Part shown: positions 1-29,313 of the stretch, piece after piece
Numbering within the stretch: the first letter of the stretch is position 1
Layout of the letters: each line of letters opens with the position of its first letter
Source of the DNA: a virus
Direction: 5' to 3' (one strand)
DNA length: 29,313 nt
Virus record (IMG/VR): IMGVR_UViG_3300025759_006851
Span: 1-29,313 of that record
Notes under the pieces: generated by a model
What the model saw: only the letters and a program-made list of their open reading frames with translations
What the model was told of the DNA's origin: nothing
Databases searched by the model: none
Position numbers and translations under genes: made by a program

Positions 1-15
1 GGAAAGCAGGGTAGT

Positions 16-180
16 ATGCCAGAACACCATATGAAATTTAGTATCAACGATCACATAGCGACCGTTCCGGTTAGTGATACTGATGATCCTATGATTGCCC
101 TTGAACATGCAATGACTGTATTGCAATGGCAGTATCCTAATGCTACTATTGAATGGGTAGCTACTGAAACCTATGATTAA
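16..180 (+). CDS. small hypothetical protein (54 aa), possibly 5'-truncated
   Basis: A short reading frame from ATG at 16 to TAA at 178-180 gives a 54-residue acidic protein starting MPEHHMKFSIND and ending ATETYD. A purine-rich stretch (GGAAAGCAGGG) just before the ATG could be a ribosome site. The frame is also open back to base 1, so the gene could begin outside the window; a second ATG at 31 is another possible start. No family is recognised. It lies on the same strand as the following genes and is separated from the DUF932 gene by 35 bases that hold the first copy of the repeated palindrome. Confidence 0.5.
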   Translation: MPEHHMKFSINDHIATVPVSDTDDPMIALEHAMTVLQWQYPNATIEWVATETYD

Positions 181-182
181 CC

Positions 183-196
183 GTCCAACATTGGAC
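183..196. repeat. 14-bp perfect palindrome, copy 1 (candidate operator)
   Basis: GTCCAACATTGGAC is a perfect inverted repeat. It sits in the short gap between the 54-residue ORF and the DUF932 gene, 19 bases before that gene's ATG. The same palindrome occurs at 2633 and 11155. Together with its flanks (179-197) this copy is the exact reverse complement of 2632-2650 over 19 bases. Being intergenic, it is the copy best placed to act as a protein-binding site controlling the downstream gene. The role is inferred. Confidence 0.7.
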
Positions 197-214
197 ACTA
201 CAAAGGAACTATAC

Positions 215-231
215 AATGCCTTTAGACTTCC
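215..231 (+). repeat. 17-bp direct repeat, copy 1 (second copy 2414-2430)
   Basis: AATGCCTTTAGACTTCC occurs here, covering the DUF932 start codon and first codons (Met-Pro-Leu-Asp-Phe), and again exactly at 2414-2430 at the start of the 81-residue ORF. The sequences diverge after the 17 bases and the proteins are otherwise unrelated. This looks like a trace of recombination or duplication at the edges of the accessory block. Confidence 0.7.
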
Positions 232-1082
232 CGTTAGATGGGGTTGACCCCCGAATCTTTGGCGAGTTGCCAGAGAATATCAACTTCAAGGTATCCCACG
301 AACCTACTCGTATGGCAGGAAAAAAGTACGTGGTTAATCAATCCAACGGTGAGGTGTTGGGTATTGTTGGAAAGGGCTACCCTATCAACCCGCACCCTAA
401 CTTTTTCCGCCGTGTTCAGGCAGCTATTACTGACACGTTATCTTGGAATGATCTGGACGACGCTAAGGTACGGTGGCAAACCTCTCGGTTTGGTGCGTTT
501 GCACTAATGGATGTCACGTTTCCTAATGTGAAATACACGGTCACAACTGACCGCCATCAAACAGAGGTGTCTCAACGTGTCATTGCATTACATGGTCTTG
601 ATGGCCTGTGTTCTAATCAGATATTCTATGGTGCCATTGATAAGTTCTGTACAAACGGGATGCTATCGGGGGATCACACTCGTATCAGGCGGAAGAACAC
701 TACCAACTGGGACTTGGACACGTTCATTGATGAGCTTAACGAAGCTAAGGTAGAGTTCAATGCACATGGTCGCCTGCTTCAGACATGGGCTGACAAACAG
801 TTGGTAGTGCAGCGGGTGCAAGATGCTCTCAAGGCTATCGTCAAGTCAGATCGTAAGGCAGAGAAGCTGACTACTCTGTACCTCAATGAGGCCACGACAC
901 GTGGACATAATGTGTTCAGTCTTTACAGCGCACTAACTAACTTTGCTACTTATGCAGACGAACGTAACGGGTTCAAGCTACGTGAGACTGCTGCTGACAC
1001 GGCGGCAGTTACAATGTTCAAGCGTGAACAACAGGTTAATGATTGGGTAAGCCACCCTGCATTTAAAGCGCTTGCAGCATGA
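216..1082 (+). CDS. DUF932-family phage/plasmid-like protein
   Basis: The 288-residue product resembles the DUF932 family (phage/plasmid-like proteins, TIGR03299 type). The clearest mark is the segment CSNQIFYGAIDKFCTNGM near residues 131-148, whose C-T-N-G-M core is typical of the family. An N-terminal region with a GKGYPINPH-type stretch comes before it, and a charged helical C-terminal third follows. The biochemical role of DUF932 proteins is unknown; they are common in phage and plasmid early or accessory regions. The start is supported by AAAGGAAC upstream. The gene ends in an ATGA overlap with the phosphate-transporter-like gene, so the two are probably translated together. Its first 16 bases recur exactly at the start of the ORF at 2415. 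Confidence 0.8.
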   Translation: MPLDFPLDGVDPRIFGELPENINFKVSHEPTRMAGKKYVVNQSNGEVLGIVGKGYPINPHPNFFRRVQAAITDTLSWNDLDDAKVRWQTSRFGAFALMDVTFPNVKYTVTTDRHQTEVSQRVIALHGLDGLCSNQIFYGAIDKFCTNGMLSGDHTRIRRKNTTNWDLDTFIDELNEAKVEFNAHGRLLQTWADKQLVVQRVQDALKAIVKSDRKAEKLTTLYLNEATTRGHNVFSLYSALTNFATYADERNGFKLRETAADTAAVTMFKREQQVNDWVSHPAFKALAA

Positions 1083-1528
1083 TACCTAAAATAGAATTAG
1101 GTAATCCTATCGCCACTACACTTGTTGGGCTGGTTGTTTTCTATATCGGGCTGAAGATGTTTTCCGGTGGGATGAAGTCGATGGGTAACATGGATCACCT
1201 ATCGTACTTTATTCACAATCCTTACTGGATGTTTCTAGGTGGTATAGTTATGACCTTGCTGTGGCAGTCATCGTCTCTGTCCACTACTGCAATCATTGCT
1301 CTGGTAGCTTCGGGAGCAGTGCCTTTACCTGCTGCCATTGCATGTGTATTAGGTGCAAACATAGGTACGACTGGTACTATATGGTTGGCAGGTTTGTTTG
1401 TGTCAGACGGTATGCCTAAAGGTGATACACTCAGAATTGCGATGGCTCATACAGGTGTAAACCTTATGATGGCGCTGAGCCTATTACCTTTTGTCCACCA
1501 CATCGCTAGATTCTTAAGTAGATTCTAA
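1079..1528 (+). CDS. half-size Na+/phosphate cotransporter-like membrane protein
   Basis: This 149-residue hydrophobic protein has the hallmarks of one repeat of the Na/Pi cotransporter family (PF02690; NptA/SLC34-like). These are a QSSS motif at residues 63-66, a GANIGTTGT segment at 92-100, and an A-x-x-H-x-x-x-N-like segment (MAHTGVN) at 122-128. About four membrane-spanning stretches can be drawn (about 8-28, 48-66, 70-95 and 120-145). Full transporters carry two such repeats in inverted topology and are at least twice as long; this one has a single repeat and no sign of frameshift decay. It might work as a dimer, modify a host transporter, or do something else. The start codon overlaps the DUF932 stop (ATGA). 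The family call is fairly firm; phosphate transport is an inference. Confidence 0.75.
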   Translation: MIPKIELGNPIATTLVGLVVFYIGLKMFSGGMKSMGNMDHLSYFIHNPYWMFLGGIVMTLLWQSSSLSTTAIIALVASGAVPLPAAIACVLGANIGTTGTIWLAGLFVSDGMPKGDTLRIAMAHTGVNLMMALSLLPFVHHIARFLSRF

Positions 1529-1543
1529 ACAAAGGAATGCAAT

Positions 1544-1927
1544 ATGCTGACAACAGCATTTATGTGCGCTGCTATTGCAGTGTATTACGAGGCTCGCAAT
1601 CAACCACCTGAAGGGCAGCGGCAAGTTGTCCATGTTATAGCCAACAGGGTATACCATTCAGGTTTCCCCGATAACATCTGTGACGTAGTGAAGCAGCGAC
1701 ACCAGTTCAGCTTTTACTGGGACGGTAAGCCTGAACGACCTCGTGATAAAGTTGCGTGGGAGGCAGCTAAGACAGCAGTCGAAGAGGCTTACGAAGAACC
1801 TTATGAAAACTTAGGTGCGACACATTATCATGCGACATATGTGCAGCCTTATTGGTCTTTGTCTCCTAACTTTGTTAGGTTGGCCCAGATAGGAGACCAC
1901 ATCTTTTACGTAGAGGGAACTAGATGA
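1544..1927 (+). CDS. cell wall hydrolase, SleB-like
   Basis: The 127-residue protein matches the SleB/CwlJ-type cell wall hydrolase domain (Hydrolase_2, PF07486). It has the opening AIAVYYEARNQPPEGQ with the presumed catalytic glutamate at residue 16, then VIANRVYHSGFPDNICDVV, RHQFSFYWDG, an ATHYHATYVQPYW segment, and a closing GDHIFY strand. Members cleave the glycan backbone of peptidoglycan. No signal peptide is convincing; the hydrophobic start belongs to the fold. AAAGGAATGC provides the ribosome site and the end overlaps the next gene by 4 bases. A second, unrelated murein hydrolase (GH108) lies at 6034. Which of them is the endolysin, and which is virion-borne or accessory, cannot be told from sequence. 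Confidence 0.82.
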   Translation: MLTTAFMCAAIAVYYEARNQPPEGQRQVVHVIANRVYHSGFPDNICDVVKQRHQFSFYWDGKPERPRDKVAWEAAKTAVEEAYEEPYENLGATHYHATYVQPYWSLSPNFVRLAQIGDHIFYVEGTR

Positions 1928-2415
1928 ACATCTTCAAACTAGCAGACGATCCGGCGCATTGCGCGGAGGATCATTGCGACAAGCACATTGTCAAGATGAT
2001 ACTGGAGTACGGACAGTTGCTGTCCACTGCACATCATGTACTTGATGGTGAGGATGCACCGGAAGGCATCTACAAAAAGACACACGTCAATCATCCATCA
2101 GCAGTGTGGGCCAGAGAAAGTAGTATGAATTATCTGTGGCTATACACACTGATGGGTGAGTGTATGGATGAGTACACTCGCAGGTATGGTAAGGATCATG
2201 CTACAGAGCGTCTTGTACCTATGCTATGCCGCAAGCCTAAGAATATGCCATTCGGTCATCTCACTGACATACCACAATGTATGCCGGATGAATACAAACG
2301 GGAGGGTGATCCTGTTGGGGCATACCGAGCATACTACAAAGGTGAGAAGGCTCACTTCGCCACATGGAAATACACAATCACACCGTACTGGTGGGACAAC
2401 GAGGAAGATGACTAA
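1924..2415 (+). CDS. conserved phage protein of unknown function (MNIF...CDKH family)
   Basis: The 163-residue protein has a pattern I associate with a widespread family of uncharacterised phage proteins: an N-terminal MNIFKLADDP, then HCDKHIVKMILEYGQLLSTA (about 18-37), a KTHVNHPSAVWAR stretch, and a C-terminal YRAYYKGEKAHFATWKYT segment ending in aromatic residues. Conserved His, Asp and Lys residues in the first motif suggest an enzyme, possibly metal-dependent. I have a weak recollection of links to pyrimidine-dimer glycosylase-like annotation in relatives but cannot support that from motifs here. It overlaps the SleB gene by 4 bases and its stop overlaps the next ATG (TAATG). Confidence 0.6.
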   Translation: MNIFKLADDPAHCAEDHCDKHIVKMILEYGQLLSTAHHVLDGEDAPEGIYKKTHVNHPSAVWARESSMNYLWLYTLMGECMDEYTRRYGKDHATERLVPMLCRKPKNMPFGHLTDIPQCMPDEYKREGDPVGAYRAYYKGEKAHFATWKYTITPYWWDNEEDD

Positions 2416-2430
2416 TGCCTTTAGACTTCC
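2414..2430 (+). repeat. 17-bp direct repeat, copy 2
   Basis: This is the exact second copy of AATGCCTTTAGACTTCC, overlapping the start of the 81-residue ORF. It lies about 2.2 kb from copy 1, and a copy of the inverted palindrome follows it by about 200 bases. Confidence 0.7.
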
Positions 2431-2660
2431 TAATGCAGGAAATAAATAACATGCAAGATGTTTACTGCACTCAACCTAAAAAGGTTAATGGCCTATGGGT
2501 TATGAACGTACATACCTACGGAGAAACACTAGGTGTTGCACAGTTTAAAACAAAACAGAATGCTCTTATGTTTAGGGATGAGCTAGATAACTGGGACAAG
2601 ATCGGGGATAAAATATCCCGACGAAAGATGCTGTCCAATGTTGGACGGTTCAACCAGTAG
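2415..2660 (+). CDS. hypothetical protein (81 aa; start may be 2451)
   Basis: This small basic protein contains a segment (VNGLWVMNVHTYGETLGVAQFKTK, shown here only as a region near residues 24-47) that looks like a short beta-sheet domain; no family is recognised. The ATG at 2415 overlaps the upstream stop, but an in-frame ATG at 2451 has a better ribosome site (AGGAA about 9 bases upstream), giving 69 residues. The first 16 bases (ATGCCTTTAGACTTCC) repeat those of the DUF932 gene exactly, which favours a duplicated or recombined 5' end. The 3' end contains the second palindrome, encoding Ser-Asn-Val-Gly, just before the integrase. Confidence 0.6.
   Translation: MPLDFLMQEINNMQDVYCTQPKKVNGLWVMNVHTYGETLGVAQFKTKQNALMFRDELDNWDKIGDKISRRKMLSNVGRFNQ
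2633..2646. repeat. 14-bp perfect palindrome, copy 2
   Basis: GTCCAATGTTGGAC lies inside the last codons of the 81-residue ORF, 29 bases before the integrase ATG. With flanks (2632-2650, TGTCCAATGTTGGACGGTT) it is a 19-base exact inverted match to 179-197. Its place just upstream of the integrase ribosome site would suit an operator for integrase expression, although it is also coding sequence. Confidence 0.7.
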
Positions 2661-2675
2661 TTACAGGAGGGTGAT

Positions 2676-3755
2676 ATGGATGTACCTAAGTATGTCAAAC
2701 GAATTATCAAAAGAGATGGCAAGGTTATATACCACTATCGCCCTCCCCCTAAATACATAAGCTTAGGATTGGTACGTAGACAGGCATTGACAAACAGACA
2801 GTCTACATCCTACAAACTTGCTAAGGAGTTCAATGCTGCTATAGATGAATGGAAAGAGGGGCAGCTTAAACATAAGAACCTGAAAGCTAATGCCCCTCTA
2901 TCTATGCTGGTCTATCAGTATAAACACTCCCCTAACTTCAAGGGCTTACAGGAGGATACTCAAGCAGATTACCTGCTCTATCTTAACAGGGTAGTTGATA
3001 TGTTTAATGACCCACCTATGAGTTCGCTTACGCATAGACAAGCACAGGAATACTACGATGATCTAGTAGATAGCGGAGTGTTCGCTGCTAACAAAACGGT
3101 ACGGATTGCAAGCGTGTTGTTTAACTATGCACTTGACAGGGAGTTGGTTAGTCTCAATCCTTTTTCTCGTGTAAAGAAAAGACAAACACCGCAGCGTAAA
3201 GTTGTATGGTCACATGAACAGGTTCAACAATTCCTCGATACATCTTATGGTAGGTGGGAGTGGAGAAACATTGGGTTGATTTTTCACATGACCTATGCTT
3301 GGGTGCAGAGGGTAGGAGATACTAGACTATTAACGTGGGACAGTATCAACTTTGACAACGAAAGTATTACTATCCTGCAATCAAAAAGAAAGGCTCAGGT
3401 ACACCTACCTATTGAAGAAAAGCTAATGGACTTGCTGCGACAACAGCACAAAGACTTTGGCTTTCAGCCTTACATAGCACCCCGTGTTACACCACATAAA
3501 GGACAGTATCTACCTTACTCTTCTTATATGGTATCACACATTATAAAAGATATTCTTAAAGAAGCTAAGCTACCGTCTACACTACGTGTGAGTGATCTAC
3601 GTAGGACAGGGGCAACACAGATGGTAGAGGGTGGTGTGCCAGTTACATCTATTATGCAAGTAACAGGTCATGTAAATCCTGCCTCTCTTAAACCCTACTT
3701 AAAAAATACATTGAGGGGTGCGACAGAAGCACTCAGAGGAAGGTCAATGGTATGA
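2676..3755 (+). CDS. int: tyrosine recombinase / phage integrase
   Basis: The 359-residue protein has the layout of a phage tyrosine integrase: a basic N-terminal arm-binding part, a core-binding region (about 70-170, with QADYLLYLNRV and a VLFNYALDRELV helix) and a catalytic domain. Visible active-site residues are Arg212 (YAWVQRVGDTRL), a beta-hairpin Lys around 237-239, Arg309 in SDLRRTGAT, His332 in TGH and the nucleophile Tyr341 nine residues later (PYLKNT). The usual His of the HxxR box is Ser306, an uncommon but tolerated change. An AGGAGG box at 2665-2670 with 5-base spacing gives an unusually strong ribosome site. The stop overlaps the primase start (ATGA). An integrase implies site-specific integration, but no attachment site or repressor was identified. 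Confidence 0.93.
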   Translation: MDVPKYVKRIIKRDGKVIYHYRPPPKYISLGLVRRQALTNRQSTSYKLAKEFNAAIDEWKEGQLKHKNLKANAPLSMLVYQYKHSPNFKGLQEDTQADYLLYLNRVVDMFNDPPMSSLTHRQAQEYYDDLVDSGVFAANKTVRIASVLFNYALDRELVSLNPFSRVKKRQTPQRKVVWSHEQVQQFLDTSYGRWEWRNIGLIFHMTYAWVQRVGDTRLLTWDSINFDNESITILQSKRKAQVHLPIEEKLMDLLRQQHKDFGFQPYIAPRVTPHKGQYLPYSSYMVSHIIKDILKEAKLPSTLRVSDLRRTGATQMVEGGVPVTSIMQVTGHVNPASLKPYLKNTLRGATEALRGRSMV

Positions 3756-4519
3756 GGATAAAAGATTTTGTTATTGCGCTTGGGCTAAAACCTGATACAA
3801 CTAAGCGCATGAACTGCCCTAAATGTAATGGGCGTGGTACGTTTACCGCCAGCAACTTACAGGGTGAGCTTGTATGGAACTGCTACAAGGCAGGGTGCGG
3901 CATAAAGGGACGCGACACTACGTCGCTACCAGCTACACATATCAAGCGGCGTCTCAACCCTGTTACCCCTAAGTCTATGGGGCCAGAGCCTTTTGATAGA
4001 CCTGATTACATAGTCAACCAGCAACCAGATACACTGCAAGATTGGTGCGACAAATGGGACATTGACATCAAGGATGTTTTGTACGATGTTAGGCAACACA
4101 GAGCAGTGTTTCCGATCACTTACAAAGGTCTTATGGTGGATGCAGCAGGGCGCGCGATTAGCCAGCATAGGAAACCAAAGTGGTTGCGTTACGCTAGCTC
4201 TGGTGTACCGTACACATACGGCAATGGTATGGTAGGTGTATTGGTAGAGGACTGCATCAGTGCTTATACTGTAGGGCGAGGCAATGTTATAGGTATCTCT
4301 GTCTTAGGCACCTCATTGTCAGAGGATCACATACGTTATCTACCAGTGCTAGATCGTATTGTTATCTGCCTTGACCCCGATGCTCTACCTAAGACGCTCA
4401 AGATAGCGAGCCAACTACGTACTATAGTGCCTGATGTAAAGGTTCTACGTACCACAGATGATCTGAAATACAAACACCCTTCCGACCTTGCGGCATTGGA
4501 GAATATGCTATGGAACTAG
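3752..4519 (+). CDS. DNA primase (zinc finger plus TOPRIM)
   Basis: The 255-residue protein matches a phage primase of the T7 gp4 N-terminal type. A zinc ribbon comes first: Cys22-x2-Cys25 and Cys44-x4-Cys49. A linker and a TOPRIM-like domain follow, with Glu166 in VLVEDCISAY and the Asp208-x-Asp210 pair in VICLDPDA. These residues bind the metal ions used for RNA primer synthesis. In T7 primase and helicase are fused; here the helicase is a separate gene starting inside the last ten bases of this one, which points to coupled translation and joint action at the fork. Confidence 0.88.
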   Translation: MRIKDFVIALGLKPDTTKRMNCPKCNGRGTFTASNLQGELVWNCYKAGCGIKGRDTTSLPATHIKRRLNPVTPKSMGPEPFDRPDYIVNQQPDTLQDWCDKWDIDIKDVLYDVRQHRAVFPITYKGLMVDAAGRAISQHRKPKWLRYASSGVPYTYGNGMVGVLVEDCISAYTVGRGNVIGISVLGTSLSEDHIRYLPVLDRIVICLDPDALPKTLKIASQLRTIVPDVKVLRTTDDLKYKHPSDLAALENMLWN

Positions 4520-5736
4520 CCCTGTTACGATCTCTTATGAACAAAGAGTTCTACTCTTCTACACGTGGGGCTAAGTGTCCTGACTCCCTCTTTACGTCTG
4601 ACGGAAAGAAAATCAAATCTGCTATTGACAAAGCTATATCTTCTTATGATAGAAGCGTAACACCTGATGAGATACAGGCGATCTTCCTTGCTGACAATCC
4701 TTCTCTCAGTACATCACAGAAGACAGCATATGAGAGTATGTTTCTACAGATTAAAAAGCAATCAGAGTTAGGTGTAGATGTAGCACGTGATGTGTTCAGT
4801 AAACTATTCCAACAGGTGTTGGGAGAAGAAATTGCTAACTTAGGGTTTGATTACGTAAATGGTACACAGAATAGTCTCGAACCTCTTCGTAGGCTATTGG
4901 ACAACCACCAAGACAACTTTCTACCACAGACTGACATCGAGTGGGAGAACATGTCACTTGATTATATCTTAGAAAAGAACTCTCAAGAAGCACGTTGGGT
5001 ATTCAACGTCCCATCTCTTACTCGTAAGGTTTCAGGCATCAGTGGTGGTCATCTTATTGAGGTAGGCGCTCGTCCCAACACAGGTAAGACAAGCTTCCAC
5101 GCCTCTCTTGTGGCCGGTACGGACGGCTTTGCTGAGCAGGGTGCTAAGTGTGTGGTACTTTGTAACGAAGAGAGCGCACACCGTGTTACGGCTAGGTATC
5201 TTAGTGCCACTATGAATATGCACATAGATGAGATCGCTGAGAACAAGACACAAGCGCTGGCTAAGTGGAGAGAAAAAGAGAAGAACATCTTTATCAAAGA
5301 CACAACAGGCAAGGACATGGCGTGGGTTGAGTCCCTTTGTAAGGCTGTTGATCCTGATATCCTTGTGCTTGACATGGGAGATAAGTTCGCTTCTATGAAG
5401 GGCAACCCTGCTCGTCCTGACTTAGTACTTGGTGCCAATGCTGTGTACGCAAGACAGATAGCTAAGTACTATGACTGTGCCGTTATGTATATGTCGCAGC
5501 TATCTGCTGAAGCAGAAGGCCGTGTCGTTCTCAACCAAGCTATGATGGAAGGCAGCAAGACAGGCAAGGCAGCGGAGGCTGATCTGATGTTTCTCATTGC
5601 TAAAAACCCTACTGTTGAAGGGCAGGAGGAAGATGATACACAACGTCACATCAACGTCGTAAAAAATAAGTTGACTGGGTGGCACGGTATAGTACACTGT
5701 GATCTAGATTGGCGAAGCGGTAGATACACCGCGTAA
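4510..5736 (+). CDS. replicative DNA helicase (DnaB/gp4-like)
   Basis: The 408-residue protein is a ring-type replicative helicase. An N-terminal helical part (MELALLRSLM... to about residue 130) resembles the DnaB amino-terminal domain. The RecA-like core follows, with Walker A GARPNTGKTS at 186-195, a glutamate-containing CNEES segment near 218-222, and Walker B ILVLDMGD at 284-291. A YMSQLS segment followed by the GSKTGKAAEADLMFLI region corresponds to the DNA-binding and arginine-finger motifs. It should unwind DNA using nucleotide hydrolysis and work with the primase encoded just upstream. The ATG lies in the primase gene's 3' end. Confidence 0.9.
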   Translation: MELALLRSLMNKEFYSSTRGAKCPDSLFTSDGKKIKSAIDKAISSYDRSVTPDEIQAIFLADNPSLSTSQKTAYESMFLQIKKQSELGVDVARDVFSKLFQQVLGEEIANLGFDYVNGTQNSLEPLRRLLDNHQDNFLPQTDIEWENMSLDYILEKNSQEARWVFNVPSLTRKVSGISGGHLIEVGARPNTGKTSFHASLVAGTDGFAEQGAKCVVLCNEESAHRVTARYLSATMNMHIDEIAENKTQALAKWREKEKNIFIKDTTGKDMAWVESLCKAVDPDILVLDMGDKFASMKGNPARPDLVLGANAVYARQIAKYYDCAVMYMSQLSAEAEGRVVLNQAMMEGSKTGKAAEADLMFLIAKNPTVEGQEEDDTQRHINVVKNKLTGWHGIVHCDLDWRSGRYTA

Positions 5737-5765
5737 AACTACAACACAAACACAAGGAGAACTAC

Positions 5766-6041
5766 ATGCCTTTTACTAAAGAAGAAGCTGCCAAACAGCG
5801 AGGTCGCCCTACTCAACCCAAACTTATTACACAACATGAAACTGATGTGCTTCGTGTTCGAGTTGCGTTGCGCGGTGTCGAAGCAGAGAAAAACTCTGGG
5901 CCTCCCTTTATTGTTGTAGACAATGTAGTTGGTATTGTTTATACGGCAGACGGTGTACAAATTCAGAACAGTGCTGGTCATTTTACCCACCTAACATGGG
6001 CCAGTGTTGTGTTTATGGCGTCGGAGAAAATGGATGTATAA
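5766..6041 (+). CDS. hypothetical protein (91 aa)
   Basis: A 91-residue protein preceded by a good ribosome site (ACAAGGAGA). The N-terminal 30 residues are basic and probably extended (MPFTKEEAAKQRGRPTQPK), followed by a beta-rich half with PPFIVVDNVVGIVY. No family is recognised. Its stop codon lies inside the start of the GH108 lysozyme gene (overlap 6034-6041), and it follows the helicase after a 29-base gap, so it belongs to the same transcription unit. Confidence 0.6.
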   Translation: MPFTKEEAAKQRGRPTQPKLITQHETDVLRVRVALRGVEAEKNSGPPFIVVDNVVGIVYTADGVQIQNSAGHFTHLTWASVVFMASEKMDV

Positions 6042-6594
6042 TTTTAAAAAAGCTTTTGGATTAACCGTAGGCCACGAAGGTGGGTATGGAAATGATAAAC
6101 GGGATCGAGGTAACTGGACAACAGGTGTCATTGGAGAGGGAGAACTAAAGGGTACAAAGTATGGCGTTAGCGCTATGTCCTACCCCGATTATGATATTGA
6201 GAACCTTACACTTGAACAGGCTGAGAAAATTTACACCCGTGACTATTGGGATAAGCTGAGTGCTAATCAACTACCGGACGGTGTAGATGTTTTCCTCTTT
6301 GATTATGCAGTTAACTCTGGTGTTGCGCGTTCAGCCATATCCCTTCAACGCATGGTTGGCGCAGCGGATGATGGACACATTGGGCCTCAAACACTTAAAC
6401 TAGTAGAGAAACGGTATTCTAGTGCAGACAAAAGTAAAACACTACAACTTCTCAATCAGTTGTATGTAAACAGAGAACATTTTTACAAAAAGCTTACCAC
6501 CTTTGATATCTATGGTAAGGGTTGGTTACGACGTAACGATGAGATTTTTAAGGCTGCTTCTACTCTGTTGCAGTACGGGGTCATGCGTCCTTAA
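6034..6594 (+). CDS. GH108-type lysozyme (endolysin candidate)
   Basis: The 186-residue protein has the signature of glycoside hydrolase family 108 (ZliS-like secretion lysozymes). VGHEGGYGND carries the presumed catalytic Glu15, then GNWTTG, a KGTKYGVSAM stretch, LTLEQAEKIYTRDYWD, FDYAVNSG and a DGHIGPQTL peptidoglycan-binding-like turn. These enzymes cut the glycan chain of murein, so this is the most likely endolysin. The frame is open up to 6004, but ATG 6034 is preferred: it overlaps the previous stop and follows a GGAG box, and the extra upstream residues (MLCLWRRRK) do not fit the family. No signal peptide is seen, so export would need a holin such as the one proposed at 24231-24392. 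Confidence 0.87.
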   Translation: MYNFKKAFGLTVGHEGGYGNDKRDRGNWTTGVIGEGELKGTKYGVSAMSYPDYDIENLTLEQAEKIYTRDYWDKLSANQLPDGVDVFLFDYAVNSGVARSAISLQRMVGAADDGHIGPQTLKLVEKRYSSADKSKTLQLLNQLYVNREHFYKKLTTFDIYGKGWLRRNDEIFKAASTLLQYGVMRP

Positions 6595-6788
6595 TGCCTT
6601 ATTACATAGACATACCATTAGGATGGAAGTACGGGTTCCCTAAAATAATACCGTATGATAATATCTTTATTCCTGAAGGATTGTTTAAATGGGTAGCTAA
6701 CAATGGATGCCCTCAAGAACATATAGATAATATGGGGAACTCTTTTTATGTTCGTCTTTGGAAGACTATAGACAAAGGAGATACTTAA
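6594..6788 (+). CDS. hypothetical protein (64 aa)
   Basis: A 64-residue aromatic-rich protein (MPYYIDIPLGWKYGFPK...). Its ATG overlaps the lysozyme stop in a TAATG arrangement, implying translational coupling. No domain is recognised. The short gap to the next gene contains that gene's ribosome site (AAAGGAG). Confidence 0.55.
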   Translation: MPYYIDIPLGWKYGFPKIIPYDNIFIPEGLFKWVANNGCPQEHIDNMGNSFYVRLWKTIDKGDT

Positions 6789-6790
6789 CA

Positions 6791-7168
6791 ATGTCAGCTT
6801 GGTATGAAGTAACAAAAGAAATAGAGATGATGGAGGAAGGAGAGGAGAAACGAAGGTTGGCTAAGGAGTTCGGCGTCAACCTGACACTGCCAGCGCAAGC
6901 GCAGGACGCGCCCGGTCTCGCTCCTAAAGACAGAATTAAAACCCGTAGTGATGGAGGTAGTACCGCTTATTATACAATCCCAGAACACGCAAGAGAACTG
7001 CGTCACCTGATCTCACACAAGAATATGTCTAAGTCTAGAGGAGATGTGTTCAAAGCTTGTTATAGATTGGGAGAAAAGGAAGGGGTCGATCTTATGTATG
7101 AGCTAAATAAGATGGAGTTCTTTGTACAAGACTTAAAAGATATGTATGAACGTGGCGAACATATATGA
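6791..7168 (+). CDS. hypothetical protein (125 aa)
   Basis: A 125-residue, mostly helical and charged protein. The N-terminal part is acidic (EIEMMEEGEEKRR), a linker follows, and the C-terminal part contains a STAYYTIPEHARELRHLISH segment and a KSRGDVFKACYRLGEKEG stretch. Similar small proteins occur beside nucleotide and replication genes in marine T7-like phages, but I know no function. The start at 6791 is chosen over an upstream in-frame ATG (6758) because AAAGGAG lies about 9 bases before it and the upstream codons overlap the previous gene. Confidence 0.65.
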   Translation: MSAWYEVTKEIEMMEEGEEKRRLAKEFGVNLTLPAQAQDAPGLAPKDRIKTRSDGGSTAYYTIPEHARELRHLISHKNMSKSRGDVFKACYRLGEKEGVDLMYELNKMEFFVQDLKDMYERGEHI

Positions 7169-7272
7169 TTACATTTTTGCAAGCTGTACTAGCAACAATA
7201 GGGTTGTTCTGTTTTATTGTTTTTATATTATACCTATTGTACGCTGTATCTATAGATGATAGAAAGAATTAA
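7165..7272 (+). CDS. small single-pass membrane protein (35 aa)
   Basis: A 35-codon frame runs from ATG 7165 (overlapping the previous stop as ATGA) to TAA 7270-7272. The peptide begins MITFLQAVLATIG, continues with an almost unbroken hydrophobic stretch of about 24 residues (positions 4-28) and ends with the charged tail DDRKN. This is the shape of a one-pass membrane peptide with its C-terminus in the cytoplasm. It fills the gap between the 125-residue protein and thyX exactly, supporting a real gene. It could be a lysis accessory or spanin-like factor, or an unrelated membrane peptide. Confidence 0.55.
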   Translation: MITFLQAVLATIGLFCFIVFILYLLYAVSIDDRKN

Positions 7273-7273
7273 T

Positions 7274-7951
7274 ATGAATCAAGTTACGTTAGTCGGCTCA
7301 AGTAAAAGCATGAACGAGACGAAGACAGGCTCTAGTTTGCTAGATCAAATAGCATACTACGCTCGTGTGTCTAATCCTACATCTTCTTCTAACCATCTTA
7401 AAAATGATAAGTTAATCCAGTACCTGATCAACCACCGTCATTGGTCGCCCTTCGAGATGGTGGATTGTTGCCTAGACATTACTACTACCCGTGCAATCTC
7501 ACGACAGTTGATTCGACATCGGTCGTTTTCGTTTCAGGAATTTTCTCAGCGGTACGCGGCTACAGAAACAGGGAGTACCGATTGGGTTGACACAAGACTG
7601 CAAGACACAACCAACAGACAGAGTAGCATACCTACTACCGATGCAGCGCTAAGGGCTTGGTGGTTGAACTCCCAAAAACAAGTTAATGATTTAGTATTTG
7701 AAATTTATGATTTGGGTCTTAAGAAAGGTATAGCTAAAGAGCTTATGCGCTCAGTTCTTCCTGAAGGCCTGACTCGTACCCGACTTTATATGAAGGGTAG
7801 TATCCGTAGTTGGATACACTATATTGATTTGCGTACCGATCCATCAACGCAGGCCGAGCATAGAGAGTTGGCACGTATGTGTGCAACGGAAATTGCGAAA
7901 GTCATGCCTTACATTACTGAGTTTGTTCAGCCGGAAAAGACTAACCAATAA
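7274..7951 (+). CDS. thyX: flavin-dependent thymidylate synthase
   Basis: The 225-residue protein is ThyX, which makes dTMP from dUMP using FAD, NADPH and methylenetetrahydrofolate. The family signature RHRxxSxxxxSxR is present as RHRSFSFQEFSQR at residues 81-93. HWSPFE (56-61) and a C-terminal SVLPEGLTRTRLY...SWIHYIDLR region with dUMP-binding arginines are also there. The length is normal. The start at 7274 is preferred over an upstream in-frame ATG at 7256 because the protein family begins near here and 7256 lies inside the small membrane ORF. It acts with the phage ribonucleotide reductase and MazG to supply DNA precursors. Confidence 0.95.
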   Translation: MNQVTLVGSSKSMNETKTGSSLLDQIAYYARVSNPTSSSNHLKNDKLIQYLINHRHWSPFEMVDCCLDITTTRAISRQLIRHRSFSFQEFSQRYAATETGSTDWVDTRLQDTTNRQSSIPTTDAALRAWWLNSQKQVNDLVFEIYDLGLKKGIAKELMRSVLPEGLTRTRLYMKGSIRSWIHYIDLRTDPSTQAEHRELARMCATEIAKVMPYITEFVQPEKTNQ

Positions 7952-7974
7952 CCCTAAAGTAGGATACCCAACTA

Positions 7975-10011
7975 ATGCAGGTAGTTCTTGACGTAGAGAA
8001 TACCGTAACTGAACGAGACGGCAAGAAACACTTTGACCCTTTTGAACCCACCAACACACTCGTTATGGTGGGTGTTCTTTTAGGGGACAATGATTCTAAA
8101 GTCTTTACTATTAACCACACAGAGAAAGGACCAGATGATGTTTCTGAACTACAATCTATTTTGGGAAATTGTACGTGTCTTGTTGGACATAATCTAGTCC
8201 ATGATCTTGTGTGGTTGTGGGAGTGCGGGTTCGAGTACGACGGTCCTATCTACGATACAATGGTGGCTGAGTATGTAATGCTACAGGGTGTCAAAGATGC
8301 AGTGTCTCTAGACGCTTGTTCTGAACGCCATAATCTTACAGTCAAGAAGCAAGACACACTGAAGAAGTATCTAGCTGACGGAGTTTCTGTTGACGAAGTA
8401 CCTCATGCTGAGTTGTCTGACTACCTGATCGACGATCTACGTGCTACGTATCATCTTAAAAAGGTTCAGACCGCCGCTCTTGATAGTGCAGAGTACTCCG
8501 CTCTGCAACCTACCATTGACCTGAGCAACAAGGTTACTGCATGTCTTGCCCGTATGAATCAACGGGGCTTTGCTGTTGATCGTGAGGCTCTTGCAGCAGT
8601 TCGTCTAGAGTACGAGACAGAGCAGGCTACCCTACGACAAGAGCTACAAGAGCAGGCTCAAGAGCTTATGGGTGACTATCCCATCAACCTCAACAGCCCT
8701 GCCCAACTGTCAAGCCTAGTCTACTCACGTGTCCCAAAAGATAAAAAACTTTGGGCGGACGAGTATGGTGAACGTATGTCTGCACAAGACTATCGCCGTA
8801 CTGTGTCGCGTTTATCCGATGTTGTATACAAAAAGAAGGCTATTCAGTGCAGTACATGTAGAGGCTCTGGGAAAATATACAAGACTAAAAAGAACGGAGA
8901 GAGGTGGGCCAAGCCTACAAAGTGTCCTGCTTGTGTGGGTGAAGGTTATCTTTATGAGAACAGGGGTGAGATTGCAGGGCTTAAGTTCATGCCACCTCGC
9001 TCCTCTTGGGTTACAGCAGACGGGTTCAGTACTGGAAAGGATGAGCTTACAGTCCTGTCAGCTACCGCTGCCTCTCTTAACGATAGCAAAGCTAAATCAT
9101 TCTTAGATAAAATGATGCGCTTGAATGCTATCAGCAGCTACCTATCTGCCTTTGTCAATGGTATCGACACATTCACTAAGCCGGATGGTAAGCTACACGT
9201 ACAGCTTACTCAAATCATTACTGCTACTGGACGCTTCTCTGGTCGTAACCCGAACATGCAGAACATGCCACGAGGCAACACCTTCCCCATCAAGAAAAGC
9301 TTTGTATCACGATGGGGCAATGGCCTTGTACTTGAGGCTGACTTTGCCCAATTAGAGTTTCGTGTTGCTGCATTTTTGTCCCAAGACAAGACAGCCATGA
9401 AAGAAATCCTTGAGGGTACTGACGTACATGCTTACACCGCTAAGGTTATTACAGAGGCTGGGCAACCTACCTCTCGACAGGAAGCTAAGGCTCACACCTT
9501 TGCCCCGTTGTTTGGTGCTACAGGCTATGGGCGTACACAGGCAGAGGCAGCTTACTACCATCACTTTATTACTAAATATGCTGGTATTGCTGCGTGGCAC
9601 CAGAGCCTCGCTAAGTCTGCACTCAACAAGGGCTTCATCAGTACGCCATCTGGTAGGCAGTTTGCTTTCCCCAACATCACAAGGAGACGTAACGGAAACC
9701 CCACTGAGTTTACCCGTATCAAAAACTATCCTGTCCAGTCGTTTGCTACGGCTGACATCGTACCCTTCACGTTACTGTACATCGAACACCTACTGAAAGG
9801 AAAGCAGTCATGTATTGTTAACAGTGTTCACGACTCTCTTGTTATTGACGTACACCCTGACGAGCTAGAGCAGGTTAAGTACGTTATCAAACGGGCTAAC
9901 AACAGTTTAGTCACACTTATCAATAAGCAATGGGACATTGACTTCAACGTACCGTTGCTACTCGAATGTAAAATCGGACCTAATTGGCTGGAAGTTAAAG
10001 ATGTCGCTTGA
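7975..10011 (+). CDS. DNA polymerase A with embedded DnaJ-like zinc motif
   Basis: The 678-residue family-A polymerase has an N-terminal 3'-5' exonuclease with Exo I Asp6/Glu8 (VLDVENT), Exo II Asn73/Asp77 (GHNLVHDL) and Exo III Tyr150/Asp154. Between exonuclease and polymerase lies a four-cysteine motif, Cys292-x2-Cys295-RGSG and Cys317-x2-Cys320-VGEG, like half of the DnaJ central domain; this insert is the hallmark of HMO-2011-type phages. Polymerase motifs are ATGRFSGRNPNMQNMP, motif A Asp456 (DFAQLEFR), motif B Arg501-x3-Lys505-x3-Phe509-x3-Phe513 and motif C His619-Asp620-Ser621. Phe509 matches E. coli Phe762; Phe513 stands where Tyr766 usually is, and Ser621 replaces the usual Glu. It is the replicative polymerase. 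AGGA precedes the start. Confidence 0.95.
   Translation: MQVVLDVENTVTERDGKKHFDPFEPTNTLVMVGVLLGDNDSKVFTINHTEKGPDDVSELQSILGNCTCLVGHNLVHDLVWLWECGFEYDGPIYDTMVAEYVMLQGVKDAVSLDACSERHNLTVKKQDTLKKYLADGVSVDEVPHAELSDYLIDDLRATYHLKKVQTAALDSAEYSALQPTIDLSNKVTACLARMNQRGFAVDREALAAVRLEYETEQATLRQELQEQAQELMGDYPINLNSPAQLSSLVYSRVPKDKKLWADEYGERMSAQDYRRTVSRLSDVVYKKKAIQCSTCRGSGKIYKTKKNGERWAKPTKCPACVGEGYLYENRGEIAGLKFMPPRSSWVTADGFSTGKDELTVLSATAASLNDSKAKSFLDKMMRLNAISSYLSAFVNGIDTFTKPDGKLHVQLTQIITATGRFSGRNPNMQNMPRGNTFPIKKSFVSRWGNGLVLEADFAQLEFRVAAFLSQDKTAMKEILEGTDVHAYTAKVITEAGQPTSRQEAKAHTFAPLFGATGYGRTQAEAAYYHHFITKYAGIAAWHQSLAKSALNKGFISTPSGRQFAFPNITRRRNGNPTEFTRIKNYPVQSFATADIVPFTLLYIEHLLKGKQSCIVNSVHDSLVIDVHPDELEQVKYVIKRANNSLVTLINKQWDIDFNVPLLLECKIGPNWLEVKDVA
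8046..8081 (+). terminator. terminator-like hairpin inside the polymerase gene
   Basis: ACCCACCA (8046-8053) pairs perfectly with TGGTGGGT (8066-8073) across a 12-base loop, and the stem is followed by GTTCTTTT. This resembles an intrinsic terminator or attenuator about 70 bases into the polymerase reading frame. It may instead be a coding coincidence around Pro-Thr-Asn and Val-Gly-Val codons. Ribosomes translating the region would normally melt it. Confidence 0.3.
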
Positions 10012-10036
10012 CATTCACTCTTACTTCGAGTATATA
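10008..10036 (+). promoter_or_regulatory. sigma70-type promoter for the SSB/nuclease/RNR block
   Basis: TTGACA at 10008-10013 and TATATA at 10031-10036 are separated by exactly 17 bases, a consensus sigma70 arrangement. The -35 box overlaps the polymerase stop codon, and transcription would start near 10043, leaving a leader of about 25 bases before the ATG at 10070. It lies in the only gap of comparable length on this arm. It fits use of host RNA polymerase and would give separate high expression of the SSB-like protein and genes behind it. Confidence 0.7.
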
Positions 10037-10069
10037 TATATCCTCAAAACCTACAAAGGAACAGATAGA

Positions 10070-10978
10070 ATGAACGCACTAGCAGAACTCGATCCAACAA
10101 ACTTCGCTGAAATGGCAGCACTTGCTGGGATGTCTCAGCCAACCCCGACTACGGGTGGCTACTCTACCCTCAAACGTCTCGGCCTTCAGCACAAGGCTCT
10201 CACAGCCAAGCAAGAAATCAAAGGTAAGCAGGTTAATGTGGAGGTAGTGGAAGCTGGCTGCTACCGACTTGAAGGCCCAACACGTGACGATCCTAAAGTA
10301 TACTCTACGGAAGTAACCGTCCGGCCTTTCATGCAGCGCTTTCTTTACAAGCGTTTTGTCAAAGGTGTGGGTGGTATGCCAAATGAGTATATCAAAACGG
10401 TCATGGGTACAGACATTAAAGCGGACCTAAAAGATAGCGCTGGTAGCTTTAACTGCGGTAAGCCTAGCGGTTACATTGAAGACTGGAATAGTGTGCCTGA
10501 ACCCACACAAAAGATTATCAAAGCTACTAAGCGTACCCGTGTTATCTTTGGCTTGGCTACGTTTAAAAACGCTATCGACGACAAGGGTGACGCTGTAGAA
10601 ATTACTGATGAAGTACCTGTCGTCTGGGAGGTAGACAACCGTGATGCCTTTAAGACTATGGGTGTACCTTTTAATCAGATGATGAAGCGTAGTGTGTTAC
10701 CTATGCAGTACACTATGGCTCTTACGTCTGAGGCTGTTGATCTTCCTAATGGCGATCAGTTCTACCTACCAGTTCAATCTACTGATTTGACAACAGCAAA
10801 AGACCTTGACGCAGGAGACCAAGAGACTTTCCAAAACTTCCTTGATTGGATCAAGCAACGTAACAAATGGGTATCCGAAGATTGGGAGGCTAAGAATGTT
10901 GCTACCCTAGACGATGATCAGAAAGCTCTCGTTAACGAGTTCGTTGACGTAACCTTAGATGACGAAATTCCTTTTTAA
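10070..10978 (+). CDS. single-stranded DNA-binding protein candidate with DDEIPF tail
   Basis: The 302-residue protein has no obvious OB-fold signature I can name, but it ends in DVTLDDEIPF. This is nearly identical to the acidic tip of bacterial SSB (DDDIPF), which recruits replication partners. The N-terminus (MNALAELDPTNFAEMAALAG) is probably helical, the middle is beta-rich and basic, and the last 70 residues are strongly acidic. Position immediately after the polymerase, and its own strong promoter, fit an abundant SSB. The start at 10070 is set by AAAGGAA and by the upstream promoter; the frame extends further back only into the polymerase gene. Role is inferred from the tail and context. 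Confidence 0.62.
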   Translation: MNALAELDPTNFAEMAALAGMSQPTPTTGGYSTLKRLGLQHKALTAKQEIKGKQVNVEVVEAGCYRLEGPTRDDPKVYSTEVTVRPFMQRFLYKRFVKGVGGMPNEYIKTVMGTDIKADLKDSAGSFNCGKPSGYIEDWNSVPEPTQKIIKATKRTRVIFGLATFKNAIDDKGDAVEITDEVPVVWEVDNRDAFKTMGVPFNQMMKRSVLPMQYTMALTSEAVDLPNGDQFYLPVQSTDLTTAKDLDAGDQETFQNFLDWIKQRNKWVSEDWEAKNVATLDDDQKALVNEFVDVTLDDEIPF

Positions 10979-10990
10979 GGAGACTTAAGT

Positions 10991-11854
10991 ATGAACAACT
11001 CCGCTGAACTCGCAGTACATATGCTACTCTCTAACTTGCGCGACGGTAAAACTTCTATGTCTGAAACTACCGTTGATCAGATTACACGTGATGTAAGAGA
11101 GTCCTTGCTCCGCCAGTTCAGCGGAGAAGGCCAGCAAAAGTTTCGTCTTAGGGCGTCCAATGTTGGACAGGATTATTGTCAGCTATGGTTTAAAAAGAAC
11201 CACCCTGAAAAAGCTACACCTTTACCTGATACCTTTCTATTCAATATGGTGCTAGGTGATTTTGTAGAGGCCGTGTTTAAAGGTCTGCTTACAGAGGCTA
11301 AGGTAGACTACGAAGATGCTGAGGAGCTATCACTGAAGCTTACAGACACTGTAACTATCAAGGGTACAACAGACTTATCCATTGATGGTGCGGTTGATGA
11401 TGTCAAGTCGGCTTCGCCGTGGTCTTACACCAATAAGTTTGCCAGCTTTGATAAGCTACAAGCAAGTGATCCTTTTGGTTATGTGGGTCAGCTTGCTGTT
11501 TATTCTAAGGGGCTAAGCAAAAAAGTAGGAGGTTGGTGGGTAGTCAATAAAGCTAACGGCCAGTTTAAATACGTACCTGCCGACTCTATGGACCTAGATA
11601 AAGAAGTATCTAAGCTAGAAGATACGGCTACAGAATTAGAAGCTAATGAGTTTCGTCGGTGCTACGAGCCGGAAGAAGAAAAATTTCGCGGTAAGCCTAC
11701 AGGTAACATTGTTCTGAACTCCACCTGTAAGTTCTGTGACTTTAAGCACTCGTGTTGGGAGGGTCTAGATACACGACCTTCTATCCCTTCGCAGGCTAAG
11801 TTTCCGGCAGACGTAGATTATATTTACATTAAAGAGGAAGACACAGATGCCTGA
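10991..11854 (+). CDS. Cas4/RecB-like PD-(D/E)XK nuclease with Fe-S cysteines
   Basis: The 287-residue protein carries the RecB-family nuclease pattern: Glu93 in LGDFVEAVF, Asp128 in GTTDLSIDG, Asp137-x-Lys139 (DDVKS) and a Gln167...Tyr171 motif (GQLAVYSK). Four cysteines sit where Cas4 and AddB hold a 4Fe-4S cluster: Cys63 and the C-terminal trio Cys246-x2-Cys249-x5-Cys255. It is therefore probably a Fe-S single-strand exonuclease used in recombination or replication, in the place of the T7 gp6 exonuclease. It follows the SSB-like gene by 12 bases with AAGGAGA as ribosome site. There is no CRISPR array, so a CRISPR role is unlikely. The third palindrome copy lies in codons 55-59. Confidence 0.8.
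   Translation: MNNSAELAVHMLLSNLRDGKTSMSETTVDQITRDVRESLLRQFSGEGQQKFRLRASNVGQDYCQLWFKKNHPEKATPLPDTFLFNMVLGDFVEAVFKGLLTEAKVDYEDAEELSLKLTDTVTIKGTTDLSIDGAVDDVKSASPWSYTNKFASFDKLQASDPFGYVGQLAVYSKGLSKKVGGWWVVNKANGQFKYVPADSMDLDKEVSKLEDTATELEANEFRRCYEPEEEKFRGKPTGNIVLNSTCKFCDFKHSCWEGLDTRPSIPSQAKFPADVDYIYIKEEDTDA
11155..11168. repeat. 14-bp perfect palindrome, copy 3
   Basis: GTCCAATGTTGGAC lies inside the Cas4-like gene, 164 bases after its start, encoding Ser-Asn-Val-Gly in the same frame as copy 2. Flanking bases C and A match copy 1, giving a 16-base element CGTCCAA(nn)TTGGACA. Confidence 0.65.
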
Positions 11855-12116
11855 AGAAAATTCTACTACAAAAGATCAACCCCTAGAATATGCTAAAGAA
11901 TACGTAGAAAAAGTTAACAAGGAGCTAGAAGACCTATCAAAATTTTATAACAACCTTAAAGATAAGCAGGTTTCTTACCAGAAAATACTCAACAAATCTT
12001 TACAAGATCAGTTGCGAAGCCTATTGATGGCTAGCGAGGACATCGAAAAAAAGTTAGATGATATTCATGAGGATATTCATTCTATGAAGCCTTCTATTCC
12101 TGCTTGGCGCTGGTAA
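11847..12116 (+). CDS. coiled-coil hypothetical protein (89 aa)
   Basis: An 89-residue, almost wholly helical and charged protein. From about residue 13 to 78 leucines, isoleucines and valines recur at heptad-like spacing, suggesting a coiled coil. The C-terminus is short, proline-containing and aromatic (PSIPAWRW). No family is known to me. It overlaps the nuclease gene by 8 bases and ends one base before the endonuclease I start, so it may be a partner or chaperone for one of these enzymes. Confidence 0.6.
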   Translation: MPEENSTTKDQPLEYAKEYVEKVNKELEDLSKFYNNLKDKQVSYQKILNKSLQDQLRSLLMASEDIEKKLDDIHEDIHSMKPSIPAWRW

Positions 12117-12117
12117 C

Positions 12118-12561
12118 ATGGCAGTCTCCCGTAAGCTAGAAGCTCGTCGTAAAGGATTCAGGTCAGTAATTGAACTTGAGTTATCGGAAGACTTACTAGC
12201 TTACGGGAAACCTTTTTCTTATGAGAAAAATAAAATAGAGTGGGAGGACTTAGCTTACAGATCATACACACCAGACTTCATTACACATAACAACATTGTT
12301 ATAGAAGCTAAGGGTAGGTTTATGCCAGCCGATAGGCGTAAGCATTTGGCTATTAGAAAACAATACCCTCACCTTGATGTAAGATTTATTTTTGAGAACA
12401 GCAACAAAAAACTTTACAAAGGTGCCAAGAGTACGTATGCTCAATGGTGTTATAAATATGACTTCCGGTTTTACGATAAGAAGATACCTAAAGACTGGCT
12501 ACAGGAAAAACCTAACCCTAAAATCCCAACACGTATCCCTTTTATAGGAAAGAAAAAATGA
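12118..12561 (+). CDS. endonuclease I, Holliday junction resolvase (T7 gp3-like)
   Basis: The 147-residue protein matches phage T7 endonuclease I. The four catalytic residues align with T7 Glu20, Asp55, Glu65 and Lys67 as Glu19, Asp53 (YTPDF), Glu63 and Lys65 (VIEAKGRF), with the same Asp-Glu spacing of ten. The C-terminal half ends in a basic tail. The enzyme cuts four-way and branched DNA, resolving junctions before packaging and, in T7, helping degrade host DNA. Start and stop are tightly packed against the neighbours (4-base overlap downstream). Confidence 0.92.
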   Translation: MAVSRKLEARRKGFRSVIELELSEDLLAYGKPFSYEKNKIEWEDLAYRSYTPDFITHNNIVIEAKGRFMPADRRKHLAIRKQYPHLDVRFIFENSNKKLYKGAKSTYAQWCYKYDFRFYDKKIPKDWLQEKPNPKIPTRIPFIGKKK

Positions 12562-12929
12562 AGACACTACAGGACGCACTAGACGATGAACATTTTTATA
12601 TCTGCCTTAAGCCAGAAAAGGAAAACGGTAAGTGGTTGGGCGGAGTAGAAATTACAGCGCTTGTTTCTGACAATCATGGGCTAGAGCCGTCAGAGCTAGA
12701 AGAAGTTCTTCACATTCTTCATATGATTTGTGCGTCTGTACCTCTGTACGAATCAGATAAAGACGTTCGAGACAAAGCCTATAAGCTAGTAGAACAGGCC
12801 TTTGAAGAAACGGGGCAGGACGCAGAGTATTTGTTTGGGGATGATTACGACGAAGAGGAAACAGATACCTCTCCTCAACTAATACACAAAGGTAATATAA
12901 TTAAGGTAGACTTTGGAGTTAAGAACTGA
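12558..12929 (+). CDS. acidic hypothetical protein (123 aa)
   Basis: A 123-residue strongly acidic protein, especially residues 88-106 (FGDDYDEEETD). The N-terminal half contains a mixed alpha/beta stretch (WLGGVEITALVSDNHG) and an amphipathic helix (ELEEVLHILHMIC). No family is recognised. Its ATGA overlap with endonuclease I and 1-base overlap with the ribonucleotide reductase gene show that it is part of the operon. Confidence 0.6.
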   Translation: MKTLQDALDDEHFYICLKPEKENGKWLGGVEITALVSDNHGLEPSELEEVLHILHMICASVPLYESDKDVRDKAYKLVEQAFEETGQDAEYLFGDDYDEEETDTSPQLIHKGNIIKVDFGVKN

Positions 12930-14881
12930 TGAGCAATATCTTACCTACAGACTATCAAAACTTTATCGCACTCAGCCGTTATGCACGGTGGAAGGAAGAA
13001 GAAGGACGCCGTGAAGATTGGCAAGAGACAGTAAGCCGATACTTTGATTACGTAGGTAGTTATATCTATGATACATTTGGCTACCTGAAAGCTAAAAAGA
13101 TTCTGTCTGAGGTAGAGGACTCCGTACTAAACTTAGGCGTCATGCCTTCGATGCGAGCTATGATGACTGCTGGTCCAGCTTTGGATCGTTGTCACGTAGG
13201 TAGCTACAATTGTAGTTACATTCCAGTAGACAGCCCCCGCTCATTTGATGAGGCTATGTACATTCTAATGTGTGGTACAGGTGTAGGCTTCAGCGTTGAG
13301 CGTGAGAGCGTAGATAAGCTACCCGTAGTCAATGAAGACTTTCATAGCAGCAACACAATCATTGTTGTTGACGACAGTAAGGCTGGTTGGTGTAAGGCAC
13401 TACGTGAACTCATTGCATGTCTGTATGCCGGACAGGTTCCTAAGTGGGATGTAAGCAAAGTAAGGCCAGCAGGTGCCAGACTTATGACGTTTGGTGGTAG
13501 GGCGTCTGGTCCCGAACCTCTTGAAGACCTGTTTAACTTCTGCATTGACAAGTTCAAAGGTGCAGCAGGACGCAGGCTATTCTCTATAGAAGCACACGAC
13601 ATCATGTGTAAAATTGGAGAGATTGTAGTTGTAGGTGGTGTACGTAGAAGCGCACTGATCTCTTTGTCTAATCTTGGTGACGCATCTATGCGTAAGGCTA
13701 AGTCAGGTGAGTGGTGGGTTAATGAAGCACAACGTTCATTAGCTAACAACTCTGTGTCTTACAAGACAAAGCCTACTATGGAAGTATTCTTTTCTGAGTG
13801 GCACTCACTGTATGAGAGTAAGTCAGGTGAGCGCGGCATCTTCAACAGACAAGCAGCACACAAACAGGCTGCTAAGAATGGCCGCAGAAAGCTAGAGAAT
13901 AAAAACAATAAGCCTATTGAGTGGGGTACTAATCCCTGTTCAGAGATTATTCTGCGACCATATCAATTCTGTAATTTATCTGAGGTAGTTGTTCGTGCTA
14001 CAGATACACTAGAGACACTCAAAGAAAAGGTGAGACATGCTACAATCTTAGGTACGTTTCAGTCTTGCATGACTGACTTTAAGTATCTACGTTCTATCTG
14101 GAAAACTAACACACAAGAAGAGCGTTTGTTGGGTGTAAGTCTAACGGGTATTATGGACCACAACATTCTTAATGGTTCAGAGGGTCTACCAAAAACAAAC
14201 AGGTGGCTGATAGAACTAAAACAAGTAGCCATTGACACTAACACAGAGATTGCATTTGATATGGGCATTCAACAGTCTGCCGCTATCACCTGCGTTAAGC
14301 CGTCCGGTACTGTGTCACAGCTTGTTGATAGTGCGTCAGGCATTCACGCCCGCCACAATCCACATTATGTACGTACAGTACGTGCAGATAATAAAGACCC
14401 TATGACACAGTTTATGATTGACTCTGGCATTCCTGCTGAACCAGACTTTATGAAACCAGAAAGCACAACAGTGTTCTCGTTTCCTATGAAGTCTCCATCA
14501 AGTGCTGTGTGTAGAGATGGTATGTCAGCCATCGAACAACTAGAATTGTGGAAGGTATATCAAAACGCTTGGTGTGAACACAAGCCATCTATCACTGTTA
14601 GTGTACGTGAAGAAGAATGGTTGAAGGTAGGGGATTGGGTCTATGAAAACTTTGATAGCATTTCGGGCGTTAGTTTCTTGCCTCATGCTGAACATTCTTA
14701 TAAGCAAGCTCCGTATCAGGATTGCACTGAGTCTGAGTATACTTCGCTTAAAGAAAAAATGCCAAAGAATATTGATTGGTCTAAACTTTGCGAGTACGAA
14801 AAAGAAGATCACACGTCAGGATCACAAGAGCTTGCCTGTACAGCAGGGGTATGTGAAGTTGTGGACATCACAGGTCGTTAA
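12929..14881 (+). CDS. nrdJ: class II (B12-dependent) ribonucleoside-triphosphate reductase
   Basis: The 650-residue protein is a monomeric adenosylcobalamin-dependent ribonucleotide reductase like the Lactobacillus leichmannii enzyme. The radical cysteine Cys337 and Glu339 lie in NPCSEI, with redox Cys348 eleven residues later, the same spacing as Cys408/Cys419 in that enzyme. The partner redox cysteine is probably Cys95 (GSYNCS), and the C-terminal shuttle pair is Cys637-x4-Cys642 (CTAGVC). CGTGVGFSVER and the VKPSGTVSQL segment are further family marks. It reduces ribonucleotides to deoxyribonucleotides for phage DNA synthesis and depends on host cobalamin, common in marine bacteria. The frame is intact with all key residues. 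Confidence 0.94.
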   Translation: MSNILPTDYQNFIALSRYARWKEEEGRREDWQETVSRYFDYVGSYIYDTFGYLKAKKILSEVEDSVLNLGVMPSMRAMMTAGPALDRCHVGSYNCSYIPVDSPRSFDEAMYILMCGTGVGFSVERESVDKLPVVNEDFHSSNTIIVVDDSKAGWCKALRELIACLYAGQVPKWDVSKVRPAGARLMTFGGRASGPEPLEDLFNFCIDKFKGAAGRRLFSIEAHDIMCKIGEIVVVGGVRRSALISLSNLGDASMRKAKSGEWWVNEAQRSLANNSVSYKTKPTMEVFFSEWHSLYESKSGERGIFNRQAAHKQAAKNGRRKLENKNNKPIEWGTNPCSEIILRPYQFCNLSEVVVRATDTLETLKEKVRHATILGTFQSCMTDFKYLRSIWKTNTQEERLLGVSLTGIMDHNILNGSEGLPKTNRWLIELKQVAIDTNTEIAFDMGIQQSAAITCVKPSGTVSQLVDSASGIHARHNPHYVRTVRADNKDPMTQFMIDSGIPAEPDFMKPESTTVFSFPMKSPSSAVCRDGMSAIEQLELWKVYQNAWCEHKPSITVSVREEEWLKVGDWVYENFDSISGVSFLPHAEHSYKQAPYQDCTESEYTSLKEKMPKNIDWSKLCEYEKEDHTSGSQELACTAGVCEVVDITGR

Positions 14882-14914
14882 CAAACTACACGGAACTAAT
14901 AGGAATATAAAACC

Positions 14915-15391
14915 ATGATTGAAATAGAGATTACACCAGAGATGGTAGACAAGGCCCGTATTAAAGCAGAGGAACTAGGGACTATTCGCAACTCTATTAC
15001 TAAAGGAAAAGGAAATCTTGTTGGTTTTTTGGGAGAGGTTGTAGCTAACTGTGCGTTAGGGGGTGAATGGGTTAACACATATGACTATGATCTAGTTCTT
15101 AAAGATGGAACTAAAGTGGATGTCAAATCTAAAACAGTTACTAGCGTACCGCGAGGACACTACGATTGTTCTGTAGCTGCCCTTAACACTAAACAGAAGT
15201 GTGATGCTTATGCTTTTGTACGTATTAAAAAAGACTTGAGTGTAGGGTGGTATTTAGGTATGCTTGAAAAAGATACGTACCTAGAACAAGCAGTATACTT
15301 ACATGCTGGTGATGTTGATCCGTCTAATAACTTTCAAGTTCGTTCTAATTGTTACAACCTTAAGATCAATCAGTTGAAAGAAGCTCTATGA
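14915..15391 (+). CDS. putative PD-(D/E)XK-fold protein (158 aa)
   Basis: The 158-residue protein has a layout suggestive of a small PD-(D/E)XK nuclease: a helix with GFLGEVVAN (Glu41), an Asp59 in a YDYDLVL strand, and Asp69-x-Lys71 in DGTKVDVKSK. A SVAALNTKQKCDAYAFVRI strand-rich part follows. This matches the spacing of Hjc- or restriction-like nucleases, but I cannot name a subfamily. It might resolve or nick DNA or be a catalytically dead homologue. It follows the reductase by 33 bases and overlaps the next gene by 4. Confidence 0.6.
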   Translation: MIEIEITPEMVDKARIKAEELGTIRNSITKGKGNLVGFLGEVVANCALGGEWVNTYDYDLVLKDGTKVDVKSKTVTSVPRGHYDCSVAALNTKQKCDAYAFVRIKKDLSVGWYLGMLEKDTYLEQAVYLHAGDVDPSNNFQVRSNCYNLKINQLKEAL

Positions 15392-15633
15392 TCAACAAGA
15401 AAAAGATGCCATCGAATGACCACCGAAAGTGGCCGCCTCTTAAGCTCCAGTATCAGGCTGGATATAAAGCTTTTATCCTACCTAAAATTAAACAAGTTAA
15501 TGGGGTCAGTGTTGTGATGGCACAGTGTCCTTTTCCTATAGGTTCTATGGCAGAAAAAGAATGGCAAAGAGGTTACAACAAAGCCTACTTTGATAGCTTG
15601 GGGAAACGACATGAAACTAATGCACGACATTAA
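15388..15633 (+). CDS. small protein with RMF/CrpP-like pattern (81 aa)
   Basis: An 81-residue basic protein. The central part reads QYQAGYKA, then a spacer, CPFP, another spacer and EWQRGYNKAYF. This order of Gly-Tyr, Cys-Pro and Trp-x-x-Gly resembles the ribosome modulation factor / CrpP family of small proteins, where RMF binds 70S ribosomes and drives dimerisation. The match is a pattern seen by eye, not a full alignment, and a spacer insert is needed. It overlaps the upstream ORF by 4 bases (ATGA). Confidence 0.5.
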   Translation: MINKKKMPSNDHRKWPPLKLQYQAGYKAFILPKIKQVNGVSVVMAQCPFPIGSMAEKEWQRGYNKAYFDSLGKRHETNARH

Positions 15634-15646
15634 GGAGTTTATGGAT

Positions 15647-15988
15647 ATGAAAGGCGCAGCTATGACGCTAGAAGACTATCAAGATTTTTGTAAGACTACA
15701 GCTATCTATCCTGCAAATACAAAGCTAATGTATCCAGCACTCGGACTTGCCGGTGAGGCTGGTGAGGTAGCCAACAAAGTAAAGAAGCTTATCCGTGATG
15801 GTCCACAGAAGAGGCCTGAAGATTGGAAGGAACAGATAGCTGCAGAGTTAGGAGACGTACTGTGGTACTGCTCTGCACTCGCCACTGATCTGGATATCTC
15901 TTTAGGTCGTGTAGCCAAAGATAATATGAACAAGCTTGCGTCACGTAAAGATCGTGGTACGATTGGTGGGTCAGGGGATAAACGTTAG
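15647..15988 (+). CDS. mazG: MazG-like nucleotide pyrophosphohydrolase
   Basis: The 113-residue protein carries the MazG metal-binding motif: Glu37-x2-Glu40 in LAGEAGEVANK, then Glu67-x2-Asp70 in AAELGDVLWY. It has the single-domain length typical of phage MazG proteins, which hydrolyse (d)NTPs and may influence host nucleotide pools. The frame extends to 15590, but ATG 15647 is preferred since AAGGAG lies 9 bases before it and 15647 follows the previous stop (15633); ATG 15611 is the main alternative. It is the last gene of the plus arm, and its TAG stop overlaps the stop of the convergent 1328-residue gene. Confidence 0.85.
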   Translation: MKGAAMTLEDYQDFCKTTAIYPANTKLMYPALGLAGEAGEVANKVKKLIRDGPQKRPEDWKEQIAAELGDVLWYCSALATDLDISLGRVAKDNMNKLASRKDRGTIGGSGDKR

Positions 15989-18900
15989 TCTAACTTTTCG
16001 GCTGCTTTCTTGGCATCGCCAACAGCAATAGCCATACCATATGCACCTTGTTCTGCGATGGTTGGCCCCTTCATAAACAGGTAATCCGCAGAGTCAAGTA
16101 AATCTCCGTCTTTAATTTTTTGTAAGGTTGCTTGATGTTGCCTTGCAAAAAACTCTTCTATCTCTAATTTATAAGACTTAGTATATCTAAGCCACTTAGA
16201 CTTAGCACTATCACTGGTAGAATAAACAAAGTCTGCTTCAGCAAGTCTTGTTTTTATCTCGACAATATCTTCAGCGGTAACAGTGTCATCTCCTGCTTTT
16301 TGTGCATTAAGTGCTGTCTGAAGCTCTGCTGTAATTGTTTTAACAGCGGCAATAGCTTCCGTTTCTTCTTCATTAACTACTACCTCTTCAGCAGATTTCT
16401 TAAAAGATTTAGCGTAATTTAAAAAAACTCTACGCTGACGATACTTAAACGCCGCACGGCTCTCCGTAGATTTTTGGGTTAGGTAGTCAGGGTCTTGTAT
16501 TTTTTCTCCTAAACCTAGCTCAACAAAACGAGCAAAGTGTTTACGCATACGAGCATCATTACGTCGAGAACCAGAGTATCCAATCAAATCTTTTTGCGTT
16601 ATACCTAACCTCACTGCCTCATCCTCAACGGCAGTAGTTTTAGGCATCATAGCAATACCAAGAAAACGAGCAGCAGGTAGCTGGCGGTTCTTAGACTCAC
16701 CAGCTAAAACATATTCTTTAGTAGGACGCTCTTCTAGAATTTGAACACCAAGAACATTAGCCGGTAAGGCGGAGTCAACAATAACATTTCCGGCTATATC
16801 AAAGAAGCCCATATCTTCATACCTTACTTTAGGGTCTTTGTATTCAGGAAATAAAGCTGCTTCTGCCTGAAGGTCACGTACCGCACGTAAAGGAGTGGCA
16901 AAACCTCCAAGCCATAGGCCCGTAAACTCTCCCCACTTTTGGGTAGTGCTTAGTGACCTAACACTATCTGCCGTTTCACCATCAAACAAAGTTAAACCTT
17001 GCTTAATAAATTCGTTGTCTTTATTTGATAATGCAGGTACACCTGTTACAGCCTGTAACGCACTAGATATATCCTGCTTAGTACGAATTTTATCATCCCC
17101 TGCTGCCATAGATATTAGATCAGCAATTGCAAAGAAATAGCTTGCAGGCCATACAGCGCGAATATCTTTCCCGTTAGCGTCCCACCACCGCTTCATATTA
17201 GGTAACTCAGTCCATGCGTATGCTAACGCTGCTGAACCTACGGCACCCCTAGCAAACGCTTCAGGCACCTTAGACATATGAAACTCTGTAGGGTTTTTAA
17301 ATGTTTGTTTATTAAAATTATTTGCTAGCTTTACGAAAGGATTAACAGGAGAGTATTCGTACTGGGTACGCATAGCATTTACCATAAAACGAGGGAAGGG
17401 CATAAAGGCCGAAGAGATAGGTTTCGTTTCTTCCAACGCAGTTAGGATTGCTTTACCCGCAGTTGTTTTAGGTTGTCCTGCAAATGTCTGATCAAGAGTG
17501 GTATCAACAGCCCGAAGAACAAGACGTTTATCTAGTACCCTACCATCTGCTAAAAAGTCGCTTACGGTTTTAAGCTTTCCTCCTGCAAAAGCCTTACCGT
17601 TCTTTTCTTTATAGACCTTGAGAAAATTTCTATATTCTTTTTCGAGGTTAGCCGCGTAAAACCCCCGCCTAAGAAAACTATCTGACGTTATGTTGTATAT
17701 ATTTAAAAACTCCACATAATTGTCTGCCAATCTACCAACCCGTGTTGTTGCTTGTGGTCCTAAAATATCAGGCTGTGTTCGTAGAATGCGTTGATGTGCA
17801 TTGGGTACATGTTGAAGTGTAACGTCTACAAGAGCTTGGCTTTTAGATTGGTTTGCCATCCTCTGTACTGTAATAAGGCTGTCAGAAAAAGCGGTTATTA
17901 AACCTTGTGTAATACCTGTGTCACCTTTTCCTGTAATCTTTGTACGTATAGCCTGACCCATTTGATAAATAGTATTTTCAATTAAGTCTGCCCCTGTTTG
18001 GGCAGTGATCATCATAGCACCACCTGCATTATTACGCATCATAGTAGGAAGTTGTGCTGTTAGAGAACCAATCCTTACTTTATCAAGACCCCTAATAGCA
18101 CGTAGGGCCGTTGATAATCCTTGTATTACAGGGTTAGGTTGAGCATACGCCGTATTAAGTATGTCTTTAAGTTCTTTATCTTCGATAACACCCATAGACC
18201 GACGAAGTGTTCTGGCTTGCCAACCAGCCTTACCGAGTACAGAGGCAGCGGTTGACAAAGACTTTTTAGTCTGTCCGCCAATAGAAACATAGCCGTTCGT
18301 ATAGAACGACATCATCTTTAAGAACTCGCTTTTGTCTAGGTTGTTTTTCTTTAAAGCCTCTTCAAGAAGGGCTAACTCTAAGCTGGCTTCTTCCTCGCCA
18401 CCCAACTCTTTTACAGATAAACGCATACGCGCTTGCAAACCGTCTAAGGTATCAGCTAGTACCTGACCATAACGACCTTCATTATCTAAGAATTTTTCTA
18501 AACTTTCTTCTACTTTACGAGCGCGAGTAGTTCCACTTCCAACGATTACTTCTGTGCTTTCTAGAAGGTCCAGCTTACCCTCTCGCTTGTAAGCTAGTAT
18601 AACATCCATTGCTATGTCACCTATCTTCTCTGCTATGTCAGGGTTTTGTACAGCCCGAAGTGCTGCCTCCTGATATTTGATAGGCACATTATCAGTTAAC
18701 TTAAAATCACCCTCATCCCCTTCAAACAAACTTTGTTTTTTATTTCCTTGTGCATTACTAGCTCGACGAACCTCTACACGTTGTGCTAAGGCAAGAGCTT
18801 CTGCTGAGTTTGTTCCTGTTACAGCATCCTGCTGAATAGCACTTTGCATTTGTTGAGCGCGAGATTTTGCTCCTGCCGACACAAGCTTAGCTTTTTCAGC

Positions 18901-19971
18901 TACAACTTTTTTGTTCTGGATAACAGCCCTGCCAATAGCAGTACCACCATCAAAGGCAGCGCCAAATATACCCTCAAGTGCCCCCATCCCTATTGCTCTT
19001 GGTACATTTGTTGGCACAGCCGCCGCCTCTTCACGAGTACGGACTTTACCCTCTTCATTTAAGTCTGTAAAAGCCTCAAAGTTTTGCCATTCAACATCTC
19101 GACTCACACCTACGACAGCACCAGCGCCACCCCCAGCTAAAATCTTTTTAATAGCAGCGTTTCTTAAAGTAGCCTGACGTAGTATGTATACAGCAGACTT
19201 ACGAATACCTGTTTGTGCAGCTAAGCCTGTTCCAGCAGACGCTATACCACCACCTGCTACTAACGCAGCCCCTAATGTTAAAGCAGTAGCGGGGTCAGTC
19301 ATAGAGTACCACAAAGAGTCTGCTATTTTTGTAATATTTTCACCGGCACTTAAAGAAGGATCACCTACTTCTGGTTCGTCTGCTTCAATACGAGAAAAGA
19401 GTTCTCCGAATTGCTGCCTACCCTCATCGCCAGTTTCCATTAGCCAGTTGGTTTGCATAGCTAAGCCAGCATAACTATTCAGCATATACCTATAATGATT
19501 TGACAAAAAGCGTTCATAATATTCTTGGTCTGTTTCGTCCTCCAAGCGTTTCCCTTGTGAGGTACGTCCTGTATAGTATTCTTCTAAAGAACTCATAAAC
19601 TCTTTGTCTTTGTAAAGAGAAGGTGTAATTTTTTCCCTTTCTTCTTTGCGTTGCTCTTGTGTTTTTGGAAGGTTTGCTCGAAACGATGCACCTGTTTTAA
19701 AACCCATAGCCGCTAAGTCACGTTCAATTGGCTCAAGCTCCGGCTCCTGTTCAGGCAACCCTTCAGGTGGCCCTTCGACCAAAGTTTCAGGGGGTGCTTC
19801 TTCTACAGGCTTAGGCTCAGGCTCGGCAGGACCAGCCATAGAAGTCCACCCAATAGAGTTGTCATCTTCCTCTACTTCAGACAACCCTTCAGGCAACCCT
19901 TCAGGCGCACCTTCGTCCAGACTTTCTGGATCAAGTTTATCTTCTGCGTCCCAGTTAATTATGTCTGTCAT
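15985..19971 (-). CDS. large internal virion / DNA-ejection protein (1328 aa)
   Basis: This is the largest gene and the last in the virion arm, the place of T7 gp16-like internal core proteins. The first 85 residues are rich in Pro and Glu with repeated EGLPE-type units and look unfolded. A helical region follows, then Gly/Ala-rich hydrophobic stretches at about 227-254, 277-290 and 325-350 that could enter a membrane. The rest is long and mostly helical, with a PFPRFMVNAMRTQYEY segment. I see no lytic transglycosylase motif. Role in DNA ejection across the cell envelope is inferred from size, position and composition. Its ATG overlaps the stop of the preceding gene by one base. Confidence 0.72.
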   Translation of the reverse strand: MTDIINWDAEDKLDPESLDEGAPEGLPEGLSEVEEDDNSIGWTSMAGPAEPEPKPVEEAPPETLVEGPPEGLPEQEPELEPIERDLAAMGFKTGASFRANLPKTQEQRKEEREKITPSLYKDKEFMSSLEEYYTGRTSQGKRLEDETDQEYYERFLSNHYRYMLNSYAGLAMQTNWLMETGDEGRQQFGELFSRIEADEPEVGDPSLSAGENITKIADSLWYSMTDPATALTLGAALVAGGGIASAGTGLAAQTGIRKSAVYILRQATLRNAAIKKILAGGGAGAVVGVSRDVEWQNFEAFTDLNEEGKVRTREEAAAVPTNVPRAIGMGALEGIFGAAFDGGTAIGRAVIQNKKVVAEKAKLVSAGAKSRAQQMQSAIQQDAVTGTNSAEALALAQRVEVRRASNAQGNKKQSLFEGDEGDFKLTDNVPIKYQEAALRAVQNPDIAEKIGDIAMDVILAYKREGKLDLLESTEVIVGSGTTRARKVEESLEKFLDNEGRYGQVLADTLDGLQARMRLSVKELGGEEEASLELALLEEALKKNNLDKSEFLKMMSFYTNGYVSIGGQTKKSLSTAASVLGKAGWQARTLRRSMGVIEDKELKDILNTAYAQPNPVIQGLSTALRAIRGLDKVRIGSLTAQLPTMMRNNAGGAMMITAQTGADLIENTIYQMGQAIRTKITGKGDTGITQGLITAFSDSLITVQRMANQSKSQALVDVTLQHVPNAHQRILRTQPDILGPQATTRVGRLADNYVEFLNIYNITSDSFLRRGFYAANLEKEYRNFLKVYKEKNGKAFAGGKLKTVSDFLADGRVLDKRLVLRAVDTTLDQTFAGQPKTTAGKAILTALEETKPISSAFMPFPRFMVNAMRTQYEYSPVNPFVKLANNFNKQTFKNPTEFHMSKVPEAFARGAVGSAALAYAWTELPNMKRWWDANGKDIRAVWPASYFFAIADLISMAAGDDKIRTKQDISSALQAVTGVPALSNKDNEFIKQGLTLFDGETADSVRSLSTTQKWGEFTGLWLGGFATPLRAVRDLQAEAALFPEYKDPKVRYEDMGFFDIAGNVIVDSALPANVLGVQILEERPTKEYVLAGESKNRQLPAARFLGIAMMPKTTAVEDEAVRLGITQKDLIGYSGSRRNDARMRKHFARFVELGLGEKIQDPDYLTQKSTESRAAFKYRQRRVFLNYAKSFKKSAEEVVVNEEETEAIAAVKTITAELQTALNAQKAGDDTVTAEDIVEIKTRLAEADFVYSTSDSAKSKWLRYTKSYKLEIEEFFARQHQATLQKIKDGDLLDSADYLFMKGPTIAEQGAYGMAIAVGDAKKAAEKLD

Positions 19972-21440
19972 TATTTTATAATGTCCAAGTATACTTGCAT
20001 TACAATATTAGCGTAATCCGAATCGTCTTTAGGTACAAAGAACCCTTCGTTTACTCGTGCAGCAATATCTTTATACAGGGTGGAGGCTTTAATTGCTTCA
20101 TCACCCGTAATCTTTTTTGCTTCCGCAATAGCTTGATTTAGCTTAGCGGAATCACTATTACGCATTATACTAACAAAAACATTTAAGTTAGCTGCACCTA
20201 GTCGAGCCGTTTCAATTTCCGCCATTTTATCTGAACCAAGACCAGATTGACCTTTCAAAGCATCAACTGCTTCTCGCTCTGCCAGATTAGCCGCTGAACC
20301 ACCAACAGCTTTCCACGTACTATAAAAAGCTTCTTTAGCTAACACCATCGGACCATTTATTCTTCCTTCTGTAGTGCTAGCTGCTCCTACCACCTTTCTA
20401 CGATAATCTTTTCTTGCAGGGCTATTCTCTGTTAAATCTTTATTAAGAGACTTAGCATAGTCTGGTGTAAACTTAGCACCTTGCTCTCCGTCAGGCTTTC
20501 TTTTAGCCGCTGCTAGTTGTGCAACACGCTCTAGTTTGGAGTCTATCTCCGCTTCGATTGCAGCTTTTTCCGCAGGTGTCTTAGCCTTATCAGCGGCTAC
20601 AGTAAGCCTATAAATGTCACTATCAAGGCTGCCTTCTTTAGGTTTATCCCCCGCTCTTTTTTCGTCAATGTAATTGGCGCGTGCTGTAGCTGCTTTTGCT
20701 TCAAGCTCAGCTTTCTTATCGGGATCAGTTGCAGCAGCAGCCATCCTCGTAAACCTTCTATTCTCTTCAAGATACGTTTCAGTAGAAACTGGTTGAACAA
20801 TATTCATCTGGCCTGTCATAGTAGGCAATGGTTGCGGAGCAGGTCTAGACATTAAGCCAAGAGATTCAGCTTCTTTAATACCTTCTTCTCGTTGTGTCCT
20901 AAGACGATCTGGAACACCATCTTTATATATACCTTTAAGAAGAGGATTACCTGTAAACTCAGGTTGCTCTGGCAAAAAGGACTTTAAACCCCGTCTCTGT
21001 TGAGAAGCTGGCATTGCTGCGGCAGCAAGATCGTCTAAGACTAATGGTGTGTTAGGATCAAGGTCTATTTCGATACCACCAATTAGATCATCAACAGTGC
21101 CTCCACCTTTTAGCATGGCATCTATTTTTCCTATGTATCTGCTTACTGCTGTTTTAGTAGGGTTATTTCTAAAGATATTTGCTGCCATAGCTTTTGCTTT
21201 TTGTGAGGATACGCCAGCAGAATTAAGGGTTTCTGCTAGTGCGCCTATAGATTCAACAGCAACTTTTTTATTAGCCTTATATTCTTTTTGATGTTCTCGT
21301 GCATGATCCATAGCACGTTTAATACGTTCTTCAGCTAGTGCTTCAGCTTTGTCAATACGTGCATCCTCTTGGGCTGCAAAGCTAGCAGCACCTGTTGCTA
21401 CACCTTTAAATGCCTCAGCAGCAATTAAACCCCACGACAT
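19971..21440 (-). CDS. internal virion protein (489 aa)
   Basis: The 489-residue protein is Ala-, Lys- and Glu-rich and largely helical. The N-terminus (MSWGLIAAEAFKGVATGAASFAA) is a small-residue hydrophobic stretch, then comes a charged helix (about 28-60) with coiled-coil character and a long region of short Ala-rich helices. The gene lies between the small acidic gene and the 1328-residue gene, in the place of a T7 gp15-like internal core component. The call rests on order and composition; no enzymatic motif is visible. Its ribosome site (AAGGAGATAAG on the minus strand) is good. Confidence 0.65.
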   Translation of the reverse strand: MSWGLIAAEAFKGVATGAASFAAQEDARIDKAEALAEERIKRAMDHAREHQKEYKANKKVAVESIGALAETLNSAGVSSQKAKAMAANIFRNNPTKTAVSRYIGKIDAMLKGGGTVDDLIGGIEIDLDPNTPLVLDDLAAAAMPASQQRRGLKSFLPEQPEFTGNPLLKGIYKDGVPDRLRTQREEGIKEAESLGLMSRPAPQPLPTMTGQMNIVQPVSTETYLEENRRFTRMAAAATDPDKKAELEAKAATARANYIDEKRAGDKPKEGSLDSDIYRLTVAADKAKTPAEKAAIEAEIDSKLERVAQLAAAKRKPDGEQGAKFTPDYAKSLNKDLTENSPARKDYRRKVVGAASTTEGRINGPMVLAKEAFYSTWKAVGGSAANLAEREAVDALKGQSGLGSDKMAEIETARLGAANLNVFVSIMRNSDSAKLNQAIAEAKKITGDEAIKASTLYKDIAARVNEGFFVPKDDSDYANIVMQVYLDIIK

Positions 21441-21442
21441 AC

Positions 21443-21976
21443 TTATCTCCTTGCCATTAAGCTAGACGGTTCAGGAACCGGAGCCTCTTCAGCTTCTGGC
21501 TCTTCCTCAAGCTCTACATCATTCATATCAGAAGCTACATATTCATCTTCTTCGTCCTCTGTTTTTGAGAGGGCTGCTTCAGCTACTTCGATAAAACTAT
21601 CTTTAGATTCTTCTGACCTTGCTTCAAGACCCATATCAAAATCAATATCGTACATGTCTCCAATTAAAGCAATCATTTCAATGATAGTAGGTAGAACTAA
21701 AATACCTACGTCAATAGTATGCCTGCCTTCAGCTACACCACTTGTTACTAGAAACTCAGCAAAGTCAGACACGCGCCTACCACGCTCAAGGTTAGCCGCA
21801 ATACGAGGCATCATAGCAGGAGACAGCAATGCTTCCATATAATAATCAAGGTTCTCTTCTACAGAGGGCAACGTAGCAGGTTGCTCATACGGTTTAGCAC
21901 CAAGCTCACCTGTAAGGCTAGCTCCCATTATAGGAGCATCAAAATCTCTTTCAGTTACAGGTGCTGGATTAGGCAT
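21443..21976 (-). CDS. acidic virion-associated protein, unknown (177 aa)
   Basis: A 177-residue acidic protein. The N-terminal half contains a LPSVEENLDYYMEALLSP segment and a hydrophobic VGILVLPTIIEMIALIG stretch (about 91-107). The C-terminal third is very acidic with repeated Glu-rich blocks (SKTEDEEDEY; EEEPEAEEA). No family function is known to me. The gene is embedded in the internal-protein cluster and overlaps the upstream gene by 8 bases, so it is probably co-expressed with virion proteins and may act in assembly. Confidence 0.6.
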   Translation of the reverse strand: MPNPAPVTERDFDAPIMGASLTGELGAKPYEQPATLPSVEENLDYYMEALLSPAMMPRIAANLERGRRVSDFAEFLVTSGVAEGRHTIDVGILVLPTIIEMIALIGDMYDIDFDMGLEARSEESKDSFIEVAEAALSKTEDEEDEYVASDMNDVELEEEPEAEEAPVPEPSSLMARR

Positions 21977-22262
21977 TAGACTTTCCTTTTCTTAGTTCAT
22001 TACGTGCCTTTAGAAAACTTAGGTGTGCGCGTTGAGCAGAAGACAAACCCGTTAAGTCTGGTTTAGTAGATTGGCTTTTAGGTGAGGCCATCATACCCGA
22101 TGATCGCACTACACCACCACCACTAAGATAAAGCGGATCGTCACTAATACCTAGATAACGAGCAGAGATTGCTTTCATACTATTTGCATAAACTTGATAT
22201 GCTTTCATAACACTTTCGGGTGTATTATGCCTTACGATTTTTGGCTCGTTTTCTTTTGTCAT
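21969..22262 (-). CDS. small hypothetical protein in virion arm (97 aa)
   Basis: A 97-residue basic protein with a helical N-terminal half (ESVMKAYQVYANSMKAISARY), a glycine-containing middle (YLSGGGVVRSSG) and a basic C-terminal helix (RAHLSFLKARNELRKG). No domain recognised. It lies 9 bases after the 651-residue gene in the direction of transcription and overlaps the next gene by 8 bases. Confidence 0.6.
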   Translation of the reverse strand: MTKENEPKIVRHNTPESVMKAYQVYANSMKAISARYLGISDDPLYLSGGGVVRSSGMMASPKSQSTKPDLTGLSSAQRAHLSFLKARNELRKGKSNA

Positions 22263-22271
22263 TACTTTTCC

Positions 22272-24227
22272 TTATCCAATGCCAAATTCTTTTAATATAC
22301 TACCGCCTGTTGATGTTCCAGCAAAGGACAGAGCAGCCGACAAACCACCACCAATAGCAGAAGCAATACTTGCATCCTCTGCTGCGTCTAACCTAGATTG
22401 CAAGTCTGCTGACGAAGCATTAGCATTAAAAATAGCTGTAGCAATTCTTGTCTCTCTGTCTAAAGCATTTTCAGAAGACTCAATAGCCTTAAACATTATA
22501 TCTCTTGTAAACTGTTGAATGTTTGCATATGCCTGATTAGAAACACCTAACGCAGCAGAAGCATTAAACTCATTCTGCCTATTAAGTGCTGCCGTGTCAG
22601 CCGTTGCAATCTGTCTACGCCACTGAGCATTTGATTGTGCAATTACTAATTGGTTTTGAGCATTAAACTGGTCTCTCTGATTAGCAATGTTAGTGTTAAA
22701 TTGATTGATTGCATTAGCCTGACCAATATTAAACTGTTCCATAGCATTGCTTTGAGAAGAATTAAATTGATTTACTTGCGTACTTAAGCCAGCAAAGAAC
22801 TGATCTGTTTGGTTTTGACTTGTTGCATTAAACTGTCTTGCTGCATTTGTTGCGGCAGCATCTGTAAAAATAGATTGAATACTAGACTGAGCTTTAAACA
22901 TAGTTGTCTGTTGCCTGCTGCTTAGATTTGCCATGTCTACTTGCAAAAAGTTTTGAGCGTTTTGTACAGCAGCCTGCTGTCTATTATTTAGGTTTGCCAT
23001 ATCTAGCTGAGATAAAGACGCAGCCTCTGCCATTACAAGAGCCTGTTTATTAGAAAGATTTTGTAGCTCAAAAGTATTAGCTATTCTAGAGTTTTCTAAA
23101 ATAACCTGTTGCTCTGCATTAAAATTAAGATTAGCTACGTCTGCAATTCTAGCTGCATTAGCTACTCTAGCTTGAAAGGCTTGATCAAACTCCTGACCAA
23201 TAAAAGCTGCTCGTTGTTGTGCTGCAAGCATAGCACGTTGTTGTCTATTACTCAAGTTAGTTTGTTCAAAAGTAGCAAAGATACTTGCGTCAGCTTGAGC
23301 AATAGGAATGGCTGCTTCCATTGTAGCCTGTACTACAGCCTGACCAGCTAAACTAGATGCAGACAAACCTCGTGCTGCCATAGCAGAGTTAGCTGCTCGC
23401 ATAGCACCTGAAGCCCATGCAGGTGGTGCAGCCGCATCAAAGTCAGAATATAAATTTTCTAACTGTCCCTGTACCGTAGACTTTTGTGAAGGAGAGGCAG
23501 TAGCAGCTTGAATCTGTTCTGTATATTTACTAGCTTTTTCTGCGTTAGCTACAGAATCAATAAGCTCACCGTTTTGAATCTCCCTATTTGCAGGACCACC
23601 AATAAAGCTAGCCTCACCTTGAGCGGCTTCTACTTTCGATACTGAAGATTCGTTTTGTTCTTGTGCCTGAATGGTTGCGTCAAACTGACTTTGTTCAGCA
23701 GTTGTCGTATCTGTTACAGCCTTAATATTAGCAGCAGTTTGATCAGCGGTAATGGTTGCTGCGTCAGTACCTGTAACTTGATCTACAGTACTTGAAACAC
23801 CTGTGCCAGATGGTTGAGCAGCTACTTGACCAGAGACTCCGCCTGTTCCCGCAGCCACGTCTTGATTTTGTGCGTCCTGTATTTTTTGCGCTGTAACAGT
23901 AGCTGTGTCAGGTACTTGACCTTCAATTCTTTTTTCTTCTATTTCCTCTAGATTTATGTTTGAAGTTGTGCTAGTATCAGATGTATCTCCTCCTGTCTGA
24001 TACTTTTTTACCATTCCACCATCAACAAACTTGACTACACCACCTCTAGCTGCCATCATAGTACCAACCGCCTGTTGCTGAAAGCGCTCGTACTTAGCTT
24101 TAGCAGCAGGGTCTTGAGCTAGAAACTGTTGGAAACCTCCCATATCAGGACTATTATATCCAGTAGCCCGTGCAATGCGAGGCATAGCGGCATCAGAAAA
24201 TTTAATGTTTGTATATGGAGCAGCCAT
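22272..24227 (-). CDS. Gln/Asn-rich internal virion protein with 11-residue repeats (651 aa)
   Basis: The 651-residue protein has a basic N-terminal segment (MAARGGVVKFVDGGMVKKYQTGG, about 58-80) of a kind I associate with marine phage virion proteins, then a Ser/Thr/Gln-rich part to about residue 260. Residues 324-522 are strongly periodic: NLSNRQQ-like units recur at 324, about 367, 390, 412 and 434 (22-residue steps), and QFN or QFF at 465, 476, 487, 498, 509 and 520 (exact 11-residue steps). This hendecad pattern predicts long parallel helices. The C-terminus has a Gly/Ala hydrophobic stretch (621-640). An internal ejection or tube-forming role is inferred from position and pattern. Confidence 0.68.
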   Translation of the reverse strand: MAAPYTNIKFSDAAMPRIARATGYNSPDMGGFQQFLAQDPAAKAKYERFQQQAVGTMMAARGGVVKFVDGGMVKKYQTGGDTSDTSTTSNINLEEIEEKRIEGQVPDTATVTAQKIQDAQNQDVAAGTGGVSGQVAAQPSGTGVSSTVDQVTGTDAATITADQTAANIKAVTDTTTAEQSQFDATIQAQEQNESSVSKVEAAQGEASFIGGPANREIQNGELIDSVANAEKASKYTEQIQAATASPSQKSTVQGQLENLYSDFDAAAPPAWASGAMRAANSAMAARGLSASSLAGQAVVQATMEAAIPIAQADASIFATFEQTNLSNRQQRAMLAAQQRAAFIGQEFDQAFQARVANAARIADVANLNFNAEQQVILENSRIANTFELQNLSNKQALVMAEAASLSQLDMANLNNRQQAAVQNAQNFLQVDMANLSSRQQTTMFKAQSSIQSIFTDAAATNAARQFNATSQNQTDQFFAGLSTQVNQFNSSQSNAMEQFNIGQANAINQFNTNIANQRDQFNAQNQLVIAQSNAQWRRQIATADTAALNRQNEFNASAALGVSNQAYANIQQFTRDIMFKAIESSENALDRETRIATAIFNANASSADLQSRLDAAEDASIASAIGGGLSAALSFAGTSTGGSILKEFGIG

Positions 24228-24230
24228 ATC

Positions 24231-24392
24231 TTAATCCTTATTTTTTATTTCATTCATCGTTTGATATATTCTTAAAGATAACCACACTATAGAAAGTACA
24301 GATGCTATAGCAGGCAGTATTTGAACTACAGCACCTAATGTTACTGTAATAGCAGACCAGTCAACTAAGGTTTTTCCTGAAGGATCAAACAT
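24231..24392 (-). CDS. putative holin (53 aa, one transmembrane segment)
   Basis: On the minus strand an ATG at 24392-24390 opens a 53-codon frame ending in TAA at 24231. The peptide starts MFDPSGKTLVDWSAITVTLG, continues with a hydrophobic stretch (about 13-41, including LPAIASVLSIVW) and ends with a charged tail (RIYQTMNEIKNKD). The DWSA...LPxIAxxLSIxW...RIY pattern resembles the small holin-like proteins of T7-like marine phages. It fills the gap between fibre and the 651-residue gene with 3-4 base spacing. A holin would form the inner-membrane hole that lets the cytoplasmic lysozyme at 6034 reach murein. Confidence 0.65.
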   Translation of the reverse strand: MFDPSGKTLVDWSAITVTLGAVVQILPAIASVLSIVWLSLRIYQTMNEIKNKD

Positions 24393-24396
24393 ATTA

Positions 24397-26445
24397 TTAA
24401 TGTCCAATTGCTAAATAATAAAACCCATCTACTGAACCGTCTGATAGTTGAACATCAAAGCCAGATGTTGTTAGTGTGTTAACAGCAAAACCCTCATTAG
24501 CCGCTCCACTGTGAGTAGCAGTAGTCTGCACATTTAAACAAGCTGTACTAAAAGCAGAGGTAAAAGAAACAGTATCGCCATTAGTAGGGTTTGAAACTTC
24601 ACCCCACCTTATTTGCAGAGAACCAATATTAGTACTACCATTTGTTGCTAGTGTTTGACTGGACACAGCAAGAGGTGTTACCCAACTAAAGGTTCCATCA
24701 CCGTCAGATGCTAATACTTGTGCGCTTGTACCATTACCACTAACATTTAAGGCGGCAGCACCTACTGCATTATCATCAATCTTAGCTGCCGTTACGGAAT
24801 CTGCTGCAAGTTCATCTGTATCTACAGCACCAGCAGCAATGCTAGTTGCAAAACTTAAACTTCCTGTACCATCAAAGTCACCAGACGTTCCTGTTACATT
24901 TCCTGTAAGCGTTATTGTACGAGCAGTAGCCCACTTAGTAGCAGTTCCAGCATTACCAGAAGCATTGCCTGTAACATTGCCGGTAAGGTTGCCGGTTACG
25001 TTGCCAGTTACAACACTGTCTTTAAGCAGTACACCATCAATGGTTACGCCTGATGCACCCGTTGTTTCATTGATTGTATTAGTAGTAAGAACGTCTCCTG
25101 CTGTCACAACAACATTAGTTCCGCCTGTAGAGTTACCAATAGCTAGTACTTCTGCTAGTGTGTCTACTGTATCGACCTGACTGTCTACATAGGCTTTAAT
25201 AGATTGTTGCGTTGCAAGTTTTTCCGCACTGTTAGAAGCCATATTGTCTTCATCAAGTACGCCGGTAATCGTTGTAGAACTATTAACATTTAAGCTAGTG
25301 CTTGCCGTAAGTGTAGTAAAAGCACCTGTCCCTGCACTACTAGCACCAATGTTAGTACCATCAATAGTACCACCATCAATGTTTGCTGTAGTAACAGTAC
25401 CCAGATTGCTAATAGTTTGACCCGCAAATGTAGAAGTGCCTGCCGCTGTAATGCCACCATCTTTAATTAGTAGGGAATCAACTGTCACACCAGAAGCAGA
25501 TGTCGTTTCACTAATAGTGTTTGTTGTAATAGAGTCGCCACTAGTAACTACAATGTTAGTGCCACTTGTGCTATTTCCATTACCTAAAACTTCAGTTAAT
25601 GTATCAGCAGTACCTACTTGACTATCTACATAGGCTTTAATGGATTGCTGTGTAGCTAGTTTAGCTGCACTATCAGAAGCCATATTATCTTCGTCTAGTA
25701 TTCCTGTAATGGTAGTAGAGCTATTAACATTTAAATTGGTTGAGGCTGTAAGTGTAGTAAAGGCTCCTGTAGAGGCCGACGAGTTGCCAACAGCTGTAGA
25801 GTTAAGGGATGTAGCAGTAAGAGTTGTAAACGTACCAGCAGCCGCGCTAGCGCCACCAATAACAGCACCATCAACAGTGCCTCCATTAATATCTACAGTA
25901 GTAACTGTACCTAAGTTTGACCACGTTCCTGTTAAAGAACCACCGCTACTAGCCGTTAGTGTGCCACCTACTGTTAGTGTACCGCTAATATCAGTGGTAG
26001 TAGCATTTACGTCTAGCGTACCTGTAGCAATCTCTACTTCACCGTCTGCATCAATGTCAAGCTGACCGTCTGTACTAGAGTTAATACTAATAGCTGTGTC
26101 ACGCAGTTGAATCTTTTTGTCTGTGGCTACAAGAACATCTTCACCAATACCATCAATGTAAGCTATACCATCAATGTACATATCTTTAAATTGTAAAGAC
26201 GCTGTACCAATATCTAATGTATTAGTAGTCTTAGGTTTGATTTCGCCTGCACTAACAACAAAATCTTGTACTGGACCTACAACAGTAACGGGACCACCCT
26301 CTGCCGCAGTTCCGTCATGTGTGTGTCCTGACGTACCAAAGGCAGTAACAATGGCATCAAATTCACCATCAAGATCAGCCGCATTAATAACATTACCCGT
26401 AGCAATATTATTAGATGCGTCATTTCTTGTATAACCCGTTCCCAT
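24397..26445 (-). CDS. tail fibre protein with gp53-like C-terminal domain
   Basis: The 682-residue protein is rich in Gly, Thr, Ser and Asn and beta-rich throughout. The N-terminal part (about 1-80, with GHTHDGTAAEGGPV) resembles the attachment part of marine podovirus fibres. The middle holds two related large repeats (176-329 and 346-476) sharing SNLGTVTT, GAFTTLTAS, STTITG-LDEDNMAS, KLATQQSIKAYVDSQV and NTI-ETT-ASGVT. A VTGNVTGNLTGN stretch near 479-490 follows. The end (about 612-682, with VSFTSAF, GFDVQLSDG and YYLAIGH) resembles the gp53-like fibre C-terminal domain, the likely receptor-binding tip. The short ribosome gap after the nozzle gene shows co-transcription. Confidence 0.8.
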   Translation of the reverse strand: MGTGYTRNDASNNIATGNVINAADLDGEFDAIVTAFGTSGHTHDGTAAEGGPVTVVGPVQDFVVSAGEIKPKTTNTLDIGTASLQFKDMYIDGIAYIDGIGEDVLVATDKKIQLRDTAISINSSTDGQLDIDADGEVEIATGTLDVNATTTDISGTLTVGGTLTASSGGSLTGTWSNLGTVTTVDINGGTVDGAVIGGASAAAGTFTTLTATSLNSTAVGNSSASTGAFTTLTASTNLNVNSSTTITGILDEDNMASDSAAKLATQQSIKAYVDSQVGTADTLTEVLGNGNSTSGTNIVVTSGDSITTNTISETTSASGVTVDSLLIKDGGITAAGTSTFAGQTISNLGTVTTANIDGGTIDGTNIGASSAGTGAFTTLTASTSLNVNSSTTITGVLDEDNMASNSAEKLATQQSIKAYVDSQVDTVDTLAEVLAIGNSTGGTNVVVTAGDVLTTNTINETTGASGVTIDGVLLKDSVVTGNVTGNLTGNVTGNASGNAGTATKWATARTITLTGNVTGTSGDFDGTGSLSFATSIAAGAVDTDELAADSVTAAKIDDNAVGAAALNVSGNGTSAQVLASDGDGTFSWVTPLAVSSQTLATNGSTNIGSLQIRWGEVSNPTNGDTVSFTSAFSTACLNVQTTATHSGAANEGFAVNTLTTSGFDVQLSDGSVDGFYYLAIGH
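25018..25920 (-). repeat. internal tandem duplication in the fibre gene
   Basis: Fibre residues 176-329 (25459-25920) and 346-476 (25018-25410) are two copies of a shaft unit. The closest part is 227-329 versus 374-476, shifted by 147 residues with identical KLATQQSIKAYVDSQV blocks. The first unit has about 23 extra residues, a further small copy of the GTFTTLTA-type segment. Such duplication can lengthen the shaft. Confidence 0.75.
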
Positions 26446-26449
26446 ATTA

Positions 26450-28438
26450 TTATCTCCTCGCGTTGTTAGCGTATTCTATTGTCATTGCATCTAGTGCAAA
26501 TGATGGGTCTGTACCGTTACTAGTAAAGTTTAAAGACCCTGTGTATCCTGAACCTATTAGCTGTGCCTCAAATACGTATTGTAATTTACCGCCAAATCTT
26601 GCTGTACCATATACGGCAGAGCTATATAAAGAAACATCACTAGAACCGCCAGCTACTAAATTGTTTATACTGATAGCATCTGGTTGAATGCTTGATATAC
26701 CATCAAAGTCTAACTTTAAGTTTGCACTAATAGTTACTGTACCTTTAGGGTCTGTGTATAAAAACATCTTGTAAAAAGTTTTACGTACTCTCGGATCAGC
26801 TAGTGGCAAATGTGGTGTTGAAAATGCTGCTTGTATATCTGAACCATCAAAGCTATTACCCTGTTCAAGTTGATATATGTAACCATCGTTATTACCAAAA
26901 ACTATATACTCAACACCTTCATGCAAATGACTGTCTGCTACGTGTGCTTTAATGCCTCTAGTTTCAGCACATGCAACACCACCACCACCTTCTTGAGCTA
27001 ACTGTGTAACAATTACGCCCTTAGAGTTTTCTTTAGTAAATGACGCAGCATATCCTAATATTCTGTATTGAGACTTAGACCTAATAACTAAACTAGAAAA
27101 AACGGTACTAGAAGAAACGAAGTCTGTAAAGTCACTTTGAATTGCTTTAGATATATTAGCAAAGTTAAAGTCACCAATTCGTTCTGTTGCACTTAATAAC
27201 CTAAGACCATCGGGCGCTAAAAACATAACGTCGGTGCCGACCTCTTGAATAGAATCTCCAGCCAAACAACCAATGTCTCTTGTTACAGGGTCTAGTCTAA
27301 AGTCAGCTATGGTAGAACCAGCTAATTTAAAAATAGCATTTTCTGTAAATATAAATAAAGTATCTCTAAAAACAGATAGTCCTGTAATATCATCGCCTAC
27401 ATTAATAGTACCTGCACCGTTAGCAGCGGTAAAGTCTGTATCAGTATATACTGCTGTGAAAGTTATAGCAGAACCTTTAGCAAAAAACAAGTTATTTTTA
27501 AAGTTTTTTACGTGTGCGGCCCCAACTACATCTGACGGCGCACTGTTTAAAACAGTAAATGTAGTACCATTATAAATAGCAGGAGCATTTGATCCATCTA
27601 CTAATATCATCTTATCTGTACCGTCAAAGTTATAACGGTCAAATCTTAATTTACTAGCACCGTCACGAGAGATAGACAAAAAAGTAACTGCTGCATCGTC
27701 AGCAGGACTACTAGCTAGTGCAGGATCAATAGCAAGTGTTGACTCACCAGAACTAACAGTAGCGTTAGCTGTAACTGTATATACTAAATTTATACCAGCA
27801 ATTTTAAATACGTCACCCGCACGAGGTGCAGCAGACAGACCGTCTACAGCTAAAGTAGAACCGCTTTGAGAACCTGCGTTGACTAATACAGTACCATACG
27901 TAGGTACGTTTACATGAGTATAGCCTGAACCTGCTGTTTTAAATATATCAAAGTTTCTTTGTGCAAGCACAGTATCTTCAAATACGGCTAGTCCTGTTAA
28001 AAGATGCTCTGTGGTTGTGGTTACAAAGGTAACAGCTACAGCATTAGCAGGACTACTATCTAAGGATGTTGTTAAAGTTAAAGTTGCTCTGTTGTTTGTA
28101 GCATCAAAGCTAACACCACTAGACGCAATAGTATATGTACCGGAAACACCTGTGACTGTAAAAGTGTCACCTGCTTCTGGTGTTTTATGTATGTTAGCTA
28201 TAATAAGTGTAGTACCACTTTGTGAGGCACCGTGAACAACAGGCAAACCATACGGCGGAACAATAGTGCTATCGTATTTATCAAAGCCATTAACACGCCT
28301 GTATCCGCCCTCAATAGAAGGTTCAAAGTTACGTAAGATAGTAGCGCTACCCGGAGCATTTATACCCTGCTGTAAAGGACTAAGATTAGTTACAAGACCA
28401 CCTCTAAACTCTACGGGAAATGTTTGCCACTTTTCCAT
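26450..28438 (-). CDS. tail nozzle protein (T7 gp12-like, tail tubular protein B)
   Basis: The 662-residue protein begins EKWQTFPVEFRGGLVTNLSP, followed by APGSATILRNFEPSIEGGYRR, the characteristic opening of podovirus nozzle proteins (tail tubular protein B), which form the distal tail tube. Between the conserved N-terminal part and the propeller-like body lie two similar beta domains, residues 67-139 and 186-255, each with a GASQSG-like start, an AGD-F core and a SSPA(N/D)(D)AVTF end. The body contains DKMILVDGSNAPAIYNG and LVIRSKSQYRILGY, typical of the fold. The gene order adaptor-nozzle-fibre agrees with T7-like tails. Confidence 0.86.
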   Translation of the reverse strand: MEKWQTFPVEFRGGLVTNLSPLQQGINAPGSATILRNFEPSIEGGYRRVNGFDKYDSTIVPPYGLPVVHGASQSGTTLIIANIHKTPEAGDTFTVTGVSGTYTIASSGVSFDATNNRATLTLTTSLDSSPANAVAVTFVTTTTEHLLTGLAVFEDTVLAQRNFDIFKTAGSGYTHVNVPTYGTVLVNAGSQSGSTLAVDGLSAAPRAGDVFKIAGINLVYTVTANATVSSGESTLAIDPALASSPADDAAVTFLSISRDGASKLRFDRYNFDGTDKMILVDGSNAPAIYNGTTFTVLNSAPSDVVGAAHVKNFKNNLFFAKGSAITFTAVYTDTDFTAANGAGTINVGDDITGLSVFRDTLFIFTENAIFKLAGSTIADFRLDPVTRDIGCLAGDSIQEVGTDVMFLAPDGLRLLSATERIGDFNFANISKAIQSDFTDFVSSSTVFSSLVIRSKSQYRILGYAASFTKENSKGVIVTQLAQEGGGGVACAETRGIKAHVADSHLHEGVEYIVFGNNDGYIYQLEQGNSFDGSDIQAAFSTPHLPLADPRVRKTFYKMFLYTDPKGTVTISANLKLDFDGISSIQPDAISINNLVAGGSSDVSLYSSAVYGTARFGGKLQYVFEAQLIGSGYTGSLNFTSNGTDPSFALDAMTIEYANNARR
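27674..28240 (-). repeat. duplicated beta-domain inside the nozzle gene
   Basis: Nozzle residues 67-139 (28022-28240) and 186-255 (27674-27883) align by eye over about 70 residues: ASQSGTTL/GSQSGSTL, AGDTFTVTG/AGDVFKIAG, TYTI/VYTV and SSPANAVAVTF/SSPADDAAVTF. They are separated by about 46 residues of the nozzle core, so each is an insertion in a different loop. Confidence 0.72.
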
Positions 28439-29190
28439 TATAGTGAATCCAATGAAGAACCTGTGTTAGACGAGGAGGCAGCAACGCGACCACCTCCCTG
28501 ATTACTTGAAATCATATAGCTACGTAAATATTCAAATCGGTTAATTAGCATACTACGCATATGCTTAATTCCCTCATCAAACTTCTGAAGAGACAACCCT
28601 GCCATTTGAGTATCACCCCTAAAAGAATAAGCATAGTACATAGAGCCATCTACAATAATGTGTTTAAAACGTTCAGGAACAGCAGGAACATCTGTAGAAA
28701 TTTCTAAGTCAACAGGAATACGATAGTACTCATATACTACAGTGTAGGCTTTGTCTGGTGGAGGAACCATTCCGTATTCTAAAGAAGGTGCATGAAATAC
28801 ATAGTTAGGAAGGGTATTGTTTGAAGTACTTGTTTTATACTCTTGTGAAACGCTGCTTTCTAGATACTCTTCATACTTAACTACCCTTAGTTTTTTAGTG
28901 TCATTATTAAGTGTAGAGTCTTCTTTAATTCTAAATGTTTCAAACGAAATTACTTTACAGTCATTAGGAAACGGATATCTTGTTGTGCCTGCTGTAAGCA
29001 CATCCTCTTGTGTTACGTGATTAAAAGGCCATCCATACTCTGACTGATTGACGTGACGTAAAGACGCATTGACTGCATCTTTAGCGTGAGCATAAAAACC
29101 ATTAGAAGAACTAAAGTTGCTTGAGGTTAATTCAACTTCGTTTAGTCTACGATTAATTTCATTTACTAGACCGAGAAAATTGTATGCCAT
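28438..29190 (-). CDS. tail adaptor / gatekeeper protein (T7 gp11-like, tail tubular protein A)
   Basis: The 250-residue protein has the features of tail tubular protein A, the ring joining the portal to the nozzle: a helical start (FLGLVNEINRRLNEVELTSSNF), a helix with AKDAVNASLRHV, the conserved YGWPFNH stretch near residues 52-58, a beta part with TRYPFPNDCKVISFETF and a C-terminal helical half containing VPERFKHIIVDGSMYYAYSF. Its position directly before the nozzle gene fits. The ATG overlaps the stop of the gene upstream (TAATG), and its own stop overlaps the nozzle start by one base. Confidence 0.86.
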   Translation of the reverse strand: MAYNFLGLVNEINRRLNEVELTSSNFSSSNGFYAHAKDAVNASLRHVNQSEYGWPFNHVTQEDVLTAGTTRYPFPNDCKVISFETFRIKEDSTLNNDTKKLRVVKYEEYLESSVSQEYKTSTSNNTLPNYVFHAPSLEYGMVPPPDKAYTVVYEYYRIPVDLEISTDVPAVPERFKHIIVDGSMYYAYSFRGDTQMAGLSLQKFDEGIKHMRSMLINRFEYLRSYMISSNQGGGRVAASSSNTGSSLDSL

Positions 29191-29313
29191 TATTTCTCTC
29201 TTATTGATAATTTGATAGACCGCTCTGCTGTACTTCCTGTACTGTCAGTCATTTTACACGAGAAGGTATATTCTCTATTTAGTACTCCACCACCAATGTT
29301 AATGGTTGCTACG
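29190..29313 (-). CDS. partial CDS, C-terminus of a virion-arm protein
   Basis: The minus-strand frame is open from the window edge to a TAA at 29192-29190, giving 40 C-terminal residues (VATINIGGGVLNREYTF...ERSIKLSIREK). The alternating pattern with YTFSCKMTDSTGST looks like the last strands of an immunoglobulin-like or other beta-sandwich domain. The stop overlaps the tail adaptor ATG (TAATG). The rest lies beyond the window. A structural or decoration role is a guess from position and fold. Confidence 0.6.
   Translation of the reverse strand, partial: VATINIGGGVLNREYTFSCKMTDSTGSTAERSIKLSIREK

Follow-up and report, generated by a model that had tools for sequence, protein, structure and literature searches.

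Dispersed early-region palindromes in HMO-2011-type marine phages as candidate operators of a phage-encoded regulator with switching specificity

In plasmid systems of the KorB/ParB type, one palindrome is repeated across the replicon and is found at intergenic as well as intragenic positions. Dispersed sites are also known from Cluster A mycobacteriophages (L5, Bxb1), whose stoperators are mostly located off-promoter, are largely co-oriented with transcription and follow a separate consensus in each immunity group (PMC6550527); the structure of the Cluster A repressor has been solved (PMC9283540). HMO-2011-type phages rank among the most abundant marine viruses. Neither the word “repressor” nor the word “promoter” occurs in PMC9038755 or PMC6918029, and regulator, promoter and operator are unmentioned there.

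The palindromes described here resemble Cluster A stoperators in being dispersed and mostly off-promoter, and in that related phages use a distinct site consensus, which is paired with a candidate regulator, i.e. the product of the early gene gp01. However, fuller relatives possess 5–8 palindromes per genome, concentrated in the early region, whereas 20–30 sites are distributed genome-wide in Cluster A. Moreover, the sites are palindromes with asymmetric centre and flanks rather than asymmetric 13-bp sequences, and gp01 matches no solved fold, unlike the Cluster A repressor. Palindromic operators and the exchange of operator/regulator pairs as a unit between relatives are likewise features of lambda-type immunity (CI/Cro), but clustered tripartite operators are absent here and the sites are scattered over several kb. 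The likeness to KorB/ParB systems consists in the dispersal of a single palindrome both between and within genes.

The window, i.e. the whole stretch of 29,313 nucleotides that was analysed, represents part of the genome of a marine phage of HMO-2011 type, and the DNA polymerase it encodes shares 57% identity with the polymerases of CRP-345 and HMO-2011. As originally predicted, it contains three exact copies of the palindrome GTCCAANNTTGGAC, located at 183–196 (centre CA), 2633–2646 (TG) and 11155–11168 (TG), the two centres representing one 14-mer on opposite strands. This is the sole 14-mer present three times in the window. A fourth copy with at most one mismatch was not detected in the window, the nearest candidate being a two-mismatch version at 13173. 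The prediction that the copies exceed chance was also borne out: in 60 dinucleotide shuffles of the window, neither a 14-mer nor a 6+6 palindrome ever reached three copies. No match to the 14-mer palindrome was found in the literature.

Copy 1 (GTCCAACATTGGAC, 183–196; extended form AACC-GTCCAACATTGGAC-ACTA) is intergenic, flanked by a stop codon at 178–180 and the start, at 216 and thus 20 nt downstream, of a DUF932-family gene (216–1082, plus strand; PF06067, E=1.6e-05). It is kept exactly in L084, G001 and G002, and a distant relative (G007/L014), in which DUF932 is 49% identical, has a single palindrome copy 27 nt ahead of this gene. Copy 2 (GTCCAATGTTGGAC, 2633–2646) is found 29 nt upstream of the ATG, at 2676, of the tyrosine integrase gene (2676–3755, plus strand; PF00589, E=6.2e-19) and overlaps the 3’ end of a small ORF (2415–2660, plus strand) with no Pfam match. 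In G002 this palindrome is identical despite divergence of the 40 bases upstream. Both copies are conserved in every overlapping near relative, retaining their positions ahead of the DUF932 and integrase genes as anticipated, and are members of a putative operator set. Their proposed role as control sites is supported in the sense of putative early-gene operators, but is not specific to the integrase and DUF932 genes, as the set spans the early region.

Copy 3 (GTCCAATGTTGGAC, 11155–11168), a candidate operator, is located within a Cas4-like (PD-(D/E)XK) ORF (10991–11854, plus strand; PF12705, E=0.0022, under the curated cut-off) and provides the codons for SNVG. The palindrome is exact at this site in the window, G001, G002, G014, CRP-345 and L018, in CRP-345 and G014 with altered centre and codons. 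As one-mismatch versions are present in palindrome-free phages too, e.g. CRP-2, the copy may largely be a codon coincidence. According to the original prediction, the operator idea would be undermined if relatives retained the encoded residues but not the palindrome, and if the intergenic copy varied. At copy 3, where the Cas4-like protein has a conserved SN[VI]G motif, the palindrome is exact in 10 of 100 Cas4 loci. Intergenic copy 1 is conserved. The SNVG codons and the near-matches in palindrome-free phages are what would speak for a chance or codon-driven origin of all three copies in the window; this explanation is most improbable, being excluded for the set by the shuffles, by conservation of copies 1 and 2 and by further copies in relatives.

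Near-identical contigs extending to the left of the window carry such extra copies ahead of early genes. In the near-identical 52.9-kb contig G001, sites are present at positions 330, 587, 1471, 2565, 5000 and 13482, and a one-mismatch site at 52506. The counts, to be read with the possible incompleteness of the compared metagenomic contigs in mind, are 7 sites in G001, 6 in CRP-345 and 5 each in CRP-1 and HMO-2011, concentrated at the early genome end. The isolates CRP-1 and CRP-345 bear the GTCCAA palindrome, while all five sites of HMO-2011 are of a drifted, TTAGTCCGACAGCGGACTAA-like form, one of them with reversed centre. No palindrome set was found in CRP-603, CRP-207, CRP-2, CRP-235 and HTVC033P. 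In IMG/VR, the longer form ACCGTCCAANNTTGGACA is present in at least 119 stretches, with up to six copies each among the matches listed. The 198 unique sites among these listed matches share the extended element AAAnnGTCCAAYRTTGGACnnTTT, with the centres TG (123 sites), CA (42), CG (19), CC (7), GG (4) and TA (3).

The asymmetric centre thus exists in both orientations (CA/TG, CC/GG and, in HMO-2011, ACAG/CTGT). The orientation defined by the flanks mostly follows the direction of the early genes, and several contigs have a reversed copy in their control region. The two orientations of the centre support the original view that the half-sites would be contacted by a DNA-binding regulator. Alternatively, an asymmetric 2-bp centre, present in several copies and close to an integrase gene, could mark short crossovers of a serine-recombinase-like, site-specific recombination system. 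However, the gene encodes a tyrosine integrase, the early genes have one orientation and the flanks stay on the same side irrespective of the direction of the centre, making recombination sites highly unlikely.

We inspected the placement of the sites relative to genes. A ribosome site and start codon are present within 60 nt of 142 of 230 oriented GTCCAA sites, in 100 of these cases at 15–24 nt; 68 sites are located inside open frames and 20 belong to neither category. Many sites at 15–25 nt ahead of a start codon, along with asymmetric flanks and predominant co-orientation with genes, would also be expected of an RNA element, i.e. a short 5’-leader hairpin governing translation, mRNA stability or processing. 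Indeed, the folding energies of GTCCAA and HMO-type sites range from -6.4 to -9.2 kcal/mol. However, neither the sites within open frames nor a centre in both orientations fit this explanation, and there were 0 Rfam matches in the window, L145, L352 and L353. In addition, TTTACTGGTAAA, the palindrome of another phage group (see below), has no hairpin and the GTAACG hairpin reaches merely -2.7 kcal/mol; these folding energies disfavour an RNA hairpin as the feature common to all classes. We consider an RNA element unlikely. With regard to promoters, 37 of 356 sites have a promoter-like TTGAnA-N15-18-TA pair in the preceding 100 nt, with 4 cases at random places and 0 downstream. As only these 37 sites have such a pair upstream, the majority is not located at recognisable promoters, and control of initiation cannot account for most sites.

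Phage groups sharing the DUF932 gene each have a repeated palindrome of their own, namely TCCCAAnTTGGGA, GTACTCnnnGAGTAC, GTCCGATGTCGGAC, AGTCCGACAGCGGACT, GTAACGnCGTTAC, TGTTAWWTAACA and TTTACTGGTAAA, and these palindromes occupy places equivalent to those of the GTCC-type sites. More than two copies of a 5+5 palindrome were never obtained in 40 simulated loci, but at least three were present in 18 of 40 real loci. An example is the pair L322 and L330, which share 96% DNA identity across long blocks and whose DUF932 and integrase proteins are 97.8% and 98% identical, respectively. At all sites, GTAACGnCGTTAC in L322 is exchanged in place for TGTTAWWTAACA in L330: L322 has six GTAAC-class and zero TGTTA-class sites, and L330 six TGTTA-class and zero GTAAC-class sites. 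In three aligned pairs the operator is swapped while the adjoining sequence is unchanged on at least one side. Neither a structural RNA nor a host factor common to both phages would readily account for such an in-place swap. DUF932, the gene for which was found in all operator-bearing phages, was rejected as specificity factor because the protein is nearly identical across this complete switch.

Operator class is also discordant with the phylogeny of DUF932 and polymerase. DUF932 of L322 is 87% identical to that of HMO-2011, 85% to L349, 83% to L317 and 61% to CRP-1. Nevertheless, HMO-2011 has the class and the gp01 family of CRP-1 despite its L322-like DUF932, and the class and gp01 of L322 (34%, E=2e-22) are common only to L317. 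The operator set goes beyond the original prediction in that related phages appear to swap it as a whole, along with gp01. A helix-turn-helix gene linked to the palindromes had been suggested as well, but an HTH_3 repressor (PF01381) scored over the cut-off in 0 of 11 phages, compared to 14 of 14 control genomes. The lack of this standard repressor would be in line with a host transcription factor that reads the sites, the phages borrowing host control, and the hosts of L322 and L330 could differ. We regard a host factor as improbable, since at the same loci the operators differ between near-identical phages, and operator class tracks the phage gene gp01.

The gene gp01 is the first early gene and encodes a protein of ~200 aa with the motif IDRRRRSEALWF; in relatives it is located upstream of the point where the window begins, in agreement with the earlier statement that the window contains no regulator gene. 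Clustering of early-region ORFs identified gp01 as the only family present in 14/14 GTCC-type phages, 0/5 palindrome-free phages and 0/8 phages of other classes, the last count being firm only for L277, L317, L322, L349 and L396, as several of the eight loci are fragments that end short of the gp01 position. Two other small genes occur in 13/14 and 12/14 GTCC-type phages and are absent from the clade of the window (and one other). The gp01 product is the probable reader of the palindromes. Its predicted structure consists of helices only and comprises two domains plus a disordered linker (pLDDT 82, pTM 0.59, a moderate model). No recognised DNA-binding domain and no Pfam match above cut-off were detected in gp01, and a fold search retrieved no PDB match at E<=0.001 and one match in BFVD (4.7e-4), an unnamed viral protein of 205 aa. 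The AlphaFold model of the L322-type gp01 (pLDDT 42) was unusable. In many gp01 genes an operator is located within the linker, encoding PSNVGQ, or SDVG where the operator of the genome is GTCCGA. Covariation of a gp01 insert with GTCCGA was considered and rejected: within the gp01 family the relation to the half-site is inconsistent, as the operators of L413 are GTCCGA although its gp01 closely resembles the one in GTCCAA phages.

We favour, as a likely though not certain explanation, that a regulator encoded by the phage, with switching specificity, uses the palindromes as its operators; gp01 is the best candidate for this regulator. Dimeric (or multimeric) gp01 would bind the double-stranded palindromes scattered over the early region and most likely repress at the few sites close downstream of promoters. 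At the remaining intergenic and intragenic sites it may block passing RNA polymerase in a stoperator-like manner. As operators flank gp01 or lie within it, gp01 could also damp its own synthesis. A protein bound to dispersed intergenic and intragenic palindromes in a replicon-specific manner would look similar in partition, replication or DNA organisation, with gp01 binding ParB/parS- or KorB-like sites. However, the ParA ATPase (AAA_31, PF13614) was found in 0 of 11 phages and in 14 of 14 control genomes, gp01 matches no ParB/KorB Pfam model, and the palindromes cluster just ahead of early genes; such a function is improbable.

The operators of the putative gp01 regulator would serve early-gene shut-off and/or superinfection immunity. 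The lysogeny switch envisaged in the original prediction was not established. A tyrosine integrase is compatible with a temperate life, and among HMO-2011-type phages integration has been demonstrated for one, CRP-3 (PMC6918029), whereas integration of CRP-1 was not identified in that paper. In the parts of the CRP-3 sequence examined there are no sites, and no clear prophage of the HMO-2011-type group emerged when 84,980 species genomes were searched with DUF932. Early shut-off without lysogeny is therefore possible. The same search yielded five MAG contigs that resemble free phage; the three of these that were examined had no repeated palindrome.

At the gp01 position, phages of other classes encode proteins of comparable size that show no significant similarity (L277, 375–1112; L349, 47–739; L396, 1198–1872 on the reverse strand), L396 being used as a same-class stand-in for L330, in which gp01 is off the contig. 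Tentatively, and with less confidence than in the operator function itself, we propose that several sequence-unrelated families of a new DNA-binding regulator occupy this position, each with its own palindrome, and that entire operator sets are rewritten in place upon exchange of gp01. Selection to escape the regulators of related phages may underlie this joint exchange. If true, one of the ocean's most abundant virus groups would thereby possess a system of immunity or competition. Multi-site operators that change together between near-identical genomes bear on the evolution of repressor specificity, and the set offers a testable regulator and a specificity class that can be read from metagenomic phages.

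Concerning individual sequences, the L303 repeat ATTTGACAAAT was rejected as an operator class, as it resembles a -35 box (TTGACA, ~16 nt, TATTAT).

Several of the repeated palindromes regarded as operators are preceded upstream by a long inverted repeat, which occurs in the related phages L148 (G002; positions 2812 and 3142, reverse strand), HMO-2011 itself (L352; positions 21 and 1221) and L353 (position 1007). The arms of this repeat vary from phage to phage (GTTATATAACACT, GTACCTAAGTGTTACCCT), but its loop, CTTTAGTGA, is constant among them. In RNA, the inverted repeat may form a nut-like hairpin whose loop is recognised, and it overlaps a TTGATA-N16/17-TATAAC promoter.

In the related contig L303, ATTTGACAAAT is repeated at positions 69, 402, 1370 and 5908, followed after ~16 nt by a TATTAT/TATAGT-like box. 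The element thus arranged resembles a repeated early promoter and not an operator.

An operator-like site, GTCCAAGGTTGGAC, is kept within the integrase gene of several phages, i.e. L351 (7079-7092), L353 (6868-6881), G014, G015 and G016; it may be functional there or may merely follow from the codons. In the window, the two operators at 183-196 and 2633-2646 flank two accessory genes, which according to Pfam encode a Na/Pi cotransporter (1079-1528; PF02690) and a pyrimidine dimer glycosylase-like protein (1924-2415; PF03013).

The HMO-2011 early genes at L352:1550-1951 and L352:433-1182 matched the Pfam families Phage_L5_gp82 (E=1.5e-33) and GP88 (E=2.5e-43), respectively, thereby linking the marine phages to the early regions of actinobacteriophages.

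Follow-up and report, generated by a model that had tools for sequence, protein, structure and literature searches.

What a phage does with half a transporter is the question raised by a small gene in the window, a stretch of 29,313 nucleotides from a virus (IMG/VR record IMGVR_UViG_3300025759_006851, positions 1 to 29,313). The gene (1079..1528, plus strand) encodes a Na/Pi cotransporter-like protein of 149 amino acids plus stop, in which a search of Pfam-A detected one stretch matching PF02690 (E 1e-16, 61.6 bits, profile positions 2-109 of 137), above the curated cut-off of 29.1 bits. The initial annotation had recognized QSSS, GANIGTT and MAHxGVN elements of one PF02690 repeat and proposed a half-size Na/Pi cotransporter. 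All three elements are located in the 149-aa product (QSSS at residues 63-66, GANIGTTGT at 92-100, MAHTGVN at 122-128), and the profile search suggested there returned the match given above. By its score and its QSSS and GANIGTT-type motifs the protein is a member of the PF02690 family; with one repeat and one match per record, it departs from NptA and SLC34 transporters, which have two inverted repeats in one chain. No second PF02690 match was detected in the whole 29,313-base virus record. The open frame begins just four codons 5' of the ATG (153 aa open), which leaves no room for a concealed N-terminal half in that frame. The earlier proposal holds with respect to phage origin, single repeat and family, and transport itself is treated below as a probable function.

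The gene lies between a DUF932 gene (216..1082, plus strand; PF06067), whose nearest homologues are those of CRP-345, HMO-2011 and CRP-1, and a Hydrolase_2 gene for an endolysin-like cell-wall hydrolase (1544..1927, plus strand; PF07486 at 86.6 bits; PHROG endolysin). The end of the upstream DUF932 frame and the start of the transporter gene share the sequence ATGA, and 16 bp separate the transporter gene from the downstream hydrolase gene. The window is an HMO-2011-type phage: its DNA polymerase (7975-10011) has a DnaJ central-domain insert and is closest, at 57%, to those of Roseobacter phage CRP-345 and phage HMO-2011. The DUF932 homologue of CRP-345 and of HMO-2011 is followed by the integrase, directly or via one 49-aa ORF, the transporter gene being absent there. 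DUF932 and integrase are separated in the window by the genes for the transporter, the hydrolase and a pyrimidine-dimer glycosylase-like protein. The latter two genes (1544-2415), here 3' of DUF932, lie 5' of it in CRP-345, indicating a local rearrangement. Judging from their relatives rather than from sample metadata, phages of this kind are probably marine.

Scans of IMG/VR with three queries detected at least 520, at least 556 and at least 597 stretches that encode relatives. The 205 loci examined, some of them from the same contig, yielded 142 distinct proteins including that of the window, all of which are single-repeat proteins of about 123-167 aa. No second copy was present in the flanks at any of the 205 loci. 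Exactly one PF02690 match, in open frames of 152-196 aa, was found in each of 45 virus records searched whole, among them records of 177, 135 and 110 kb. One match per record in these 45 records means that the phages encode no second half, and a phage-encoded partner subunit is unlikely because each record holds a single copy. No two-repeat version was found in half-carrying phages. In viral contigs generally, an alignment query detected only 14 two-repeat genes, mostly with open frames of 549-611 aa, and a single two-repeat protein used as query detected no viral relatives. The gene was not found among the cultured phages of INPHARED, where only weak partial matches with less than 60% identity appeared, and PLSDB contained no relatives.

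Two scans of 84,980 cellular genomes revealed two relatives. One is an ordinary two-repeat protein. The other is a 71% match on a contig binned as a Chloroflexi MAG (L082), the other genes of which resemble T4-like phage; judged from these neighbours, the contig looks viral and was probably misbinned. Genes for an isocitrate lyase, an IMPDH/GMP reductase and an extracellular solute-binding protein lie near the half-transporter on this contig (L082:1-8450). In 151 genomes from the phylum to which L082 was assigned, all other PF02690 matches listed fall in frames of 355-721 aa. In 120 genomes from a second phylum (that of G002, Flavonifractor), four short frames occurred among the matches listed, none of them a genuine half: two (G223 and G269) were rejected as they lie at contig ends, and two (G227 and G268) as frame breaks within two-repeat genes. 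Among the matches listed, the sampled cellular genomes carry two-repeat genes only, with open frames of mostly 308-721 aa, and no genuine single-repeat PF02690 gene.

A short gene related to longer ones might be a functionless remnant of a two-repeat gene. Nothing except its length speaks for this very improbable reading. The half-transporter gene is intact at every locus examined, the median pairwise dN/dS is 0.086, and 45 positions are invariant across the 142 sequences at pairwise identities down to 60%. The invariant positions include S64-S66, G92, A93, N94, G96-T100, H124 and N128. Q63 occurs in 141 of 142 sequences, and I95 is replaced by V or L in some. Conservation of this extent together with the low dN/dS excludes decay, and a decaying fragment was rejected on these grounds and on the absence of a longer phage version. 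The initial annotation had named a full-length version in relatives as the sign of a decaying fragment; the phage relatives are without one and are under strongly purifying selection.

How the phage halves relate to the two repeats of longer transporters was addressed by sequence comparison. A search of PDB sequences matched both repeats of SLC34A2 (9z60), one stretch scoring 40.9 bits and the other 37.4 bits, and a profile of the phage proteins scored about equally on both repeats of cellular two-repeat proteins. On average the phage half shares 25% identity with first repeats and 27% with second repeats; the repeats themselves share 26%. In a tree of 139 columns the phage halves form one clade (support 96/98) and the second repeats lie on one side of a branch (support 78/82); a tree in which the first repeats were constrained together fits better than the tree of the free search. 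The best tree, which is unrooted and built from few columns with long branches, thus suggests three separate clades of first repeats, second repeats and phage halves, placing the halves within neither repeat. Inverted repeats of secondary transporters are thought to derive from fused small dual-topology ancestors, and natural stand-alone halves are, to our knowledge, known for few transporter families. Because of the three clades and the equal distance of the half from each repeat, the phage protein might descend from a single-repeat Na/Pi (SLC34/NptA) ancestor that preceded duplication and fusion, and might still work as an antiparallel homodimer; we put this forward as a tentative possibility.

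The known members of the family share the motifs and differ in architecture. Bacterial NptA/YjbB-type Na/Pi cotransporters have a QSSS-type hairpin and a GxNIGT helix in each repeat, but they consist of two fused PF02690 repeats, often with PhoU, whereas the phage gene comprises one repeat without PhoU. The phage half aligns with both repeats of animal SLC34 (NaPi-II) proteins such as SLC34A2 (9z60), including QSSS, NIGT and the H-x-x-x-N helix. SLC34 proteins, however, are single chains of two inverted repeats plus extra helices, an arrangement that the phage protein would have to replace by dimerisation.

AlphaFold2, given phage sequences only, produced a weak model (pLDDT 68.5). Addition of 23 repeat segments from two-repeat genes raised the pLDDT to 88.4 (pTM 0.79), a value that leans on these added homologues. 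The resulting model contains helices at residues 10-34, 40-45, 48-62, 65-77, 83-108 and 116-146, which would form three membrane spans and a re-entrant hairpin tipped by QSSS (all coordinates on the plus strand). The first predicted membrane helix comprises residues 10-34 (1106..1180). It is followed by the predicted re-entrant hairpin of residues 48-77 (1220..1309), made of helices 48-62 and 65-77 and placed like HP1/HP2 of NaPi-II models (PMC6325988), with QSSS at residues 63-66 (1265..1276). The second membrane helix, residues 83-108 (1325..1402), bears GANIGTTGT at 92-100 (1352..1378), and the third, residues 116-146 (1424..1516), aligns with the H-x-x-F-N helix of the second repeat and contains AHTGVN at 123-128 (1445..1462). 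Published NaPi-II models show inverted repeats with QSSS in re-entrant hairpins and binding sites at the repeat interface (PMC6325988), and the predicted phage fold agrees with their repeat unit. In the human NaPi-IIa model Q417/S418/S419 and T451/T454 are placed at the Na3 site (PMC6325988); by alignment, the conserved phage motif residues are their putative equivalents. Foldseek searches against PDB and BFVD gave no significant structural match; the SLC34 entry may post-date the library.

Since a lone half would offer only half of the binding site, we infer assembly as a homodimer. Dual topology, substrate, direction of transport and benefit to the phage are inferences too. The reading that we favour, with reasonable though limited confidence, is that the gene encodes one full inverted-repeat unit of a PF02690/SLC34-type Na+/phosphate symporter, stand-alone in phages. 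Two copies would insert into the membrane in opposite orientations and form an antiparallel homodimer, to which each would contribute its re-entrant hairpin, tipped by QSSS, and the broken helix that carries GANIGTTGT. Such a dimer would re-create the central Na+/phosphate site that is built from a single chain in fused two-repeat transporters. In an infected cell, the sodium gradient would drive the import of phosphate (or of a comparable oxyanion) to supply phage DNA synthesis without recourse to the host's PstS route.

The three predicted spans bring the N- and C-termini to opposite sides, as an inverted repeat requires. The Lys+Arg bias between the sides is -2 in the window protein (range of the family -4 to +5, median +3), a small bias that is compatible with dual topology but no proof of it. 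In most relatives the N-terminus is extended by a lysine-rich segment with a mean of 5.4 Lys+Arg. The window protein lacks this segment, which may favour an N-in orientation and so weaken the case for dual topology. EmrE (SMR) and Fluc/CrcB come from unrelated families, and neither is known to be a re-entrant-hairpin Na/Pi-type unit. We propose them as a working analogy for an antiparallel phage homodimer: they are small dual-topology proteins that show little charge bias and associate upside down (PMC3755343, PMC9574504).

Two variations on this theme have to be weighed. A homo-oligomeric transporter or channel of the same fold could serve a non-phosphate substrate, such as another oxyanion or a sodium leak. 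A different specificity could be marked by W62, L67, T70, G99, I101 and other residues that are phage-invariant and missing from two-repeat proteins; QSSS, the NIGT core and T100, on the other hand, are common to two-repeat Na/Pi transporters, and we regard a non-phosphate substrate as unlikely. Alternatively, the half might join or block a two-repeat Na/Pi transporter of the host, or modulate phosphate sensing, without transporting by itself. Its single copy and half size would fit such a role, and the surface formed by its conserved motifs could associate with one repeat of the host protein. Both halves are, however, already present in two-repeat proteins, the substrate-site motifs are fully kept although an inhibitor would not need them, and a Caulobacter control genome contained no PF02690 match. 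Action on a host protein is thus distinctly unlikely.

The position next to an endolysin gene, on which the initial annotation did not remark, brings in a further alternative: a transporter repeat may have given rise to a holin or pinholin, which would make the inner membrane permeable for the endolysin encoded alongside. In the window, the small multi-span protein is encoded immediately 5' of the Hydrolase_2 gene. Three contigs (L023, L034 and L040) show the order T4-type lysozyme, half-transporter, Rz-like spanin and second Rz-like spanin, where the transporter occupies the place usually taken by a holin; in L040 these genes follow one another consecutively at 4519-6226. Spanin genes also lie 3' of the half-transporter in L064, L100, L106 and L122, and a GH108 gene precedes it in L052 and L053. 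Yet lysis genes adjoin the half-transporter in only about 5 of the 46 contexts into which its neighbours group, window included, and the search for them was seeded with genes adjacent to the half-transporter, which biases any enrichment. Elsewhere the neighbours are T4-type DNA polymerase, capsid gp23, gp59, deformylase, class II tRNA-synthetase-like and other genes. The transporter protein matched no holin family: it had no PHROG match of any kind at E 0.01, and PF02690 was its sole Pfam match. A holin would not need the invariant substrate-site motifs, and a role in lysis leaves both their conservation and the other contexts unexplained. We consider this role improbable, but it is a real rival and the main one to the symporter.

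Other features of the neighbourhoods were recorded. A class II tRNA-synthetase-like family (for example L147:2027-2992) occurs no more than two genes from the half-transporter in 29 places. A 683-aa protein with CHASE2 and adenylate/guanylate cyclase domains is encoded immediately upstream in L008 (2849-4897), and related ends are present in L007, L009 and L011. A cyanophage origin was rejected because psbA was absent from 30 such virus records searched. PstS was likewise absent from 30 such records, and no phosphate-stress gene was seen adjoining the half-transporter among the neighbour contexts.

The presence of PF02690 in HMO-2011-type phages is already known: in the accessible text of PMC9038755 the domain is annotated in eight HMO-2011-type genomes (subgroup I) and read as phosphate uptake, which corresponds to the window in annotation and phage group. 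That text says nothing of the protein's half size, of its occurrence in T4-like phages as well, or of how it relates to each repeat of the longer transporters. In the literature searched, which comprised work other than subscription papers and preprints, no earlier mention of a single repeat was found, and the half-size architecture, the phage-only range and the position in the tree appear to be new. If the proposed function is correct, these phages possess a Na+/phosphate transporter of a simpler, perhaps more ancient kind, and a route of phosphate acquisition other than pstS. The transporter fold is of medical importance, and a conserved half of it that is confined to phages would allow a direct test of the idea that such transporters originated by fusion.
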